Shown: positions 1 to 64,000 of the stretch, piece after piece
Layout: the number at the start of each line of letters is the position of its first letter
Position numbering within the stretch: the stretch's first letter is position 1
Source of the DNA: Candidatus Woesearchaeota archaeon
GTDB lineage: Archaea; Nanobdellota; Nanobdellia; Woesearchaeales; UBA11576
Length of the DNA: 64,000 bases
Direction of reading: 5' to 3'
Assembly: GCA_018675335.1 (NCBI GenBank)
Contig: JABGYH010000003.1
Span: 1-64,000, forward strand
The notes under the pieces: generated by a model
What the model saw: only the letters and a program-made list of their open reading frames with translations
Database searches by the model: none
What the model was told of the DNA's origin: nothing
Made by a program: the position numbers and the translations under genes

Positions 1-31
1 AAAACGAAAAGACGCAGGAGAATTAATTGGA

Positions 32-1588
32 GTGCACAGATACCCAAATCCAGAAACAGGACAATGGTATGGATTCCCAATAGAAGAAATAAATGAAGCA
101 CTTTCTCGAGGAGAAAAACTTTCAGAACAAATAGTAACATATGAACCAATAGAAGAAATTGTTAATACATTTAAATCAAAAGGCAACGTATGGACTTTAC
201 TTCACTTAATTCTTTTAGATGATATTAAATCAAGATTACTTGAAAGATCACCTGATGAAGCTCCAATTAGACTTGATCTAATGATTGAAACTTTAAAACA
301 ATATGTTGTTAATTACGCAAAGTTTGATAAAATTATTACAACTTATCCTAATAGATTATTAGAAGAAGACAAATTATATTTTGAACAAATGTTTGAATCT
401 GCACGAGGCAAACTTGCAACCCTAACTACCATTGATTCATTTAAACTTATGAATGAATGGGCAGAACAAAGAGAATTTATGCTTATATATTTCCCAGGAT
501 ATTATTATCATGTAGAAGAATATGCTCAAAATTACTTAAACACAATTATTGCGAATAAACCCCTCGAAGAAATTAAAGTACTCCCCTCTGTTAAAAAATT
601 TGATCAAAAATCATTTACTAGTTTTTACGTTCTTAACGCCCTTGCGGCAGAACTTGGATTACCCGAAGTAATTGATGATAACATCCAAAGCGTAAGAACA
701 ATTCTTAATGAATTAATTGAAGGAAAACCACTCAGCGAAGGAACTCCAGTAACAAAAGATTTACTGAAATTAATTTTTGATGATTTTTTAATGGGTGCAG
801 AAAAATATGCTAATGAAGATGAAGTTTTAGCAGCACCACCCCTAGAAATACTAGAAATACAATCTTCAAGAATGAGACTTGCATCAACAATAAGACAAGC
901 AGAATATTGTTTAAATGCAGATCTTAAAACGCTCGCACTTAGTGTCCCACTAACCCACTTAACAGAACTATATTTCAGACAATTAATGTATCTTGCATCA
1001 GACACCCAATTATTTACTAATCCAGATAAACATGTGAGCACACAAACCCTCCGAAGATATCCAGTTCAAAAAGCCCAAGAAATATTTGACTCATTAAGTG
1101 GTGGACGAACACCAGAATTAATCCAGAGAGCAAAAATAAAAAGACAGCTAATGCCAGTCCACATTTCAACACTCGTTTATGAATTAGATTTGTTTGCCAC
1201 ATTTCACGCAATTGCTGCAACCCACAATCAAGATGTCGCACTAAAAATGGAAGAAACAAGACTTGAAATGTCCAAAGTATTTGCAGGATACAGAGATATG
1301 ATTGGAACATACGGAATAGATAGAATAACTCAATTACAAGATGTTTGTTGGTTTTTAGAAGGAATTTCACAATTCATGTACAATTTTAACGATTCAACTC
1401 TGAAAGATGAAAGACATCCTTTTTTTTATATTGGAATAAGCATACCAGAATTTATTTCAGTTAATGGCTTTTTAAAACCCAAACCAGTAGCAGAACTTAT
1501 TAAATTTTACGATTTGAATTTAAAATTTTTTAAACAGGAAAGAACACTTCCAGATCTTGAAAAATTAAAATCTGAAGAGAAAAATTAA
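32..1588 (+). CDS. Hypothetical protein, possibly 5'-truncated
   Basis: I do not recognise this 518-residue protein. It looks soluble and largely helical, with no signal peptide, membrane segment or cysteine motif. A GTG at 32 follows GGAG at 17-20, which supports that start. The frame has no stop back to the window edge, however, so the true start could lie outside. The next gene begins 9 bases after this stop on the same strand, so co-transcription with the two leucine-rich-repeat/kinase genes is likely. That neighbourhood is the only clue to its role. Its strand and base composition match the two following genes. Confidence 0.7.
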   Translation: MHRYPNPETGQWYGFPIEEINEALSRGEKLSEQIVTYEPIEEIVNTFKSKGNVWTLLHLILLDDIKSRLLERSPDEAPIRLDLMIETLKQYVVNYAKFDKIITTYPNRLLEEDKLYFEQMFESARGKLATLTTIDSFKLMNEWAEQREFMLIYFPGYYYHVEEYAQNYLNTIIANKPLEEIKVLPSVKKFDQKSFTSFYVLNALAAELGLPEVIDDNIQSVRTILNELIEGKPLSEGTPVTKDLLKLIFDDFLMGAEKYANEDEVLAAPPLEILEIQSSRMRLASTIRQAEYCLNADLKTLALSVPLTHLTELYFRQLMYLASDTQLFTNPDKHVSTQTLRRYPVQKAQEIFDSLSGGRTPELIQRAKIKRQLMPVHISTLVYELDLFATFHAIAATHNQDVALKMEETRLEMSKVFAGYRDMIGTYGIDRITQLQDVCWFLEGISQFMYNFNDSTLKDERHPFFYIGISIPEFISVNGFLKPKPVAELIKFYDLNLKFFKQERTLPDLEKLKSEEKN

Positions 1589-1597
1589 AATAAAAAA

Positions 1598-4084
1598 ATG
1601 AATATCCGAGATTTAGTTAAAAAAAGATTATTTATTACTCGAGAAGGATTTGCATATATTCCTAAACGCGTAACTAGTTTAACTGGTTTAGATATGATAC
1701 CTCGAAATAAACTAGAGATTGAAGCAAATATTACAGATTATTCGGAATTAAGTTCTCCCAACTTAGTTGAAAGATTAACAGATTTAAGAATAACTAATCA
1801 CGGTGAAGTTAAAGGAAAAGGTTTCGAAACATTTCTTAAATCATTAGACCCTTTTAAATTAAAGTTGGAAAGTATTGCAAAATTAAAAAAATTAAGAACA
1901 CTTTCATTAGGATTTGAAGAATGTGGACTTCACTACTATGTGCCCAACCCAACACACAGAATTTGGGCTGCAGATCATTCATTTTTAGATTCGGATAATT
2001 TAAGAAAAACATTAGAAGAACTAGAAATTACTGCCTCAACAATAGATAGTTTGCAATTTTTGCAAGGATACTCATTAAGAAAAATTAAACTTACAGGATT
2101 GCCCAAACTAAAAAATACAGAAGGTTTAGATTCTCCATCAATCTTGGAAAGTCTTGAAGAACTAACAATCAAAAATACAGAAATAAAACAATGGGATTTT
2201 TTAAGAAGATATCAAAGATTGAGGAAATTAGTTTTACCAAACTATTCAACAAAACCAAATTTACATGCACTAAATAGCCCAAACTTACAATCAACCCTGA
2301 CTGAATTATATTTATGTGAAGAATTTAAAAGTTGGAACAATCAGAATCCGACAACACTATTCGAATTAGACTTTTTAAAAAAATATCAGCAACTTCAAAC
2401 ATTAGTTTTTTCAGGAAGTAACATTATAGACTTCAGTGGTTTAAGCTCTCCCAAACTTAGCAAAACTATTAAAAAATTAGTCATGTTTGATTTAGTAGAT
2501 CAACCTCTCCAAGTTTCTGATGAAACAATTAGATCGTTTAAAGAAGATACTGCAGATGATGATCGCACATTTAACCCTTACAGGGCATGGATTGAATTAT
2601 TAAGCACCCGAAAAGAAGCAATTATTTTTAATCTCAAGTTAATACAAGAATACGAAGCATTAGAAGAGTTAAGCTTAGGAAACTTGTGGGGAGTTAAAGA
2701 TTTTTCAGGATTACACAATCCCAATTACGCGAATACATTACGAAAACTTACCATAAATAGCGCACCATTTTTAGATAACGTAGATTTCTTAGACGGATAT
2801 ACTTTATTAGAAGAAATATGGATTAAAGATTTAGATAACAACTTTAGCGATAGAATAACCCCTCCTTTAAATGTCAGAGGATTGTCAAAACCAAAAGTTG
2901 CCACTAAGTTAAGAAGAGTTCACATTGACACTGACCAAGGAATTGCTGATTTTGATTTTTTACATAATTGTGAAATGTTAGACGAATTAGTTATTCGCGC
3001 ACGCAATAGATCTCAAACACCAATAAATTTTGAAGGACTTTGTAGTGCAAGTGTAGCTCAAACATTAACACATTTATCATTATTTGACTTTGACGGATTG
3101 GAGAATTTAGATTTCCTAAACAACTACAAAAAATTAGAAAGACTAGATTTATACCAAATTACAACTATAAAAGATCATTCTGCAATTGCATCAGAAGGAT
3201 TAGAACATACAGTGCGAGATGTTAGACTTCATTCATCAGGATTCTCAGACATAAATTTATTCAAAAATTATCAAAAATTAAAAAGACTGGACATAGGTTT
3301 AAGTTCAGTCAGAGATATTTCTAATCTACTTGAATTTGAAAGTGTTAAGAACGGAACATTACAATCAATAGAATTGCCAAAATATATTGATCTAATGAGG
3401 GTTAAAGATGGCAAATACGTAACTCAAGAAGTATTGCTAAATCTAAAAGCAAAAGGGATAAAAGTCAAAATTGGAGGGAAACTAGTTTTTGACGACAAAC
3501 ATTACAAATCTAAAGGTAAAGTATATGTTATTTGCGGACCCAGCGGCGCAGGAAAAACAACAATAATAAATTATTTAGAAGAAGAATTAAGTGTTAAAAA
3601 AGGAAGGAAAACTACAACTAGAGGTTATCGAAGCGAGGAAGAACGAACATCAAAAGTTATAACGTCTATAAACGATGACGAATATACCCAATTAGAATTA
3701 GAGGGAAAGCTAAAACTACAACATGATTTTTGTGGAAAAAAATATGGAATACACACAACTGATCTTTTAGAAGCACACACTACCGATCAAAAGTTTGTTT
3801 TTGATACTTGCGACATTGAATCTGCACTCGAATTAAAATCAGACTTTCCAGGACTTGTTGAATTAATTATACTTTTAACACCACCTCCTTTAGTTGAAAG
3901 AGGATTGATGAATCGACTTTCAAAATATCCTGCTAAAGCTCAAGAGACATTAAGAAGAATAGGGCAAATTCAAGAATCTGCAGAACAATTAAGAGCATAT
4001 AAAACCCGAGTTAATCACTTTGTTGCAGAACCGAGCTATACTGCAAATCTAAAAATCATAAGAGAAATTATATCTGGCAATTAA
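1598..4084 (+). CDS. Leucine-rich repeat protein with C-terminal guanylate-kinase-like domain (copy 1)
   Basis: This 828-residue protein has two parts. Residues about 60-620 are irregular leucine-rich repeats with a long period: a TLxxLxI strand, a DFLxxYxxLxxLxL strand and a DFSGLxSPxL turn recur. Residues about 640-828 form a P-loop domain with Walker A GPSGAGKTT at 647-655. It is followed by a KTTTRGYRSEEE stretch and a KKYGI stretch that resemble the GMP-binding segments of guanylate kinase. Start is ATG 1598, 9 bases after the upstream stop; the next gene starts 4 bases after this stop. There is no signal peptide, so it should be cytoplasmic. Activity on GMP is not established: the domain could be a true kinase or a binding module. 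The repeats suggest protein recognition. Confidence 0.85.
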   Translation: MNIRDLVKKRLFITREGFAYIPKRVTSLTGLDMIPRNKLEIEANITDYSELSSPNLVERLTDLRITNHGEVKGKGFETFLKSLDPFKLKLESIAKLKKLRTLSLGFEECGLHYYVPNPTHRIWAADHSFLDSDNLRKTLEELEITASTIDSLQFLQGYSLRKIKLTGLPKLKNTEGLDSPSILESLEELTIKNTEIKQWDFLRRYQRLRKLVLPNYSTKPNLHALNSPNLQSTLTELYLCEEFKSWNNQNPTTLFELDFLKKYQQLQTLVFSGSNIIDFSGLSSPKLSKTIKKLVMFDLVDQPLQVSDETIRSFKEDTADDDRTFNPYRAWIELLSTRKEAIIFNLKLIQEYEALEELSLGNLWGVKDFSGLHNPNYANTLRKLTINSAPFLDNVDFLDGYTLLEEIWIKDLDNNFSDRITPPLNVRGLSKPKVATKLRRVHIDTDQGIADFDFLHNCEMLDELVIRARNRSQTPINFEGLCSASVAQTLTHLSLFDFDGLENLDFLNNYKKLERLDLYQITTIKDHSAIASEGLEHTVRDVRLHSSGFSDINLFKNYQKLKRLDIGLSSVRDISNLLEFESVKNGTLQSIELPKYIDLMRVKDGKYVTQEVLLNLKAKGIKVKIGGKLVFDDKHYKSKGKVYVICGPSGAGKTTIINYLEEELSVKKGRKTTTRGYRSEEERTSKVITSINDDEYTQLELEGKLKLQHDFCGKKYGIHTTDLLEAHTTDQKFVFDTCDIESALELKSDFPGLVELIILLTPPPLVERGLMNRLSKYPAKAQETLRRIGQIQESAEQLRAYKTRVNHFVAEPSYTANLKIIREIISGN

Positions 4085-4088
4085 AAAA

Positions 4089-5735
4089 ATGACTGATTTA
4101 CCTCCAGGAGCAAAAGTAATTGCGCCACCAAAATTAGACGATGATGATTATTGGTTAGATGAACTTCCAATATCACTACACGATTACATAGCTCAAAAAG
4201 GAAAACAAGTAACTGAACAAACAGAATTGCATTTCCCACTACCTGTTCGAGGAGAATTAGAAAGTTTAGCTGGAATTGAACGATTTGTAAACTTAAATTC
4301 AATATTTTTTGATGGATATAATCATGAAGTTAGTTTACTCAATCACTCATTTCTTAGAACTCATATAAACGATATGACATTCGTTTTTGAACCAAGAAAA
4401 CACGTCGATGTTTGGTTTTTATCAGAATATGAAAAACTTAAAAGTTTAAGTTTAACAGGAGATGGACCTGAGCAATGGACTTGCAATTTTGGATTTTTAA
4501 AATCTCCAAATTTAATTAGAAGTGTGAAAAAATTAGTTTTAGGTTCTGTTGGTTCGACCAATTTTGAATACATTTCCCAATTAGAAAATTTAGAACAACT
4601 TGTAATACACTATTGTACCACTGCAGATGACTTTTCAGCTTTAGAAAGTGAAAAATTAAAAAGAAATCTCAAAAAAATCATAATTACCAATGCACCCAAA
4701 CTCACAGATTTAAATTTTTTCGACGGATATTCAAAATTACAGAGATTAAGAGTTTCGGAATGCCCTAATTTAACAGATTTTTCAGCATTAAAAAATAAAA
4801 AATTAGAACAAACAGTAACAGATCTAAGTTTATTTGGAACTTCTTTTTCAGAACTTGAATTACTAAAAAACTATCAAAAAATTGAAAAAATGGATTTAAC
4901 ACGAACTCATGTAAGAGATATAAGCGAATTAATAAATTATCCATTTGTAGAAAACGGTGCTTTAAAAAAATTATATTTGCCTGATGAACTGGACTTAATG
5001 TTAGTTAAAGATGGAAAACTAATAAATCAAGAAACAATTGCAGAACTAAAACGAAGAGGTGTTCAAGTCAATATAAAAATAAACTTCACCCCCCCAGAAA
5101 GATTACAGGGAAAAGTTTATGTTTTGTGCGGACCTAGCGGTGCTGGAAAAACAACATTAATAACTCAATTAACAAACGTCGAGGGAATAACTCAATTAGC
5201 AAAAACTAGTACTCGACCAAAAAGATCACAACAAGAAACAGAACACAAGTTACAAACTCTATCAGTCCCAGATTTTATATCAGATTTAAATGAAGGAAAA
5301 ATAAATGCAGGACACAAATTTTATGGACAATACTACGGTGTTCGAATGACTGACTTAGCAGATGCATACCTTTCAAAACAAACATACTTTCTTGACTTTG
5401 TTGAACCCGAGGCAGCATTTAAACTAAGAGAATCAAATAAAGGATTTGTAGAAGTAATATTATTATTGCCCTTCGCTAATTTAATCGAACAAGGATTACA
5501 ACAAAGACTTGAATCATTAAATTACTCATTAACAGATGTTACTGGATTTTTAGAACAAGTTAATTTAATGAAATCTGTTGAAGCAAATATTGTTAACACA
5601 GAAGAGCGAATAAGAAATATTGCTGAAGAATACAAAAGAATTTCGGCATACGCACCATACGCAGATCATGTTTTATCAGGACTTGATTATAAAGAAAATA
5701 TGAAACGAGTTATAAAAATAATGTCAAAACAATAG
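4089..5735 (+). CDS. Leucine-rich repeat protein with C-terminal guanylate-kinase-like domain (copy 2)
   Basis: A 548-residue paralogue of the gene before it, with a shorter repeat section (residues about 60-310) and the same C-terminal fold. Walker A GPSGAGKTT is at 348-356, followed by KTSTRPKRSQQE (the TTRxxR-like segment) and YYGVRMTDL (the YGxxxxDL segment also seen in copy 1). The junction sequences are alike in both copies (LPxxxDLMxVKDGKxxxQE), which points to tandem duplication followed by loss or gain of repeats. The gap to copy 1 is 4 bases, so the pair is almost certainly one transcript. The substrate and partner recognised by the repeats are unknown. Confidence 0.85.
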   Translation: MTDLPPGAKVIAPPKLDDDDYWLDELPISLHDYIAQKGKQVTEQTELHFPLPVRGELESLAGIERFVNLNSIFFDGYNHEVSLLNHSFLRTHINDMTFVFEPRKHVDVWFLSEYEKLKSLSLTGDGPEQWTCNFGFLKSPNLIRSVKKLVLGSVGSTNFEYISQLENLEQLVIHYCTTADDFSALESEKLKRNLKKIIITNAPKLTDLNFFDGYSKLQRLRVSECPNLTDFSALKNKKLEQTVTDLSLFGTSFSELELLKNYQKIEKMDLTRTHVRDISELINYPFVENGALKKLYLPDELDLMLVKDGKLINQETIAELKRRGVQVNIKINFTPPERLQGKVYVLCGPSGAGKTTLITQLTNVEGITQLAKTSTRPKRSQQETEHKLQTLSVPDFISDLNEGKINAGHKFYGQYYGVRMTDLADAYLSKQTYFLDFVEPEAAFKLRESNKGFVEVILLLPFANLIEQGLQQRLESLNYSLTDVTGFLEQVNLMKSVEANIVNTEERIRNIAEEYKRISAYAPYADHVLSGLDYKENMKRVIKIMSKQ

Positions 5736-5745
5736 AACAAAATAT

Positions 5746-5930
5746 AAAAAAAATTGTGCCCTGCAATCTCACACAACTGGTTACGCCCAGCTTGACATGC
5801 AAAAATGGTTTCGCATAAATGCTCAAGCCATTAGAAAAAAATTGTGCCCTGCCATCTCACTCTGTTTCACCGAATCTACATAAGTAGAACCTCGAAGAGC
5901 TTAAGGGACAGGGCTCAAAGCAATAGAAAT
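5746..5930. ncRNA. Candidate structured RNA with a duplicated block
   Basis: This gap has no ORF of note and is richer in G+C than its surroundings. A 26-base block (7 A, then ATTGTGCCCTGC, then a CATCTCAC or AATCTCAC ending) occurs at 5747-5772 and 5835-5860 with one mismatch. The segment GTGCCCTG of copy 2 (5844-5851) can pair with CAGGGCTC at 5909-5916 (7 of 8). Between them lies a perfect hairpin TCTAC-ATAA-GTAGA (5875-5888). Another hairpin, CTTGA/TCAAG, lies around 5790-5826. No known RNA family is recognised and the strand is undetermined. Confidence 0.35.
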
Positions 5931-5964
5931 GATTACTAGTTTAAAATGATTTGGGTCAATTTAA

Positions 5965-6417
5965 TCATAATTTTTTCTCAAGAAATATTCTTGATTCTTC
6001 CCACGCATTATTTTTTTCAACACCAACCAAATAAAATCCTGAAAGAATTGCAAAGCAAATCATGTTTTTATGTTTGTTACGAGTTTTTAATGTGATAGTT
6101 TCATAACCTTTTTTTCTAACAAATTCTTCTTGTTTTTTTGAAAGTAATTTTGCAATACCTTTTCTCCTATATTTAGGAATGACTCCACCCATCCAAGTAT
6201 AAAAAGTTTTTTTATTAACTTCATACCCAATCTTAAAACCAACCAAGTTATCTCCCACATAAGCGATTAAAATTAAATGATTTTTGCCTTCCAATCTAGT
6301 AATGAAATCTTTAAGAACATAAGGCTCATCAAACTCAGGAATTTGAGAATTAACAAAACTTGCTTCTTTAATAGAACCAATTTTAATTACAATATCTTCG
6401 CTTGAAACTTCAGTCAT
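5965..6417 (-). CDS. GNAT-family N-acetyltransferase
   Basis: A 150-residue protein with the GNAT fold. The segment YTWMGGVIPKYRRKGIAKLL contains the acetyl-CoA-binding (R/Q)xxGx(G/A) motif as RRKGIA. It is followed by a helix and a strand (YETITLKTRNKHKNM), then the C-terminal GFYLVG typical of the family. The frame is open about 110 bases further upstream, but that part translates into hydrophobic AT-rich sequence, so the ATG at 6415-6417 (start MTEVSSED) is preferred. A TATA-like stretch lies about 35 bases upstream of it. The acceptor substrate (protein, amine or small molecule) cannot be told from sequence. Confidence 0.8.
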   Translation of the reverse strand: MTEVSSEDIVIKIGSIKEASFVNSQIPEFDEPYVLKDFITRLEGKNHLILIAYVGDNLVGFKIGYEVNKKTFYTWMGGVIPKYRRKGIAKLLSKKQEEFVRKKGYETITLKTRNKHKNMICFAILSGFYLVGVEKNNAWEESRIFLEKKL

Positions 6418-6599
6418 AAAAATACTGAATGATTTCAAACATATAATTCTTTCTAAAAATTTTGTTTTAAATAATGTTTTAGTTATATATAAATAATAAA
6501 ATATAATTAATAAGCAGAAGATTCTCAAATATATTCATTCTAAAGCAATCATTCAACAAACTAACAGTTTTTAAATGCGAAAGTCGTCGCTTAAATAAA

Positions 6600-7550
6600 A
6601 TGAAAACAACAATTACAACAATCGCACTTCTCACCGCACTTGGAATTGGAATAAGTGAAGCACAAGCTGATGTAACTCCAACTTCTTTATCCCCTGAAGA
6701 TGCAATAGCATCTGATGAACCAAAACATAGATTTGTAATTTCCCCACTATTTAATTATCGATGGGCACCTGAAAGTCCTGCAAATAAAGAATTTATGGCA
6801 GCAGATGTAGAATTACTCGATTCATTTGGGCTTACCGATTTTTTAAACGTAAGTGAACAATTACCTGCAATAGGCCTTGAAGTTGGATATGGACCAAATT
6901 TTCCACTTCTACTTCCAAGAGATGAATTAACCGCATTCGTTTCATTTTTATATTCATCATCAGCACTATTTGGAGAAGAAGTAACATCAAGAACATTTAG
7001 CCCAATTTTTGATCCACTACCACTTGATCATCCTGATGCAACTGCAACATTTACAAATCAACTTCACACATATGCTTCGATTGGAGCAGGATTTACTTAT
7101 GCGCCACACCAAATTGGAAGTGAAAAAACAGTTATGTTTAGTCCAATAGTTGCATTTTATTTAGGTGCAGCATACAAAGATTTTGAAACAAGATCACACA
7201 TACCACTAGATGCAGATTTAATCGGACAACCAATTAATGCAAATAGTCCAGATCTTCGATGGAAAGACATACTAAATCCAATGGGAGTATACGAAGATAC
7301 ACTTACCGTTACAAGAAGTAAAGGCTGGTCATATTGGTTAAAACCAGGAGTAGGATTTGACTTAAAAATAATTGATCAAATCAAACTTAGTTTTATTGCA
7401 GGATACATGTGGGAATTTTTCCCCGGACTCGAAATAGAACAAACAATGTATTTTAATGGGGAACCGCAAGAAACAAAAAAAGTAGAAATTGATGACACTT
7501 TACACGGACCATATGTAGAAGCAAAAATTGGATGGGAATACAAATTCTAA
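6600..7550 (+). CDS. Secreted beta-rich protein resembling a bacterial outer-membrane barrel
   Basis: 316 residues with an N-terminal signal peptide (MKTTITTIALLTALGIGISEAQA, cleavage likely after AQA). The mature part has alternating hydrophobic and polar strands rich in Gly and aromatics (for example FVISPLFNYRW, IGLEVGYG, ASIGAGFTYA, LSFIAGYMWEFF) and ends in EAKIGWEYKF. A terminal Phe closing a beta strand is the usual signature of bacterial outer-membrane barrels, unexpected in an archaeon with no known outer membrane. A TATA element (6568-6576) lies 24-32 bases before the ATG, so the mRNA is probably leaderless. It could instead be a soluble secreted beta protein. Confidence 0.7.
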   Translation: MKTTITTIALLTALGIGISEAQADVTPTSLSPEDAIASDEPKHRFVISPLFNYRWAPESPANKEFMAADVELLDSFGLTDFLNVSEQLPAIGLEVGYGPNFPLLLPRDELTAFVSFLYSSSALFGEEVTSRTFSPIFDPLPLDHPDATATFTNQLHTYASIGAGFTYAPHQIGSEKTVMFSPIVAFYLGAAYKDFETRSHIPLDADLIGQPINANSPDLRWKDILNPMGVYEDTLTVTRSKGWSYWLKPGVGFDLKIIDQIKLSFIAGYMWEFFPGLEIEQTMYFNGEPQETKKVEIDDTLHGPYVEAKIGWEYKF

Positions 7551-7612
7551 TTTAATCTACACCCAAGTTACAGTTGTTTTAATTAAAAACAAAAAAAGAA
7601 AAAATATTTTTT

Positions 7613-8041
7613 TTATTCTTCTAAATATTCAATACTAATGTTTCGCTTAGTGATTGATTCATTATGACAAAGAGCATACCACTCAAAGATTTGTTCATTC
7701 TTTAAAGTATGAGTTTCTGTATCAAAATCTTCAATCAAAGTCTCATTTAAATAACAATTAGTTGTTAACTTAACTTTTGCATCATCACCAAAATTTACGA
7801 TAACCCAGAGTTCTTGACTTCCAGAAAGTTTACCCGGAACACTACTAATAGTATTACCAACTTTTCTTGCAACAACATTATAATCAAGTTCAACAGTTAA
7901 ATTTTCTTCAACAGACTCGTTAGACTCAACCATAATTACTGGCTCATTAACAGTTTCTAACTCAACAGTTTCTGCATCAAGCGTACAACCAATAACAAAA
8001 ACTGAAAGCAAAACAATAGCTACAATTAATAATAATCTCAT
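7613..8041 (-). CDS. Small secreted lipoprotein
   Basis: 142 residues starting with a hydrophobic signal and a lipobox-like VIGC at residues 16-19, so the cysteine is a probable lipid anchor on the outside of the cell. The mature part is acidic and then beta-rich. It contains several Asn-x-Ser/Thr sites (NES, NLT, NET, NIS) that archaeal oligosaccharyltransferase could glycosylate, and two further cysteines that could form a disulphide. No family is recognised. It is transcribed convergently with the barrel-like gene at 6600-7550 and divergently from the receiver-GGDEF gene. Confidence 0.75.
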   Translation of the reverse strand: MRLLLIVAIVLLSVFVIGCTLDAETVELETVNEPVIMVESNESVEENLTVELDYNVVARKVGNTISSVPGKLSGSQELWVIVNFGDDAKVKLTTNCYLNETLIEDFDTETHTLKNEQIFEWYALCHNESITKRNISIEYLEE

Positions 8042-8200
8042 TTTAACAAATTAATAATTCTTAAGTTTATAATAGTTTGGTAACTACTAATTGTAACGTT
8101 TTCGATTTAATCATCTTAAACTTTATCACACTTAAAACAATAATAATTAATTTAAAAAAAATTTGTAACTCGTTACCACTCCATAACAGAAAAACTTATA

Positions 8201-9286
8201 ATGGTTAATGCGAAATTAAAAAAAGATAATATGAGAAACATAAGACGAACAATTCAACCTGGCGGCGGCAAACCCATCATTAGACCGCATGACCTTGAAG
8301 ATAAAACAAGACACAGCATATTAGTCGTAGCCTCAGAACACGACATAACTGATCATTATACCCAATACTTGTATCCAGAAGGATATGAACGAATATATAC
8401 TGCCAGCAGCGTTTTAGAAGCTCAAGATATTCTTGAAAGAACAATTCCCGACATAACTATTGTCGACTTAGATCGAAGATTTGAAGGTCCCGTAACAGGC
8501 ATTGAATTAATAGAACAAATTGTAATGGACTGGGATGTTCCCACAAATTTTTTAGTTGTTAGCGAAGATGTTGACACAATTACAACTGCAACCGATCAGT
8601 GGGCAATGGATTATATTTTAGCACCATTTGGACCACAAAACTTATGCTTAAGAGTAAAAAAATCAATTGTAGATTCAATCATTAGAAAAGGCTCAACAAC
8701 AGATTTACTAACTGGCCTCACCAATAAACAAGTATTTCTTGATCAATTACACAGAGAAATAAGCGGATTTCACAGAGATCCAAGTGAACCAGTATCAGTA
8801 GTTAGTTATGATATAGATCGGTTTAAAAGAATAAATGATACATACGGCCACGTAGAAGGAGATCGAGTTTTAATTGAAGTTGGAGCTCAAGCAAGAAGAA
8901 TTCTGAGAGCAAAAGATATTAAGTCAAGATGTGGTGGCGAAGAATTTGGAGTATTAATGGCAGGAACACCATTCAAATTTGCAAACTTAGGATATAATCG
9001 ATTTGCAGATTATTTTAGATCTAACCCTCAAAGATTAAGACAAAATGGAGGCCATGTTGACGAAATAATAACTTTTAGTGCAGGAATTGCAACACTTACT
9101 GAAGAAATATACTGCAACCAATTAGCAAAAATGTATGATTTAAAAACTGATGAAGGCGTGCGCGAAGTTGCGGAAAGAATGCTTGAGTGCGCAGATAAAG
9201 GATTATACTTTGTAAAAAAAAATGGACGAACTGGAGTCTATGAAGAAAACGCATTTGCATTACTTGACGAAATATTAGGCAATTAG
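8201..9286 (+). CDS. Receiver domain-GGDEF diguanylate cyclase-like protein
   Basis: 361 residues. Residues about 40-155 look like a response-regulator receiver domain: SILVVASEH, then TIVDLDRR with the candidate phospho-acceptor Asp, then FLVVSED and DYILAPFGP (the K position is changed to A/P-type sequence, so phosphotransfer is uncertain). Residues about 165-345 are a GGDEF domain. It has DLLTGLTN, the metal-binding DIDRFKRINDTYGH and the active-site GGEEF at 245-249, all intact, ending in ADKGLYFVKKNGR. An intact GGEEF predicts synthesis of cyclic di-GMP from two GTP. Such domains are common in bacteria and rare in archaea. ATG 8201 or ATG 8231 could be the start. No EAL or PilZ protein is seen in this window. 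Confidence 0.9.
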   Translation: MVNAKLKKDNMRNIRRTIQPGGGKPIIRPHDLEDKTRHSILVVASEHDITDHYTQYLYPEGYERIYTASSVLEAQDILERTIPDITIVDLDRRFEGPVTGIELIEQIVMDWDVPTNFLVVSEDVDTITTATDQWAMDYILAPFGPQNLCLRVKKSIVDSIIRKGSTTDLLTGLTNKQVFLDQLHREISGFHRDPSEPVSVVSYDIDRFKRINDTYGHVEGDRVLIEVGAQARRILRAKDIKSRCGGEEFGVLMAGTPFKFANLGYNRFADYFRSNPQRLRQNGGHVDEIITFSAGIATLTEEIYCNQLAKMYDLKTDEGVREVAERMLECADKGLYFVKKNGRTGVYEENAFALLDEILGN

Positions 9287-9520
9287 AATCAATAATTAGC
9301 AATCTCAACTCACTTTTTTCTAAAAAAAAATAATAAAAACTACCTAAATTTAAACCCATAAAGCTTTATGAAGCTTTACACAAGTGTCTTTATTAATAAT
9401 TTCTACCTAACTTTATGATGCTTAGAACTTCCTCTGCCACTCCCTTTTTTTTGTTAAACGTTGGCAAGCATCAAAAATTAGCCAAAATTGGCAAGTTTAA
9501 ATGTATAGTCTAGAGTAGAT
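9287..9520. other. Non-coding gap before the S-layer gene promoter
   Basis: No convincing ORF is present. The stretch holds an 8-base direct repeat AAGCTTTA (9361-9378), a T-run after 9430, and TTGGCAAG at 9461-9468 and 9489-9496. The second copy overlaps a GCCAA-AA-TTGGC inverted repeat (9481-9492), about 30 bases upstream of the TATA element of the S-layer gene. These could be operator half-sites; no known regulator site is recognised. Confidence 0.4.
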
Positions 9521-9533
9521 AAATATTTAAATA
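9521..9533 (+). promoter_or_regulatory. TATA element of the S-layer gene
   Basis: AAATATTTAAATA is a strong archaeal box A candidate, preceded by a purine-rich stretch that could serve as BRE. A start about 25 bases downstream would give an mRNA leader of roughly 145 bases, long for a genome where many genes look leaderless. Confidence 0.5.
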
Positions 9534-9574
9534 ACGACTGATACTATTCAACAATAATAAAAAATAGGGGTGGC

Positions 9575-9619
9575 GCATTTTTTAGGGTTAAAAACGATCA
9601 AATCAGCCTTAAAAAACGC
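9575..9619 (+). promoter_or_regulatory. Leader hairpin of the S-layer mRNA
   Basis: GCATTTTTTAGGGTT (9575-9589) can pair with AGCCTTAAAAAACGC (9605-9619): 14 of 15 positions pair, counting G-U, around a 15-base loop. It sits in the long leader between the TATA element and the strong ribosome site AGGGGGT (9691-9697), 7 bases before the ATG. It may stabilise or regulate the mRNA of an abundant surface protein. Confidence 0.5.
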
Positions 9620-9704
9620 ATTTGAGAAGTAAACACTGGCTAGAGCTAGAATTATCCTTTTCACAATTATATAACTAATAAATAATTATTAGGGGGTCTT
9701 TAAT

Positions 9705-12700
9705 ATGACAAAAAATATGTTTATTTGCTTGTTTACGTTAATACTACTTGTTTTTAGCGTAGTTTCTGTTTCAGCAGCACCAAGCTTAAATGATTATCCA
9801 GACATTTTCAAACAAGGAAATGATGTGGAAGTAAATATCATCGCACCAGACAATGCAGATTATTTAGATATGGGAGCTGCATATTCTCTACGAAATACAA
9901 TCAAAGCACAGAATAATTGTTCTGATGTAAATGTTGACTGTGAAGTTAGAGTATATGGCGCAGATCATGCAGATATTCCTTTAGGAAATGCAATCTGGTT
10001 AGGAAATGATTGTAATAATCACTTCATCACTGCGTTTATTCCAGGAGCTTGTCCAAACGGTCAAAGTGTTTTAGAACAAATGCCAGAATCCATGGTCTTA
10101 TTAGACAATGTTGGCGGCCAACAAGTATTATTAATCCTAGGAGCAACACAATACGATTACTTATTAGGAGAACAACTAATTGAAAAATACCAAAATTTTT
10201 CTAGTTATTTAACAGATGACGCATTTATTCTATCAGATATGTTTTTGGACACACTAAAAATTTATCCATCAGATAATGCATCTGCTCAAGAACTAACACT
10301 TGAAAAAGCACATTCACTAAGTGTTTCAACTAACTTCAAAGTTCTAAATAACAATACACTAAATGTAGGGGATTTCTCAGTTGAATTAACAAATTTAACA
10401 ATGGGAAATGAAGTAATTGATGCTAGTACTCAAGCAACATTTAACACCAACAAATTTAGTTTAAACGGACTTGAAGAAAAAGAAATTAGTTTAACCCTTA
10501 TTGTTCCTGATCTACAAAAAGCAGGAGATTATACTGGAGATATTCTATTCAAACATAAAGAAAATATTTATGTGAATTTACCAGTAACTTTGACTGTAAC
10601 ATCCACCCCCGATGTAGCAGTAAGTTATGTAACTCCTGACAATTTCTTACAAGGATCAACCCAAGAAATGCAATTAAGTATTGCAAATATTGGAAATGAT
10701 GATATCATCGGAACATATGAAATGACTGATTTCATGAAAGGAAACGATCAATTATTATTTTATCCACAAAATGGAGCGTTCCCAATTTTTATTGATTACT
10801 TAAATCAAACAGATAATAAAAACGTTACTCTTGATTTAACATTCGTTGCAGCAAATGATCAACCTGTAGGAACATACAGTTCAGTAATGACATTAAATTA
10901 CGAATTAAACAAAACAAAAACTGCAAACGTATATGTAACAATTCAAGAAGTAAATGATGCAATCACCATAACTCAAGAACCAAACACAGTATCAGTAAGT
11001 CAAGGAGATCAAACAACATTTAATGTTACTCTACAAAACTTAGGAAATATTGATGTAAGTGGAACTTATAGTATGAATGATAAATTCAAAAGCGGAGCAA
11101 ATGAAATTAGCTTTAGCGGAATGAGCACAAGCGGATCATTTGATTTAAATTATATTAATAACACAGACAAAGGAGATAAAACCTACTCAGTAGACGTAAT
11201 AGTTCCAACTGATGCACCTGCAGGATTATACACTGCAAACTTAAATGTAACTGCCGCAGATAATAACTATACAAAACAACTAAAGTTTACTGTTTTAGAA
11301 TCTACTCCTAGCGTTTTATTAAATGTAGGAAGTTCACCTAGCACACCACCAGGACAAACAGTTCAACTAAATGTTTCAATCACCAATGATGGAAACACCG
11401 ATGTTAGCGGAACATATGTTTTACCTGAATTTTTAACAAGTGCTAATGGAGATAACCTAAGTTATACAGTTACAAACGGTGCAAAAACTGGAAGTTTCAG
11501 CTTACAATATGATTCAACCACACAAGCACAAAAAGTATTCGCACTAGAATTTAGTGTTCCTGAAAGTCAAGCACAAACAACATACACTGGAGACTTTAAT
11601 GTAAGTTATGAAAATGCAATTTTTGCAAAATCAGGAAATGAAACTGCACAACTAAGTGTTGTTGTAGAACCAATCTTGACAAGCATGAGTACATTAAGTA
11701 CAACTTCTGGAAAAGTAGTTCTTGATAGAACAGTTCCTCAAGTAATTACTGATTCAGGAAACAACGCAGGATTTGTTGTAAAAAACAATGGAAACTGGCC
11801 ATTAACAATTACAGTTCAGAAAAACGACTTAACATTAAACGCAAATAATGTTATTAGTAAAGATAACTTAGTAGTTGATGTGACAAGTTTTACTATCGGT
11901 GTTGGCGAAGAAAAGAACTTAACAATTTCAACAACTTTAAGTGCACAAAATTGGAAATTATTAACCAGCGGAACATATACAGGAAATTTAGTTCTTGCAC
12001 ACTCTGCGGAAAATTATACAGTTCCAGTAAGTTATGTACTTGAAAACGCAGTTTCAGCAGTTACCATGGGCAATGTAAATTATCCAGAATCAGACGATGA
12101 TGACTTAGTTAATGGAAGTGTTACAGTAACAAATACTGGAGCCGTAACATTAAGTAATTTAGTATTCGAAACAACTGCTGCAGCAACTACAATTACAAAC
12201 TTAGCACAGTTACCAAGCACACTTGCACCTGCTGAAAGTTTTAGTGTTAATTTAGAAACACAACTTAGCTCAAACTTTACTGGTGGAAAAGATGTTAAAA
12301 TTGGAGACTTAAAATTAACTTCAAATAAAATCAACAAAACAAGTGGAATCTATACAAACATCCAAGGAAAACTTGAAATCACCAAAGTTAAATTTGGCGG
12401 AAGTTCAGTTGATTCAGATGGAGATACATTCAGTAAAGAATTTGAACCTGGCGACACATTTGAAGTCATAGTTTATTTAGAAAACTTATTCACCGATGAT
12501 GAAGACATAAATATTGAAGACATCGAAATTGACGTAGTAGTTAAAGGTGTTGGCGAAGACGAAGATGACGTAAGTGGAGACGCAGAAATTAGTAAACTAA
12601 AAGCAGATGAAAAAGACAGCGACACAATTACTTGGGATGAAGACAATGAAATCGACTTTGATTCCGAAAGTGGAAAACACGAAGTAACAGTAAAAGTATC

Positions 12701-13436
12701 AGGAGAAGATGAAAACGGAATCACCCACGAAGATGAATGGACACTTGAAATCGATGTTGAACGCGATAGTGGACTTGCATTCGAATTTACTGATATCGAA
12801 TTAAGTAAAGAAACAGTAACATGCGGAAGCAGCTTTACAGTATATGTTGATGGACGAAGTGTTGGAGAAAATGATAAAGATAATGTTTATTTATTAATCC
12901 AAAACTCTGACTTAGAAATTAGTGACAAAAACACATTCGATATTGGAGATTACCAATCAGATGATTGTGATGCAATTGAAGAAGATGACGAAGGATGTAG
13001 TGAATTTACTTACAGTAAAACATTCACCGTTGCTTCAAACACAAAAGCAGGAACATATCCAATCACAGTTAAATGGTGGCCTGAACTTCAAGAAACACTA
13101 AACTTAAAAGTTGTATGCGGAGATGATGACTCATCAAGTAGCAGCCAGTCAAGTAGTAGTTCAAATGGAAATAGCGACAACAGTAACGCAAATACTCCAA
13201 CAAGTAATGGAGTTAGCACAGGATCAACACAAAGTGGATTAAGCTTAAACTATGCAGGAGGAGAATCTCAAATTCCATCACCTGCATCAAGCGCATTTGC
13301 AACAAAAGTTACTGACACAACAAGCAAACAAGTACAAGGACTTAGCGATGGAGTATATACAGCATTACTAGTATTGTTGAACATACTAATCATCGGAGGA
13401 ATTATTGTTGCTTTAGCAGTTTACTTGAAAAAGTAA
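9705..13436 (+). CDS. S-layer-type surface glycoprotein with C-terminal membrane anchor
   Basis: 1,243 residues. A signal peptide (residues 1-24, ending VSVSAA) precedes an N-terminal domain (about 25-190) with DYPDIFKQGN and NAIWLGND, a style found in archaeal S-layer proteins. Then come about six repeated beta-sandwich modules (about 200-900) with the recurring pattern QxxxFNVTxxNxGNxDVSGTY, a very acidic Asp/Glu section (about 910-1050), and a Cys-bearing module. The end is a Ser/Asn/Thr-rich stalk (about 1145-1185) and one membrane helix (about 1216-1240) closed by YLKK. Many Asn-x-Ser/Thr sites suggest N-glycosylation. A strong Shine-Dalgarno, a structured leader and a T-rich terminator suggest high expression. 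It probably forms the main surface layer. Confidence 0.85.
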   Translation: MTKNMFICLFTLILLVFSVVSVSAAPSLNDYPDIFKQGNDVEVNIIAPDNADYLDMGAAYSLRNTIKAQNNCSDVNVDCEVRVYGADHADIPLGNAIWLGNDCNNHFITAFIPGACPNGQSVLEQMPESMVLLDNVGGQQVLLILGATQYDYLLGEQLIEKYQNFSSYLTDDAFILSDMFLDTLKIYPSDNASAQELTLEKAHSLSVSTNFKVLNNNTLNVGDFSVELTNLTMGNEVIDASTQATFNTNKFSLNGLEEKEISLTLIVPDLQKAGDYTGDILFKHKENIYVNLPVTLTVTSTPDVAVSYVTPDNFLQGSTQEMQLSIANIGNDDIIGTYEMTDFMKGNDQLLFYPQNGAFPIFIDYLNQTDNKNVTLDLTFVAANDQPVGTYSSVMTLNYELNKTKTANVYVTIQEVNDAITITQEPNTVSVSQGDQTTFNVTLQNLGNIDVSGTYSMNDKFKSGANEISFSGMSTSGSFDLNYINNTDKGDKTYSVDVIVPTDAPAGLYTANLNVTAADNNYTKQLKFTVLESTPSVLLNVGSSPSTPPGQTVQLNVSITNDGNTDVSGTYVLPEFLTSANGDNLSYTVTNGAKTGSFSLQYDSTTQAQKVFALEFSVPESQAQTTYTGDFNVSYENAIFAKSGNETAQLSVVVEPILTSMSTLSTTSGKVVLDRTVPQVITDSGNNAGFVVKNNGNWPLTITVQKNDLTLNANNVISKDNLVVDVTSFTIGVGEEKNLTISTTLSAQNWKLLTSGTYTGNLVLAHSAENYTVPVSYVLENAVSAVTMGNVNYPESDDDDLVNGSVTVTNTGAVTLSNLVFETTAAATTITNLAQLPSTLAPAESFSVNLETQLSSNFTGGKDVKIGDLKLTSNKINKTSGIYTNIQGKLEITKVKFGGSSVDSDGDTFSKEFEPGDTFEVIVYLENLFTDDEDINIEDIEIDVVVKGVGEDEDDVSGDAEISKLKADEKDSDTITWDEDNEIDFDSESGKHEVTVKVSGEDENGITHEDEWTLEIDVERDSGLAFEFTDIELSKETVTCGSSFTVYVDGRSVGENDKDNVYLLIQNSDLEISDKNTFDIGDYQSDDCDAIEEDDEGCSEFTYSKTFTVASNTKAGTYPITVKWWPELQETLNLKVVCGDDDSSSSSQSSSSSNGNSDNSNANTPTSNGVSTGSTQSGLSLNYAGGESQIPSPASSAFATKVTDTTSKQVQGLSDGVYTALLVLLNILIIGGIIVALAVYLKK

Positions 13437-13451
13437 ATTGAAGGTCTAGTT

Positions 13452-13512
13452 ACTAAAAATTTTTTAAAATTTTTTCTTTCTTCTCTTATTTTTTTATTAT
13501 TCTTTTATTCTA
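13452..13512 (+). terminator. T-rich terminator after the S-layer gene
   Basis: Several runs of five to seven T (ATTTTTTAAAATTTTTTC, then further T-runs) start 16 bases after the stop. Archaeal RNA polymerase terminates at such T-tracts without needing a hairpin. Confidence 0.5.
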
Positions 13513-13661
13513 GAAACTTCAATTATAAAAAAAGTATTTTTGCAAGAAATATATTCTCTATATAGGTTAACTATTTTAATAAACATTCATTATGTTTATT
13601 TATTTTAATTTTAATTAATTTAATTGTAATTAGTTTAATTATCATATTTAGAGGTAAAAAA

Positions 13662-14288
13662 ATGAGTGAATCATATGTATTTAGAAATATTCAAGGAGAA
13701 CCACTTAAAGATTTAGATGAAGCAAAAAGACTTTGGATCCCACCAAGATATAGATCCGATGCAAAAGGACTTTTGTTAACTCAAGAAGAAATAACTGATT
13801 GTGTTGATCATCTTGCAGCCAAAATAAATCAAGATTATGCTCACGTAACAACCGAGAATCCACTCATATTAATTGGAGTATTAAACGGATCCGTAATGTT
13901 ACTTCCCGATTTAATGAAAAAACTAAATGTTCCCGCAATAGAGATGGACACAATAAAAGTAGAAAGTTATGGTGGCGGAAAAACTAGTGCGGGACACGTT
14001 AGACTCGAAAAAGACTTAGGCAGAGACCTAGAAGGAGTACACGCACTCGTTGTAGAAGATATAGTTGATACAGGCAGAACAAATCAATACATAATGGATG
14101 CAATACTTCGACCAAGAGGTCCTAAAACACTTGAAATGATTTCTTTATTAAGTAAACCCAGCAGACGAGTAGTAGATGTTGATGTCAAATATGTTGGTTT
14201 TGTAATTGATGATCATTTTGTAATCGGATATGGCATGGATTACGAGCAGAATTTGAGAAACTTACCATTTGTTGCAGTAATGGACTAA
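13662..14288 (+). CDS. hpt: Purine (hypoxanthine-guanine type) phosphoribosyltransferase
   Basis: 208 residues with the PRPP-binding motif VVEDIVDTGRT (E132, D133, D136, T137-T140), the hallmark of type I phosphoribosyltransferases. An upstream LIGVLNGSVMLLPDL loop is typical of hypoxanthine-guanine enzymes, and SYGGGKTSAG is the flexible loop. The C-terminal FVIGYGMDYEQNLRNLPFV matches the bacterial Hpt type, whose base-recognition region is VGYGLDYxExYRNLPYI. It would salvage hypoxanthine or guanine with PRPP in the cytoplasm. GAGGT (13651-13655) precedes the ATG at 13662. The N-terminal 35 residues are longer than usual. Confidence 0.9.
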   Translation: MSESYVFRNIQGEPLKDLDEAKRLWIPPRYRSDAKGLLLTQEEITDCVDHLAAKINQDYAHVTTENPLILIGVLNGSVMLLPDLMKKLNVPAIEMDTIKVESYGGGKTSAGHVRLEKDLGRDLEGVHALVVEDIVDTGRTNQYIMDAILRPRGPKTLEMISLLSKPSRRVVDVDVKYVGFVIDDHFVIGYGMDYEQNLRNLPFVAVMD

Positions 14289-14362
14289 TTTATTCTTTAC
14301 TTTTTTATTATAGGGGTTGTTTTCACAAAAAGTTTATAAATATTAATTTCTGCCAAAAATAG

Positions 14363-14761
14363 ATGTTAGTTGTAAACGTTAGATTTCAAAAAATAGAGAT
14401 AGACAATTTCAGTTTAAAAGATAGTGTTGCAACACTCAAACTATTCTTTAATGATGGAAATAATAAAGCACTTTTATTTGACACTAAACTTTTAGATGTA
14501 GAAAAAGATGCACACGCAATAGTTAATCGAGTACGACAATACGAAAAAGAACTTAATCAAAAAAATTCTTATCAAAATGATACATTTCTAGATAGCTTTG
14601 TTAATGTAGTATTAGAAAACGAAGAAGCAATCGAAGAAAAAATAAAAGCGTATCTTCGAAAAGTAAAAGATGGAGTAACACGAGTTAAAACTCACCGCAG
14701 TGCTACCGGATACCTAGATATTGTTAATCAAATCAAAGGGATTAAAACCAGTTTAGAATAA
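14363..14761 (+). CDS. Hypothetical protein
   Basis: A 132-residue protein with no recognised family. The first 50 residues look like a beta-rich sheet (VVNVRFQKIEI, ATLKLFF, KALLFDTKLL). The remainder is helical and charged with a Lys/Glu-rich segment, and could bind a partner or nucleic acid. No membrane helix or cysteine cluster is present. A TATA element TTTATAAATA (14333-14342) lies 21-30 bases before ATG 14363, so it is probably a leaderless single gene. Confidence 0.7.
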   Translation: MLVVNVRFQKIEIDNFSLKDSVATLKLFFNDGNNKALLFDTKLLDVEKDAHAIVNRVRQYEKELNQKNSYQNDTFLDSFVNVVLENEEAIEEKIKAYLRKVKDGVTRVKTHRSATGYLDIVNQIKGIKTSLE

Positions 14762-14829
14762 AAATTTTATAGCTCATTCTAATTATTGAGAGATATTAAA
14801 AATAATAATTAAATTATACAATATAATAA

Positions 14830-14973
14830 TTAAACATCTCTAAGAATCTGTGTTGCAGTTGATTCTGTACGCAATGTTCCTTGAGTACTACAATAAGGAC
14901 ATCTTCTAGGTTCTGCATCCGTTTTTGGAACAAACCGATAATTACATTTCATACATCTATAATTTTTAGCCAT
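14830..14973 (-). CDS. Small zinc-ribbon protein (47 aa)
   Basis: An ORF from ATG (14971-14973) to TAA (14830-14832), with GAGGT just upstream on the minus strand. It encodes 47 residues with CMKC near the N-terminus and CPYC at residues 25-28, forming a four-cysteine rubredoxin-like zinc ribbon (CxxC-x14-CPxC). Proteins of this size and pattern are common in archaea. They may bind nucleic acid or other proteins, but a specific role cannot be given. It is convergent with the gene at 14363-14761 and divergent from the ferredoxin. Confidence 0.8.
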   Translation of the reverse strand: MAKNYRCMKCNYRFVPKTDAEPRRCPYCSTQGTLRTESTATQILRDV

Positions 14974-15095
14974 TAACCTCACATCTTAATTAATAAAAAA
15001 TTATTCACCTCAATATAAATTATGAACTAAATAATATTTAAACTTTATGAGAAAAAAGGAATCATTTTTATATATGTTAAAAAAATTTAAGAAAT

Positions 15096-15305
15096 ATGCC
15101 AATAAAAATTAATTACGAAATATGTTGTTGGAAAGAAGGAAAATGCACTCAATGTACTTGTAAAGGTGCATGTAATGGTTGTGTTGAAGTATGTCCCGTC
15201 GATGCGTTAACCAGAGGACAAACTGTTGAATTTAACCCCGAAAAATGTATTGATTGTGGCGCATGTGTTGAAGCTTGCAAACACAACGCAATTACTATGA
15301 GTTAA
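15096..15305 (+). CDS. Small ferredoxin-like iron-sulphur protein
   Basis: 69 residues with one classical [4Fe-4S] motif near the C-terminus (CIDCGACVEACKHNAI). An N-terminal half carries six further cysteines (CCWKEGKCTQCTCKGACNGC) and a CVEVCP that can supply a second cluster. The order CxxCxxCxxxC followed by a partner Cys-Pro is that of two-cluster ferredoxins, but the first half is irregular. It would carry electrons in the cytoplasm. TTTATATA (15067-15074) is 22-29 bases before the ATG, indicating a leaderless mRNA. The redox partner is not evident among the neighbours. Confidence 0.8.
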   Translation: MPIKINYEICCWKEGKCTQCTCKGACNGCVEVCPVDALTRGQTVEFNPEKCIDCGACVEACKHNAITMS

Positions 15306-15367
15306 ATATTAACTTAAAATAACCTCATTCCAAACAATTTACTAAATTTAAAAGAGAAACTAAAAAA

Positions 15368-15793
15368 ATGGTAGAATTTAATCCAGACGGAAGTTTAAAA
15401 TTACCAGGTCAAGTTCTAAAAAGAAAAGCAGAAGCAGAGCACAGATTAAAACATACTAAATGCATAAAAATTATTCGAGAAATTGTTAATTTTGATAGTC
15501 CAAAAAAATGCGTTCTTAGATTAATTATTTCCGATGCAATTTCAGATAACCGATTTGTTGAATATATTCACAACGAATTTAGAAAAATTGCAAATGTTCC
15601 CACAAAACTAGTTAAACAAAACGAAAAAGAGTTTGAAATTGAAGTTGGAACTGATTTTAAACGATGTACCGACTGTAAACTTCTACGACATCGATATCGA
15701 CAACAAATGCAAGGCTGCATAATCGAAGACAAAGGTAATTGCACATTCTCAGATTTCAGAAAAAGCTTTGGTTATGAAGATTACTTTGATTGA
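15368..15793 (+). CDS. Hypothetical protein with four-cysteine C-terminal motif
   Basis: 141 residues. The N-terminal part starts VEFNPDGSLKLP, followed by a basic stretch and an alpha/beta region. The C-terminal 45 residues carry CTDCKLLRHRYRQQMQGC and a later GNC, which may bind a metal. I do not recognise the family. It lies 62 bases after the ferredoxin on the same strand and might share its transcript. A role in redox or in nucleic-acid binding would both be speculative. Confidence 0.7.
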   Translation: MVEFNPDGSLKLPGQVLKRKAEAEHRLKHTKCIKIIREIVNFDSPKKCVLRLIISDAISDNRFVEYIHNEFRKIANVPTKLVKQNEKEFEIEVGTDFKRCTDCKLLRHRYRQQMQGCIIEDKGNCTFSDFRKSFGYEDYFD

Positions 15794-15908
15794 TGAACAT
15801 AATAAACAATCAATAACTAATTAATAAACTTATAATAACACAAAATAGAAATAAAAAGATAAAGAAAAATATGATGAAAAAAATTTAAAACAAAAAAAAA
15901 TATTTAAT

Positions 15909-16487
15909 TTATTTTGCTTTTCTTTGGTTTGCTCTTTGACCTGGCCGAATCTTTTCTGCACCTTGTCCCTTCTTTCGAAGTCCTCTAGCTTTTTTACCAG
16001 CAGAAGTTAATCCACGCATAACACGACGTTTGTTTGCAGGACTTGCAACCCAACCAAGAGTTTTATCTTTAATAATCTGTGGATGATCACGGTCAGCCAA
16101 AAGTACTTCGTACCAATATGACTTACCATCTTGAGCAACCCAATAACTATTAAGAATTTCACAATTAGGATATTTTTTCTGAACACGCTCTTCAGCAATT
16201 TGTTGATAATTTTTACCAACAATTTTTGTTCTTCGCATGTGTTTAGGTCTACGTCCACTTTTAAACTGTTCACGCATACGTCCACCACGGCCAATACGTT
16301 GTCTTACAACAATGATACCTGGTTTTGCCCTATAACCTAATGAACGAGCCCTATCTAACCTAGTAGGACGTTCAATACGAACTGAAACTGGCTCTCTACG
16401 CCATTGAAGAAGTCTTTCACGCCATAACTCTGGCATATTCTCTTGTGGTTTTTTCCAAAGAGCTCTAATATATTTTAAATAACCCAT
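15909..16487 (-). CDS. rpl15e: Large-subunit ribosomal protein L15e
   Basis: 192 residues, the usual length of the archaeal/eukaryotic L15e family, and strongly basic. The diagnostic N-terminal MGYLKYIRALWKKP, the middle SLGYRAKPG and RRPKHMRR, and the C-terminal RGLTSAGKKARGLRKKGQG are all present. It is a structural protein of the 50S subunit, contacting 23S rRNA. GGAGG (16497-16501 on the minus strand) sits 9 bases before the ATG. This family is absent from bacteria, so it is strong evidence that the window is archaeal. It is divergent from the glycosyltransferase gene, across a gap of about 250 bases that carries both promoters. Confidence 0.97.
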   Translation of the reverse strand: MGYLKYIRALWKKPQENMPELWRERLLQWRREPVSVRIERPTRLDRARSLGYRAKPGIIVVRQRIGRGGRMREQFKSGRRPKHMRRTKIVGKNYQQIAEERVQKKYPNCEILNSYWVAQDGKSYWYEVLLADRDHPQIIKDKTLGWVASPANKRRVMRGLTSAGKKARGLRKKGQGAEKIRPGQRANQRKAK

Positions 16488-16738
16488 TTTACACGGCCTC
16501 CATAATTTTGCTTAATTAAGCGCTCTAAACTTGTTAAAACGCTTTATTTTGAGATTCAGATAAGCCAATACCCACATTTCTCAAGAGTTAAAAAAATGGT
16601 TTCATTTATAAATCTTTAGCTAAACTAGCAACATAAAAGAGTAAAATAACCCGGATTTAACGAATGAGCAATTGTTTAAAAAACAAATGAATTAATTTTA
16701 AATACTCCGACTAAATATCACACTCAAAGGGAAACCAT

Positions 16739-18280
16739 ATGGAACGAAAACAAATAGGTATCGTAGCTTCTAGACTCATGGGTGCGGATTCCATAGGGAT
16801 GGAATCTCAAAAATGGATAGATAAACTTCTAGAAATGGGTTATAACCCCCACTTAATATGCGGAAAACTAGAAGAATCATCAAATCTACCAAACATAGAA
16901 ATTCCTGAACTAGATTACAAACACAGTGAAATACGCGCAATAAAGCGAATGGCATTTGAATCCCCCTTAGATAAAGCAGGCCAAAAAGCATTCTACATCT
17001 TACTTGACAACATGGTTAAACGAATTAGAAAACCATTAAAATCATATTTAGAACAAAACAAAATATCATATCTTTTAGTTGAAGATGCACTAAGTTGTGG
17101 TCGAAACCTACCTATGACTCTCGCACTTAACAAAATCATAACTGAACTAAAACTTCCAACACTAGGAAAACATTACAAACCATTTTGGGAAATAAATTAT
17201 TTTACTAAACATGCAAACATACCAAAAATAATTAATCAACTTCCATCCAACTCAAAAAAAATTACACACATAACAAACAGCGAACACATAAGCCAAGGAC
17301 TAACAAAAAAATCAAAACTTCCAAGTAAAGTAATACCTCACTTAATAAATTTTAATTCTTTAAGAAAAAAAGATGATTACAACAAAGATTTTAGAAAAGA
17401 CTTTGGAATAACAGACGATCAAATAGTAATATTACAACCAACAAAAATAAGTAGAGTAAAAGGAATGGAAAAATCAGTAAAACTTCTTTCAGAAATAAAT
17501 AAAGCAACAAAAAAAGATAACGTACTAATAATCACTGGACCTCCCGTATATCACCGAGGAAACTATTTCGAAGAAATAATTAATAAGATAAATAAACTGG
17601 GAGTAAAAGTTATATTTGCGCACGATAAAATATTTTTACGACGACATGTTAAAAATCAGAAAAAATATTATTCAATAGGTGATGCATACGTAAATTCTGA
17701 CATAATCTCATTTCCCTCAACAGGACCTAGTTTTGGAAATCCCGTTTTAGAAGCAATGGCTTACAAAAAACCAATATTTGTTAATGATTATCAAAACCTA
17801 AAAAACTTTTTAGACAAAGGTGCTAAATTAATAGTAACCAATCAAGCAATAAGTCAAGAAAATGTTAGTGACGTATGCGAACTAATATTTGATGAGAAAA
17901 AAAGAAAAGAAATAGTAAATCATAATTTTAAACTCGTAAAAAAACATTATGATATCAAACAACTAAATGACACAATAAAAGAAATCATACAATCATATGA
18001 AACCGAATCTGCATTTACTTGGTTAACTCGCCAAGCTAAAAAAGTAACAAAAATTTCAGATAGGATTTCTGAAACAATTATCCCTGATTTCATGAAATCA
18101 GGTAAACCTGTTAATAATAAATCTCGACAAGCACATAATAAAGCCCGTACAACAGATTCAAATTCAATAAAAAAATCACAAAAAAGAAAAACAAAGAAAG
18201 AAATACCTTCAATATTAAACGAGTATGAAAAACTAAGTCAAGAAAATGAACCTAAAAAAAGAGGAGACACAAAAACCTAA
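16739..18280 (+). CDS. Glycosyltransferase, GT4-like
   Basis: 513 residues. Residues about 1-200 form the acceptor-side Rossmann half, beginning GIVASRLMGADSIGMES. Residues about 205-420 form the nucleotide-sugar half, with VILQPTKISRVKGMEKSV (the R-x4-K motif) and PSFGNPVLEAMAYKKPIF (the E-x7-E-like motif). These are typical of retaining GT4 enzymes. The last 90 residues are a basic, Lys/Ser/Asn-rich tail that is not part of the fold and may bind RNA, membrane or a partner. No signal peptide, so it is cytoplasmic. A TATA-like TTTTAAATA near 16696 and AAAGGGA near 16728 precede ATG 16739. The sugar and acceptor are unknown. Confidence 0.8.
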   Translation: MERKQIGIVASRLMGADSIGMESQKWIDKLLEMGYNPHLICGKLEESSNLPNIEIPELDYKHSEIRAIKRMAFESPLDKAGQKAFYILLDNMVKRIRKPLKSYLEQNKISYLLVEDALSCGRNLPMTLALNKIITELKLPTLGKHYKPFWEINYFTKHANIPKIINQLPSNSKKITHITNSEHISQGLTKKSKLPSKVIPHLINFNSLRKKDDYNKDFRKDFGITDDQIVILQPTKISRVKGMEKSVKLLSEINKATKKDNVLIITGPPVYHRGNYFEEIINKINKLGVKVIFAHDKIFLRRHVKNQKKYYSIGDAYVNSDIISFPSTGPSFGNPVLEAMAYKKPIFVNDYQNLKNFLDKGAKLIVTNQAISQENVSDVCELIFDEKKRKEIVNHNFKLVKKHYDIKQLNDTIKEIIQSYETESAFTWLTRQAKKVTKISDRISETIIPDFMKSGKPVNNKSRQAHNKARTTDSNSIKKSQKRKTKKEIPSILNEYEKLSQENEPKKRGDTKT

Positions 18281-18290
18281 TTCAATTTCA

Positions 18291-19238
18291 ATGCAAAAAA
18301 AACAAGTTTATTTAGTAAAAAAAGGATGCCCAATTTGCAGAGGAGATTTGAAAGGAAATGATCTTGTAAACTACTTCTGTAAATCTTGCAACATACTATT
18401 CACTCGAAAAGATATTAGACCTTGGGATATTCGAAAAAGAGAAATTGAAGAAGCCGATTCTGAAAATTGTGAAAAAACTGAAACTAAAAAATCAAAATAT
18501 TCTGATTTAGGAAAAGTAATTCCAACACCAATTAATCCTGAAGAAATAAATTCAGAGATTGATTCTGAGGATAATTATGTTGAAGAAACCGTTGAAGTTA
18601 AACCAGCAGAATCACAATCCGAAGTTGATGATTCTTTAGCGAAACCTGTTGAAAAAATAGTAGACGACCCTGCAGAAATTTTAGAAGATGCAAATAAATC
18701 AGAACAAGAAGAATCACAAGAATTAATACAACCCGACTCAACAGAAGATACTGATGAAATAATGGACATACTAACTGGCAAAACCACAGAAGAAGACGGA
18801 ATGCAAAAACCTGACGCTCCAATTGATGCTGAGTTTAGTGAAATTGAAGATACTACAACTGATGAAGATTTTGAAGAAACTGAAACTGCAGTTATTGAAC
18901 AAGTAACTGAAGAACCAAAAGCTATTGAACAAGTAACTGAAGAACCAGAAGCTATTGAACAAGTTATCAAAGAACCTGAACCAGAAGTAATCAAACCAGT
19001 AACCAAAAAAGTAATCAGATCAAAAAAAGATGAATATTCCCTCGAAGCAAAAGAAAAAATTATTGCAAGTAAAGAAGCAAATAAAATACACTCAGGAACA
19101 TGTCATTTTGTTGCAAAAATTCAACCAGAAAACAGACTATACTTCCCAACAATAAAAGAAGGCGAGTCCAAAGGATACAAATTATGTGTGTGTTTACGAA
19201 GACTTAAATTCATACAAAGACATAATAAAAAAGAATAA
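18291..19238 (+). CDS. Zinc-ribbon protein with acidic linker and Ada-like metal-binding C-terminus
   Basis: About 315 residues. An N-terminal zinc ribbon (CPIC ... CKSC) is followed by some 200 acidic residues of low complexity, with a tandem repeat of AIEQVTEEPE-type units near 18895-18965. The C-terminal 60 residues include HSGTCHFVAKIQPENRLYF and GYKLCVCLRR, resembling the metal-binding domain of Ada-type proteins (Cys, Cys, Cys-x-Cys). The start at ATG 18291 gives a clean gap after the glycosyltransferase stop. An ATG at 18246 would overlap that gene by 35 bases. The architecture suggests two small binding heads joined by a flexible acidic tether. The function is unknown, though DNA association is plausible. 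Confidence 0.7.
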   Translation: MQKKQVYLVKKGCPICRGDLKGNDLVNYFCKSCNILFTRKDIRPWDIRKREIEEADSENCEKTETKKSKYSDLGKVIPTPINPEEINSEIDSEDNYVEETVEVKPAESQSEVDDSLAKPVEKIVDDPAEILEDANKSEQEESQELIQPDSTEDTDEIMDILTGKTTEEDGMQKPDAPIDAEFSEIEDTTTDEDFEETETAVIEQVTEEPKAIEQVTEEPEAIEQVIKEPEPEVIKPVTKKVIRSKKDEYSLEAKEKIIASKEANKIHSGTCHFVAKIQPENRLYFPTIKEGESKGYKLCVCLRRLKFIQRHNKKE

Positions 19239-19244
19239 AAAAAA

Positions 19245-20309
19245 TTAACCAATTTTTTCTAATAATAATTGTAATGCAAAGTGATAATTAGCCAAAGCCC
19301 GCACAGATGTTGTTTCTTGATTTGTATGATAATTAGTTGAAGGTAATTGAACCATCGTACCATTATACTTGCCACCAGTTTCTGCAACTAAATGTCCTAG
19401 TTCAGTTTTTCCCAAAGACTTTGGTTTTTTTGAATGAGAACTTGCGTTAGCCGCAGCAATTATTTCATCTTTCATTTCGTACCCAATACGTTCGGAATCA
19501 CAAGAATCCCTTAATGCACTAACTAGCCCAGCATTAAATTCAGCAAATGCATCACGATTTCTTAATGCAATAACTCCCCTATCAATAGCATCCAAGTTAG
19601 GGTAAGGAGTTGTGTCTAGAACAATTAAGTTATCAGTTTGAATTCCTGCGGAATCTAAATATGATTTAGTATATCTCCAACTTAAACCAATCTCTTCATC
19701 AGCAGTAAACAAAACTCTACCATCAAAACCCTCATCAATTAATTGCATGGCAACTGCAACACAAATAGCATTATCAATTTGACCTGAAATGTAACCCCCA
19801 TCAACAGTTAACCCATTCGAATATCCAATAGCAATTCCAGGACGTAGTTGACCCTCAAATTCAGGAATTTGAAATGTTAATTTTCTTGATTAATAATCTA
19901 AATCAAATCCTGTAACCATTCCAGTTCCAAAATTATCTTCAGTTTTAGGATCATACGCAACAACAGTCTGACCTACAAATCGTTCTCCAGATTTTTGAAA
20001 AATAGCCTCACTAGTCTTTTGTGCCTTTACAGGATTTTGATGAAAATTAGCATACTCAAATTCTCCCCTTTCATTAACAACAATACCTAATCTGTCAACA
20101 TGAACTGATAAAATTATATCAGAAGGATTTTTGGGCGCTAGCACTAACAACTTATTACCTAAATCCCCTTCAAGCCAAATATTCCTATGTCTATATTGAG
20201 TAATTAAACTTTGAGCATGAAGATGATCTAAAAATCTTTGTTCATGTCCAACAACCGCTGGAACTGCTAAATAGTCTCTCGTTTTTTCAATTATTTTTTC
20301 TACAGACAT
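19245..20309 (-). pseudogene. M42-like metallopeptidase interrupted by in-frame TAA
   Basis: Two reading segments (19890-20309 and 19245-19889) lie in the same frame, split only by TAA at 19892-19890 (codon 140). Read through, the gene is 354 codons, the usual size for the M42 aminopeptidase family. It keeps the metal-ligand pattern: SVHVDRLG, GQIDNAICVAV, FTADEEIGLS, VLDTTPYP and a C-terminal NYHTNQE. The distal part is well conserved with no further lesion, so the stop is recent, a sequencing error, or read through. TAA is not used for selenocysteine or pyrrolysine. An internal ATG at 19748 could start a C-terminal fragment, but that fragment would lack two metal ligands. Downstream gene 18291-19238 is convergent. 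Confidence 0.8.
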
Positions 20310-20433
20310 AAACGTCTTTGATAACTTGATCAGTTATAAAAATTATCATTATAGCAAATATATAATTGCAGCAATAGAATATAGATCATTAATTTTAGTT
20401 ATGATTATTAAATAAAAAAAAAAAGAAAAAAAT

Positions 20434-20461
20434 AAAAGAAAAGGAGGTAAGCCTTTCTTTT
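20434..20461 (-). terminator. Hairpin plus T-tract terminator of the lipoprotein gene
   Basis: On the minus strand, after the lipoprotein stop, AAAAGAAAGG pairs with CCTTTTCTTTT (one bulge; plus-strand arms 20434-20444 and 20452-20461). Long T-runs follow down to about 20413. Confidence 0.5.
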
Positions 20462-20501
20462 AAAAGATTTAAAAAAAACTATAAAAAATTTTTAAAAAAA
20501 T

Positions 20502-21386
20502 TTAAAACTCTACTTCTAATTCGGGAGCTCTATTCATATCTTCTACTGTTACCATTACTGTTTTAGTTACAACATGATTTCCATCATTAGCGGTAATTAC
20601 AACTTCGTATTCACCCTCTTCATCATAACCAATGTCTTTTGTATTTGTAGTCATCCAACCACTATAAGCAACTGTTACATAATCTCCGTCAGGATCAGAT
20701 ACAACTGGCTTAAGAGTAATTGTTTCTCCTTCATTAAGTGTGATTTCAGTAAGAACATCAATCATCGGTGCTTTATTACTACTTAAAACAACAACCATAA
20801 TTTCTTGAGTAGTTGTAGCTTTTCCGTCAGTAACACTAACATCAACTTCGTATTCTCCTTGATCACCCTCTTTCGTTTGCCACTCTCCATCTTCGTCAAG
20901 TGGGTTACCGAATGTGTATTCAAGTTCGTCACCATCTGGGTCATTAGCTCTAACATTTAATTTAACTAATTCTCCTTCAGTAACAGTTAAAGTTGCTTTA
21001 TCACTTCCAACATTAGCAGGAACCCAAACAGGTGCTGACGTCGTTTCTGAAACTGGGCTAACTTCAACCACAGGTTCTGATTCAACTTCAACTGGTTCAA
21101 CTACTACAGGAGTAGGTTCAATAACAACTTCAACAGGAGCTTCTTGTGCAGGCTCCATAATTAATTTTTTCTTTTCAGTAGCAGGTTCTACAACAACTTC
21201 TACATCAGCTTCCACTGGCATAGGTTGTTCTACAGGTTCAGCTGTAGGTTCCGCTGTTGGTACAGGCATTGGACCAGGTTCTTGACCAGCCTCTGGAGCT
21301 TGATAAGGAACTTGATATCCAGTACATCCAACTAGAAACAACAAAATTACCGCAATTACTGAAACAACTATGAGATTTCGCCTCAT
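20502..21386 (-). CDS. Surface lipoprotein with two cadherin/PKD-like domains
   Basis: 294 residues with a signal segment and a lipobox LVGC (Cys21), predicting a lipid-anchored exterior protein. Residues about 25-125 are a Pro/Glu/Val-rich stalk made of degenerate PVEVEPTAEP-type units. Two Ig-like beta domains follow, each with a calcium-binding-type DPDGD motif (NDPDGDELEY and SDPDGDYVTV), as in cadherin-like and PKD-type repeats. GAGGTG (minus strand, 21392-21397) precedes the ATG at 21386-21384. Adhesion or cell-wall interaction is the likely role. The stalk and domain arrangement are typical of archaeal and bacterial surface adhesins. Confidence 0.8.
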   Translation of the reverse strand: MRRNLIVVSVIAVILLFLVGCTGYQVPYQAPEAGQEPGPMPVPTAEPTAEPVEQPMPVEADVEVVVEPATEKKKLIMEPAQEAPVEVVIEPTPVVVEPVEVESEPVVEVSPVSETTSAPVWVPANVGSDKATLTVTEGELVKLNVRANDPDGDELEYTFGNPLDEDGEWQTKEGDQGEYEVDVSVTDGKATTTQEIMVVVLSSNKAPMIDVLTEITLNEGETITLKPVVSDPDGDYVTVAYSGWMTTNTKDIGYDEEGEYEVVITANDGNHVVTKTVMVTVEDMNRAPELEVEF

Positions 21387-21657
21387 TTTATCACCTCGTA
21401 TTTATTAAATACTCACCTCTAAGTATTTTCATACTGTTTTTGCTATTGAAGAATAATACCATACTATATAAATTTTATGATAGTGAAAACTGCTCTAATA
21501 TACCTATCAAACAGAGACTATCCTCGAGGAGAACTATTCGTCTTAAACTTGTGACACTGAAAATAAAAATCATTTAAAAACTCTTTTTAAAGTTTAAAAA
21601 TGAATTAAATTAAAGAAAAATTAATTAAAAATTATTAAAAATTCCCAAAACAAAAAC
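21387..21657. other. Divergent promoter region
   Basis: No ORF of note. It separates the lipoprotein gene (minus) from rad50 (plus). The rad50 side ends in an AT-rich run leading to TATAAATA at 21658-21665. A locally GC-richer patch around 21525-21540 (CCTCGAGGAGAAC) contains a CCTCGAGG palindrome; no known site is recognised. Confidence 0.4.
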
Positions 21658-21687
21658 TATAAATAACTCAATTCATTGAAAAAATCA

Positions 21688-24180
21688 ATGATTCTTAAAT
21701 GGATACAACTTCAAAACATAAGAAGTTTTACTGAAGCAAAAATAGAATTCGAAAAAGGAAGCACACTACTAAGCGGAGACATAGGTTCTGGGAAATCATC
21801 AATATTAAGTGCGCTTGAGTTCGGATTATTTGGTGCCATGCGAGGACTCTTAAGTTCAAATGCACTATTAAGAAAGGGAACAAATGCAGGACATGTAGAA
21901 TTATGTTTTTTATTAGATAAAAAAGAGATCATAATAAAACGCAGATTAAAAAAACAAAATAACAGCGTAGTACAAGATACAGGCTACTTAATTATAGATG
22001 GAGTCAAAACTGAAGGAACTACAACTGAACTGCGAGCAAGAGTTTTGGAATTATTAGGATACCCTCATGAACTTCTAACAAAAAGTAAAGGTCTAATCTT
22101 TAGATATACAGTATACACACCTCAAGATCAAATGAAACAAATAGTTTTAGAAGATAAAGAACTAAGGCTTAATACATTAAGACTTGTTTTTGGAATTGAT
22201 AAATACAAAAAAATAAGAGAAAATGTACAAATAATTATTAAAAATACAAAAGATAAGAAAAAAGAACTTGTAGGCCAAATATATGATTTGGAAGAGAAAA
22301 AGAAAAAACTCGAAGAATCTGCAGGATTTATTTCAGAACTCATTGAACAAGAAAATAAAATTCGACCAATACTCATTTCAGTTAAAGAAGAACTCATACA
22401 AAAAAGAAATCTAATGAAAGGCTTGGATGATAAAATCAAGCTTAGCCAAGATATCAAACAAAAAATAGAAATTTTAACTAGTGTAGTTGATGAAAAAAAT
22501 AATCAAATAGAAAAAGAAGAAAAAGAAATAGAACAACTCAAAACCGAAATAACAACAATAAAAATAAAACTTGCAGAACTCGAAGAAAATTTAAGTGTTG
22601 AAACCATAGAAACTATATCTTCTGACATAACATCAATAGAACAAAAAATACTTACTAATGAAAATCTGGAAAAAACATTACTTAGAGAAAATGCATTAAT
22701 TAAAGAGCGAGAAAAACAAATAGACATGAGAATTCTAAATTTAAAAGAAGAAAAAATCAAAAAACAAGAAAAAGAACAAATAATGATTTCTAAAAAAAAT
22801 GAATACTCAGAACTCATCGAGCGAGTAAAAGACAAACAACTAATCCACGATACAATACACAAAATAGATTTTGACATATTAGAACTAAGTAAAAAAATCA
22901 ATGGATTTGAAATTATGAATATGCAAAGTCAAAAACTAAAAGAAAAAATATCACAAATTGATTCTTGCCCCACCTGCGAACAAACCGTAAGTAATGAACA
23001 CAAACAAAAAATAAATGAACGAGAAAATTCTAAAATCGCCGAGTGTATTGGAGAAATAAAACAACTTGAAACTCAAAAAACAGAGATTATGAACCTGGTT
23101 GATTGCCAACGCAAAAAACTCGAAGAAGTACGAGCAATTGAAATAAAAATTTCTGAGATTAGTGGTGAAATAAAAAATGAATCCGAACTCAAAATCGAAA
23201 TTAACAATCTAATAATATTACTTGAAGAAACTGAAACTCAACGAAAAGAAATACTAACAAAAATCAGTGAACTTGACGCCTCAAAAATTGAAGAGATTCG
23301 AAAAGAAATAATTAATCACAAAGAAAAAATAAAAATATTAAATGAAACAAAAATCAAACTCACAGAAATAGAAACTGTTAGTCAAAGAAAAACCGAAAAA
23401 ATACGAAGACTCGGAGAACACATTACTTTTTTAGAAGAAACACAAGAAAAAGTTTTAGGGTTAAATAAAAAATTAGAAGAATTACAACAAAAATACAAAA
23501 GCTTTGATGGACTACAACAAGAATACTCCCTTAAAAAAATAGACTTTGAAAGACTACTTGAAGAAGAGAAAAAAATCGAAGTAAAAAAACAAGGAATAGA
23601 AAAAGAAAAAGAAAGTTGGGAGCGAACACAAACAGAACTCAAAACCGAAGTCATAACAAAAGAAGAATCAAAACGACGAATAACAAAATGCGAAAATGAA
23701 ATAAGATGGCTTGATGAAATGTTTATCAAACTTATGGAGACCATGGAAAAACAAGTTATGATGAAAGTATATCACGAATTTAAAGAATTATTTACAACCT
23801 GGTTTGATCTACTAATAGAAGATGAAACAATTACAGCATCACTTGATGATGAATTTAGTCCAAACATATTACAAAATGGTCACGAACTAGAACTAGATTA
23901 TTTAAGCGGAGGAGAAAAAACTTCCGTTGCGCTCGCGTATCGACTTGCACTAAACAAAGTGATCAATGATGTAGTAAGTAATATAAAAACAAAAGACTTA
24001 CTAGTTTTAGATGAGCCAACAGATGGATTTTCAACAGAACAACTCGATCGCGTTCGAGACGTATTAGACCAATTAAATACGGAACAAGTAATAATTGTAT
24101 CACACGAATCAAAAATAGAAAGTTTTGTTAACAAAGTAATTCGAATTGAAAAAAATGAACATGTGAGTCGAATAGTATGA
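21688..24180 (+). CDS. rad50: DNA double-strand break repair ATPase Rad50
   Basis: 830 residues from the ATG at 21688. A TTG 12 bases upstream is also in frame, but TATAAATA (21658-21665) lies 22-30 bases before the ATG, supporting a leaderless start there. The N-terminal ATPase lobe has Walker A GDIGSGKSS (30-38). Two long coiled-coil arms flank a zinc hook CPTC (C427, C430). The C-terminal lobe has signature LSGGEKTS, Walker B LLVLDEPTDGFS (D775-E776) and the H-loop IIVSHES. Rad50 dimerises through the hook and works with Mre11 in end processing. No mre11 is adjacent, unlike the common archaeal arrangement. The stop overlaps the next start by ATGA. Confidence 0.93.
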   Translation: MILKWIQLQNIRSFTEAKIEFEKGSTLLSGDIGSGKSSILSALEFGLFGAMRGLLSSNALLRKGTNAGHVELCFLLDKKEIIIKRRLKKQNNSVVQDTGYLIIDGVKTEGTTTELRARVLELLGYPHELLTKSKGLIFRYTVYTPQDQMKQIVLEDKELRLNTLRLVFGIDKYKKIRENVQIIIKNTKDKKKELVGQIYDLEEKKKKLEESAGFISELIEQENKIRPILISVKEELIQKRNLMKGLDDKIKLSQDIKQKIEILTSVVDEKNNQIEKEEKEIEQLKTEITTIKIKLAELEENLSVETIETISSDITSIEQKILTNENLEKTLLRENALIKEREKQIDMRILNLKEEKIKKQEKEQIMISKKNEYSELIERVKDKQLIHDTIHKIDFDILELSKKINGFEIMNMQSQKLKEKISQIDSCPTCEQTVSNEHKQKINERENSKIAECIGEIKQLETQKTEIMNLVDCQRKKLEEVRAIEIKISEISGEIKNESELKIEINNLIILLEETETQRKEILTKISELDASKIEEIRKEIINHKEKIKILNETKIKLTEIETVSQRKTEKIRRLGEHITFLEETQEKVLGLNKKLEELQQKYKSFDGLQQEYSLKKIDFERLLEEEKKIEVKKQGIEKEKESWERTQTELKTEVITKEESKRRITKCENEIRWLDEMFIKLMETMEKQVMMKVYHEFKELFTTWFDLLIEDETITASLDDEFSPNILQNGHELELDYLSGGEKTSVALAYRLALNKVINDVVSNIKTKDLLVLDEPTDGFSTEQLDRVRDVLDQLNTEQVIIVSHESKIESFVNKVIRIEKNEHVSRIV

Positions 24181-24977
24181 AAGAAGAAATAAAAAAATTA
24201 TGCGCGCGCATTGAAAAAGAACAAAACGTAAAAATATTATTTGCAATAGAAAACGGAAGTCGAGTTTGGGGAATGAGTAGCAAAGATAGCGATTATGATG
24301 TTCGATTCGTATTTGTTCGACCCGTTGATGAATATGTACAAATTAATAAGCCAGGAGATGTAATTCAAGCAGCGTTTGATTCAAAGTTTGAAAAATGTCC
24401 AGTTGAAGGATCTTTAATTGACATGAGCGGATTTGATATATTCAAATACACAAAAATGCTAAGTTCGTCAAACCCCACCACAATTGAATGGTTAATGAGC
24501 GATATTGTTTATTATGGGTCACAAAATGAGAGGTTTAAGGAGTTTGCTAAAAATTGCTTTAGTAAAAAATCACTTTATTTTCATTACAAATCACTTTGTA
24601 AAAATAATTATATCAAATATTTAAAAACAGGAACTTTTGTAACACACAAAAAATACCTTTATGCATATCGAGGTTTGATCAATGCAAAATGGGTAGTAGT
24701 TCATGAATCAATTCCACCAATAAAGTTTTTAGATGCATTAGCTGGAATGAAAGAAATAATACCTGATATCGTAATTGAAAAATTAAAAAAAATAATTGAA
24801 CTTAAAAAAGAAGGAAAAGAAAAAGACAAAGTTGCAAATATTAAAGAAATGGACTCCTATATTGAAGAATTCTTAAAAAATGACTCAGAAGCACCAACAG
24901 AGAAAAGTTTTGCAACATTAAATGATTTAAATTCTGAATTAAGAAAAATAGTTATTGGAAAGAGGTGTTGCAAATAA
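24177..24977 (+). CDS. Predicted nucleotidyltransferase (RlaP/YcgL type)
   Basis: 266 residues. The N-terminal segment ENGSRVWGMSSKDSDYDVRFVFV carries the GS...DYD core of the DNA polymerase beta-like nucleotidyltransferase fold (two catalytic Asp in DYD). It is followed by a third carboxylate region near GSLIDMSGFD and a helical C-terminal half. The length and the SDYDVRF context match the COG3541/RlaP group, whose members sometimes accompany RNA-repair ligases. The substrate is unknown. Its ATG overlaps the rad50 stop (ATGA), so translational coupling with rad50 is likely, and it overlaps the racemase start. A link to DNA or RNA end repair is an inference from position only. Confidence 0.8.
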   Translation: MKEEIKKLCARIEKEQNVKILFAIENGSRVWGMSSKDSDYDVRFVFVRPVDEYVQINKPGDVIQAAFDSKFEKCPVEGSLIDMSGFDIFKYTKMLSSSNPTTIEWLMSDIVYYGSQNERFKEFAKNCFSKKSLYFHYKSLCKNNYIKYLKTGTFVTHKKYLYAYRGLINAKWVVVHESIPPIKFLDALAGMKEIIPDIVIEKLKKIIELKKEGKEKDKVANIKEMDSYIEEFLKNDSEAPTEKSFATLNDLNSELRKIVIGKRCCK

Positions 24978-25672
24978 AAACAATAGGACTAATAGGTGGA
25001 ATGAGTTGGGAATCAACTCAAGAATATTATAAATTACTAAATTGCGGAGTAAAAGAAAAATTAGGCGGACTAAATTCTGCAAAAATTATTCTACACTCAT
25101 TAAATTTTGAAGAAATTGCTAAAATGCAATCAGTAGAAGACTGGAAAACACTTGAAAAAACAATGATTAACTCAGCACAAAAATTAGAAAACGCAGGAGC
25201 AGACTTTGTTTTAATTTGCACAAACACCATGCATAAGTTAGCCGACCAAGTAGAAACTGCAATAAAAATACCACTAATACACATTGCGGATGCAACAGCA
25301 GATTCAATCAAAAATAAAAAAATTACCAAAGTAGGATTACTTGGAACAAAATTTACTATGGAACAAGCATTCTACAAAGATCGCTTAAAAGAAAAACATG
25401 GAATTGATGTTGTAATACCAACTGACTCAGACAGACAAATTATTCATGATGTAATATATAATGAATTATGTTTAGGTGAAATACGCGAAGACTCAAAAAA
25501 AGAATATTTAAGAATAATTAACAATTTAGTAAAATTAGGTGCTCAAGGAATAGTTTTAGGGTGCACAGAAATTCCTTCTTTAATTAAACAAGATGATGTG
25601 AATTCTTCAATCATAATATTTGATACAACTCAAATACATGCAAACTACGCATTAAAACAAGCACTTGAGTAA
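24965..25672 (+). CDS. Aspartate/glutamate racemase family protein
   Basis: 235 residues with the two catalytic cysteines of cofactor-independent amino-acid racemases. One is in ICTNTMHKL (first Cys) and the other in VLGCTEIPSL (second Cys). The start IGLIGGMSWEST and the 230-residue length are typical of aspartate racemases. It would interconvert L- and D-aspartate (or a related amino acid) in the cytoplasm. The likely start is GTG 24965 or TTG 24968, preceded by GAGG-like sequence and overlapping the previous stop by 13 bases, so it is the last gene of the rad50 operon. What D-amino acids serve in this cell is unclear. Confidence 0.88.
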   Translation: MLQIKTIGLIGGMSWESTQEYYKLLNCGVKEKLGGLNSAKIILHSLNFEEIAKMQSVEDWKTLEKTMINSAQKLENAGADFVLICTNTMHKLADQVETAIKIPLIHIADATADSIKNKKITKVGLLGTKFTMEQAFYKDRLKEKHGIDVVIPTDSDRQIIHDVIYNELCLGEIREDSKKEYLRIINNLVKLGAQGIVLGCTEIPSLIKQDDVNSSIIIFDTTQIHANYALKQALE

Positions 25673-25781
25673 AATTATTAATAAAATTATTTACAAAACC
25701 TTTATAAATATTAACAACCTTACATTATATACTATATTAAAAAGTATTGGGAGCAATATTTTATAAAAATTGAGGGATAAG

Positions 25782-27263
25782 ATGAAAAGGGGCAAAAAAC
25801 TAATCGGAATTCTCGCATTTTTAATGGCAATAATAATATTATCGGCTATCGGAAGTGCAATAGAAGTAAAAACACCAGCATTCTACATGACTGCAGAACC
25901 AGTTAAGAATACAATTAACAAAGGCGACTTTGCAATATTTAATATTAGCATACAAAACGTACAAGACTTTGATGACACATTTAAAATTCAGCCCCTTGAA
26001 GATTTAAAATGGAGTTTTCAAACAGTCCCACTAACAGATTATTTCTCAGGAAAAAAAGTTTTAGCAGGAGAAACAGAAAATATTTTGATGTATCTAAAAC
26101 CATCACCAAATATTGACAGCGGAACACACGCAATAAAACTCGAAGTAGAAAGTGACCAAGAACAAGTCCTAATGAGCACAGTACTAAGAGTTGGCGTTGG
26201 GATCCCAGTAATAGAAGAAATATCAGTTCCAATCGCAGACATGCAAGCAACATTTAAAGTGCCTGCAAGAATTGATCCAAGAAACCAATACTCAGTAGAA
26301 GTAGTTGTCAAAAATAATAATAAATTAGTTTTACAAAATATAGAGGTTGTGTTAACCGGATATTTAAATGAAAAATCAATTCTTGAATTAGGATCAAACG
26401 AAGAAAAAAAATCCAAGTTCGCACTAACATTTGACAAAGACACAAAACCATTTAGTGACACAATAAACGTACAAGTTATTTACAAAAATAAAACAGTCTT
26501 TACAGATAGTAAAACTTTTGAAGTAATTGGCTATGTTCCACCATTAACAAAAACAATTGATTTAACAAAAACACACGCAAAAACTGTTCGAGACATAACA
26601 CTAACCAATGAAGGAAATGTTGCAAAAGAACAAATTATTCGAATAGAAACAACTTCTCTTGAAAAATTATTTTCAAATACTAATCCAGAAGCAGACGTAC
26701 TAAGTGAAGGCGAAAAACAATACTTCACATGGACAGTCAATCTTGAACCAAAAGAAACAGTTGAATTAAAAATAGTTACAAGCTATCGAATATTATACTG
26801 GCTAGTAATTTTGATAATACTTGCATTATTACTATTTTACGCATTTAGAAGCTCAGTTATAATTAAAAAAAGCATCAAACACTTAAAGCGAGAACACGGA
26901 GCATTAAGTCATGCAAAAATAATTGTACACGTAAAAAATAGAAGCTCAAAACCTCTAAAAAATGTACGAATAATTGAACGAGTACCAAAAATGCTAAAAG
27001 TTCTAAAACCAAGTCACTCCGGAACCATGCACCCAACAAAAACATACCCGCATTCCCGCGAAGGAACAATACTTGAATACAAACTAGAACAAATGGACGC
27101 TTACGAAGAAAGAATCATCAAATACGAAGTAAAATCAACACTACACGTTGTAGGAGATATAACCTTTAAACCAACAATAGTTAAGTTCAAAGCAAGCAAG
27201 AAAATACAAATGAATGCTAAAAGCAATGTGCTTTATGTTGAAGGTCCTGAGAGTAAGAAATAA
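25782..27263 (+). CDS. Membrane-anchored surface protein with NEW3-like beta domains
   Basis: 493 residues from ATG 25782, with GAGGG at 25772-25776 upstream. A signal peptide (ILAFLMAIIILSAIGSA) precedes a beta-rich exterior part of about 315 residues. That part has modules of the INKGDFAIFNISIQN and YSVEVVVKNNNKL type, seen in archaeal NEW3/CARDB-like domains. A membrane helix (about 343-362, YWLVILIILALLLFYAF) comes next. A basic cytoplasmic section then contains another beta domain (IIVHVKNRSSKPLKNVRIIERVP). The domain on each side of the membrane is unusual and suggests a structural or signalling link between envelope and cytoplasm. The gene for a small two-helix protein follows immediately. 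Confidence 0.7.
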   Translation: MKRGKKLIGILAFLMAIIILSAIGSAIEVKTPAFYMTAEPVKNTINKGDFAIFNISIQNVQDFDDTFKIQPLEDLKWSFQTVPLTDYFSGKKVLAGETENILMYLKPSPNIDSGTHAIKLEVESDQEQVLMSTVLRVGVGIPVIEEISVPIADMQATFKVPARIDPRNQYSVEVVVKNNNKLVLQNIEVVLTGYLNEKSILELGSNEEKKSKFALTFDKDTKPFSDTINVQVIYKNKTVFTDSKTFEVIGYVPPLTKTIDLTKTHAKTVRDITLTNEGNVAKEQIIRIETTSLEKLFSNTNPEADVLSEGEKQYFTWTVNLEPKETVELKIVTSYRILYWLVILIILALLLFYAFRSSVIIKKSIKHLKREHGALSHAKIIVHVKNRSSKPLKNVRIIERVPKMLKVLKPSHSGTMHPTKTYPHSREGTILEYKLEQMDAYEERIIKYEVKSTLHVVGDITFKPTIVKFKASKKIQMNAKSNVLYVEGPESKK

Positions 27264-27264
27264 A

Positions 27265-27684
27265 ATGGTAGATCAAAATTTAGTTCAATGGGTTTTAGAA
27301 AAAAGAAAAGAAAAATTCTCAGACGAAAACATTAAATCATACTTAATTAAATATGGCAGAAGTGAAGAATCCATATCAGAAGTATTTAAATTTGTTAATT
27401 CACACAGTGAAGAAGAATTAAAAATGGGTCAACCCCCACCTAGTGAAGGTGCAGTCATAGGAACTTCACATTATGATTACTTTGCAATTGGTGCGTTCTT
27501 ATCAGTATTCTTTTTTCCATTATTAGGATTGCCCTTAGGAATAATTTCTTTACAACACATCAAACACAATAATCAATTAAAAGGAAAAGCATTAGCAATA
27601 ATTGGACTATGTTTTGGAGCACTATCATTACTTATAATAGTATTTTATCTTGCTTTGATAGTTATATCCTTCATGGGCGCATAA
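27265..27684 (+). CDS. Small membrane protein with DUF4190-like helix pair
   Basis: 139 residues from ATG 27265, which directly follows the previous stop. An earlier in-frame ATG at 27214 would overlap that gene by 50 bases. Residues 1-50 are a charged helical segment (VQWVLEKRKEKFSDENIKSY). Residues about 70-135 contain two membrane helices with the intervening LGIISLQHIK...KGKALAIIGL, the pattern of DUF4190 proteins. The function of that family is not known. The tight spacing suggests co-expression with the surface protein upstream. Confidence 0.75.
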   Translation: MVDQNLVQWVLEKRKEKFSDENIKSYLIKYGRSEESISEVFKFVNSHSEEELKMGQPPPSEGAVIGTSHYDYFAIGAFLSVFFFPLLGLPLGIISLQHIKHNNQLKGKALAIIGLCFGALSLLIIVFYLALIVISFMGA

Positions 27685-27772
27685 TGTAAATAAGGGGAGT
27701 TATTTTGTTTTTAAATATTTTAATTTTCTTTTCATAAAATTTAAATAAAACTAATTTATAACTAGGTATGAA

Positions 27773-27889
27773 ATGGACTTTTATACATTAGGTCAAATTT
27801 CCACATTACTGGTTTTCTTAGGTTTTATAATGTGGGCAATAAGTCAATACAAAAAAGTGGAAAAAAATAAGCACAAAAAGAAAAAATGA
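27773..27889 (+). CDS. 38-residue single-helix membrane microprotein
   Basis: An ORF from ATG 27773 to TGA 27889 encoding a short N-terminus (MDFYTLGQIS), one hydrophobic helix (TLLVFLGFIMWAIS) and a Lys-rich tail. The helix plus basic tail resembles small oxidase-subunit-like (CcoQ/FixQ-type) peptides, but no oxidase genes are near, so this is only a shape similarity. Its stop overlaps the start of the next gene (ATGA), which argues that it is translated. TTAAATAAA around 27741-27749 may be the TATA element. Confidence 0.6.
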   Translation: MDFYTLGQISTLLVFLGFIMWAISQYKKVEKNKHKKKK

Positions 27890-28455
27890 AAAACGAAACC
27901 AATACTAATTTTGATAGGAGTGGCGCCAACATAAAACCAACGAAATATAGGGTTTTTGGAGGCACATTTGGTTTATTTATCATAATTTTATTTATTAATA
28001 TTTTTGCAGGTTTATTTGATTTATATACATTGTTTCCAGGAATTTTTAAATCTTCAGGACTAAATTTATCTTTACATCTTTTTATAATAGTTCTCAATTT
28101 ATTTATTTTATCATATATAGGATTTTGTGTTTACATACTTACAATTATTTTAAAAAAAAGAAACAACTCTATTTTTTTGTGTAAGTTTTGGAGTATATTA
28201 TCATTAATTATTTTGATGTTAATTTTTTTAGACCTTTTAACTAACATATCACAACTAATTCTAATAGGAATCACCTTAGTATTAATTCATTTAGCTTGGT
28301 TTTTATATTTTGATAAATCAAAAAGACTCATTGAACTATTCCCAATTGAAACAAGAACACATTCTAAACTCGACTTAATTATTTTATCCGCATTTTCATT
28401 ATTAATCGCTGCAACAGTAATTCTGACTGAGATTGTACGTTTTACCCACAACTAA
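27886..28455 (+). CDS. DUF2569-like integral membrane protein
   Basis: 189 residues with about four to five membrane helices and short loops. The segment WFLYFDKSKRLIELFP matches the WxxYFxxSKRVxxxF signature of DUF2569-type proteins, a widespread family of unknown function. The start codon overlaps the stop of the 38-residue membrane microprotein (ATGA), so the two are translationally coupled. The ORF is more AT-rich than the surrounding chromosome genes, as often seen for membrane proteins (Phe, Ile, Leu codons). Confidence 0.7.
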   Translation: MKNETNTNFDRSGANIKPTKYRVFGGTFGLFIIILFINIFAGLFDLYTLFPGIFKSSGLNLSLHLFIIVLNLFILSYIGFCVYILTIILKKRNNSIFLCKFWSILSLIILMLIFLDLLTNISQLILIGITLVLIHLAWFLYFDKSKRLIELFPIETRTHSKLDLIILSAFSLLIAATVILTEIVRFTHN

Positions 28456-28533
28456 TCTGGAAATATGAATATTATCATTTACTAAAGAAAAGATATTATA
28501 AAAAGAAAAATAGAAAGAAAATAAAATAAAAAA

Positions 28534-28926
28534 TTACTCGACATCCATAGATTCTATGATGAAATCAAGTTTTTTATTGATCTCAGCTAGTTCTTCACTG
28601 TAATCTTTAGATTTAGAACCTGAATCGCCGCCTCTAGAGTCTTTTCTAAAACAATCACTACAATAAACTGGTTTATCAGAAGAGGGTTTAAATGGTACTT
28701 CACATGTTTTACTACATGCATCACAAGTAACAGTTGTCATTTCAGGTCTGTCTCTTCTATCAAATCTATCTCTACCAGAATCTCTTCTATCAAATCTATC
28801 TCTGCCAGAGTCTCTTCTATTAAATGATCCAGACTGTCTATCGTTATCGCGATAGGATCCTCTTTCGGAAGATCTACTTGAACCTCTTCCCCTAGGTTTT
28901 CCAGAATTGTGTTTAAAATTATCCAT
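28534..28926 (-). CDS. RG/RD-rich protein with CxxC zinc motif
   Basis: 130 residues. The N-terminal half is low-complexity Arg/Gly/Ser/Asp sequence with an exact tandem RRDSGRDRFD repeat. It is followed by a zinc-binding segment CDACSKTCEVPFKP ... VYCSDCF (CxxC-x19-CxxC) and an acidic helical C-terminus. The same zinc motif occurs in small proteins of many reduced-genome prokaryotes. RG-rich tails commonly bind RNA, so an RNA-associated role is a reasonable guess. The start is ATG 28926, with AGTTAATTTGGGGGAGT upstream giving a GGGGGAG ribosome site. Confidence 0.75.
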   Translation of the reverse strand: MDNFKHNSGKPRGRGSSRSSERGSYRDNDRQSGSFNRRDSGRDRFDRRDSGRDRFDRRDRPEMTTVTCDACSKTCEVPFKPSSDKPVYCSDCFRKDSRGGDSGSKSKDYSEELAEINKKLDFIIESMDVE

Positions 28927-29013
28927 ACTCCCCCAAATTAACTGCGAATTTATAAACCTATGCCTAAAAAATTAACCAAAACTATTATAAGACTAAACTC
29001 AATATTAAACTGA

Positions 29014-29577
29014 ATGGACATAGTTGAAGATAACATATCTGAAAAAGTAATAATAATTGTTCCAGGAATAGGTGGAAAGATACAATCCACAGAAGATGCT
29101 CGTGATTTTTTTGTAAAAAATGATTTTTCAGTTGTTAGATTCCCAATAAAATATGACAGTTTACACAAAGTATCTGAAAAAATTGATGAAGTGATAACAT
29201 ACTGTGAAAAATACAAACAGGTTTACATCATAGCAAAAAGTCTTGGAGGACCTGCAGTTTTTCTTTCAAAAGGAGCCGAAAAAATAGTTATGTGGGATCC
29301 AAGTTTAGATCTTAAATGGCTCGCATCAAAAATTGAAAAGAAAACTGAAGGATACTTTCTTAGAAATCACCCCATCTCAAATGAACTATACCAAGAATTT
29401 TTAACTTTAGATATTGTTTCAAAAATAAAAGATGAAAAAATAATTCTTGCAGGTTCCGGACCATACGCACATTTCAAAGATAAAATAAATGCACAAACTA
29501 TAAAAGGTGCAAATCATAAATTTAGTGATCATAAAGAAGAACTATTCTCTATGACCCTAAAAATACTAAAAAATTAA
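29014..29577 (+). CDS. Alpha/beta-hydrolase fold protein
   Basis: 187 residues with the order expected of the fold: strand IIIVPGIGGK, then the nucleophile elbow IIAKSLGGPA (AxSxGG with Ser), then an acidic strand VMWDPSLDL, and a C-terminal His in KGANHKFSDH. It is shorter than typical esterases and has no lid domain. The substrate is unknown. A TATA element (28983-28991) lies 23-31 bases before the ATG, so the mRNA is probably leaderless. The stop overlaps that of the convergent gene by four bases. Confidence 0.8.
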   Translation: MDIVEDNISEKVIIIVPGIGGKIQSTEDARDFFVKNDFSVVRFPIKYDSLHKVSEKIDEVITYCEKYKQVYIIAKSLGGPAVFLSKGAEKIVMWDPSLDLKWLASKIEKKTEGYFLRNHPISNELYQEFLTLDIVSKIKDEKIILAGSGPYAHFKDKINAQTIKGANHKFSDHKEELFSMTLKILKN

Positions 29578-30071
29578 TTCTTTTGGTCATCATGGGTTTC
29601 AATTTCTTTTTTCCAACCAGCATTAACTTCACCCATAGTTTTTATTAGCAAACCTTTAAGCTCGGTGTTCCAAAACTTAACAGTTTCGTCAACGAATTCT
29701 GCTTCAGCTTTTTTATCTTTTGAAAGTCCAATAAAAGAATTTCTAGATGAAAACTCCATAATCTTTTTCATAGCAAGCAAGATTGCTTTATTATCAGATT
29801 CATTAATCATTTTATTTTCAGTAACACTAAACATAGAATGAGGAACTGGCATTACTAACCCATGCAAATAACCAGACCAACCATTAAGAGTTTCACAAAT
29901 TCTCCCACAAACTTGGCGAGATAATGAATCACTAACGAACTTTGAAGAATGAATAAAATCTTTCAAAAAGAAAATATTATCAAGCTCTGCAAGTGAAGAC
30001 TTAAACTTTAATTCTTGTTTGATTTTTTCAAACTCAGTTTCAAATTCAGACATTAATTCTTTATTAACCAT
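29574..30071 (-). CDS. Hypothetical helical protein
   Basis: 165 residues, predicted largely helical and soluble, with no known motif. The first 30 residues are an amphipathic acidic helix (SEFETEFEKIKQELKFK). Two cysteines occur in a QVCGRICETLNGW segment, and the remainder is mixed charged sequence. GGTGATA precedes the ATG at 30071-30069. It is convergent with the hydrolase gene and divergent from the HIT-family gene. No function can be proposed. Confidence 0.7.
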   Translation of the reverse strand: MVNKELMSEFETEFEKIKQELKFKSSLAELDNIFFLKDFIHSSKFVSDSLSRQVCGRICETLNGWSGYLHGLVMPVPHSMFSVTENKMINESDNKAILLAMKKIMEFSSRNSFIGLSKDKKAEAEFVDETVKFWNTELKGLLIKTMGEVNAGWKKEIETHDDQKN

Positions 30072-30216
30072 ATTATCACCTTCTACTATTAACTAACTAG
30101 ATAATTACAAACTATAAATAATTATCTCATTGGACATTGGACAGGTCCGCGTGAGACATATAAATAATCCCCAATCTCAGCTAAATTTATATATTAATTA
30201 AAATTTAATCAATCAT

Positions 30217-30621
30217 ATGACTGAATGCATTTATTGTAAAATAGCAAATAATGAAATGCCATGTTTTCAAGTATTTGAAGATAACTTAGTTAAAGTTTTT
30301 TTAGATATTAATCCCACTGCCAATGGACACTTATTAGTTATTCCTAAAAAACATTTTGAAAATGTATTTGTAACTCCTGATGAAGTGTTAGGTAGAATCA
30401 ATCAAGTTTGTAAAAAAATGGCAATGTTGTGCAAAGACAAACTTGGAGCAACAGGAGTTAATATTTTAAACGCATCTGGAAAAGATGCTCAACAGAGTAT
30501 TTTTCACCTACATTTCCACGTCATTCCAAGATTTGAAAATGATGGATTGGATTTATGGTTTCATGGAAAATCAAAAAAAATTGATCAAGTAAAAGAAATA
30601 CAACAAAAACTACTTTCTTAA
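30217..30621 (+). CDS. HIT-family nucleotide hydrolase/transferase
   Basis: 134 residues with the histidine-triad motif HLHFHVIP (H97, H99, H101). The N-terminal CIYCKIANNEMPCFQVFEDN region carries CxxC typical of Hint-type proteins, and the strand GHLLVIPKKHFEN is also present. Such enzymes hydrolyse AMP-linked compounds such as adenosine phosphoramidates or dinucleoside polyphosphates. The ATG lies 25-30 bases after AATTTATATATT (about 30186-30197), indicating a leaderless transcript. Length and motif agree with the family. Confidence 0.93.
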   Translation: MTECIYCKIANNEMPCFQVFEDNLVKVFLDINPTANGHLLVIPKKHFENVFVTPDEVLGRINQVCKKMAMLCKDKLGATGVNILNASGKDAQQSIFHLHFHVIPRFENDGLDLWFHGKSKKIDQVKEIQQKLLS

Positions 30622-30639
30622 CAAAAAAAGAAAAAAAAA

Positions 30640-31698
30640 TTATTTTTCTTGGCATCTAATTTTGTCTTTACAATATTTGGCACATTCACAAAACACGCCC
30701 TCATTCCCATAATTCCTACCAAGACTTTCTTCGAGTCGATAATGACTTTCAACCAATTCTCCTAATTCCTGATCTCTGAAATTACCAAATTCTTCATACG
30801 AAGAAACACAAAGTCGGGCATTCCCAAATAAATCCAATAAAATTATTGGTCGACTATCACATTTTCTATGACCTAGAAATGGACCTAATGAAAAGTCATA
30901 TTCTAAGCCCATACTTTGATCTAACTCATATATTCGCCTATGCAATTTTACTCTATCTGCTGCACCCACATCCATTTTATAGTAGTCTTTAGCATTTCCA
31001 GACAAAACCATAAATTCCATCATAGGAATAATACTTTGACTTCGCATAAATTCCCAAACATTTTCTGCTTCAGAATAATTTGCACTCATAACGATGCAAT
31101 TCGCACCAAGTCTATTTTGTTCGCCAAGACCTCGTTCCATTAAAAAAAGCATATTTTCGGGAATCCACCCACCACCAACTTGTACGTAGTTGTAAACATC
31201 AGAATTTCCAACAAGAAACTCATTAATTTTAGGATTTAAACTATGAAGTTTTCCTATTACTGATGCTCCAAATTCATCAAGTCTTTTTGCAATATCCCTA
31301 TCAACTTTTGCACAATGAGAATAAACTACAGGTAAAAGATCATGTTCTCTTGCAAGCGAAAGAAGATCAAAAAACTCATCAAGATTTATGAGCGGATCTC
31401 CTTCACCCGAAATATGCACTGCATCAATTCCAATATCTTTTGCTTGCCCAAACATTCTCGCATAATCATCAAGCGATAACGGTTTTGGATTATCACTCCC
31501 AACCATTTGCAAAATTTCTTTTCCTTCTGCAGCATAGCACATTATACAAGCTAATTCGCAACCATGTCCATACTGTAATCCTAAAACAAGTGCATTTTTG
31601 TTTTTTACTGCACCTTCCATTTGTTGTTGTGAAAAATCCATACCAATAAGATCAGGCGGACTTCTCTTTTGATTATTTTTTTTATTCATTTTATTCAA
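30640..31698 (-). CDS. Radical SAM enzyme with C-terminal cysteine cluster
   Basis: 352 residues. The N-terminal CELACIMC (C47, C51, C54) binds the SAM-reducing [4Fe-4S] cluster. The SAM-contacting ISGEGDPLINL follows, with further beta/alpha units of the partial TIM barrel. The C-terminal 40 residues contain CVSS ... CECAKYCKDKIRC, a cysteine set like SPASM or twitch domains that hold extra clusters and often act on peptides. The substrate is not known and no precursor-peptide gene is obvious in the neighbourhood. Start ATG 31698; a gap of about 380 bases lies upstream. Confidence 0.85.
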   Translation of the reverse strand: MNKMNKKNNQKRSPPDLIGMDFSQQQMEGAVKNKNALVLGLQYGHGCELACIMCYAAEGKEILQMVGSDNPKPLSLDDYARMFGQAKDIGIDAVHISGEGDPLINLDEFFDLLSLAREHDLLPVVYSHCAKVDRDIAKRLDEFGASVIGKLHSLNPKINEFLVGNSDVYNYVQVGGGWIPENMLFLMERGLGEQNRLGANCIVMSANYSEAENVWEFMRSQSIIPMMEFMVLSGNAKDYYKMDVGAADRVKLHRRIYELDQSMGLEYDFSLGPFLGHRKCDSRPIILLDLFGNARLCVSSYEEFGNFRDQELGELVESHYRLEESLGRNYGNEGVFCECAKYCKDKIRCQEK

Positions 31699-32082
31699 TC
31701 TCCATATTCGTTAAACTACTCCATTGCAAAGTTAACACTAACTCAACTTATTTTGAGCGTAGTCATCAATTTAGAATTCAACTTTTATTTCAACAAAAAC
31801 ATCACATTAATCTGCCTATAAGCTTACCAGGCTCAAACAAAAAAAGTTAACATTTTTGTGCAAATAGAAATTCGGTTGAACTGAGCACAATTATGCAACA
31901 GTTGTTGTAGTTGTAGTAACACTAATTAGAACTAAAAAATCCAGGTTTCTTTTCAAAATTTTCGGATTCATTTTTAAATTTAATAAAAATAGTAATCATA
32001 TAAAAGTATTTAAAACTTTGTAAACGAAATTGTTTCATAATAAAATAAAGAAAAAGAGATTAAAGTAATGAAATCAAAAATA
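31699..32082. other. Intergenic region with a possible 26-codon minus-strand ORF
   Basis: No clear gene. On the minus strand ATG (31971-31969) opens a 26-residue ORF ending at 31891: a basic start, a short hydrophobic run and a Thr-rich tail. A TATA-like TTTTATAT (31997-32004) is placed about 26-33 bases upstream. That spacing is right for a leaderless mRNA, but the ORF is short and could be chance. Otherwise the stretch is AT-rich with no repeat I can name. Confidence 0.3.
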
Positions 32083-32646
32083 TCACTCAATCACAATATA
32101 CTCTTTTTCATCTAAGAATTTTAAGTTTACTTTACCAGAATGCATTCTTCTTATAGCTTCTACAGCTCCAGCATACTTAGGATTATCTGCATGAGGAACA
32201 ATAACACAATCAACATACCCAAGTCCAGAATAATCAGTTAATTTTTTTGCAAATGAAGGATCATCCATTTCAGTCAAATAATAAATACTTTTTCCCATAA
32301 CTACCGATCCCGCACTTTGACCCAAATAAATAACTCCCGCAGCCAATATTTTACCCAATACAGCATCCAACCCAGACTCTTTTATTGCTTCCAATAATAC
32401 AAATGCATTACCTCCCGCAAAATACATCAAATCATATTGAGTCAATTTTTCCAAAATACTTTCCGCATTAAAATCACGAAGATCAACATCATCTAATTCT
32501 TTTCCCCTAGAACGAAAAAAATCACGCCATTTCTCTAAACCAGATTTATCTTCATACATATCTTTCGCATTACCTATAAATGCAACTCTATTAACATCTT
32601 TCAAAGTATCAAACACTTCTATGTCTTGCGAGCACAATATTATCAT
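32083..32646 (-). CDS. Peptidase S51 family (dipeptidase E-like)
   Basis: 187 residues with the nucleophile elbow YLGQSAGSVVMG (Ser in GxSAG) typical of the S51 family, and the preceding LMYFAGGNAFVLLEAI region that defines dipeptidase E/cyanophycinase relatives. Length is slightly below the 220-230 residues of bacterial PepE. It would cleave Asp-containing dipeptides or a related small peptide in the cytoplasm. Being close in size to a minimal Rossmann core, it lacks no obvious motif, although the catalytic His and Glu cannot be assigned with certainty. Confidence 0.85.
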   Translation of the reverse strand: MIILCSQDIEVFDTLKDVNRVAFIGNAKDMYEDKSGLEKWRDFFRSRGKELDDVDLRDFNAESILEKLTQYDLMYFAGGNAFVLLEAIKESGLDAVLGKILAAGVIYLGQSAGSVVMGKSIYYLTEMDDPSFAKKLTDYSGLGYVDCVIVPHADNPKYAGAVEAIRRMHSGKVNLKFLDEKEYIVIE

Positions 32647-32737
32647 AAAAGAATAGAATTCGTTGAATATTTATAAATATAATCCCTCACTAACAAGCAC
32701 AGCACAGATCCCCGCAAAGAAATTAGTTATAAAAAAT

Positions 32738-33754
32738 TTAATCAGAATTAGGCAAGTTTGCAACATAATGCTTAACAAAAGATACTTCTGCACCTACACG
32801 TTCGTGAGGCATGATAATAGTATTACCTTCAAATTCAAATCCTTCAATCGCAAGATGAGGATAATAATTCGGATCTTCCATCGCATCACTAACATAAAGC
32901 CTACAACCAGTTTTTAGTTCCCAATCATCAGGCACAATTGATAATCCCCAAGGACATTCATTAGATTTAAAATCAATACTTAAATCATGTGCAAAAAAAG
33001 CATCCCTAATATTCTCAGGAGAATCATAAAGTTTTACAACTGGAAATTTAGATCCTTCTTCACCCAATAAAACAATTTCAGCTTTTCCTTTAGCCTTAGA
33101 ATTAAACTCACTAATTTTTGCAAGATAGTCTTCTTTGGATAAAGTTAAAGTCCAAGGTAATTCAGGATCAGGATCATACGTTTCAACAAAAGATACAATT
33201 CCTTTAATTGAATCATCTTCGCTCACAGTTCTCACATAAAGTGAGTTTCTATGACCTTGATGTAGAATTCGCATTGACTGCAACATATGATCTTGATAAT
33301 CTAAATGGAAAAGAGTTCCCTCAAATTTAGATTTATCTTTCCAAGTATCAAAAATATTAACATGACTTCCAGTTACAGTTTCACCATAATTACCGTCAGA
33401 AAATTTAGTTGCTTGTGCTTCAGCAGCATTCCTACTTTCACGATCCCAACCATAACAAGAATGACTGCCGCCAGCAGTAGAAGAAATATAAAGATCCGAA
33501 ACAATACGCACAACAGAATTAATAGCAAAACGATTAGCTTCATAAGTAGATCTAGAAATTCCACCCTCAGTTCTTATGCAATCTAAAACAACTTGTAAAG
33601 AATCATAAATTTCTTTTTTAAAATCTGCATCTCGAGGTTTTTTAAATGCACTAGCTTTTTTTTCAGCAGTAAGTGGAGTTACAGAACCACCACCATAAAA
33701 CTGCATATTAGTTCCAATAATGTCTTCAACCAAATCAGCTAATTCTTGAGCCAT
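32738..33754 (-). CDS. Hypothetical protein
   Basis: 338 residues with mixed alpha/beta character, no signal peptide, membrane segment or cysteine motif. It begins with a helical acidic region and has conspicuous small-residue runs (YGGGSVTPLT, SSTAGGSHSCYGW). The C-terminus contains a WELKTGCRLYV segment and beta strands. I do not recognise the family. TTTATAAAT about 27 bases before the ATG (on the minus strand, near 33777-33785) indicates a leaderless mRNA. It is the last chromosomal gene before the integrated element, and its promoter is left intact by the insertion. Confidence 0.7.
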   Translation of the reverse strand: MAQELADLVEDIIGTNMQFYGGGSVTPLTAEKKASAFKKPRDADFKKEIYDSLQVVLDCIRTEGGISRSTYEANRFAINSVVRIVSDLYISSTAGGSHSCYGWDRESRNAAEAQATKFSDGNYGETVTGSHVNIFDTWKDKSKFEGTLFHLDYQDHMLQSMRILHQGHRNSLYVRTVSEDDSIKGIVSFVETYDPDPELPWTLTLSKEDYLAKISEFNSKAKGKAEIVLLGEEGSKFPVVKLYDSPENIRDAFFAHDLSIDFKSNECPWGLSIVPDDWELKTGCRLYVSDAMEDPNYYPHLAIEGFEFEGNTIIMPHERVGAEVSFVKHYVANLPNSD

Positions 33755-33858
33755 ACACTATTTGTTGAATCACCATTTATAAATTTTACGTTTAAACACT
33801 ACAAACAAGTAGTTAATAATAAGCCATAAAAAAAACAGAAAAAAATCCAATAATAAAA

Positions 33859-33869
33859 CCGGACTTGAA
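33859..33869. repeat. Extra T-arm-like 11-mer outside the left attachment site
   Basis: CCGGACTTGAA here is identical to 42231-42241, part of the tRNA-Tyr T-arm on the minus strand. It lies only four bases from the left attachment repeat, on the chromosomal side. It may be a relic of an older integration at the same tRNA. Confidence 0.4.
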
Positions 33870-33872
33870 ATG

Positions 33873-33895
33873 AAGATGTATCCCCGTCCCCGGAC
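33873..33895. repeat. Left attachment site (23-bp direct repeat)
   Basis: The 23-bp sequence AAGATGTATCCCCGTC followed by CCCGGAC is identical to 42214-42236. It carries a copy of the 3' end of tRNA-Tyr (T-stem 3' strand and acceptor 3' strand on the minus strand) plus 8 flanking bases. Just inside it lies a perfect inverted repeat, ACGATA-AC-TATCGT (33896-33909), a candidate integrase binding site. Confidence 0.9.
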
Positions 33896-33919
33896 ACGAT
33901 AACTATCGTTCTAAGCCCG

Positions 33920-33954
33920 CACCATTTTTTACACTTTTTTTATAAATGGTGTAA
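33920..33954. promoter_or_regulatory. Inverted repeats at the left end of the element
   Basis: CACCATTT (33920-33927) and AAATGGTG (33944-33951) are perfect inverted arms, with TTACAC/GTGTAA nested beside them, directly upstream of the integrase gene. They could be integrase arm sites or an operator for the integrase promoter. Confidence 0.4.
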
Positions 33955-34005
33955 GCCAGTTTAAGTATTTAAACATCTAATTCTTTTATAGGTTTAGAAA
34001 ACAAA

Positions 34006-35250
34006 ATGAAAACCGAACAAGAAATAGACCTTTATCCACAAAGGAAAAAAGAATTTGAAGCCAAACGCAAAGAAATAGAAAACAAATGTAATGAAACCAA
34101 CAAAAAATTATTATTTGACTTTGGAAACCATTTGTTAAGCATAGGCAACATAAAGTATACAATAGCTAAGCGTTGGAGAACTTTAATTCTTATTGACCAA
34201 ATGTTACAACAGTCATTTTTAGAAGCAAACATATTTGACTGGAGAGCAACCATCGCACAAATTAATAGTTTGGAACTATCTGAAGCCTCAAAAGCAATAC
34301 ATAGGCGTTACTTAAAACAATTCTTTAATTGGTATGAAGACTATGACAACAGACTGATAACTAGTGACATACAACAAAGAACAGAAGTAATAAGAATTTA
34401 CAAATTTTTTAAAAAAGATGTGAGTTCTTCCTACAAAAAACCAAAAATAGACCCTTCAGAAGTCATTAATGATGACGATGTTTCTCAAATTCTTGAAAAC
34501 GGTTGCAGCAACAACAGAGAAAGAGCATTATTTTCTTTATTACACGAAAGCGGAATGCGGGTTGGAGAACTATTACGCATAAGAATAAAAAATATTGTTT
34601 TCAATTCTGATGGGACTGCAAGCATTTTCATTCCAGATGGTAAAACTGGCGAACGAGGTCCATTCTTATTTGTTGACTGCGTACCTTATTTAAGAAGATA
34701 TTTAGACTTTCACATCAACAAAGAAGACCCTCGCGCATTATTCTGGTACAGTTTAAAAAAAACTACAAATGGAGTTCCAGACCATATGAGCTATCCAGCA
34801 GTTAGAAAAATTTTACAAAAAATTTTCAAGCGCGCAGGAATAAATAAAAAGTGTAATGCTCATTGGTTCAGACATAGCAGAACTAGCTTAGACATCTCAA
34901 AATATACTGACTCAATAACGTGTAAAAAAATGGGTTGGGTAATAGGAAGCAAACAGATAGCAACATACTCCCACCTAAATAATAAACCTGTTAATGACGC
35001 TATAAGACTACAAAAAGGTTTGACATCTGAAGAAGAAGTTGAGAAGTCAAAAAAATGTAGTTGTGGATATTATATCCAACCCAAAATTAAATATTGTAGC
35101 AATTGCGGAAGACCGAGAGATGTGCAAGTTGCATTAACTGAACAGCAAAAAGTCAAAGAAGCTACTGAAATGTTAATGAAGAAATGGGTTGAAGTAATGG
35201 GAGATAGTAAAGAACGAGACTTGTTCGAGTTATTCAAAAAAAGTAAATAA
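34006..35250 (+). CDS. Tyrosine recombinase (integrase) with C-terminal zinc ribbon
   Basis: 414 residues. Residues about 30-130 are an N-terminal SAM-like DNA-binding domain. The catalytic domain (about 150-340) has Arg185 in SGMRVGEL, HWFRH (H286, R289), and the nucleophile Tyr321 in ATYSHL. After it, CSCGYYIQPKIKYCSNCG forms a four-cysteine zinc ribbon, an addition not found in classical XerC/XerD or lambda integrases. It would recombine the 23-bp attachment sites in tRNA-Tyr. The gene starts about 110 bases inside the left end of the element and reads inward, the usual place for an integrase. Start ATG 34006. Confidence 0.93.
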   Translation: MKTEQEIDLYPQRKKEFEAKRKEIENKCNETNKKLLFDFGNHLLSIGNIKYTIAKRWRTLILIDQMLQQSFLEANIFDWRATIAQINSLELSEASKAIHRRYLKQFFNWYEDYDNRLITSDIQQRTEVIRIYKFFKKDVSSSYKKPKIDPSEVINDDDVSQILENGCSNNRERALFSLLHESGMRVGELLRIRIKNIVFNSDGTASIFIPDGKTGERGPFLFVDCVPYLRRYLDFHINKEDPRALFWYSLKKTTNGVPDHMSYPAVRKILQKIFKRAGINKKCNAHWFRHSRTSLDISKYTDSITCKKMGWVIGSKQIATYSHLNNKPVNDAIRLQKGLTSEEEVEKSKKCSCGYYIQPKIKYCSNCGRPRDVQVALTEQQKVKEATEMLMKKWVEVMGDSKERDLFELFKKSK

Positions 35251-35387
35251 ACCTCCCGTAAATAATTAGGCTTCGCTAGCTTTTATAAATAAACTGGTGA
35301 ATACCCCCCCTATTTTTACCTATTAAACAAACACCTGTTTGTTTACTCAAAAACTTTAAATAACACAACTCCATAACTAAGTATAAA

Positions 35388-35912
35388 TTGGACTTAATTT
35401 ATATTAAACAGTGGTGTGAATTTAAAATTATAGCTCCTGTTCTATTTGTTTTGTTTGGAATTATGATATTAATTTCGCCTGAAATGTATTTAAGCAGAAA
35501 ACAATTAAGTGTAGTGTTCATCATATGTTCATTAAGTTGGTTAATAAACAATATTAAACAGAAATATTATATTCAAATTTCAAATAAAACTTACAATTTT
35601 AAGTCAAAGAAAGAAGCGTTTATTGCAGGGTTTTTTAAAATTAAAAAAATAAAGTACATTTATGAAAAACCATTAAAAATAGGTTCTCAAAAATTAAAAC
35701 CAGACTTTTATTTGCCTGAATATGATGTGTATGTTGAATATTGGGGTTTATTTAATTCAAATTTTGAATATAAAAAAGCTTGTAACCATAAAAGGAAATT
35801 ATATGAGGAAGAAGGTATAAAATTAGTTGAACTTTATCCTGATAACCTAGCAACATATGACACTCTAAACCGAAAATTTATGGAAAGACTTCTTAATGTT
35901 CTTAAAAAATGA
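35388..35912 (+). CDS. Membrane-tethered PD-(D/E)xK-like nuclease
   Basis: 174 residues from TTG 35388. TTTAAATA (35355-35362) 26-33 bases upstream supports a leaderless TTG start. Two hydrophobic helices (about 13-30 and 40-54) are followed by a cytoplasmic domain. That domain has KIGSQKLKPDFYLPEYDVYVEYWGL and a later KRKLYEEEGIKLVELYP. PDFYLPEY-x2-YVEYWG plus a downstream Lys is the pattern of a restriction-endonuclease-like (PD-D/ExK) fold seen in helicase-associated and DUF559-like nucleases. Tethering such a nuclease to the membrane is unusual. In this mobile element it might act in DNA transfer, superinfection exclusion or plasmid processing; none is proven. Confidence 0.65.
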   Translation: MDLIYIKQWCEFKIIAPVLFVLFGIMILISPEMYLSRKQLSVVFIICSLSWLINNIKQKYYIQISNKTYNFKSKKEAFIAGFFKIKKIKYIYEKPLKIGSQKLKPDFYLPEYDVYVEYWGLFNSNFEYKKACNHKRKLYEEEGIKLVELYPDNLATYDTLNRKFMERLLNVLKK

Positions 35913-35927
35913 AAAACGAAAGTTATA

Positions 35928-36788
35928 ATGGGGTATAAAATGGCTAGAAAAAGTTTATTATTCTACGTGTTCATATCTTTTTTTTTATTTAGCGTATTCG
36001 CATTTTTTTTTCCAAGAGTGCTTGCAGCCCCAATTACTATTATTCCTTTAGCAATATTATTCAAATACATAATAGGAACTAATTGGAAAGACTCATTCAA
36101 ATTAGGAGCTATTAACTGGGTTTGGATGGCAATTATGTCAATTTTTGTTATGATGACTGAATTAAATTTTTTAATACAAGGCCTAAACTCGCCTAATATT
36201 GGCGTAATGTGGGTTTTTTTAGTTTTAGTTATAGGAATACCTCTCACTACAATAATTATTAATTGGAAAGGAAATAAACACTTTGACTCTAGTCTTTTTG
36301 ATAAACTTAGTAATAACTTATCAAATAAACATAATTCATCTAATAAAACACATTCTCATCACAAACATAAGTTAGCTAAAAAAATAAACAAAAACTCAAT
36401 AAAAAACTTTTTTATTTGGTTTGCTACATTTTCAGTTGGAATTTATATTGCAATATTCTCGCTGGAATTTTTTAAACTAAAAAGCATATTAGTTATTGTT
36501 TTATTATCTGGTTTAATAATTGAAGTCGTAAGTAAATTAATGCAAATTTTTGTTTTTGACCAACGTTTTATTGTTAATAGACGGTTTGCTTTTTGGGTTT
36601 TTGTTCAGAGTATTTCTTTTTTGATAGGTTCAACAATACTTTCAAAAATACCTTCAAGCTTTATTATAAGTATAATAAAAGAAATAAAATATGTTCCAAT
36701 TTTTAATTCAATTTTTGTGGGTTTAATTATAACTATTATCGGACACTTAGTTTGGAAAGCTAGAATTGAAAAAAAAATATTTAATTAA
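35928..36788 (+). CDS. Element-encoded integral membrane protein
   Basis: 286 residues. Three hydrophobic helices occur in the first 115 residues. A hydrophilic His/Asn/Lys/Ser-rich loop (about 120-160, including HSHHKHKLAKK) follows, and then four more helices. Starts at ATG 35928 or ATG 35940 are both possible. It follows the membrane nuclease by 15 bases and probably shares its transcript, so the two may form a membrane complex. It is not a recognised transporter. Very high A+T and Ile/Phe content reflect membrane composition. Confidence 0.7.
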   Translation: MGYKMARKSLLFYVFISFFLFSVFAFFFPRVLAAPITIIPLAILFKYIIGTNWKDSFKLGAINWVWMAIMSIFVMMTELNFLIQGLNSPNIGVMWVFLVLVIGIPLTTIIINWKGNKHFDSSLFDKLSNNLSNKHNSSNKTHSHHKHKLAKKINKNSIKNFFIWFATFSVGIYIAIFSLEFFKLKSILVIVLLSGLIIEVVSKLMQIFVFDQRFIVNRRFAFWVFVQSISFLIGSTILSKIPSSFIISIIKEIKYVPIFNSIFVGLIITIIGHLVWKARIEKKIFN

Positions 36789-36850
36789 ATTTTTAAGATA
36801 TGTATTTAAAAAATAACAAATAAATAAAATTTATATAAAATATAAAATTA

Positions 36851-37222
36851 TTAACCTACGTAATTCTTTTTTGTTTTATCAAATAACATATTAAACTCAC
36901 CATCAGATGGCGCATCATAAAATGTAATTGTTTCTAACCAGCTTTGGCCATCTTTATCTAATGCTTCTATTATTCTTACAGGCCTACCAAAACATTGTTG
37001 GATAATAACTTTCTTTTCTGCAATACTCAAACAAGGAAGTTCTTTTAACATACTCTCCATTACTTTAGGTTTACTAAAAGGTACAGAATACTTAATAGGT
37101 TCTTGCGTGTGGCGCTTAAACAATTCCTTCCAACCTTTCTCCCTAACAAAAAAGAACCACGCAAACATCACAGAACTACCTGCAAACGTAACAGTTAATA
37201 ATATGGTATCAGTTGTTATCAT
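36851..37222 (-). CDS. Element-encoded single-helix membrane protein
   Basis: 123 residues with one N-terminal membrane helix (about 5-26, ILLTVTFAGSSVMFAWFFF), a basic segment, and a small alpha/beta cytoplasmic domain. No family recognised. Its start overlaps the serine recombinase stop by ATGA, so it is translated after the recombinase from the same minus-strand message. It may anchor a complex at the membrane or act as an accessory to the recombinase. Confidence 0.65.
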   Translation of the reverse strand: MITTDTILLTVTFAGSSVMFAWFFFVREKGWKELFKRHTQEPIKYSVPFSKPKVMESMLKELPCLSIAEKKVIIQQCFGRPVRIIEALDKDGQSWLETITFYDAPSDGEFNMLFDKTKKNYVG

Positions 37223-37758
37223 TCTTTAACCAGTTCTTTTTTCTTCTTTTTTTCATTATTCCAACGCAACCAATAACCTGACTTCCTTCTTACTTTTTTA
37301 TCCTTACTACCTTTAGGCCTACCCAATATTTTCCCCTTAGCTTTCAAATGTTGTAGCTTAGTAATTATACGTTCACTAATTAATTCACGTTCCAATTCTG
37401 CAACTGCACCAATAATTTGAATAAAGAACATTCCTTGCGCTGTGCGAGTATCTACTTCAGGACTTAAGCAAATGAACTGCACTCCTTTCTTATTGAACTC
37501 CTCAACCAATTGTATTAAATGCTTTAAACTTCTGCCAAGCCTATCCAATTTGTAAACCATAATTGCATTATATTCTCCAGCTCTAACTGCTTGCATTAAC
37601 ACATCTAGTTGTTGCCTATTAGTTTTTGTTCCTGAAATTTTTTCACTATATACTGAGTACGCCCAACCCTTAGCCTTACATCTATTAACTAAAGGTTCTA
37701 TTTGTTGTTCAAGTGTTTGTTCTTCAGTGCTTACTCTCGCATATATTGCTACATTCAT
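37219..37758 (-). CDS. Serine recombinase (resolvase/invertase family)
   Basis: 179 residues. The N-terminal IYARVSTEEQ has the catalytic Ser10 with Arg8. VYKLDRLGRS supplies the catalytic Asp/Arg set, and the long helix FFIQIIGAVAELERELISERI is the E-helix. The C-terminal part has GRPKGSKDKK and is basic but short of a full helix-turn-helix. It could resolve plasmid multimers or invert a segment. No IS607-like TnpB gene is nearby, so a transposase role is unlikely. A short 19-codon ORF (37765-37824) just upstream may be a leader. Confidence 0.9.
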   Translation of the reverse strand: MNVAIYARVSTEEQTLEQQIEPLVNRCKAKGWAYSVYSEKISGTKTNRQQLDVLMQAVRAGEYNAIMVYKLDRLGRSLKHLIQLVEEFNKKGVQFICLSPEVDTRTAQGMFFIQIIGAVAELERELISERIITKLQHLKAKGKILGRPKGSKDKKVRRKSGYWLRWNNEKKKKKELVKE

Positions 37759-37891
37759 TTTCTTTCACCATACTTCAAACTCCTGTTCCGTTTGCACATC
37801 CATAATAACAATTCGTTTCATCATCAACTCACATTCTTTTTATAAAAAATATCTCCACTCGTACATTAGTATAATTATAACGCCGAAACCC

Positions 37892-38009
37892 ACCCGTTTT
37901 CACCCATTTTAACCGACTCATTAATACTTTCTTTCGTTACGTTAAACGCAAACAGCACAGATAAGTAATTTATAATGTCCGTTGATGGGGGGTTAAACCC
38001 GTTTTCACC
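37892..38009. repeat. Direct repeats in the recombinase-HTH gap (iteron-like)
   Basis: The 13-mer ACCCGTTTTCACC occurs at 37892-37904 and 37997-38009 in the gap between the recombinase and the small HTH gene, which is otherwise AT-rich. Two copies are few for an iteron array, but the position between replication and recombination genes suits an origin, operator or resolution site. Confidence 0.4.
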
Positions 38010-38022
38010 AGCATTACTTCTG

Positions 38023-38166
38023 CTATTTCCCACTCTCTAAAACATTTAGCGCGTGGTTTTTAACAGCAGTTAAAATAAAATTCTGTTTTGAAACGCCACA
38101 CCTAGATATTGCGCTTTGCACCCAACCTTGTCCAAGTAACAACTCCAATTCTTCATACTCATTCAT
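38023..38166 (-). CDS. 47-residue HTH-like microprotein
   Basis: An ORF from ATG 38166 to TAG 38023. The sequence LLLGQGWVQSAISRCGVSKQNFILTAVKN has the spacing of a helix-turn-helix (two helices around a Gly-Val turn), suggesting DNA binding. Its start overlaps the stop of the upstream zinc microprotein by four bases, so it belongs to the element's minus-strand operon downstream of mcm. Confidence 0.6.
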   Translation of the reverse strand: MNEYEELELLLGQGWVQSAISRCGVSKQNFILTAVKNHALNVLESGK

Positions 38167-38288
38167 TTCTTTACACCCCTCAAATAGTTATTCATACAAC
38201 GTATTGAACAGAAAGCCACACCATCAAATTCGTAATAGCAAGGTAAGTCTCCGCAAGCGTAACACTCAGCTAAACTTTTGTCCCCCAT
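38163..38288 (-). CDS. 41-residue treble-clef-like zinc microprotein
   Basis: An ORF from ATG 38288 to TGA 38163, encoding CYACGDLPCYYEFDGVAFC and a following SIRC. The CxxC and CxxxC pairs would bind zinc. The start overlaps the mcm stop as TGATG, implying coupled translation. Small zinc proteins of this type often act as adaptors or DNA-binding factors. The position right after mcm suggests a replication accessory, which is inference. Confidence 0.6.
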   Translation of the reverse strand: MGDKSLAECYACGDLPCYYEFDGVAFCSIRCMNNYLRGVKK

Positions 38289-40045
38289 CATAGAACCTCT
38301 TCCTCTTCAACAATGTTGTTAGAATTTGCTTCGTCAATGAAATTAAAACAAGAGTTCAATAAATAAAATGCAGTCATAACATCATCTTTAGAAACAAATT
38401 CTGCTAACCTGAGCTTTGCATTAGCTGTGCTCAAACGCCGTAAAGACTCAAACGTTCTTGGGTTCGCTCTCAAATTACTTTTTTGATAACTCGCATTTCT
38501 AATTTTTTGATATAATTTTTTTGAAAATTCATTAAGTTCATCAGTCCATTTAATTTTATGTGAAGTGCAAAACAACAAATATTTTTTTAAAAAAAGTTCA
38601 TCAAAACAAGGCGTACTTTTTTCTCTAGAAATAATTGTTTCAGCAATTTTTTTATCATTAGAACTTGGAATATCTTTCAAAAAGAAAATTAAGTCAAACC
38701 TATCTAACAGCGTTGAATTTATGTTGAGCTGTTCAAATAAAGAATTATCTTTATCAAAATATCCTTCTTTAGGGTTGCAAATAGCAAAAACACCCACTTT
38801 ACACGGTAACGTTCCTGAAACAGTTGCCTTCGATATGTGAATTTCTTGTGACGCAAGTGCACTTTGCAAACTCTGCAATTCTTCTGGCCTCAATTTATCT
38901 ATTTCGTCTAAAACTACATGGCCATTATTGCATAACGGTAACAACCCTGCTTGGATAGTCCAACCACCTGTTAGCTCATCACGCAATACAGTAGCAGTTA
39001 AACCAACTCCCGAACTTGACTCACCACTTGCAATACGACATTTAGGGCTAATTTTTTTAAAAAACTTAGCCAAACAACTTTTCCCAATGCCTGGTTCTCC
39101 AGAAACTAACAAATTCAAGTCATTCCTAGAAAACTTATCTTTACTTCCCCCAACTAAACACAACATTAAAGCTTTTTTCACATTTTCGTGGCCGTAAATT
39201 CCTGGTGCGAAACTTTCAATAAGTTTTTTTTCAAAATTTAATTCTTTACTTTTTTTTATAAAAAGCTCACGTTCTTCAGGTTTCAAGACATCAAAAAAAT
39301 TTTCAGTTAAAATTTCAAAAGAATTTACTTTAATTAAAGTATCAAAATGCGCTAATTTCTCTCTATCTCTGGAAATAATAGGAACTTTCCTAACTTCACC
39401 TACAACCTTTATTTTGCTTCCTGGAGGGCTATTCATATCAAGCAAGTGACTTGTTAAGTCTTTTTCCAAAATTAATTTTATTTGTTTTGGAGCAAAACCT
39501 TTGAAAGTCTCCAAACTTTCCTCCAATAACAATAGTTGTTCATCTATTAATTTTGAACTAATTTCACGTAAAAAACCGTTATTCCCGCAACTACATTTTT
39601 TAAAAAATTTCAATTTTTCACCAAAATATTCAAACACTATAATATTCCTACAAAGACTACATTCCTTTTTGCTCGCAACTAATTTTGGGCGAACATTACT
39701 TTTCTGTTTAATTATACCTTCCAAAACAATTAATTTATCTAAATTCTCACTTCGTAATTCTGAAATATTTATTTCACAGCTTTTGGGCAAATTAACTAAC
39801 CTAACCTCAAATTCTAATAAATTATATTTTTTTAAAATTATTAGCTCGCCAATTTCCAAACTTGTTTGAAAATTATCTAAAATATAATTAGCAAATTCTG
39901 GTTCAAATTTCATAATTTTATTAAAATTAATATTCATCCAAAAATTTTTTAACCGTATCTGGTTCTCTAATGCTTCTAAACAATTGTTTTCGATAAAATT
40001 TTCCCAACAACTTACAACATCGGACGTTTTCATTTTGTTAAACAC
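38288..40045 (-). CDS. mcm: MCM-family replicative helicase (element-encoded)
   Basis: 585 residues. The N-terminal domain holds a zinc site (CSLC ... CSCG). The AAA+ domain has Walker A GEPGIGKS (316-323), Walker B HVVLDEIDKL, sensor AICNPKEGYF and the arginine finger motif STLLDRFDLIFFL. The C-terminal winged helix is short. MCM hexamers unwind duplex DNA ahead of the fork using ATP. At 585 residues it is shorter than the roughly 650-700 of chromosomal archaeal MCMs, typical of element copies. A start at 40045 or 40033 is possible. It overlaps the winged-helix/zinc gene upstream, so the two are coupled and probably form the element's replication module. Confidence 0.93.
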   Translation of the reverse strand: MFNKMKTSDVVSCWENFIENNCLEALENQIRLKNFWMNINFNKIMKFEPEFANYILDNFQTSLEIGELIILKKYNLLEFEVRLVNLPKSCEINISELRSENLDKLIVLEGIIKQKSNVRPKLVASKKECSLCRNIIVFEYFGEKLKFFKKCSCGNNGFLREISSKLIDEQLLLLEESLETFKGFAPKQIKLILEKDLTSHLLDMNSPPGSKIKVVGEVRKVPIISRDREKLAHFDTLIKVNSFEILTENFFDVLKPEERELFIKKSKELNFEKKLIESFAPGIYGHENVKKALMLCLVGGSKDKFSRNDLNLLVSGEPGIGKSCLAKFFKKISPKCRIASGESSSGVGLTATVLRDELTGGWTIQAGLLPLCNNGHVVLDEIDKLRPEELQSLQSALASQEIHISKATVSGTLPCKVGVFAICNPKEGYFDKDNSLFEQLNINSTLLDRFDLIFFLKDIPSSNDKKIAETIISREKSTPCFDELFLKKYLLFCTSHKIKWTDELNEFSKKLYQKIRNASYQKSNLRANPRTFESLRRLSTANAKLRLAEFVSKDDVMTAFYLLNSCFNFIDEANSNNIVEEEEVL

Positions 40046-40734
40046 CTTTCAACTAATTTTTTATTATATTGTGTATCTGGTTTGCAACTAGAATGAGATA
40101 AAAGACCATATTCCTCCCGCATATTTTGGTGGGTTAAAATGTGTTCCTTGCATATGCAGCAAGTTCCAACAATTTGTTCTCTATATTTTTTTTCTTGAAT
40201 TAATTTATTTTCTTTCAATTGTTGGAATTTTTCAAATTTTTTTTTGAAATTTCGAATATTTATTTGTTCAGACTCAGATAATTGTGAGTACATTTCTTCG
40301 CGAGGTAAGTTTATTTTTGAACTCCACCCACTTAAAGTTCGAATAGAAAGGTTGGGCTTAATTTTTTTTGAAAATTTAGCATAAGTTTTGAACTCTTCAG
40401 AATTTTTATTTGTTTCTTCAACTAACCCCGCGTCTTTTAGTACGCGGAGCGAATGAGATACATCAAACCTATGTTTAGCAGAATGAATAAATTCTAATAA
40501 CTGCGCGACACTTAACACGCGTAGTTCTTGCAAACACGCTAAAACTTTAATATTTAAAGGTTTAACCAATATATTGCAAAGACCTGCTAGTTTAGATAAA
40601 TATTCTAAACTTTTTAGTTTTGAAAAATTAGTATCTAAGTATTTTATTAACACTACTACTACTTCGCGTATTTTACTAGTAGTAGTTAAGTTATTTAACC
40701 CACACATACTTTTTTCTGAAGAACTAGAACTCAT
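40030..40734 (-). CDS. Winged-helix and zinc-finger protein, candidate replication initiator
   Basis: 234 residues. Residues about 55-115 form a winged helix (LSVAQLLEFIHSAKHRFDVSHSLRVLKDAGLVEET). A Lys/Glu-rich helical middle follows, then a C-terminal zinc site CCICKEHILTHQ...LLSHSSC. Upstream of and overlapping mcm, it is well placed to recruit MCM to the element's origin. An inverted repeat lies inside its coding start (40652-40661 and 40677-40686). A repressor is an alternative reading. The 5' end contains a run of Ser codons and VVVVL that derives from this repeat. Confidence 0.65.
   Translation of the reverse strand: MSSSSSEKSMCGLNNLTTTSKIREVVVVLIKYLDTNFSKLKSLEYLSKLAGLCNILVKPLNIKVLACLQELRVLSVAQLLEFIHSAKHRFDVSHSLRVLKDAGLVEETNKNSEEFKTYAKFSKKIKPNLSIRTLSGWSSKINLPREEMYSQLSESEQINIRNFKKKFEKFQQLKENKLIQEKKYREQIVGTCCICKEHILTHQNMREEYGLLSHSSCKPDTQYNKKLVERCLTK
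40652..40686. repeat. Inverted repeat inside the initiator candidate gene
   Basis: ACTACTACTA (40652-40661) and TAGTAGTAGT (40677-40686) are perfect 10-bp arms around a 15-base centre. Trinucleotide ACT/AGT runs within an initiator gene can serve as binding sites for the encoded protein and as an origin. Confidence 0.45.
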
Positions 40735-40931
40735 TGTAAGTCCTCTTTAAAAATTCTGTTTGTAGGTTCTAAACTTATAACACATCTTTTAGCTATAGTG
40801 TATGTGTGTTTATTAGTTCGAAATTTTAAAAAGAAACTATCTTCTGATACCAATAAACCAAATAAAATTTTAGCAGGCTCAGCTGATGAGGTTTTATACT
40901 TGAGTTTTTTGCACATTTGTTCGTTCTTCAT
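40731..40931 (-). CDS. Element-encoded 66-residue protein
   Basis: 66 residues, basic and beta-rich in its second half (FFLKFRTNKHTYTIAKRCVISL), with no recognised family. It overlaps the initiator candidate start by four bases, and its own start lies inside the 39-residue ORF upstream. It could be a small regulatory or nucleic-acid-binding protein of the replication operon. Confidence 0.5.
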   Translation of the reverse strand: MKNEQMCKKLKYKTSSAEPAKILFGLLVSEDSFFLKFRTNKHTYTIAKRCVISLEPTNRIFKEDLQ

Positions 40932-41013
40932 TTTTTCGTTTAAATTCTAAATATTTGTTTAGCATTTGCAATTCTTGCGGCAACTGTTTAAAAATTCGGT
41001 TTTCAAACTCCAT
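40894..41013 (-). CDS. 39-residue charged microprotein
   Basis: An ORF from ATG 41013 to TAA 40894, encoding a single charged helix (FKQLPQELQMLNKYLEFKRKNEER). It overlaps the AbrB-like gene at its start and the 66-residue gene at its end. The density of overlaps suggests a compact operon, but the small size makes expression uncertain. Confidence 0.4.
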   Translation of the reverse strand: MEFENRIFKQLPQELQMLNKYLEFKRKNEERTNVQKTQV

Positions 41014-41197
41014 CAAACACCACCTTTTTTTTAACAGGTTCAATTGTGAGTTTTACTTTTTCACCAACTTCTTCTAAATGTAATTCTACCTCATCGTGTT
41101 TTTTAAGTTCATTTGCATTGATGAAAACTTTGGGTAGCGTAATTAGAAGTGAATAATTCATATTGACTATTTTCCTATTTTTTAGCTTAATTACCAT
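41003..41197 (-). CDS. AbrB/SpoVT-like DNA-binding regulator
   Basis: 64 residues with the swapped-hairpin core SLLITLPKVFINANELKKHDEVELH, typical of AbrB-like domains found in archaeal regulators and antitoxins. It is the first gene of the minus-strand operon leading to mcm. It faces a palindromic operator in the divergent promoter region (41233-41259) and is likely its repressor. A minus-strand TATA (plus ATAAATT, 41221-41227) lies about 25-30 bases upstream of its ATG. Confidence 0.8.
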   Translation of the reverse strand: MVIKLKNRKIVNMNYSLLITLPKVFINANELKKHDEVELHLEEVGEKVKLTIEPVKKKVVFDGV

Positions 41198-41232
41198 ACA
41201 GTTATTGAATTTATTGAACTATAAATTATGAC

Positions 41233-41259
41233 TTATACCATTTATACCAGAGGTATAAA
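41233..41259. promoter_or_regulatory. Operator palindrome between divergent element promoters
   Basis: TTTATACC-AGA-GGTATAAA (41241-41259) is a perfect 8-bp inverted repeat, and a third half-site TTATACCA precedes it (41233-41240). It lies between the TATA of the AbrB-like gene (minus, near 41221-41227) and the TATA of the rightward gene (TTTATATA, 41271-41278). A repressor bound here could block both. The AbrB-like protein is the natural candidate. Confidence 0.65.
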
Positions 41260-41301
41260 AAAAAGAAAAGTTTATATAGAAGTTTTGTTACAGTATTTAT
41301 T

Positions 41302-42153
41302 ATGGTAAATACCCCAATAGATAAAAGTGAACAAATACTACTATTTATTTGCGGGAATGAAGAAAAACATAAATATTTTCAAAAATGTGAAGAAAAACTA
41401 AAATTAAATAATGCACAAAGAAAAAGTTTATTTCAAAAAAAAACTAAAACTAATTATGAAAAAAAACTACTTAATGACTTCAAAAAATTATTCAAAACAT
41501 TCTCACACCCATATTTAACTCCTGCGAACATAATAACATCTTCATTAAAAATACCAGGAACAACAGTTCACAAATTACTTAACGACCTGGAACAAAAAAA
41601 ATTAGTCTTTAAACAAGAAAAACTATGGGGAATAAAAAGAGACGCTCAAACACTCATTAAATTAACCGACCGCTTCTATAAAAAAAAATTAATGCCTAAA
41701 TTAATACAAACCGACTATATAAAAGGGCTCGTATTTGGCTTAACCACAGAACCAGTTACGGAATTTGATAAAAAACGAAAGATAAATACTCGTTTTGAAA
41801 AAGTTTTAGAAAATAACTTCGGACATTTACTTAGCCAAGAAAAACAATTGGGAGAATTATATATACCTTCAGTAATAGATAAAAATAAAAATTTACTAAT
41901 GAAAAACCCGTTAGCAATTATAAAACTAGGTTTGCAAATTAAAAAAGAAGACATAGAGGAAATAACAAAATACATAACAACATTATTTTTCAATAAAGAA
42001 ATTAACGAAGTTAAATGCAAAGAACTAGCTTTTTTTTCATTTTTACTATATTATTTAATAAAACACTTAGACTTACCAGAAATAAATAAAAAAGAAACGC
42101 AAAATATTATCCACACATTAAAAAAAGAAATTAAAAAAGCAATTAACCAATGA
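41302..42153 (+). CDS. Element-encoded helical, winged-helix-like protein
   Basis: 283 residues, basic and almost wholly helical. Residues about 70-115 (LTPANIITSSLKIPGTTVHKLLNDLEQKKLVFKQEKLWGIKRD) have the shape of a winged helix. The C-terminal half has no known motif. TTTATATA at 41271-41278 lies 24-31 bases before the ATG, so the mRNA is leaderless and the operator palindrome sits just upstream. It is divergent from the AbrB-like gene. A regulatory or partition-type role is possible. It is the last gene before the right attachment site. Confidence 0.7.
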   Translation: MVNTPIDKSEQILLFICGNEEKHKYFQKCEEKLKLNNAQRKSLFQKKTKTNYEKKLLNDFKKLFKTFSHPYLTPANIITSSLKIPGTTVHKLLNDLEQKKLVFKQEKLWGIKRDAQTLIKLTDRFYKKKLMPKLIQTDYIKGLVFGLTTEPVTEFDKKRKINTRFEKVLENNFGHLLSQEKQLGELYIPSVIDKNKNLLMKNPLAIIKLGLQIKKEDIEEITKYITTLFFNKEINEVKCKELAFFSFLLYYLIKHLDLPEINKKETQNIIHTLKKEIKKAINQ

Positions 42154-42176
42154 GGTAAAAAAACCGTAAGAAATAG

Positions 42177-42190
42177 TTGTTTATAAACAA
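42177..42190. promoter_or_regulatory. Palindrome near the right end of the element
   Basis: TTGTTTATAAACAA is a perfect 14-base palindrome 24 bases inside the right attachment site. It may be an integrase arm site or a termination element of the gene ending at 42153. Confidence 0.4.
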
Positions 42191-42213
42191 ACTGGTTAGG
42201 GCTTAGGCCAATA

Positions 42214-42236
42214 AAGATGTATCCCCGTCCCCGGAC
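42214..42236. repeat. Right attachment site (23-bp direct repeat)
   Basis: Identical to 33873-33895. Bases 42222-42236 are the last 15 bases of the tRNA-Tyr gene (minus strand), so integration restored the tRNA 3' end from the element's copy. Confidence 0.9.
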
Positions 42237-42352
42237 TTGAACCAGGAACCTCGCGGTTACGGCTGATTGCCTTTCATCCTTAGTCATAAAAATTAATGAC
42301 CACGTCAGACAACTTCTACAGCCGCGCGCTCTACCAATTGAGCTAGACGGGG
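42222..42352 (-). tRNA. tRNA-Tyr (GUA) with intron
   Basis: On the minus strand: acceptor CCCCGUC (from 42352) pairs with GACGGGG (42229-42223), and the discriminator is A (42222). The D-arm is GCUC-AAUUGGUA-GAGC, the anticodon stem CGCGG/CCGCG with loop CUGUAGA (anticodon GUA), and the T-arm CCUGG-UUCAAGU-CCGGG. Exons are 42316-42352 and 42222-42257, about 73 bases when joined. A 58-base intron (42258-42315) sits at the canonical place after position 37. It can form a GGCUG/CAGCC helix with the exon and an inner GTCAT/ATGAC hairpin, fitting a bulge-helix-bulge splice site. A TATA-like TATTTAAA (42383-42390) lies upstream. Its 3' end is the element's attachment site. Confidence 0.93.
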
Positions 42353-42418
42353 TTGTTTTAATGAGGTAATGAAAAATTGATCTATTTAAAAAGCTTTTGC
42401 TTATTTATATATAAACTC

Positions 42419-42760
42419 TCAATTCACACAGTATTTAAACTTTTTACAATAGTCTTTATGATTAAACCAATCAAGAATAATTACAAACAAATTATCTTCA
42501 TCAGTTTCAATTGTAAATATTAATCTGAATGCATTAGGAAGATTAATTTTATACAAATTAGTTACTTCATACTTAATAACATATGCATCAGGCCAATTAG
42601 TTTTAGGAATTTTCACACCTGATAAATGATTTATTTTAAGTACATCAAAAGCTTTGTTAAGCTGATTTAATAGTTTTATCTCCTCATACTTACCAGAGCT
42701 CAAACTTAGAAATTTTTTCTGAACTTGTTTAGAAATAAAACTAACACAAACTTCCTTCAT
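42419..42760 (-). CDS. RelE/ParE-like toxin
   Basis: 113 residues. The C-terminal AFRLIFTIETDEDNLFVIILDWFNHKDYCKKF has the RelE/ParE-superfamily ending (a R-L-x-F strand, then an IxxxDxxxHxxY segment). These proteins cleave mRNA on ribosomes or poison gyrase. Its ATG overlaps the partner gene stop by four bases, the normal antitoxin-toxin order. It lies outside the integrated element, beside the tRNA-Tyr gene. Confidence 0.65.
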   Translation of the reverse strand: MKEVCVSFISKQVQKKFLSLSSGKYEEIKLLNQLNKAFDVLKINHLSGVKIPKTNWPDAYVIKYEVTNLYKINLPNAFRLIFTIETDEDNLFVIILDWFNHKDYCKKFKYCVN

Positions 42761-43023
42761 CTTATTCTCAAGTTTTGAGAAATCATATTTTTTATTCTAG
42801 CAGGATTAAATACCCAAATAACAATACCTTCAGAGTCTACAATTATTTTCCCAGAGTCTTCTAAATAACCTAAAATCACCTGATATGTTTGATACATCAT
42901 TTTTTTAGGTAATTTTTTCCAAAGCTGATATTTTCCAAACTCTTGACTATATTGTTTAATTGTTTCTTCAACCATTTTTACAGTATCCAAACGAGGGTTA
43001 TGCAGAATTAATCCATTAGCCAT
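42757..43023 (-). CDS. Antitoxin-like partner protein
   Basis: 88 residues from ATG 43023. The frame reaches 43071, but the extra part translates the TATA region, so the internal ATG is preferred. The sequence contains YQLWKKLPKKMMYQTYQVILGYLEDSGKIIVDSEGIVIWVFNP, a small winged-helix-like domain often encoded before RelE-like toxins in archaea. It probably neutralises the toxin and represses the pair. ATTTATTATTATATAAG about 25-40 bases upstream can serve as the promoter. Confidence 0.6.
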   Translation of the reverse strand: MANGLILHNPRLDTVKMVEETIKQYSQEFGKYQLWKKLPKKMMYQTYQVILGYLEDSGKIIVDSEGIVIWVFNPARIKNMISQNLRIR

Positions 43024-43226
43024 CTTATATGAACTTATATAATAATAAATATTTAAATGTTTTGTTCTCAAAACCTAAAAACAAAATAAATTCACCTCAA
43101 ATAAATACTTTCAGCAGAAACAACCGGAAAAAATTACGGTTAGTGCGCAAATTCTCATTAAAAGATTCTTAAGTGAAATTATCTTACCAACATATAATGA
43201 GAAATATATCTCAAGGAGGGATAAAA

Positions 43227-43430
43227 ATGACATTAACAGATATGCTAAAAACAGCAAAAGATTACGTAATTACAAAAGCGACAGAATATCTTCACAAAGT
43301 AGCACAACCAATTCCAGGAGTGATTCCAAAACCAGTACAGATTGGAACATTACCAAGAGAACAATATACGCCTAAAGATCAATATGAATCTAGAGGCGTT
43401 CCTCGCCAATATGATGGAAGACGAATGTAA
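43227..43430 (+). CDS. Small protein, amphipathic helix plus Pro/Arg tail (copy 1)
   Basis: 67 residues from ATG 43227, with a strong AAGGAGGG at 43213-43220. The frame is open 54 bases further up, but that site decides the start. Residues 1-25 form an amphipathic helix (MLKTAKDYVITKATEYLHKVA). The rest is Pro/Gln/Arg/Tyr-rich and probably unstructured (IPGVIPKPVQIGTLPREQY). It resembles the next gene in layout and tail motifs. No known family. The strong ribosome site suggests abundant expression. Confidence 0.7.
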   Translation: MTLTDMLKTAKDYVITKATEYLHKVAQPIPGVIPKPVQIGTLPREQYTPKDQYESRGVPRQYDGRRM

Positions 43431-43555
43431 AATTATTTTTTCTATTTTATTCTACTTCTAAAATATCCAAATTACTCAATAGAAAAACTTTTAAATTAAC
43501 CATCAGCTTTTATTCTGTTTTGAGATTTAAAATAACATAGTTAGGAGAAGATATT

Positions 43556-43780
43556 ATGACAAAAGTAACCGCAGTTGATTTAATAACAATTCTATTTGCA
43601 AAATATTTAACACAAGCTAGTTCAAGAATACCTGGAAGAGTACAACAACCTTCAAGATCGACATTAATGCCCCGAGACACATACACTCGTCCAAGCCAAC
43701 AATTCGATCCAAAATATAATCAAGGAGTACCAGCAAATACACCATACACTCCCAGAAGAATAATTCCTGGAAGAAAATAA
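43556..43780 (+). CDS. Small protein, amphipathic helix plus Pro/Arg tail (copy 2)
   Basis: 74 residues from ATG 43556 with AGGAGA at 43543-43548. It shares with the previous gene an N-terminal hydrophobic helix (VDLITILFAKYLTQA), then IPGRVQQP, a LMPRDTYT motif parallel to LPREQYT, a QFDPKYNQGVP stretch and an Arg-rich end. The two are probably diverged paralogues of a lineage-specific family. Possible roles include membrane association or nucleic-acid binding, but neither is shown. Confidence 0.65.
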   Translation: MTKVTAVDLITILFAKYLTQASSRIPGRVQQPSRSTLMPRDTYTRPSQQFDPKYNQGVPANTPYTPRRIIPGRK

Positions 43781-43798
43781 TTCTTTTCAAATTTTTTT

Positions 43799-45052
43799 CT
43801 ATTTATTATATTTGAGTTTAGTTATTAAACCAATAAATCTAGATTGAAGTTGGTGATTTGCAATAGCTCTTTTTGCAGGTCCTAACTCAAAAATAAATTT
43901 TAAAAATCTTCTTAACATATTATGAGTCCATAAAGATCTATTATCAAAAATTAAATTCTGAAGTCTTCCCTGATTCATCGCAGTTCTAACAAAACGATCA
44001 AAACTATCCACAGGAGTAAAATTTAATTCTTTACGACGATCCATTTTCAAACAAGTCTTAGGACAAAAACGTGTGCAAACGCCACAACCAATGCAAGATT
44101 TTTCATCAATTACTACGACTTTTTTCTTTTTGTCCATTTTCATTGCATCGACAGGACATTTTTTTACACAAATACCACAACCAATACAATCAGGTGCATT
44201 AACTACAGATACAAAATTACTATGAATCTTCATATTATACCCGAGATGTTTGTAAGCTAGAAGTGCTTCACAACAACAACCACAACAATTACAAATCCAC
44301 CCAACTTTATTTTGAACATTATCCCCAATTTGAACTAATCCTAATTTAACACATTTGTCTAAAATTTTATGCGCTTCTTTTTTAGAAATTTCTTTTGCAA
44401 CACCATGCTTTGATAAACTAGTCGCAGCATGATTAAACGTCAAACAAACATTTTGAGGTTTGTCACAGGCTTTACCCATGTGTTCCATTTTATGACGACA
44501 ATAACAAGTACCAACAGTAATGCATGAGGCAGTATCAATAACATTTGACGCTTTTTCATAATCTAGAACTTCAGAAAAATCTTTCTCTTGAATTTTATCC
44601 TCATGAACTAATGTACGCGCAATATTAGGATTACTTCCAAGAACTCTTATTAAAAAATCTTCTTCAACATTAATATATTGATGAAATAATTCAGATAAAA
44701 TTTTTCTATCAAACTTGCCATCAGTACGCATTAGCGAAAACTCAAAAAAACCTGCCATCGTAGGCACGAGAATATAATGATTTTCTTCACCTCGCTTTAA
44801 ATCAAATAAAATTCCTTTATCTGCCAAACCATTTAAAACTTTAACTGCTTCCTCTTCTGTTGTTTTCCAAATTTTTGCAGCTTTTTTAGCTTGGAATAAA
44901 TTTATAGGCAAAACAGATACAAGCTTTGCTTCTTTTTCTGTAAAAAGAATTTCAAGAATTTTAAATAATGAATCAGATGCCGGAGCTCCTTGAGGAGACA
45001 TATCAAGCCTTTCTTGTAAATTAATATAATTTTTTGATGTTTTATGTGCCAT
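43799..45052 (-). CDS. Winged-helix protein with two [4Fe-4S] ferredoxin motifs
   Basis: 417 residues. The N-terminal 110 residues resemble a winged helix (AKLVSVLPINLFQAKKAAKIWKTTEEEAVKVLNGLADKGILF). The middle has a cysteine set CITVGTCYCRHKM ... CDKPQNVC and later CNCCGCCCEAL. Next come two classical ferredoxin motifs, CIGCGICVKKCP and CIGCGVCTRFCP. It may bind several iron-sulphur clusters and act as an electron-transfer or sensing protein. The name iron-sulphur binding protein is safe; a specific pathway is not visible. It is convergent with the small paralogue pair. Confidence 0.8.
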   Translation of the reverse strand: MAHKTSKNYINLQERLDMSPQGAPASDSLFKILEILFTEKEAKLVSVLPINLFQAKKAAKIWKTTEEEAVKVLNGLADKGILFDLKRGEENHYILVPTMAGFFEFSLMRTDGKFDRKILSELFHQYINVEEDFLIRVLGSNPNIARTLVHEDKIQEKDFSEVLDYEKASNVIDTASCITVGTCYCRHKMEHMGKACDKPQNVCLTFNHAATSLSKHGVAKEISKKEAHKILDKCVKLGLVQIGDNVQNKVGWICNCCGCCCEALLAYKHLGYNMKIHSNFVSVVNAPDCIGCGICVKKCPVDAMKMDKKKKVVVIDEKSCIGCGVCTRFCPKTCLKMDRRKELNFTPVDSFDRFVRTAMNQGRLQNLIFDNRSLWTHNMLRRFLKFIFELGPAKRAIANHQLQSRFIGLITKLKYNK

Positions 45053-45107
45053 TTATAAAAAAAATGATATTAAATTTATAAATTTTAGCATATAACATAT
45101 ATAATAA

Positions 45108-45491
45108 TTAATTTAAATTAGAATTCTTAATAATTAATTCATCTGCTTCCAAGTATGGTTCAAACGGATATTCACCCACATCAAATCTTAAATTACCTGC
45201 AACAGTATATGACTCACCCAATTCAAATGCTTGAAGAACAATTTCTTTTTTGACAAATATTTTATATTTATTATTTTTTAATAAAACCCAATTTTTATTA
45301 TGTTCTCCTGATTCAAATTTAACAATTTCAACCACTCCTGAAACATTAACTACCCGATCTTCAAAAAAAGTTAAATTATTAGAAAGCACATACCCAATAT
45401 CATCAAGAGAACTAGGGTTAAAACTACTTCCTTTAATTACTACAAATGCAAATATAATCAAAAGAATAATGAAAAAAATATTTAACTTCAT
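45108..45491 (-). CDS. Secreted or anchored OB-fold-like protein
   Basis: 127 residues with one N-terminal hydrophobic segment (FFIILLIIFAFVVI). A beta-rich domain follows (EDRVVNVSGVVEIVKF, then KYKIFVKKEIVL, YTVAGNLRF) whose strand order resembles an OB-fold of the CcmE/tRNA_anti-like type. It is the third gene of the surface operon: its ATG lies 2 bases after the stop of the 421-residue gene. It probably works at the outer face of the membrane with the giant protein. Confidence 0.65.
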   Translation of the reverse strand: MKLNIFFIILLIIFAFVVIKGSSFNPSSLDDIGYVLSNNLTFFEDRVVNVSGVVEIVKFESGEHNKNWVLLKNNKYKIFVKKEIVLQAFELGESYTVAGNLRFDVGEYPFEPYLEADELIIKNSNLN

Positions 45492-45493
45492 AA

Positions 45494-46759
45494 TTAAAAA
45501 CCTTTACGCTTCATTAAAACAATAACTAACGTAGTTATTAAAATTATAATAACTAAAAGTATTTGAAACATTATCAAACCCGAAAAGGATGTAGGTTCGC
45601 GATCTTCTACCTCAACTACCTGATCTTTTGGAACGACAAGTATTGGAATTGATTTTTCAAAAGTTTTTTCACCATAATGTGCAACAACATTTAATGTGTA
45701 TTCTCCCAAGTCATAACCTTTAGTATCCCAATAAAGTTTACTTCCAACAGTTTTGTTTGGTAATACTTCAAAACGAGATGATTCAACAAGTTCATCTAAC
45801 AAAGAATCACCTTTAAACATTTTACCAGATAAATAAACATCATTTAACGGAACATTCCAATTAGAAGATAATAAGATAGAAATTTTACTTGTATCATTCG
45901 CACCAACAGTTCTTGTTTGAGGAACAATCAAAATATTCTCTTCACCAAGTCTAAATTCATCAACAAGTTCTACTTCTTCATCATTAAAAATAACATAAGA
46001 TACTGCTTGGTATTCACCATCAGACATAAGAACTTTTTTTAGACTTAACTGATTTTCAAATTTTTCACCCGGTAAAATTTCAAATTCTTTTTTACCTGTG
46101 CTTAAAATTTTTGGTTCAGACGTACTAACAATAGAATAACCAACAACAACATCAAAATTACCATTAATTAAATTAGCCTTATACAACGATGCAACTTTAT
46201 GTTTGTAACTCACAACATCAACAAAATTTTGAACGTGCGTAATTGGTTCAGAACCTTTATTTTCCATAACTGTTGTAAACTTTACTAAATGAGGATGATC
46301 ATTAAAAACTAACAAATCAGTTTCTAAATATTTTGAAGGATACGGAACAAAAAAGTTAACAGTGTGATGAATTGATGGATTAACTGAGGTCATTCCTTCA
46401 CCTTCTGATTTTTCAGTAATTCTAATTTTTGCCAAATGATTACCTGGCGTTTTTAGGTTTTGTGGATCTGATAATTCAAACTTAAATTTAGTAGGACCAT
46501 CAATTAATTTTTCTGTTTCAAATAAAGTTACATATTCACCTAATTCATCATCAACAGAGAATGATACAATAACTGATTTATCTGAACTAGGAATTACTTT
46601 AAACTCGCCAACATAGGGTTTTTGTCCTTGATAAAAATTAGTTTTTGCAGGAGTTACTCCTAGAGCACAAACAAATCCGGACAAAATAATTATTAAAAAT
46701 AAACTTAAAATTAAGTTTATTGAATTTTTCAAAGTCCTATTTTTTTTGTTTGATATCAT
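45494..46759 (-). CDS. Surface protein with C-terminal membrane anchor
   Basis: 421 residues. A signal segment (NLILSLFLIIILSGFVCA) is followed by a beta-rich exterior part with NEW3-like modules (YVGEFKVIPSSDKSVIVSF, LVKFTTVMENKGSEPITHV), and a C-terminal helix (about 392-416, LIMFQILLVIIILITTLVIVLM) with a basic KRKGF end. The start overlaps the stop of the 2,053-residue gene (ATGA), so the two are translationally coupled. It resembles in plan the protein at 25782-27263. It may hold the giant protein or other surface material at the membrane. Confidence 0.7.
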   Translation of the reverse strand: MISNKKNRTLKNSINLILSLFLIIILSGFVCALGVTPAKTNFYQGQKPYVGEFKVIPSSDKSVIVSFSVDDELGEYVTLFETEKLIDGPTKFKFELSDPQNLKTPGNHLAKIRITEKSEGEGMTSVNPSIHHTVNFFVPYPSKYLETDLLVFNDHPHLVKFTTVMENKGSEPITHVQNFVDVVSYKHKVASLYKANLINGNFDVVVGYSIVSTSEPKILSTGKKEFEILPGEKFENQLSLKKVLMSDGEYQAVSYVIFNDEEVELVDEFRLGEENILIVPQTRTVGANDTSKISILLSSNWNVPLNDVYLSGKMFKGDSLLDELVESSRFEVLPNKTVGSKLYWDTKGYDLGEYTLNVVAHYGEKTFEKSIPILVVPKDQVVEVEDREPTSFSGLIMFQILLVIIILITTLVIVLMKRKGF

Positions 46760-49700
46760 ATAGTACTCACCAAAACTGTTGAATTTTTTTGACCTGCATG
46801 TTCACCATAAGGAACTGTTAAATTTATATCAATATACAATGCATCATTTGCATCAACCCATTCAAAATTCCAAACACTAAATAACCCAGTTAGTGGCATG
46901 TTAGTAAAAGTCAGTACGGATTCACCAACATCAAATGCTTCTGATTCATTAACTCTAATCTTAAATTGATAATAATCAGACGGATTAGCATGAGTATCCC
47001 ATAAATTAGTTGCATTAACTGAAAGATTTACTGGAAGATTTCCTGTGTTTTCAAGTAAGAATGGCGTACCATTAATAGGCGTACTTACAGACATCGGTGC
47101 GTAAAGATTTGCGCCAAAATCAACACTGCTATTCAAAAAAGTAATACTAATTAAAGACTCAACAGTAAAATTCCAAGGTTCACTCCATACCCCAGTTACA
47201 AACCCTGAGTACGCACGAACTCTCCAAAAATAAGTTGTGTCAACATCCAAAGTTTGACTTATGTTATGAGTTGTAATTGTTGTTTGTTCAGCAATCCCAT
47301 TAACAGCATAATCAATAGATGCGAATATGTTTGAATCATCAATTTGAATTTCATATAATGGGGTTTGACCTGCATCCGCATTGTACCATTCAAAACCTGG
47401 AGTTCTATTATTAGTAGTATTTCCATCAGAAGGAGATTTAAGAATCACTTGATCGGGAGTATCACCTGAAATTGATTCACACTGATCTTTACAAGTATAA
47501 CCATCAAACGTTTGCATATAATCACAAACCCAAATATTTTCTTTTGAAGGAGTTGAATCCCACGGCTTTTCTCCAGATCTAATTGTCGAACCAAGAGTAT
47601 CTGATGTCTCCACTTTAATAGCATAATATTGATCTGAAAGAACAGATAAACTTACATTACCTGAACAGGTTCCATCTGAATCAAGAGCTATTGTCCCTAA
47701 ACTAATTCTACTTGCAGCATTTTGAGTTTCAGCATATACTGTACAACCAGTACCGCTTTGAGTAAAACCATTAGGACTGCTAAAATCAATAGCAACATTC
47801 ATTGTTTCATTATCTGCATAATAATCTTTGGTCGGATATGCAACACTACATCCCGGTGCAAATTCGGTATCGCAATAAAATACTGAAGTTGGGATTGGAA
47901 GAGTTGTCACATTAACATCAACACTCGAATTAGGACCTACATTTCCAACTTCATCAACTGCTCTTGCATAAATTGTTGAAACACCCTCAGATAAAGTCAT
48001 ATAATAACTACAATCAGAATCACCATCTGTAACCCATCCACTACCATTATTAAATTCACAATATTCAATACCTGAATTCCACGTACCAGAATCATCAGAT
48101 GCATTAACTTTAATTAAAATAGTATCTGATTGAGTAGTTCTCGCCACAGTATTATCTGATTTAATTTTTCTTAAACCACTAGTTGTATAATTATCATTTG
48201 CAACAGTTTTAACAAATGTTGGTGCTTGAGGAAGTTCAGTTTCAATAATATACTGAGTTACATCACTTGATTTTTCTGATCCTGCAAGTGCAGTTGAGAT
48301 ATAAAATGAATAACTAGAATTATCAACAATCCCTTGCTCATCAGGAAGTTCCACCCAAAAAGTTAGATCTAAATCTTCGTTAGGATATGCACCATCATAC
48401 TCAATTAATATTGCTTGATAATAACTTCCAGACTGAGCACTATATTGAAGATTAAAACTTTCTGAATTGTCCCCATAAATACCACTATTTGCTTGAGTTA
48501 GTTTATACTCGAGCGGAATATATGTAGCACTCGCACTACCCAAATAAATTGCTAAAGTTTTTCCATTAACATTTGATGCAGCATCAGTAAAATGGAATGT
48601 TAAATTTTGACCTCTTAATTGATACTGAGTATAAGTTAGATCTCGAGATCCACCACCCCAATCAGAATTAACAGAAGATTTTGGAGGCTGACTCGATCTT
48701 GCAACTACAGTTGATGCAACACTACATCTTTGAGCACATGACGTAATTGAATTAGTATAAGTGTATATACAATAAGAATCACCTGCACAATTACTATCTT
48801 CACAATCAACTAAACCGTCAAAGTCATTATCATAACCATCATCACAAATACTTTCTGTTGCTATTTTTCCTGCCGCAGAATAATTACAAACCCCATAATT
48901 GGAACCATATTTTCCAACTAAACCATCACAATCTGAATCCCCACAATCAAGTGCGTTATCAAATAAACTAAGATTTTTATTTTCATCAGCATATAATAAA
49001 TTTGAAATTACTGCATTTTGGTATTCATACTCATTATTTAAACCATCCATGCAAGAATCAAGAGTTACATTTTCTTCATCAGGACAAACTCTACATAAAC
49101 CTTGATGATAACAACCAGTATCATAACAGTTAGCCATTAAATCCCCATCATTATCACTAGAATATGCAGTTGTACCACTACTATTATAGTCACCACAAAC
49201 TGCATCAGTAAACGGATCAAAACCCATCTCTTCTGAAAGCGCACATAATGAACCATCTGGTCCTGGCAACATATTACAATCTGGATCACTACAATCCACA
49301 CCAGTTGATGAATTAAGTTCATATGCAGTTCCATTCCAAGAATACGCATCTAAATCATTATCAATAGAATCATTACAAGTAGTTTCTAAAATAGTATCTC
49401 CTGTTTCATCTTCAGTACACACATAATTTCCGCTTTCTTGAACGCCAAAACAATTGTAGTCATCACAATCAACACCCGTGTTTAAACCGGAATCTATTTC
49501 ATAAGTTCCTAAATCTTGATCATTATCAACATTATCACTACAATTAAACTCCCACCTTAAAGTACACATACCAGTATAATTTGAATCATTAATGAACGTA
49601 TTATTACAATCTGAATCATAATCATTCCAAGCACAATCAATACCTGCACCATCAGCAGAATTCGCCGTGAAACCATCCGATAAATAAACATCTAAATCAT

Positions 49701-52700
49701 TATCAAACCCATCAAGACACCAATTCTTTGTATTCGGACAATCTGTTAATTGACATTGATCATTAGCTTCATCTATCGGACATGCATTGTCACCTGAACA
49801 ACTATAATCATCACAATCTGCAGACTCAGAATAACTCTCACCAAAATAAGCTTCATAAACTGTTTGATTCCAACCAGCAGTATAAATATTTCCTCCAACA
49901 GGACTTGCAGCAGGACGCATATAATAATCTTGATCATTATCAAAACCATCAGAACAATTTATTTCATTAACTAATTGACATTCATTTTCTCCACTAACAA
50001 CCGTGTTATTACAACTAGGATCATATTGATACCTGCCAATATTTACAGTATTATAATTCGCAGCATATGCAAGTGCACTTGGACGCATTATCGTCCCACT
50101 ATTATTATAATAATAAACACAATCAACACCGCCTGAAACATTTACTGTTCGAGCAGTGTCTCTTAAATAATCAGTAATGTTATAGTCGTATCTATCTAAC
50201 TCATTATCAATTCCATCAAGACATTCAAGTCCTTGCTCTTGACCAAAAGTTGTTTGACAATACGCTGCACAATCATAATCATCACAATCAGATCCATTAG
50301 TAGTTAAACGATTACCACCATAATTATAAGAATTATCACGATCATTATCATACCCATCAGTACAATTTCTTTCATACCCTAATTCACAAAGTTGACCTTC
50401 ACCAGTCATATCAACACCATCACAATTAGCGTCAGGATAATGAGTGCCATCATAATTAAAACGACAATCCATTCCTCCACTATAATTATTATTTGTTGCA
50501 ACATATGCAGTTCCCGACCAGCTAGTAATAGTCCAATAATCTAGATCATTATCTTTATTATCATAACATTTAACGCCCGTATTTTCAAAATTATCAGAAA
50601 TATTACAAGTAGCTTGACAATCATATTCTCCATGTGCAAGATTTGATCCACTAGTTCCAAATTGATAAACAGGATTTGTTTCTGAATCACCAGTTGACGC
50701 AACTATGCAATCGTATTCTCCGTCACGATCATTATCAAAACCATCCTCGCAAGAAGTTTCATGCACTAACTCGCAAGTGAATGAACCATTATTTGATTGA
50801 TTACAATCAGAATCATAATTAATCATCCTACAATCCATTCCACCACCAATGCTATAATCAAGATCATTATCTTTCCCATCATAACATTCATTACCAGTTT
50901 CATTAGGATAACCATTTGAATTACAATAAACTCTACAATTATATTCTGCATCTGGACGATTAGCAGAATTTGAAGCATCCCCACCAGTATACGATTGTTT
51001 AGGGTATGCAGGAGAAGTTGAATATTGAATATTTGCATAACTTTCTACTTGTTCTGTAACACAATCATATGCGCGATCACGATCATTATCGAACCCATCA
51101 TCACAAGTAGTTTCAGTACCTAATTGACAAATACCTGAAATTCCCCCAATGTTAGTTATCGTATCCCACGATGCATTAATAATATTTACATCATCACAAT
51201 TAGAATCCCAAGTGCCTGCAGAATAATGACAATCTTTATCCCCATTCACATCATTATCAAAATTATCCATGCAAGTATTATTGGTTGCAGCATAAGTACT
51301 TTCAAAACCATATTCGCAAATTGGGTAAGTACCGTCAGGATTTGCAGAATTTGAACCGGGATAATTATCACAATCAACATCCAAACAATCAGTTGTGTAA
51401 TCTAAATCATTATCATAAGAATCAGCACAAGAAATATCATGTTCATCAGTCATTCCATCATCAGTAATATTAATATTAAATTTGAAATTTGAAGAATCAC
51501 CATCAAAAATTCTATTAAGAACTAAACCAAATAATCCATTATAACTATTAGTCGTATCCATTATTGCTTTTAAAACCACATCTAATTGAGAGTTAGTAGA
51601 ATCAATAGGATCATTTTCAAAATCACCTGACTGCGCAATAACTGATGTTGATGTTTGACCTTTACCCTGCTCAGGTGAAAAACCAGAACTTCCAGATTCA
51701 TTTAAAATTGAAAAATCAGAACCTCCATTTTGCCAAAGAGAAGAATTAAACTGCCAAACTTTAAAATAAATTTCAGTTGTAGAAATACCTGAGTTTTGTT
51801 CTAGACGAATACTTAGATTAGCATCAGGCGCAATACGTCTTGTAAAAGTTACTGTTGTGTCTTCTGCTGAACCCGTACAAATATTAGATGCACAATCATC
51901 ATCACATGCCCCTCCACCAACACAAGTAACTGTTGCTAGATCTCCTGCACCGTAAGGCGGATCATCTCTCCATCCTGCCTCAGTTTTATTACAAACCCAA
52001 CCAGGATTTTCACCTTTATTTGCATTAGATCCACCAACAATATAATACTCACCATAAACTACAGATGCACAATCAGAATCTTCACAATCCGTTTTTGTAT
52101 CACCATCATCATCAATCCCATTAGTACAATGACGTTCAACAACATCAGGAGTGTTTTTTTTCTTAATTGCAAAATCAACATCCTTTGCACCATAATAATA
52201 AGATAGATCAGCAACATTATAAAAAACACTAGAGCAAGTATCGTATTCTAAAAAGTATTTTGAGTTTTCAACTCCCGCAGCACAATTTGATGCTCTAGTT
52301 ACATAACCTGCATACCAAGCTTCTTGATTTGAAGGATTTCCCTCATAAAAAGGCAACGGAATAATATATTCAGGCCCAAGAGAAGATGTTAAAGTAATAT
52401 TACAAATTCGATGACATTCTTCACCAACAGGACATGTTGAATCATCTGCATTCACCCAATTAGTAAGAGAATTTGATTCACTAATTTGATAAGATATAGA
52501 AAAATTTTGTTGCGCAAATGAATCACTAAGCATTGAAACAATTTCATCACCTGCTTCGAAATTGGAATCAATACAAGAAAAATCAGCAGAAACATTTTTT
52601 ATAACTCCATCACCCACAAGAGTTATATTAATTAAAGAACCATCTTCATAAAAAATACGATTTTTATAACCTGTTGCATTATAAGCTAGTGGACGAATTC

Positions 52701-52917
52701 CAAGAGCTACTTGACCGTCTCCTTCAGTATTATCAGTTGATGCAAATCCAGATAAGTGGTTTGAAATGTAAGTCACCGCACCACTATCAACTAACGGATA
52801 ATATGCTAAAACTGATAAAGAAATTATAAAAATTGCAACAATAAATTCATTGCTATTAATAAAAGAGCTAGAACTACTTACTCTTTTTTTTGAACGTATC
52901 TTAAAACCTCTTTTCAA
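46756..52917 (-). CDS. Giant surface protein with about 16 Cys/Asp-rich repeats
   Basis: 2,053 residues from TTG 52917, supported by AGGGGATA just upstream. An N-terminal membrane helix (about 27-45) is followed by an exterior domain (about 55-250). About 16 repeats of the form CxDGxDNDxDxxxDCxDxDC (coding about 52140 down to 48780) come next. Each has Asp/Asn-rich turns and Cys pairs that resemble calcium-binding repeats joined by disulphides. The C-terminal 600 residues hold Ig/fibronectin-type modules (for example PDQVILKSPSDGNTTNNRTP) with many Asn-x-Ser/Thr sites. It is likely a long, calcium-stiffened fibre for adhesion or contact with a partner cell, and is the first gene of a three-gene operon. 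Confidence 0.8.
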   Translation of the reverse strand: MKRGFKIRSKKRVSSSSSFINSNEFIVAIFIISLSVLAYYPLVDSGAVTYISNHLSGFASTDNTEGDGQVALGIRPLAYNATGYKNRIFYEDGSLINITLVGDGVIKNVSADFSCIDSNFEAGDEIVSMLSDSFAQQNFSISYQISESNSLTNWVNADDSTCPVGEECHRICNITLTSSLGPEYIIPLPFYEGNPSNQEAWYAGYVTRASNCAAGVENSKYFLEYDTCSSVFYNVADLSYYYGAKDVDFAIKKKNTPDVVERHCTNGIDDDGDTKTDCEDSDCASVVYGEYYIVGGSNANKGENPGWVCNKTEAGWRDDPPYGAGDLATVTCVGGGACDDDCASNICTGSAEDTTVTFTRRIAPDANLSIRLEQNSGISTTEIYFKVWQFNSSLWQNGGSDFSILNESGSSGFSPEQGKGQTSTSVIAQSGDFENDPIDSTNSQLDVVLKAIMDTTNSYNGLFGLVLNRIFDGDSSNFKFNINITDDGMTDEHDISCADSYDNDLDYTTDCLDVDCDNYPGSNSANPDGTYPICEYGFESTYAATNNTCMDNFDNDVNGDKDCHYSAGTWDSNCDDVNIINASWDTITNIGGISGICQLGTETTCDDGFDNDRDRAYDCVTEQVESYANIQYSTSPAYPKQSYTGGDASNSANRPDAEYNCRVYCNSNGYPNETGNECYDGKDNDLDYSIGGGMDCRMINYDSDCNQSNNGSFTCELVHETSCEDGFDNDRDGEYDCIVASTGDSETNPVYQFGTSGSNLAHGEYDCQATCNISDNFENTGVKCYDNKDNDLDYWTITSWSGTAYVATNNNYSGGMDCRFNYDGTHYPDANCDGVDMTGEGQLCELGYERNCTDGYDNDRDNSYNYGGNRLTTNGSDCDDYDCAAYCQTTFGQEQGLECLDGIDNELDRYDYNITDYLRDTARTVNVSGGVDCVYYYNNSGTIMRPSALAYAANYNTVNIGRYQYDPSCNNTVVSGENECQLVNEINCSDGFDNDQDYYMRPAASPVGGNIYTAGWNQTVYEAYFGESYSESADCDDYSCSGDNACPIDEANDQCQLTDCPNTKNWCLDGFDNDLDVYLSDGFTANSADGAGIDCAWNDYDSDCNNTFINDSNYTGMCTLRWEFNCSDNVDNDQDLGTYEIDSGLNTGVDCDDYNCFGVQESGNYVCTEDETGDTILETTCNDSIDNDLDAYSWNGTAYELNSSTGVDCSDPDCNMLPGPDGSLCALSEEMGFDPFTDAVCGDYNSSGTTAYSSDNDGDLMANCYDTGCYHQGLCRVCPDEENVTLDSCMDGLNNEYEYQNAVISNLLYADENKNLSLFDNALDCGDSDCDGLVGKYGSNYGVCNYSAAGKIATESICDDGYDNDFDGLVDCEDSNCAGDSYCIYTYTNSITSCAQRCSVASTVVARSSQPPKSSVNSDWGGGSRDLTYTQYQLRGQNLTFHFTDAASNVNGKTLAIYLGSASATYIPLEYKLTQANSGIYGDNSESFNLQYSAQSGSYYQAILIEYDGAYPNEDLDLTFWVELPDEQGIVDNSSYSFYISTALAGSEKSSDVTQYIIETELPQAPTFVKTVANDNYTTSGLRKIKSDNTVARTTQSDTILIKVNASDDSGTWNSGIEYCEFNNGSGWVTDGDSDCSYYMTLSEGVSTIYARAVDEVGNVGPNSSVDVNVTTLPIPTSVFYCDTEFAPGCSVAYPTKDYYADNETMNVAIDFSSPNGFTQSGTGCTVYAETQNAASRISLGTIALDSDGTCSGNVSLSVLSDQYYAIKVETSDTLGSTIRSGEKPWDSTPSKENIWVCDYMQTFDGYTCKDQCESISGDTPDQVILKSPSDGNTTNNRTPGFEWYNADAGQTPLYEIQIDDSNIFASIDYAVNGIAEQTTITTHNISQTLDVDTTYFWRVRAYSGFVTGVWSEPWNFTVESLISITFLNSSVDFGANLYAPMSVSTPINGTPFLLENTGNLPVNLSVNATNLWDTHANPSDYYQFKIRVNESEAFDVGESVLTFTNMPLTGLFSVWNFEWVDANDALYIDINLTVPYGEHAGQKNSTVLVSTI

Positions 52918-53001
52918 ATATATCCCCTTTTAATACGTAATCGTTACCCCTAACAACAACTTATATAAATTAAATAAAATTATACTATATAAACATTTTG
53001 G

Positions 53002-53907
53002 TTAAATTAGAGTTAACATCCCGCATGCTGCACCAATATCTTTTCCACGCGACTGCCTAATAAAACATTTAAATCCTGCTTTTATTATTTCTTTTTTAAA
53101 AAATTCTATTTCGCGTTTTGAAGAAGGTTTAAACTTATTTGTTTCATTAAATTCAAGCAAATTAAAATTAATATTTTTTGGCCAGTCAAGACTTAGCAGG
53201 TTTAATAAATCATTTTTCGAATCATTAATATTTTTAATTAATGCATAACTAATCATAACACCTGATTTTTTATTTGAAAACTGTTTTGTAAAATTAACTA
53301 TTTGTTCAACTGATAAATTTGATTTAGGAATTAATTTGGTTCTGGTTTCATCAAGCGGACTGTGAAGTGAAATTGCAATATTAAATTTAGCAGAGATTAA
53401 TTTGTCAAGATTAAGTCCAATTGTCGATAAAGTTATTTTTTTAAACGCTAAATTAAAATCTTTATTAAAAATATTAATTGCTTTGTTTACTTCTTCAAAG
53501 TTTAACATGGGCTCTCCCATACCCATGAATATAACTGAGGTGAGACTTCGGTCAGGCGCTGAATTTGGGAAGTTGATTTGATTAATATCTGATGAAAAGT
53601 TTGTTTTTGAATTATGATTATCTAATACAACAGTTAATGCAATTTTAACTTGATTAATTATTTCTTCTGCTAAGAGATTTCGTTTGAAATGTTTAGTATG
53701 ACAAAAAGTACAACCTAAAGGACAACCAATTTGAGAAGAAACACAAACTGCAGTTTTATTATTAATAGTTGGAATTACAACTGTTGAATATCCTTCTTTA
53801 AATTTAATTAAAATAGTCCCATCAACTGATTCTAATACTTTATAGTTAATTTTTTGGTCAGAGTTTATTTTTAGATTATTATTCATTTTTTTAGTTTGGT
53901 CTAGCAA
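53002..53907 (-). CDS. RlmN-like radical SAM methyltransferase
   Basis: 301 residues. CPLGCTFC (C62, C66, C69) binds the radical-SAM cluster. VIFMGMGEPMLN is the characteristic GxGEP segment of RlmN/Cfr. The C-terminal DIGAACGMLTLI carries the conserved Cys295 (as in DIxAACGQL of RlmN) that forms the methylated intermediate. Bacterial RlmN methylates 23S rRNA A2503 and some tRNA A37. This protein is shorter at the N-terminus by some 50-60 residues and archaeal substrates are unproven. A start at M8 (53886) is also possible. Confidence 0.85.
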   Translation of the reverse strand: MLDQTKKMNNNLKINSDQKINYKVLESVDGTILIKFKEGYSTVVIPTINNKTAVCVSSQIGCPLGCTFCHTKHFKRNLLAEEIINQVKIALTVVLDNHNSKTNFSSDINQINFPNSAPDRSLTSVIFMGMGEPMLNFEEVNKAINIFNKDFNLAFKKITLSTIGLNLDKLISAKFNIAISLHSPLDETRTKLIPKSNLSVEQIVNFTKQFSNKKSGVMISYALIKNINDSKNDLLNLLSLDWPKNINFNLLEFNETNKFKPSSKREIEFFKKEIIKAGFKCFIRQSRGKDIGAACGMLTLI

Positions 53908-53970
53908 ATATTTAAAACTAGTTTATATTAAATGTAAAACTTTAAAAATAAAGAAGAAATTGGAGTTTTC

Positions 53971-55722
53971 ATGACATACACAAAAGGCAAATGGGATTTG
54001 ACAAAGCTACTTAAAAAAGGAACTAAAGAAGAAGTTTTAGAAAAAGTAGAAGAAATAAAACAAAAAGTTGAACAAATTGAAAAATATAAAGATAAATTAG
54101 ATTCTATAACTCCCACTGAGTTCACACAAATAATAAAAGTTCTTGAACAAATAAAACATGACAAAGAAATTGTTTACATGTACTTAAGTTTAAGATTCCA
54201 TGCTAATACTAAAGATCAAGAAGCAGGAGCACTACTATCACAACTCGAATCAGAATTATCTCGATTAGGAAATAAAATATTATTTTTTGCGTTATGGTTT
54301 AAAGAATTAAGTGATGACTCAGCTCAAAAATTTATCGACTCAATGCCAGGATATGAATATTATCTAAAAGACATAAGACGAAGCAAACCATACATTTTAT
54401 CTGAAAAAGAAGAAAAAATAATCAACCTACTTTCAACACATGGCGTTGGCGCACTCGAATCAGTTTATTCAATATTTACTAATAGTTTTATGTTTGAATG
54501 GGAAGGAAAAAAAATAACCCAAGAAGAATTAATATCCAAAGTTAGATCATCAAAACCTGAAGTTCGAAAAAAAGCATACCAAACATTACTTGGAAAATAT
54601 ACTGATAACAAACTAGTCATAAATGAAATTTACAAACACATTGTTCTTGACTGGAAAACAGAAGGAGTTGATCTACGAGGCTACAAAAGCCCACTATTTA
54701 TTAGAAGCTTTTCACAAAACTTACGAGAAGAAACAGTTAAGTTACTAATGGATGTTTGTCGCGAAAATGTTAAATTATTTCAAAAATATTTTCTTTTGAA
54801 AGCAAAACTTATTGGCGTTGAAAAATTAAAAAGATTCGATATATACGCACCACTAAAAGAAATTGATGAACATTTTGAATATGGTGACGCCGTACAAAAA
54901 GTAATTGATACATATTCTGAATTTGATACTGAAATGGGAGAACTTGCAAAATCAATGTTTGATGAAAATTTAGTTGATTCTGATGTTTGCGAAGGAAAAC
55001 GAAGTGGAGCATTTTGTATGTCTGGGCCAATTGATTATAAACCCTACGTACTACTTAGTTTTGTAGATAAATGGAAAGATATCTCAACGCTCGCACACGA
55101 AATTGGACACGCAATTCATCACATGCTTGCCGCAAAAACAAATAATAATTTTACAGTTCACGCAGAACTACCAGTTTGTGAAACCGCATCAATATTTGGA
55201 GAACAATTACTTGCAGAAAAAGTATTATCAGAAGTTGAAGATGATGTTAAAATAGATATTCTAGCTCAACAAATAGATGGAATGTATGGCTCAATCATGA
55301 GACAAATATATTTCGTAATATTTGAAGAACTAGCACACAAAGCATACGCTGAAGGTGCAACGGTTGATGAAATGAGTGAAATTTATTATGGAACATTAAA
55401 AGAACATTTTGGAGACTCAGTGGAACTCACCGATGATTTCAAATGGGAATGGCTCTATATCCCCCACATATTTCACACGCCATTTTACTGCTACGCATAT
55501 AGCTTTGGAAACTTACTCGTTTTAGCACTATACAAAAAGTACAAAGAAGAAGGAGACTCATTTGTTCCTAAAATTAAAAAAATGTTAGAACTTGGCGGAT
55601 CAATGAGTCCTGAAGAAGTTGTTGCAACCGCAGGATTTGACATTAACCAAAAAGAATTCTGGCAAGGTGGCTTTGATGTCATAAAAGAAATGATTGCAGA
55701 ACTTGAAAAATTGGTTAAATAA
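53971..55722 (+). CDS. pepF: Oligoendopeptidase F (M3 family)
   Basis: 583 residues with the zinc-binding HEIGH (H376-H380) in LAHEIGHAIHHML, a downstream ETASIFGEQL supplying the third ligand (the Glu), and the C-terminal HIFHTPFYCYAYSFG, all typical of M3B PepF. It degrades oligopeptides in the cytoplasm. The N-terminal 200 residues are the helical lid of the family. No signal peptide. GGAG lies about 9-12 bases before ATG 53971. It is divergent from the RlmN-like gene. Confidence 0.93.
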   Translation: MTYTKGKWDLTKLLKKGTKEEVLEKVEEIKQKVEQIEKYKDKLDSITPTEFTQIIKVLEQIKHDKEIVYMYLSLRFHANTKDQEAGALLSQLESELSRLGNKILFFALWFKELSDDSAQKFIDSMPGYEYYLKDIRRSKPYILSEKEEKIINLLSTHGVGALESVYSIFTNSFMFEWEGKKITQEELISKVRSSKPEVRKKAYQTLLGKYTDNKLVINEIYKHIVLDWKTEGVDLRGYKSPLFIRSFSQNLREETVKLLMDVCRENVKLFQKYFLLKAKLIGVEKLKRFDIYAPLKEIDEHFEYGDAVQKVIDTYSEFDTEMGELAKSMFDENLVDSDVCEGKRSGAFCMSGPIDYKPYVLLSFVDKWKDISTLAHEIGHAIHHMLAAKTNNNFTVHAELPVCETASIFGEQLLAEKVLSEVEDDVKIDILAQQIDGMYGSIMRQIYFVIFEELAHKAYAEGATVDEMSEIYYGTLKEHFGDSVELTDDFKWEWLYIPHIFHTPFYCYAYSFGNLLVLALYKKYKEEGDSFVPKIKKMLELGGSMSPEEVVATAGFDINQKEFWQGGFDVIKEMIAELEKLVK

Positions 55723-55759
55723 AATTTTTAATTCTTCTTTTTATTACATTTAGAAAGTA

Positions 55760-55840
55760 CCTTGCATTGCAAGGATATTTCTTCTAATTTTGGTTAATAT
55801 TTAGTTATCTCCCTGATTAGTAACTAAGCTATCCGATAGC
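55760..55840. promoter_or_regulatory. Two palindromes before the J-domain gene
   Basis: CCTTGCA-T-TGCAAGG (55760-55774) and GCTATC-C-GATAGC (55828-55840) are perfect inverted repeats. The second lies just before TTATATATG (55842-55850), a TATA element for the gene at 55896, where a bound regulator could interfere with TBP/TFB. The first follows the pepF stop and could be a weak hairpin. Confidence 0.4.
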
Positions 55841-55895
55841 CTTATATATGAGACCTGAGAAAAAAATAACAATTAATTACTTATAAGTTTAAAAA

Positions 55896-56435
55896 ATGGC
55901 ACAAGTTAGAATAAAAGGACACGAATTTAATGTAAATCCAGTTAAAGACTCATTTAATAGGCGTGCCCAGCAATTTTATAATAACATCATGCGAAAACTA
56001 AAATCCATTGGAATTCCTGAAGAAGATATTGAAATTGAATTTGAACCAATGGCACTAAAATCTGCCCCTGCAAGCGTTACTTGGTATGTTCAAGACTGCA
56101 GACTACACTATAGCTACACTACTTGTAAAAGATTTGTTGATAATTTATTTATTGTTTCAAAAATTATTGATTTTGAAGTAAACGAAATAATAAATGATAA
56201 AAAAACAGTAGAACAATTTATTTTTGATTTCTCAGAATCATCGGACGTAGAAGAAGAACGAAAATCTGCAAGAAAAATTTTAGGAGTAGAAGAAGATTCA
56301 CTAGATTTTGATCTCATGAGTAAAAATTATAAACAACTTGCAAAAGAAGCACATCCAGATATGCCAACTGGCGATACTGAAAGATTTAAATCACTAAATC
56401 GCGCACATAAAATTCTAAAAAGAGAACTAGCTTAA
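55896..56435 (+). CDS. J-domain protein with C-terminal J domain
   Basis: 179 residues. The C-terminal part (about 125-179) is a J domain: NYKQLAKEAHPDMPTGDTERFKSLNRAHKIL contains the HPD motif that triggers Hsp70 ATP hydrolysis, flanked by helices II and III. The N-terminal 120 residues are an unrecognised alpha/beta region. Placing J at the C-terminus differs from DnaJ. No dnaK is in the window. ATG 55896 follows a TATA element by about 45 bases. The partner could be a chromosomal Hsp70. Confidence 0.75.
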   Translation: MAQVRIKGHEFNVNPVKDSFNRRAQQFYNNIMRKLKSIGIPEEDIEIEFEPMALKSAPASVTWYVQDCRLHYSYTTCKRFVDNLFIVSKIIDFEVNEIINDKKTVEQFIFDFSESSDVEEERKSARKILGVEEDSLDFDLMSKNYKQLAKEAHPDMPTGDTERFKSLNRAHKILKRELA

Positions 56436-56597
56436 GTTAATAATTATTTATCTAAATTCATATTTATTTTTCTGTTTTAAAAATAATAGCACATACTGAA
56501 TTTAAATAGATAAGTATCCCACACCTCAACATAAATTAAAAATAGATAATAAATTAAATAAACTAAATCATTAATTAAAATTCATTAAGTATTCAAA

Positions 56598-58373
56598 TTG
56601 GTCAAAATAAATCTAGAACAAATACCTGAAAGGCTCATACACGCAAAAGAATTAGTGAGTGCTAATCAATTCAAACTAAATATATTAGCTCAAAAAATAA
56701 CTAATTTTGAAATTGTAGATAGTCTAATTGCTAAACCCACATATGACACAAAAATAGACATATTAGAACATCAAACAAAAACTGCACTGCATGTTCTAAA
56801 CAATTTTTCTCACAGAGCATTACTCGCAGATGAAGTTGGACTTGGAAAAACAATTGAAGCAGGAATAATAATTAAAGAGTACATTGTTCGAAAACTTGCT
56901 AGCAAAATTCTTATTTTAACTCCTGCAACACTAAAGTATCAATGGCAAGAAGAAATGAGATCTAAATTTGAAGAAGAATTTGAAATTGCAAACACCCCTG
57001 AAGATTACCATAACAAAAAAGTAATTGCATCAATTGATACTGCCAAAACTCCTCGACATAAAAAAGTACTTGAAACAATCGATTGGGATTTAATCATCAT
57101 CGATGAAGCGCATAAATTAAAAAACAGCGCAACACTAAATTATAAACTAATTAAATCCTTAAGAAAAAAAAGATGTTTAATGCTTACTGCAACACCATTA
57201 CAAAATAATATTTTTGAATTATGGACTCTGCTAGATTTATTACATCCTGGATTTTTAGAAACAAAAGCAAAATTCACAGAAAAATTTGTATCTGACAAAG
57301 ATGGAATGAAAATAATTAACGATCAAGAACTACAACAAAAATTAAGTAAAATTATGATTCGAAACTTACGAAAAGACGTTGGAATTAAATTTGCTAAAAG
57401 ATCTGTGAAAACACACTTACTTGAATATTCTTCACAAGAAATGAAATTTTATCAAGAAGCGATAAACTTCATTAAAAAACAATATCAAGATTTAACAAAA
57501 CTTGAAAAAGAAATAGGCCAAGATGATGATATTGAATCAGTAGCTAATCTATCGGAAGAAGAATTAAAAAAAATGGCCTCAGAATATAAGCGAAAGGGAC
57601 TTCTCACATTTAGCTTAATTATGCTCACACGACAATTAACAAGCTCACTGCAAACAGGCATAAAAGCACTGGAAAGATATCAAAAAACAATAGATGATCC
57701 AAAAAAAATTCGATTAATTGAATTATTACTTAAACAAGGAAAAAATATAACTGACGATAGGAAAAAAGATCATTTGTTAAAATTACTCAAAAAAGAACAA
57801 AAAAAAGTCATAATATTTACGACATTCATACACACTCAAAATATGTTAGAATTTGAATTACAAAAAAATAATTACAGTACTGTTAAATTTAATGGCACAA
57901 TGACTGCACAAGAAAAAGAAGATGCAATATCAGAATTTAAAGAAAAAAAACAAATTTTAATTTGTACTGATTCTGGTAGCGAAGGACGAAACTTACAATT
58001 TGCACAAATCTTAATTAATTTTGATTTACCTTGGAATCCTATGAGAATAGAACAAAGAATAGGAAGAGTACACAGAATAGGCCAAAAACATGACGTAACA
58101 ATACACAACTTAGCAATAAAAAATACTATTGAATCATACATCCTAAATAAATTATATGAAAAAATTAGTTTATTTACAGTTGCAGTCGGAGAAATGGACT
58201 TAATATTATCACAACTAAAACAAAAAGGAAGTATCGAACAATCAATTTTTAATTCTTATTTTAATGAAAATGAAAAATTATCAGAAGAACTTTCAACTGC
58301 AAAAGAAACTGCCAATAATATTAAAAAATTCGATCAAAAAATATTCAAAGGAGAAAAACACAGTGGATCCTGA
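56598..58373 (+). CDS. SNF2-family helicase/ATPase
   Basis: 591 residues. Motif I ADEVGLGKTIEAG, motif II IIIDEAHKLKN, motif III LMLTATPLQNN and motif V/VI GSEGRNLQF...RIEQRIGRVHRIGQ are all present, giving a complete SF2 SNF2/RapA-type motor. Such enzymes translocate on duplex DNA to remodel bound proteins; RapA acts on RNA polymerase. A TTG at 56598 is the apparent start. The next gene begins inside the last codons (GTG 58363), with AAAGGAG ahead of it, so the two are translationally coupled. Confidence 0.92.
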   Translation: MVKINLEQIPERLIHAKELVSANQFKLNILAQKITNFEIVDSLIAKPTYDTKIDILEHQTKTALHVLNNFSHRALLADEVGLGKTIEAGIIIKEYIVRKLASKILILTPATLKYQWQEEMRSKFEEEFEIANTPEDYHNKKVIASIDTAKTPRHKKVLETIDWDLIIIDEAHKLKNSATLNYKLIKSLRKKRCLMLTATPLQNNIFELWTLLDLLHPGFLETKAKFTEKFVSDKDGMKIINDQELQQKLSKIMIRNLRKDVGIKFAKRSVKTHLLEYSSQEMKFYQEAINFIKKQYQDLTKLEKEIGQDDDIESVANLSEEELKKMASEYKRKGLLTFSLIMLTRQLTSSLQTGIKALERYQKTIDDPKKIRLIELLLKQGKNITDDRKKDHLLKLLKKEQKKVIIFTTFIHTQNMLEFELQKNNYSTVKFNGTMTAQEKEDAISEFKEKKQILICTDSGSEGRNLQFAQILINFDLPWNPMRIEQRIGRVHRIGQKHDVTIHNLAIKNTIESYILNKLYEKISLFTVAVGEMDLILSQLKQKGSIEQSIFNSYFNENEKLSEELSTAKETANNIKKFDQKIFKGEKHSGS

Positions 58374-59346
58374 ACTAATAGAACAATTTTTTAAACTGTA
58401 TCTGGATGAAAATAAAATAGATTACGCTCTAAATAAAGAGATTTACACCGTTAAACGAAAAACAAAACAAAAACATTTTGAATTAAACAAATTTACATTC
58501 AATCCTCGCGCTGTAACAAAAACAATTCAACTAATCCAACCCGGAAATTCAATACTCGATAGTGCAGTAAGTAAATATGGTTCATTAACAATATCCAATT
58601 TAAAAATTACTCACAAAAAAAATGATATACTTGAATTAAACGAAAAATTATTTGAACTTAACAAACAAAACGTTTCGTATAAAATAGAGGAATGTACAGG
58701 ACATGGACAATATATTTTATTTGAACTCATAGTAAATACAGTTAAACATAGAAAAATATTATCAATACCACTTTTAATCTTTAATAACCAAAAAATTTTG
58801 GCAGAACAATTTGTTAATGCAAATTTCACATTAATTAAAAAATCATTTGAAATTAAAAAAATAAAACAAGCATTAGCTCAAATTACTAATTTTTCAACTC
58901 CAAAATTAGAAAAAGCTGAAAAAGAACACAAAAAAGATATGGAAGAATTATTAGAAATTCAATTTAAACATGCCGAAAACCAATACGCCGAATTAAAAAA
59001 ACAAGAAGACAAACTGTTAAATAAAATTAATGACCTACACGAGAACTCACTTAGCGCAGCTTCATTTTCACTTAAAAACAAATATTCACATCAAAAAAAA
59101 TCATTAAAGAAAAAACACGAACTACTAATTAAAAAAAATAAAACAAAACGAAATAATATTAAAAAATTATTTGATAAACAAATGGAAGAATTAAAAACAA
59201 AAAAACTTAATGTTGAATCCAACATAATTGCCCTGGCCAAAGTTGAATTTAACTATTTTCTAATCAAATTCGCAGATAAAGAAGAATTTTATTATTTTAG
59301 TTTTCTAAAAAAGTTTGAAAAAAAGAACAAAGAAGAAAAAAAATAA
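58363..59346 (+). CDS. Coiled-coil partner protein of the SNF2 motor
   Basis: About 327 residues from GTG 58363 (AAAGGAG at 58347-58353). An ATG at 58264 is also in frame, but using it would overlap the helicase gene by 110 bases. The first 190 residues are alpha/beta; the remainder is a long Lys/Glu-rich coiled coil. I do not recognise the family. Tight overlap with the SNF2 gene suggests a complex, possibly a substrate adaptor or DNA anchor. Confidence 0.7.
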   Translation: MDPELIEQFFKLYLDENKIDYALNKEIYTVKRKTKQKHFELNKFTFNPRAVTKTIQLIQPGNSILDSAVSKYGSLTISNLKITHKKNDILELNEKLFELNKQNVSYKIEECTGHGQYILFELIVNTVKHRKILSIPLLIFNNQKILAEQFVNANFTLIKKSFEIKKIKQALAQITNFSTPKLEKAEKEHKKDMEELLEIQFKHAENQYAELKKQEDKLLNKINDLHENSLSAASFSLKNKYSHQKKSLKKKHELLIKKNKTKRNNIKKLFDKQMEELKTKKLNVESNIIALAKVEFNYFLIKFADKEEFYYFSFLKKFEKKNKEEKK

Positions 59347-59374
59347 AAAAAAACTCTGATACAAACATAATATC

Positions 59375-60124
59375 TTACTTCTTTTTGGCAAATCCTTCAA
59401 AAGCTTTTAACACTTCAAGAGGTGTTGCGAAAACAATAGTATTACTTTTATCACTGGACATATCATTTATGCTTTGCAGCGTTCTTAAATGAAGTGCTCC
59501 TGGTGCTTTTGATAGAGTCATTGCAGCTTTAGCCATATTCTCAGAGGCTACTACCTCACCTTCTGCTTTAATAATAACAGCTCTTTTTTCTCTTTCAGCT
59601 TCAGCTTCTTTACCTAAAACTCTTTTCATATCTTCTGGAAGTTCAACATGTTTTAATTCAACACCTTCAACTTTTATACCCCAAGGATCTGTTGCTTTAT
59701 CAACAATTATTTGAATCTTTTTAGAAATTTTATCTCTTTGACCTAATAAGTCATCTAAACTAACTTCTCCTACAACATCTCTCATTGTGGTTTGTGCTAA
59801 TTGAGACACAGCATAATTATAATGTTCAACTTCTAAAATCGATTTGTTTGCTTCAGCAACTTTATAATAAAGAACTGCATTTACTTTAAGCGAAACATTA
59901 TCTTTAGAAATTGCATCTTGATCAGGAACATCAATTGCTTTTGTTCGCATATCAACTCGTTCCCAAGTCATCAAAATTGGCAATACCAAACTTAATCCAG
60001 GCGTAATTAATCCCATATATTTTCCTAAGAAAAATCTAACTCCGCGTTCATATTCTTTAACAACTCTTAGACTTAATAACAAATATGCTCCAAGAACTAT
60101 TCCAACAGTAAGTAAAACACTCAT
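59375..60124 (-). CDS. Slipin/stomatin-like SPFH protein
   Basis: About 249 residues from ATG 60124, with GGGG at 60136-60133 as ribosome site (a GTG three codons upstream is possible). One N-terminal membrane segment is followed by the SPFH/band 7 domain (KEYERGVRFFLGKYMGLITPGLSLVLPIL, LKVNAVLYYKV). An Ala/Glu-rich coiled coil (KEAEAEREKRAVIIKAEGEV) comes next. These proteins form oligomeric membrane scaffolds. A NfeD partner, usual next to slipins, is not seen. The adjacent gene is a small membrane protein. Confidence 0.88.
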   Translation of the reverse strand: MSVLLTVGIVLGAYLLLSLRVVKEYERGVRFFLGKYMGLITPGLSLVLPILMTWERVDMRTKAIDVPDQDAISKDNVSLKVNAVLYYKVAEANKSILEVEHYNYAVSQLAQTTMRDVVGEVSLDDLLGQRDKISKKIQIIVDKATDPWGIKVEGVELKHVELPEDMKRVLGKEAEAEREKRAVIIKAEGEVVASENMAKAAMTLSKAPGALHLRTLQSINDMSSDKSNTIVFATPLEVLKAFEGFAKKK

Positions 60125-60171
60125 ACATAACACCCCACGTTAATTAATTATTTTATTGATAAATTCATCAA

Positions 60172-60432
60172 TTATTTTTTTTTATTTGCCATAAAATAAG
60201 AAACTGCAAAACCAATTCCAAGACCAATAAGAGTTCCTGCTGCAACTTGATTTGTCAAAAATCCAACACCAATTCCAATAAGCAATCCTGCAGGAATTAA
60301 CATACCTGAAGAATATTTACCAGACATATTGCAAGTTTTATCATTTGAAGAACCTCTAACTTTTGAAGAAAGCTTAGCTTTTGAAGATTTTTTTAATGTT
60401 TTTGAAGATTTTTTACTAACTTTTTTTGCCAT
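60172..60432 (-). CDS. Small membrane protein with Lys-rich N-terminus
   Basis: 86 residues from ATG 60432 (AGGGTGA at 60445-60439). A Lys/Ser-rich basic N-terminal half is followed by two short Gly-rich hydrophobic stretches (LIPAGLLIGIGVGFL, GTLIGLGIGFAVSYFM). No family recognised. It lies 47 bases upstream of the slipin on the same strand and may be co-transcribed. The basic N-terminus could bind DNA or RNA at the membrane. Confidence 0.65.
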   Translation of the reverse strand: MAKKVSKKSSKTLKKSSKAKLSSKVRGSSNDKTCNMSGKYSSGMLIPAGLLIGIGVGFLTNQVAAGTLIGLGIGFAVSYFMANKKK

Positions 60433-60506
60433 AAATATCACCCTAAAACTAATTTAAATAAAATAAATAATTGTTTTAACTTATTTAAATGTTGTTGTTC
60501 TTTTGA

Positions 60507-61733
60507 TTATTTTGAATTATTATTTTTCATAACAAATGAGATCAATAATGTAAATACTAACAAAATCACTCCAGTTACTATATAGACTGGCTTTAGTCCG
60601 AATGCATCACTAAAAAAACCAAACGATATTGAAACAAATATAAGCCCGCATCTTGAAAACATACTTCCAACTGACAAAACTGTGGCCCGTTCTTTGGATT
60701 GCGTAATTTTATTTGTATAATCACCAAGAACTGGAAAAATAAACCCCCTCACTAATTCTCGCAATGCGAAAAATATAAACCCCCACCAAACAAAAAAAAT
60801 ACTTGAAAAAATTAGTGCAGCTACAAGAAATAATGGCATGATTAACAAAGATTTGAACACCCCGAGCTTTTCTTCAAGATAATGTGCTTTTAGTGATGCA
60901 AGTGCAGTAAAAATTGAAAATATTGCAAAAATTATGCCAAAAGAATTCAATGGAAGCGCAGTTTCTCTAAAGTATGGTTGATACATTAAAAAAATTGTGT
61001 TAGAAACACCCAGAACAATAAACGAATAAACAAATAAGCCTAATAACTTTTTGTTGTGTAAAGATTTTTTTACAATTGATAATAATTGTGAAAATTCTTT
61101 TTTAATTGTTAAAGAGCCAATTTTTGCTAATTTTGTTCGTGGAGGCTCAGTAAAAGAAAATGTTAAAAAAACCAAAAATATATGCCCAACTAACGTTAAC
61201 AGAATCGTAATTTTTATTCCAAACATAACAATAATTGATCCAATCACACTTGAAAAAATAACTGCAATCTCACCAAAAAACTTTGCCTTACCGTCAATCT
61301 TTTTGTACTCTTTTTCCCTCTTTAACAAAAGTAAAGTATCATACAAAAATGCTGAATCCGCACCAGATGCAAACGAAATACAAATACCTAAAAAAATGTG
61401 AGAAACTATTAACATAGAAAAACCAGTTGCAAAATAAAGAAGCGCAATTGAGATTACTTGAAAAATTACTGAAATAATTAATGAATTCTTCCTACCAAAC
61501 TTATCAGCAATATACCCAGAAGGAATTTCCATAATAAACAAGGTTACTGCCATAAAACTTTGTAAAATTGCAATTTTTCCTAATGACAAACCTAATTCCT
61601 GAAAATAATAAACAATAAAAGGCAAGAACAAAGCAAACATATCAATAAAATTAAATAAATAAAACTTCCAAATATTTGCAGTGAGGCGAGAATTTATTTG
61701 AGAATTTAGTTGGGACACTTTAACTGAACTCAT
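60507..61733 (-). CDS. Major facilitator superfamily transporter
   Basis: 408 residues with about 12 membrane helices. The loop GYIADKFGRKNSLI is the MFS motif A (GxxxDxxGRR) between helices 2 and 3. Halves of six helices are separated by a cytoplasmic loop. The substrate cannot be told; the arrangement resembles drug/solute efflux members. It begins 8 bases after the PIN-domain gene stop (minus strand), so the pair is likely one transcript. Confidence 0.85.
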   Translation of the reverse strand: MSSVKVSQLNSQINSRLTANIWKFYLFNFIDMFALFLPFIVYYFQELGLSLGKIAILQSFMAVTLFIMEIPSGYIADKFGRKNSLIISVIFQVISIALLYFATGFSMLIVSHIFLGICISFASGADSAFLYDTLLLLKREKEYKKIDGKAKFFGEIAVIFSSVIGSIIVMFGIKITILLTLVGHIFLVFLTFSFTEPPRTKLAKIGSLTIKKEFSQLLSIVKKSLHNKKLLGLFVYSFIVLGVSNTIFLMYQPYFRETALPLNSFGIIFAIFSIFTALASLKAHYLEEKLGVFKSLLIMPLFLVAALIFSSIFFVWWGFIFFALRELVRGFIFPVLGDYTNKITQSKERATVLSVGSMFSRCGLIFVSISFGFFSDAFGLKPVYIVTGVILLVFTLLISFVMKNNNSK

Positions 61734-61741
61734 TTTGCGTT

Positions 61742-62218
61742 TTAACCCAAAGGCAAATCATTTAAAATTTTAATATTGTATTTTTGAGAATAGTTTTCTG
61801 CAACTGCTGTAAATATATGATGTTTATCTCTAGTAATAATATTTGCACTCATTTGAAGTGCTTGAACAAATAAAACCGCATCACTAGGATCGGGAACACA
61901 CTGCAAGATATGAGGATCAAAATTTGTTACAAAAGTTTTTTCGTTTTGTCTTTCTCCAGGAGAAACCGTACTTGGAGTTACATGAATTAATTCTTGCTTA
62001 AGAAAATTTCTAAACTGATGATTAAAAGTTCCGCCCAGCTTATGATGAAAATGCAGAAGTTCTTTTAGATTAAACTCAGACATTCCAACAACATTGTGAG
62101 TACAGAAATTAACTAACTTTTTTATTTTATTAGTCTTAAACATATACACCAGAAAACAAGTGTCAAGCAAATAATCAACTCGATTTGTTTTATGTAATAA
62201 CTCAATAAGTTCTTTCAT
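61742..62218 (-). CDS. PIN-like domain protein
   Basis: 158 residues. YLLDTCFLVYMF supplies the first acidic residue of a PIN fold, a central MSEFNLKELL segment the second, and DPSDAVLFVQALQMSANIITRDKHHIF the third and fourth (DxxD and the xxITRD strand). Most PIN proteins are single-strand-specific ribonucleases, often toxins. No antitoxin gene is adjacent, so a stand-alone RNase is possible. Confidence 0.75.
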   Translation of the reverse strand: MKELIELLHKTNRVDYLLDTCFLVYMFKTNKIKKLVNFCTHNVVGMSEFNLKELLHFHHKLGGTFNHQFRNFLKQELIHVTPSTVSPGERQNEKTFVTNFDPHILQCVPDPSDAVLFVQALQMSANIITRDKHHIFTAVAENYSQKYNIKILNDLPLG

Positions 62219-62369
62219 AATTTAACACGAGATTTTTAAAGTATATAAATTAAACTTTTTTATTAATTTAAATTAATTAATTTGATAATCAATTCAATCA
62301 TTAATTTACTAATTAATTTACTAAATATTTCATAAAATTTATAAATGAAATTAGATTGGTTATGATAAT

Positions 62370-64000
62370 ATGACTGAAAAGAGGCGCGGATTAGTATTAG
62401 CAGTCATGCTACTTTCTATAATTATATTACTTTCAGCAGGAGTTTTTGCAGAAGGAACTTGTGAATTTCACGGACTATATTTTTATGATAAACCAACAGA
62501 TTCTGAAGTTACTAGTATGAAATATATGTTAGTTAATACTGCAGGAACAGATATTACCCCTGCAACACTCATCCAAATTGATGAATTTCTCAAATACGCA
62601 GGAAAAGAAATTTATCTTTATTCCTCCGCAAGTATTGAAGGATCCAAATGGTACAATAAATTATTATCAGGAAGAAGATCAAAAGCAATTGCTAAATATA
62701 TAGAAAAGATCGCACCTGGAACTAATGTTCATTATTCAGACACAACTTATTGGGGATGGAAAGAAAGAGGAGAAACAGATTATTGGGCTCCAATGTCCCC
62801 TGCAGAAATTGATTTTTATTCTAAAAAAAGACGAAAAAGTCTAAAAATTGCAGATGCAAAATTAATTCTTAATAGACGATTCATATTATCAGATCATGAG
62901 TTATTTGATCCTGCAACAGGATGGAACTCATTTAGTAAATCAACACCTAACACATTATATATTACAGGGTGTGCCGGATATAATCCTTGCGGTAATGAAA
63001 AACTAGATCCTGGAGAAGAATGTGATGATGGAAACTTAATTGATGGCGATGGATGTAATTCTAAATGCCAAAAAGAAAAACCTAAAGTTGAATGTGGAAA
63101 TGGAATAATTGAAACAGGCGAAGAATGTGATGATGGCAATAAAGTTGGAGGAGATGGTTGTAGTGCTAAATGCACACTCGAATCTTGTCCTACTACTGCA
63201 ATGTGCCTTCCAGCATCTGAATGTGATAAAAAAGATATTTTCCCAAATCCGGCCCAAGCACTATATAATAAATACTGCGAAAATACAAAAGAAGAAGGAT
63301 ATTTATGCTGCGCTAAAAATAATACTCCAATTTTAGCTGAATGTGGAAATGGAATACGAGAAGCAGGAGAAGACTGCGATGATGGAAACTTAGATGAATT
63401 TGATGGTTGTACAACCACATGTGTTTTTGGTTCTGGCTGTACTTGTCCATTCTTTAGCATACTAAGATTCTTTGGACTCGAAATTGCATCTCCTTGTGAT
63501 AGTTTATTTTACAAAATACTGCTTTGTTGGTTACCATTTTTACTTTTATTATTTTTACCAGTTCCATTTTTTAGAAGAAGAATCAAATTTATGAATCGAA
63601 ATTCATTAGTTCATGATGGCCCGCAAGACTGCCAGGAATTAAGAGAATTTTTAACAAATACAATTAAACTCAAAGAAGGAATTGCATTAAAAATAAAAGA
63701 AATCAATCAAAACATAGATAAATTATCCGCCGAATCATTAGCTGAATTCAAAAAAGGATTAAATGATTTAGCATTCTTATATGACTCAGACTCAGATGAT
63801 TACAAAAACTTAGCAACATCAACAAAAGATTACGAACAAATTTTAGCACTATACTTAGATATAGTTCACATGTTACTAGCTCTTGAAGCAAAAGAAAATA
63901 GATTACTTGAAATTCTTAAAGAGATCGAGGAAGGAAAATGGGAACATTGCGGACTTGATCTTGAACGTAAAAAAGAAGTTATTGCAGAATTAAAACCAAT
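62370..64000 (+). CDS. Secreted membrane protein: OmpA-like segment plus Cys-rich repeats (3' cut off)
   Basis: An ORF from ATG 62370 that runs past the window end. A signal or first membrane helix (LVLAVMLLSIIILLSAGVFA) is followed by SSASIEGSKWYNKLLSGRRSKAIAKYI, which resembles the NxxLSxxRAxxVxxYL core of OmpA/MotB-type domains. Then come four Cys-rich units of the form CGNGIxExGEECDDGNxxxGDGCSxxC (coding about 62985-63430), a repeat family known from myxococci and other bacteria. A further membrane helix (about 63513-63575) and a long helical cytoplasmic part follow. TTTATAAAT (62338-62346) lies 24-32 bases before the ATG. It would be an exposed, disulphide-rich surface protein. Confidence 0.75.
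   Translation, partial: MTEKRRGLVLAVMLLSIIILLSAGVFAEGTCEFHGLYFYDKPTDSEVTSMKYMLVNTAGTDITPATLIQIDEFLKYAGKEIYLYSSASIEGSKWYNKLLSGRRSKAIAKYIEKIAPGTNVHYSDTTYWGWKERGETDYWAPMSPAEIDFYSKKRRKSLKIADAKLILNRRFILSDHELFDPATGWNSFSKSTPNTLYITGCAGYNPCGNEKLDPGEECDDGNLIDGDGCNSKCQKEKPKVECGNGIIETGEECDDGNKVGGDGCSAKCTLESCPTTAMCLPASECDKKDIFPNPAQALYNKYCENTKEEGYLCCAKNNTPILAECGNGIREAGEDCDDGNLDEFDGCTTTCVFGSGCTCPFFSILRFFGLEIASPCDSLFYKILLCWLPFLLLLFLPVPFFRRRIKFMNRNSLVHDGPQDCQELREFLTNTIKLKEGIALKIKEINQNIDKLSAESLAEFKKGLNDLAFLYDSDSDDYKNLATSTKDYEQILALYLDIVHMLLALEAKENRLLEILKEIEEGKWEHCGLDLERKKEVIAELKP

Follow-up and report, generated by a model that had tools for sequence, protein, structure and literature searches.

Leucine-rich-repeat proteins with a guanylate-kinase-like domain belong to a recurring gene module with an AbrB-PhoU regulator in Woesearchaeota-type archaea

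We analysed a 64,000-nucleotide stretch of DNA from a Candidatus Woesearchaeota archaeon (GCA_018675335.1, JABGYH010000003.1:1-64000; hereafter the window), which is the beginning of contig C3 in a 1.7-Mb genome that is 97% complete. Genes B, C and D follow one another at its start (Table 1). An earlier note had described C and D as adjacent paralogues in which leucine-rich repeats (LRRs) are fused to a P-loop domain resembling guanylate kinase (GK). This description held: both ORFs are present as tabulated, and Pfam, AlphaFold and Foldseek agree on the domains. The two proteins share 37% identity across 340 residues, and the ORF calls leave a gap of 4 nt between their genes.

Table 1. Genes and domains at the start of the window
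Feature	Window position	Strand	Details and basis
Gene B, 3' part	2..1588	+	528 aa, 5'-open at contig start
Gene B, domains			GK-like second half at ~residues 1-113, then mostly helical C-terminal region without Pfam match
Gene C, LRR-GK protein, 828 aa	1598..4084	+	ORF; LRR_4 3.3e-8; TIGR03263 49.5 bits, below cut-off
C, LRR region (approximate), repeats alternating 22/26 aa	1680..3460	+	Motif spacing, shuffles
C, GK-like domain, P-loop GPSGAGKTT	3512..4081	+	Alignments, residue table
Gene D, LRR-GK protein, 548 aa	4089..5735	+	ORF; AlphaFold model
D, LRR region, residues ~45-330	4221..5078	+	AlphaFold model; VIA-align Z 22.6 to LRR protein
D, GK-like domain, residues 340-548, P-loop GPSGAGKTT	5106..5732	+	Z 21.3 to E. 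coli Gmk; profile match

The LRR_4 match in C lies over the Pfam cut-off, and 20 LRR motifs were counted in this protein versus 4.2 in shuffled sequences (maximum 12 in 1000 shuffles); the corresponding count in D is 8 versus 2.05 (maximum 7). Spacing alternates between about 22 and 26 residues, so that two repeats form a unit of about 48 residues. For the C-terminal domain, PF00625 gave a sub-threshold match in both proteins, and a family profile built from ten relatives matched solved GMP kinases at 5e-16. Modelled by AlphaFold (pLDDT 84.6), D contains both an LRR solenoid and a GK fold; the model superimposes on E. coli Gmk with an rmsd of 2.0 Å over 181 residues and has as its top Foldseek match the LRGUK structure 9ijj. 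By these matches and, for D, the predicted fold, the C-terminal P-loop domain of C and D is guanylate-kinase-like, and each carries the P-loop motif of a putative nucleotide site.

The earlier note had called the product of the gene upstream of C an unknown protein. The gene is indeed there, but its product can be assigned: the first 113 residues of B (window 5-343) match positions 62-174 of our GK model (3.4e-9), as expected of a GK protein truncated where contig C3 begins. Positions 3-51 of the same model, where the P-loop lies, are matched (1.2e-8) inside an ORF at the end of C4, another contig of this genome (C4:174911-175036), where the start of B sits (L024:6906-7076). In genome G068, an intact 646-aa homologue of B (L027:7629-9569) runs across the break point. 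Because the two halves match complementary parts of the GK model and the G068 homologue is uninterrupted, C4 most likely joins C3; the contig ends share no exact overlap of at least 6 nt, and we base the join on the continuity of the gene in homologues. By these alignments, B too encodes a GK protein, the third after C and D, in which the GK domain is N-terminal; the gene is split between the ends of C4 and C3. Upstream of it on C4 lie gene A, which encodes a 527-aa N-terminal GK protein, and the gene for an AbrB-PhoU-like regulator. Across the inferred join, the order is regulator-A-B-C-D, all running in the same direction and spaced by 62, -11 (A overlapping B), 9 and 4 nt, which looks like one tight operon. 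An AlphaFold model of a B-type protein, made from five sequences, had a pLDDT of 45.6 and was discarded.

We searched 287 genomes of the order with both GK and regulator profiles, and 279 genomes of the phylum with GK profiles. A GK protein was taken as multidomain if the matching ORF was about 300 aa or longer, and as linked if an AbrB-PhoU gene lay within about 3 kb. The regulator adjoins a multidomain GK protein in 32 of the 34 genomes that have one. It is missing there only at G136:C88 and in G179, where the GK gene lies close to the end of its contig. By comparison, only 1 of 19 stand-alone GK genes with inspected flanks is linked (G091; Fisher p=5e-11, with flanks of stand-alone genes covering 0.4-5 kb and close relatives counted one by one). 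We note that the regulator profile was built on linked copies, whereas the GK searches were blind to the regulator. The linkage is seen in many families of the order and, elsewhere in the class, in further families (G317, G334 and G352). Multidomain GK proteins and AbrB-PhoU regulators form a recurring gene module of Woesearchaeota-type archaea. In a collection of genome contigs, the matches outside three archaeal contigs were bacterial gmk and ABC proteins.

The 32 tabulated pairs comprise 24 convergent, 6 tandem and 2 divergent arrangements, although one of the divergent pairs (G062) was mis-paired by the script and the second GK gene of that genome is convergent. Exactly 4 nt of overlap occur in 11 convergent pairs. 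We set this aside as a special feature, as 4 nt is the natural minimum for convergent stops because stop codons share the palindromic TA. The N-terminus of the regulator is an AbrB/MazE domain (PF04014, 4e-8, over cut-off). Its C-terminal part gave a profile match to the PhoU homologue 1t72 (E=2.3e-4) and to two more PhoU structures near 1e-3, while the Pfam PhoU model was unmatched. This helical part may resemble PhoU and archaeal PhoU-family regulators; unlike PhoU, it is joined to an AbrB/MazE domain, and the partners of the linked regulator are GK or NUDIX proteins, not a phosphate transporter. Any GK match at all was found in only 33/287 genomes of the order. AbrB-PhoU proteins occur in 261/287, several per genome, and are so abundant that most would act without a GK protein. 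GK and regulator co-vary weakly (mirror r=0.21, reached by 20/5000 permutations).

Both the fusion and the upstream gene, which the earlier note had proposed to seek elsewhere, have relatives in other genomes. G044 encodes the regulator, a NUDIX protein and three GK proteins, the last being an LRR-GK protein with both domains over Pfam cut-offs (LRR_4 7e-14, GK 1e-10). In G068, which holds the B homologue, the regulator and NUDIX genes accompany five GK genes. SI047_bin88 (L083) and G317 each have a single LRR-GK gene convergent with the regulator, and the protein that adjoins it in G035 has LRRs but a different domain at its C-terminus. Other linked GK proteins carry CheY receivers (PF00072), with E-values of 9.5e-12 to 3.8e-19 in G029, G352 and G334 and in the 1e-8 range in G112 and G034; by eye, the acceptor Asp is in the expected place in four of these five (G029, G034, G334 and G352) and absent in G112. 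The input domains of multidomain GK proteins are thus variously LRRs, CheY receivers or regions without an assigned fold. In both G044 and G068, the NUDIX gene lies between the regulator and the GK array; G022, G138 and probably G262 have NUDIX-like genes beside the regulator. Because NUDIX genes border the regulator in some loci, a small phosphorylated ligand is hinted at.

To examine the ligand site, we mapped residues of 30 linked and 10 unlinked stand-alone GK domains onto solved GMP kinases and E. coli Gmk, using yeast numbering. In established GMP kinase structures, S34, E69 and S/T80 select guanine, and R38, R41 and Y78 contact the substrate phosphate. The linked domains keep the P-loop lysine K14 (30/30), R38 (29/30), R41 (30/30) and Y78 (28/30), as do C and D individually. 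The guanine selectors are gone: S34 is found in 2/30 (K in 20/30), E69 in 1/30 and S/T80 in 0/30, position 80 being mostly V, I or L. At positions 34, 69 and 80, C has K, L and I, and D has K, A and V. In the same archaea, by contrast, stand-alone GKs that are unlinked largely retain S34 (8/10), E69 (6/10) and T80 (9/10). The sole linked stand-alone GK, that of G091, is of the linked type at these positions (K34, I69 and I80), so that linkage and residue pattern agree there independently. Y50, which we take to be one of the phosphate-contacting tyrosines, survives in just 2/30 linked domains, and the phosphate clamp is therefore only partly kept. The linked domains thus resemble Gmk (PF00625, TIGR03263) in fold, P-loop and R38, R41 and Y78, and differ from it in the lost selectors and in their fusion to input domains. 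As the guanine-selecting residues are lost, GMP is an unlikely substrate on this residue evidence. Scores against the NCBIfam guanylate kinase model TIGR03263 (cut-off 160 bits) are 49.5 for C and 46.5 for D, and those of A, C and D span 46-54 bits, missing the cut-off by more than 100 bits. We therefore rejected filing these proteins as canonical Gmk, since they lack the specificity residues of that family and score below its cut-offs. The suggestion in the earlier note that the pair might regulate a nucleotide pool is correspondingly weakened.

Our preferred reading, held tentatively and at somewhat less than even probability, is that these are sensor-GK signalling proteins that work with a partner AbrB-PhoU transcription regulator as a chromosomal module. 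The input domain, LRRs here and CheY receivers or others in relatives, would recognise a ligand or a partner. Via its P-loop the GK domain would bind ATP, and via the R38/R41/Y78 clamp it would hold a phosphate-bearing ligand, probably not GMP. Ligand turnover or an ATP-dependent shape change might then reach the AbrB-PhoU protein, either through direct contact or through a phosphorylated small molecule, and alter transcription. The GK gene has multiplied in the genome studied here, giving four copies whose input domains differ. The earlier note had proposed recognition repeats plus a nucleotide-binding output as a sensing module, and the fusion of GK domains to LRRs or CheY receivers beside a DNA-binding regulator supports this part. 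Two observations count against the sensor-regulator reading: (i) the convergent pairs lack the shared transcript of an ordinary regulator-effector operon; and (ii) co-variation is weak and AbrB-PhoU proteins mostly occur without GK. A bolder version, possible but doubtful, is a new archaeal signalling class in which exchangeable sensor domains would prompt a repurposed GK fold to make or read a phosphorylated small molecule, NUDIX would remove it and AbrB-PhoU would sense it.

Catalysis may also be absent. In animal MAGUKs, the conversion of the enzyme into a domain is marked by a hinge change, S35 to P. MAGUK GK domains keep the GMP-phosphate residues and bind phosphoprotein (PMC3335814), and the archaeal domains could likewise be pure binding modules that recognise a phosphorylated protein, such as a phospho-receiver or the regulator, with the LRRs as a second protein-binding surface. 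As in Dlg and PSD-95, the GK fold here belongs to multidomain, putatively signalling proteins; the archaeal domains retain R38, R41 and Y78 but have lost the residues specific for the base, and LRRs are typical protein-binding repeats. We nevertheless consider this reading unlikely: the P-loop lysine is retained in 30/30 linked domains, whereas MAGUK GKs do not bind ATP (PMC3335814), and the hinge position holds T in C and D and P in 0/30 linked domains.

A metabolic role is quite unlikely. PhnN, the GK-fold ribose 1,5-bisphosphokinase of the phosphonate pathway, also has an altered base pocket, and the E. coli enzyme shows the same kind of residue changes (S34R, Y50H, E69L and S80V). The archaeal domains could accordingly be kinases of a phosphorylated sugar or nucleotide, with allosteric fused domains and a regulator that controls expression, and the PhnN model does reach 1.5e-13 in one linked protein. 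However, C and D score 27.8 and 16.7 bits against TIGR02322 (PhnN, cut-off 156 bits), far below the cut-off, as with the guanylate kinase model; R41 is kept here and is S in PhnN; and PhnN is a single-domain metabolic enzyme, whereas four tandem copies with different fusions, and receivers, look like signalling.

The earlier note had also raised a defence-like role, for which we found no support. An anti-phage or toxin-antitoxin system, with LRR recognition, a GK toxin and an AbrB/MazE-like antitoxin, would echo the LRR plus P-loop logic of NLRs and the patchy distribution, and AbrB/MazE domains do occur in antitoxins, the regulator scoring 17 bits against 'doc_partner' (cut-off 55.9). PADLOC defence models gave only 13-24-bit matches, to P-loop/AAA proteins over the P-loop region, no STAND domain exceeded its Pfam cut-off, and a search of phages and viral contigs returned no relative. 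With a convergent layout that is not toxin-antitoxin-like and AbrB-PhoU paralogues widespread without GK, this role is very unlikely. Least probable of all is an array of true GMP kinases supplying GDP to archaea without a recognisable gmk: no protein of G000, G044, G068 or G317 exceeds the TIGR03263 cut-off and the best matches are these very proteins, but the guanine-contact residues are gone, the array is absent from most relatives, and the control archaeon M. jannaschii likewise has no match to TIGR03263, so a missing gmk does not point to these genes.

The earlier note knew of no characterised system with this arrangement. In eukaryotes there is one for the fusion itself: LRGUK is an LRR-GK protein (PMC4363142) with, as in C and D, LRRs N-terminal to a GK-like domain in a single chain, so the novelty is the prokaryotic module and its partner, not the fusion. 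LRGUK differs in being a sperm and cilium protein without a tandem array or a regulator partner, and our GK profile matches it at 1e-4, more weakly than it matches GMP kinases. The prokaryotic form and its AbrB-PhoU link appear undescribed; a search of open-licence PMC literature for the module, an archaeal LRR-GK fusion, Woesearchaeota guanylate kinase and DPANN PhoU returned nothing relevant. To our knowledge, signalling in DPANN archaea is nearly uncharted, and a gene pair that recurs across many families offers a testable entry to it, combining an exchanged input domain, consistently rewritten specificity residues on a kinase fold and a transcription factor as partner. An active GK domain may lead to a new phosphorylated signal, and an inactive one would mean that a GK enzyme had become a signalling domain in prokaryotes, independently of the same change in animal MAGUKs. 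We also observed a gene of the Lrp/AsnC type adjoining or near the regulator in G000, G044, G068, G049 and G052.

The AbrB-PhoU regulators (AbrB/MazE N-terminus, PhoU-like C-terminus) form a large paralogue family in these archaea, and one that has apparently been little studied. A profile search found the family in 261 of the 287 Woesearchaeales genomes, with several copies in each (up to 8 per genome, the number scored).

The position beside the regulator, held elsewhere by a guanylate-kinase-like (GK) partner, is taken at three loci (L077, L080 and L081) by NUDIX-like proteins. Some are of double length (443-476 aa) and consist of two related NUDIX-like halves; a 214-aa single-unit relative of these also replaces the GK partner. 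At L030, the regulator adjoins a leucine-rich-repeat (LRR) protein whose C-terminal domain is not of the GK kind; Pfam gave no match for this domain, which, judged by eye, looks kinase-like, of the APH/HipA type. We also observed, next to a regulator gene at L078, a tandem array of proteins sharing the motif 'LEPRIESSLLYTK..G...FVHD.YR.FF', which looks like a further case of paralogues that have multiplied and diverged where the partner gene would lie.

Features discussed, with coordinates
Feature	Location	Strand	Observation
LRR protein	L030 (G035) 8277-10751		adjoins regulator
Tandem array	L078 (G059:C43) 1136-5086		
Repeat region	window 5736-5900		no long ORF
Receiver-GGDEF protein gene	window 8201-9286	+	PF00990 4.9e-29, PF00072 3.8e-9 (Pfam)

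Within the window, the region immediately 3' of gene D, the LRR-GK gene, holds two near-identical copies of AAAAATTGTGCCCTGC(A/C)ATCTCAC spaced ~100 nt apart. The receiver-GGDEF product is, from its domains, a putative diguanylate cyclase, an enzyme that is to our knowledge unusual in archaea.

Follow-up and report, generated by a model that had tools for sequence, protein, structure and literature searches.

An integrative element with its own MCM helicase in the tRNA-Tyr gene of a woesearchaeal genome

Boundaries and gene content of the element

The window analysed here is a stretch of 64,000 nucleotides (positions 1 to 64,000, forward strand) of contig JABGYH010000003.1 from a Candidatus Woesearchaeota archaeon (assembly GCA_018675335.1). 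It contains an element of 8,341 bp between two copies of an exact 23-bp direct repeat, AAGATGTATCCCCGTCCCCGGAC, of which the right copy forms the 3' end of a tRNA-Tyr gene (Table 1). An earlier note, made from the sequence alone, had proposed such a perfect repeat around some 8.4 kb, and it proved both exact and unique. Only two copies occur in the whole 1.7-Mb genome, no further copy is found there when up to 3 mismatches are allowed, and the chance expectation for a 23-bp repeat within the window is 0. Over 27 bp, the two sites agree at 26 of 27 positions.

Table 1. Features of the element and of its integration target, with the matches on which the assignments rest.
Feature	Position	Strand	Evidence
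att copy distal to tRNA	33873..33895	-	23 bp, same as tRNA 3' end plus 8 nt; exact repeat
Tyrosine integrase, 414 aa, C-terminal zinc ribbon	34006..35250	+	PF00589 2.5e-13; nearest solved structures XerA/XerH/XerC-like
174-aa protein, N-terminal hydrophobic segments (by eye), PD-(D/E)XK-like nuclease region	35388..35912	+	PADLOC HEAT_CxxC_PDDEXK 1.9e-17; PHROG Holliday junction resolvase 4.7e-5
286-aa protein, several hydrophobic segments (by eye)	35928..36788	+	no family
123-aa protein, N-terminal hydrophobic segment	36851..37222	-	no family (Pfam, PHROG, NCBIfam)
Serine recombinase, resolvase/invertase catalytic domain, short basic GRPKGS tail	37219..37758	-	PF00239 1.5e-43
Possible microproteins, 52, 47 and 42 aa	37875-38033, 38023-38166, 38163-38291	-	ORFs only; overlapping frames after MCM
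MCM helicase, 585 aa	38288..40045	-	PF00493 1e-57, PF17207 2.2e-13, PF17855 1.5e-14, PF14551 0.0088
234-aa wHTH protein, C-terminal CxxC motif	40030..40734	-	ArsR-type HTH 5.2e-5; Csa3 2.8e-8
66-aa protein	40731..40931	-	63-aa homologue, same position, relative L178, 39% identity
49-aa ORF, placed as small peptide of relatives	40894..41043	-	positional
AbrB/MazE-like DNA-binding protein, first gene of leftward operon	41003..41197	-	PF04014 1.9e-5
Divergent promoter region	41198..41301	.	TTATACCA direct repeats and TTTATACC/GGTATAAA inverted repeat
283-aa weakly wHTH-like protein by att site	41302..42153	+	MarR_2 0.018, below cut-off
att copy = tRNA-Tyr 3' end	42214..42236	-	exact repeat
tRNA-Tyr(GUA), 58-nt intron, intact, integration target	42222..42352	-	Rfam RF00005 50.5 bits, E 1.8e-8; mature form 73 nt

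The tRNA gene was missed by ARAGORN run without introns and was found, labelled Asn, when introns were allowed. Its intron lies at the canonical 37/38 position, and the spliced 73-nt form has a GUA anticodon and a C1-G72 pair, which identifies it as tRNA-Tyr. The right att copy covers the last 15 nt of this gene and 8 nt past its end, so that the element is bounded by a tRNA 3'-end direct repeat and the tRNA is left intact. An empty syntenic tRNA-Tyr site was sought in a genome of the same genus and not found; the tRNA-Tyr gene there has different neighbours, and no empty site is demonstrable because synteny is broken. Immediately outside the left att copy lies an 11-nt tRNA-like relic (33859-33869), which could be either the trace of an earlier att site or a chance match.

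It is highly improbable that this is chromosomal DNA bordered by a tRNA fragment of chance or relic origin, with no discrete element. Fragments of tRNA genes at integration sites can outlast an element, and the 11-nt relic would be in keeping with this, but the repeat copies match exactly and have no further counterpart in 1.7 Mb, an intact integrase adjoins the left one, and relatives have the same layout with repeats of their own. The two findings that would have spoken against the earlier note, namely a stray tRNA fragment posing as a boundary and relatives carrying the same genes without repeats, were not encountered.

The integrase starts 111 bp inward of the left att copy and possesses the full catalytic set. 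In an alignment of nine sequences (n=9), residues R185, K213, H286, R289 and Y321, including the H286-x-x-R289 motif, are invariant, as are the cysteines of the tail. The eight relatives in this A1 family alignment are 30-37% identical to the element integrase, with E-values down to 1.6e-80. Of 288 Woesearchaeales genomes, 48 contain the integrase family, whose members usually lie at the 3' end of a tRNA gene, and several members have a tRNA-end repeat downstream (tRNA-Gly, 12 bp; Ala, 17 bp; Ala, 13 bp; Cys, 16 bp; Lys, 16 bp), the repeats of 12-13 bp being short.

The 286-aa protein has no Pfam match above the cut-off and no PHROG or NCBIfam match, and the frame of the 123-aa protein shares 4 nt with the end of the serine recombinase frame. 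No C-terminal HTH was recognised in the serine recombinase, whose best solved relatives are DNA invertases; in other genomes, four integrase loci encode serine recombinases of similar length (168-196 aa). What had been called a membrane nuclease is probably cargo. Its PD-(D/E)XK-like region is borne out by the PADLOC match, and its membrane character is suggested by hydrophobic segments seen by eye. No relatives of the 47- and 42-aa ORFs turned up in the loci searched. The 66-aa protein possibly forms an LSm/SH3-like small barrel, as judged by eye only, and its profile matched no solved structure. The proposed AbrB-like regulator is matched by Pfam and also, at 1.4e-14, by an independent profile built from the AbrB proteins of six relatives, and the repeats upstream of it are a candidate AbrB operator.

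No virion or conjugation genes were recognised in the element using Pfam, PHROGs and NCBIfam, in agreement with the reported absence of capsid genes. A provirus (for example, a pleolipovirus-like one, forming a vesicle without a capsid) whose recognisable virion genes were lost or never present is nevertheless conceivable, if improbable. The nearest viral integrases (28% identity) are those of pleolipoviruses of Geoglobus and Archaeoglobus, and three element proteins contain hydrophobic segments. When viral sequences were scanned using the integrase alignment, a single distant match was obtained. The pleolipoviruses of Geoglobus and Archaeoglobus, however, have VP3-like proteins, VP4-like fusion proteins of ~500 aa and a rolling-circle Rep. 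Apart from the integrase and the MCM, no element protein exceeds 286 aa and none is of VP4 or Rep size; no PHROG structural family was matched, nor was there a PHROG match to the VP3/VP4-like proteins and Rep that serve to recognise Pleolipoviridae.

The MCM helicase and its winged-helix neighbour

The two recombinases and the MCM of the earlier description are all confirmed by profile matches (PF00589, PF00239 and PF00493). The MCM retains the OB fold, a complete AAA+ domain and the lid, together with a weakly matched N domain (E 0.0088). Its lid ends at residue 567, and the C-terminal extension (wHTH) of the chromosomal type is absent; in the set compared, the order's chromosomal copies have 660-706 aa. 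The element MCM is distinct from the chromosomal MCM of the host, which lies on another contig and contains an intein. It is 35-38% identical to woesearchaeal chromosomal MCMs vs 23-29% to those of viruses and plasmids of other archaea, and quick trees place it among the former. In AU tests, both a grouping with the host's family (p 0.71) and a grouping outside all woesearchaeal MCMs (p 0.83) were retained, and both constrained trees scored a higher likelihood than the free tree. As neither placement is rejected, the trees do not single out a donor of the element MCM, and the proposal that it was captured from this host was dropped. Searches of viral contigs for relatives of the MCM, 234-aa and 283-aa proteins, and of genome contigs for loci related to the element MCM, returned nothing.

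The 234-aa frame overlaps that of the MCM by 16 nt. Previously suggested as an initiator, it encodes a wHTH protein with a CxxC motif whose nearest families are Csa3 and ArsR-type regulators, and its best other match in the order has an E-value of 6e-4. It remains a candidate initiator or loader of the MCM, or a regulator. Predicted structures of the 234-aa and 283-aa proteins had a mean pLDDT of 43 and 39, respectively, and were set aside.

These observations bear on whether the element replicates at all. It could be a non-replicating genomic island, in which the MCM is a remnant or cargo and movement depends only on integrase-driven excision and passive transfer. No iterons or clear replication origin were recognised, the MCM is without the C-terminal extension of chromosomal MCMs, and in other integrase loci (e.g., L196, L202, L204 and L208) no replication gene was seen by eye. 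We regard this reading as unlikely, given that the MCM core domains are all present, that the MCM and wHTH genes overlap tightly within one operon, and that MCM commonly serves as the replication protein of archaeal elements (PMC6563490; PMC6972569).

A family of elements in Woesearchaeales

The earlier note spoke of a DPANN-like genome, and the genomes of the relatives are indeed Candidatus Woesearchaeota. None of the genomes searched carries the same element, and the collections searched contained no close relative. Nevertheless, six relatives share its layout: the integrase marks one end, and at the opposite end an AbrB gene is the first of a leftward operon. In these six other loci, the AbrB gene is divergent from a gene of ~280-380 aa beside the att site (cut off in L178). 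The window element likewise carries an A1-family integrase and an AbrB gene divergent from such a gene by the att site. Its 283-aa protein, for which no clear relative was found in 278 genomes of the order and 262 of the phylum, occupies the position of a 276-379-aa gene in the relatives. A profile of their small (LPxE-like) peptides, built from six relatives, ranked the 49-aa ORF 12th of 4,783 ORFs (7.7 bits, E 0.7). For this peptide, as for the 283-aa protein, the correspondence with the relatives is mainly one of position.

The replication genes, where recognisable, differ across the relatives. L178 encodes a RecA-like AAA_25 protein (Pfam, 6.8e-28) and L194 a Prim-Pol (Pfam, 3.9e-13) with DUF5906, whereas the window element has the MCM and the wHTH protein. 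L058, L065 and L209, in which the end module is present, show no recognised replication gene in the part of the locus seen. The elements of L178 and L194 share with ours the integrase family, a tRNA target, AbrB and/or small-peptide genes and the divergent gene at the far end, but would replicate via PrimPol or RecA-like ATPase proteins rather than an MCM. This pattern is best read as a scattered Woesearchaeales family in which the integrase type and control module appear to be kept and the replication genes swapped.

We consider it likely that the element is a cryptic integrative plasmid of Woesearchaeales and that it represents one form of a modular family whose replication genes are exchangeable. 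Its boundaries, target and gene content, the intactness of its integrase and MCM, and the layout it has in common with the relatives are directly observed, whereas a cycle of excision, a circular form and MCM-driven replication is inferred as follows. The zinc-ribbon integrase would have recombined the 23-bp att site of the circular form with the tRNA-Tyr 3' end, which would restore the tRNA and strand a 23-bp fragment at the opposite boundary. The AbrB-like protein probably acts as a repressor at two promoters, its own and the one driving the divergent gene, and its release would allow the overlapping operon to be made. The wHTH protein would then recruit the element MCM to an origin of the circular form, or load it there, with the host replisome doing the remainder of replication. 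The probable task of the serine recombinase is multimer resolution or DNA inversion. The integrase end and the AbrB/divergent-gene end would be kept while the replication genes between them are exchanged. More tentatively, Woesearchaeales may possess integrative plasmids of their own, in which a conserved end-module switch (AbrB, small peptides and divergent protein) takes unrelated replication systems (MCM, PrimPol or RecA-like ATPase); the window would then hold the MCM version, with the DNA-binding role of the missing MCM C-terminus passed to a separate wHTH protein.

Novelty and comparison with known systems

In the literature searched, no paper joins Woesearchaeota to integrase, tRNA gene and mobile element, and on that basis the mobile elements of DPANN archaea have hardly been described. 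The earlier suggestion that the element is new in kind is not supported as it stands, since its integrase family is common in the order, relatives share its layout, and MCM elements and MCM-integrase plasmids are already known in other archaea (PMC6563490; PMC6972569; pFS01). The novelty appears to lie in the Woesearchaeales family itself, with its conserved AbrB/divergent-gene end module and its differing replication genes. A family with mapped att sites provides handles for finding more such elements, for linking elements to hosts and, eventually, for genetic tools. Replication-gene exchange around a constant control module would constitute a natural experiment on the minimal needs of an archaeal replicon, and the MCM with a separate wHTH partner, if true, would be a simple two-protein loading system.

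Three known systems invite comparison. Plasmid pFS01 of Methanocaldococcus sp. FS406-22 (NC_013888.1; 12.2 kb), itself a circular replicon, is also small and has an integrase and a small HTH protein directly before the MCM, along with small hypothetical and zinc-finger genes and an IS607-type gene, all of which have parallels here. It differs in its MCM (25% identical), its gene order and its methanogen host, and no AbrB is annotated. The cryptic integrated elements (CIE) of Thaumarchaeota that encode MCM, such as NitGar-E6 and NitEve-E3, resemble ours by their published description in being integrated and cryptic, with an MCM and no virion or conjugation genes; that MCM is presumed to be the replication protein, recruiting the host replisome (PMC6563490). 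They belong to another phylum, and AbrB is not mentioned in that paper. Finally, the pT26-2 family comprises integrative plasmids that target tRNA genes and swap their replication proteins, MCM being a frequent one, and one of these plasmids, TbaCH5_IP2 of Thermococcales, has an MCM and is located in tRNA-Tyr (PMC6972569). Compared from that source on MCM, integrase and tRNA target only, the pT26-2 family shares with our element the MCM and tRNA integration, but it uses the Type I/II integrases of Thermococcales/Methanococcales, and pT26-2 has a conserved family core.

Boundaries and gene content of the tRNA-Tyr element

The stretch between the repeats is almost certainly an integrated mobile element. 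The two copies of a 23-bp repeat that bound it are identical, and a search of the whole 1,706,412-base genome revealed no third copy at three or fewer mismatches. In the right copy, 15 nt form the 3' end of a tRNA gene and the other 8 nt lie past it; once a 58-nt intron is taken out, the gene gives a tRNA of 73 nt that has a GUA anticodon and C1-G72, the archaeal tRNA-Tyr signature. The exact repeat and its position at the tRNA-Tyr 3' end, as proposed in the earlier note, are thus confirmed. Counting one repeat copy, the element measures 8,341 bp, and the target tRNA is whole.

Features and their coordinates (window unless a locus or contig is named)
Feature	Coordinates	Strand
tRNA-Tyr piece, 11 nt (TTCAAGTCCGG)	33859-33869	minus
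Left repeat copy	33873-33895	
Repeated TTATACCA; inverted pair TTTATACC/GGTATAAA	41198-41301	
Right repeat copy	42214-42236	
tRNA-Tyr gene	42222-42352	minus
Toxin-like gene pair	42419-43071	
Chromosomal MCM with intein	G000 contig 7, about 388874-391987	
tRNA-Tyr of same-genus genome G002	L175, about 11785-11990	
Genes in tRNA-Ser element of another woesearchaeon	L204, 2762-4407	
66-aa-like protein and neighbors, genome G108	L232, 9213-14023	

The 11-nt piece lies outside the left att copy, and extra att-like copies also occur in loci L061 and L201 of other genomes, suggesting that such sites are used repeatedly. The G002 tRNA-Tyr gene, which ARAGORN misses, seems to be interrupted a second time, by an intron within the T arm directly ahead of TTCAAGTCCGG. 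Just beyond the element, two overlapping genes (113 aa and 104 aa) resemble a RelE-type toxin (PADLOC CARF_RelE, 1.1e-4) and a partner; the two are found together again in G002 (L147) and G092 (L231).

When ten element proteins were scanned against Pfam, PHROGs and NCBIfam, families were recognised for a tyrosine integrase (414 aa, with a C-terminal zinc ribbon), a serine recombinase (179 aa), an MCM (585 aa) and an AbrB/MazE-like protein (64 aa). Two proteins (234 aa and 283 aa) are weakly wHTH, and PADLOC indicates a PD-(D/E)XK-like region in another. The 286-aa and 123-aa proteins, which have hydrophobic segments, and the small ORFs matched no family in these three databases, nor did any of the ten match virion, conjugation or rolling-circle genes. 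From AbrB through a 49-aa ORF, the genes for a 66-aa protein, the 234-aa protein and MCM, to the ORF that follows, the reading frames overlap by anything from a few bases to about forty, which suggests a single operon. Both recombinases are present as first described; having two is not peculiar to this element, since short-form serine recombinases occur in four further integrase loci.

A probable modular family in Woesearchaeales

The integrase family was found in 48 of 288 genomes of the order (E below 1e-20), and named records among its relatives are mostly Candidatus Woesearchaeota. In many of these loci the integrase adjoins a tRNA 3' end, and several have a second copy of the tRNA end 5-14 kb downstream. 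The tRNA lies at the integrase-distal end in the window, L061 and L194, and beside the integrase in L058, L209 and L210.

At the far end of the closer loci, an AbrB-like gene points back to the integrase, and a gap of roughly 50-145 bp separates it from a divergent gene that encodes about 280-380 aa (incomplete in L178, where the contig ends inside it). AbrB family members occur in L058, L061, L065, L178, L209, L210 and the window, whose copy was matched at 1.4e-14 by a profile made without it. A small peptide in this neighborhood is common to L058, L061, L066, L178, L194 and L209; the window 49-aa ORF fits its position, with a profile score of only 7.7 bits, and in L178 a homologue of the 66-aa gene occupies the matching position. 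The divergent proteins are barely similar in sequence, a few pairs reaching E 1e-4 in an eight-sequence comparison. The integrase and AbrB place the window element in a modular woesearchaeal family with high confidence; the other end-module genes are moderate evidence of membership.

Between end module and integrase, the window carries MCM and the 234-aa wHTH protein, L178 a RecA-like ATPase protein (AAA_25, 6.8e-28), L194 a Prim-Pol/DUF5906 protein, and L061 and L210 large proteins that match no Pfam family and in which P-loop-like stretches can be seen by eye. We infer that replication genes are swapped within the family. So far the element itself stands alone, because neither its 234-aa nor its 283-aa protein matches anything in the order at better than E about 1e-3.

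L204 has a gene for a small membrane protein that by eye resembles VirB2/TrbC, and after it one for a protein that looks secreted; the two are possibly DNA-transfer genes. In L232, the 66-aa-like protein has close to it a large protein and what may be the small subunit of a terminase; this may be a woesearchaeal tailed provirus.

The element MCM and a possible life cycle

The host has a separate chromosomal MCM, whose intein sits at the Walker A lysine (GDPGSGK / S). The element MCM spans the N domain to the lid and stops there, lacking the C-terminal extension of the compared chromosomal MCMs (660-706 aa). This MCM shows 35-38% identity with chromosomal MCMs of Woesearchaeales, versus 23-29% with MCMs of other archaeal plasmids and viruses, and searches of 278 genomes of the order and 262 of the phylum turned up nothing closer. 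It forms a long branch, so the tree does not fix its donor: neither placement with the host's family nor placement outside all woesearchaeal MCMs was rejected. A second MCM-like ATPase of about 390 aa, 27-30% identical to it, occurs in four same-family genomes (L021-L023, L027).

Judging from sequence, it is plausible that MCM drives element replication and AbrB the switching. The tyrosine integrase would insert the element at the tRNA 3' end, and AbrB would exert control at the repeat-bearing region tabulated. After excision, MCM would replicate the element with the host replisome, the 234-aa protein acting as loader or initiator, and the serine recombinase may resolve multimers or invert DNA.

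Relation to known MCM elements

MCM is well known as a replication protein of archaeal elements (Krupovic et al. 2010, via PMC6563490, PMC5862659, PMC6972569). In Thaumarchaeota, cryptic integrated elements that carry MCM have been described (PMC6563490), as has an MCM plasmid sitting in tRNA-Tyr in Thermococcales (PMC6972569), and pFS01, a 12.2-kb plasmid of Methanocaldococcus sp. FS406-22, has integrase, HTH and MCM genes. The kind of element is therefore already known, contrary to the first impression of novelty; a review of archaeal tyrosine recombinases makes no mention of DPANN, and as far as the searchable literature goes, the family in Woesearchaeales and the exchange of its modules look new. 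The proposed swapping of replication genes would match what has been reported for the pT26-2 plasmid family (PMC6972569).
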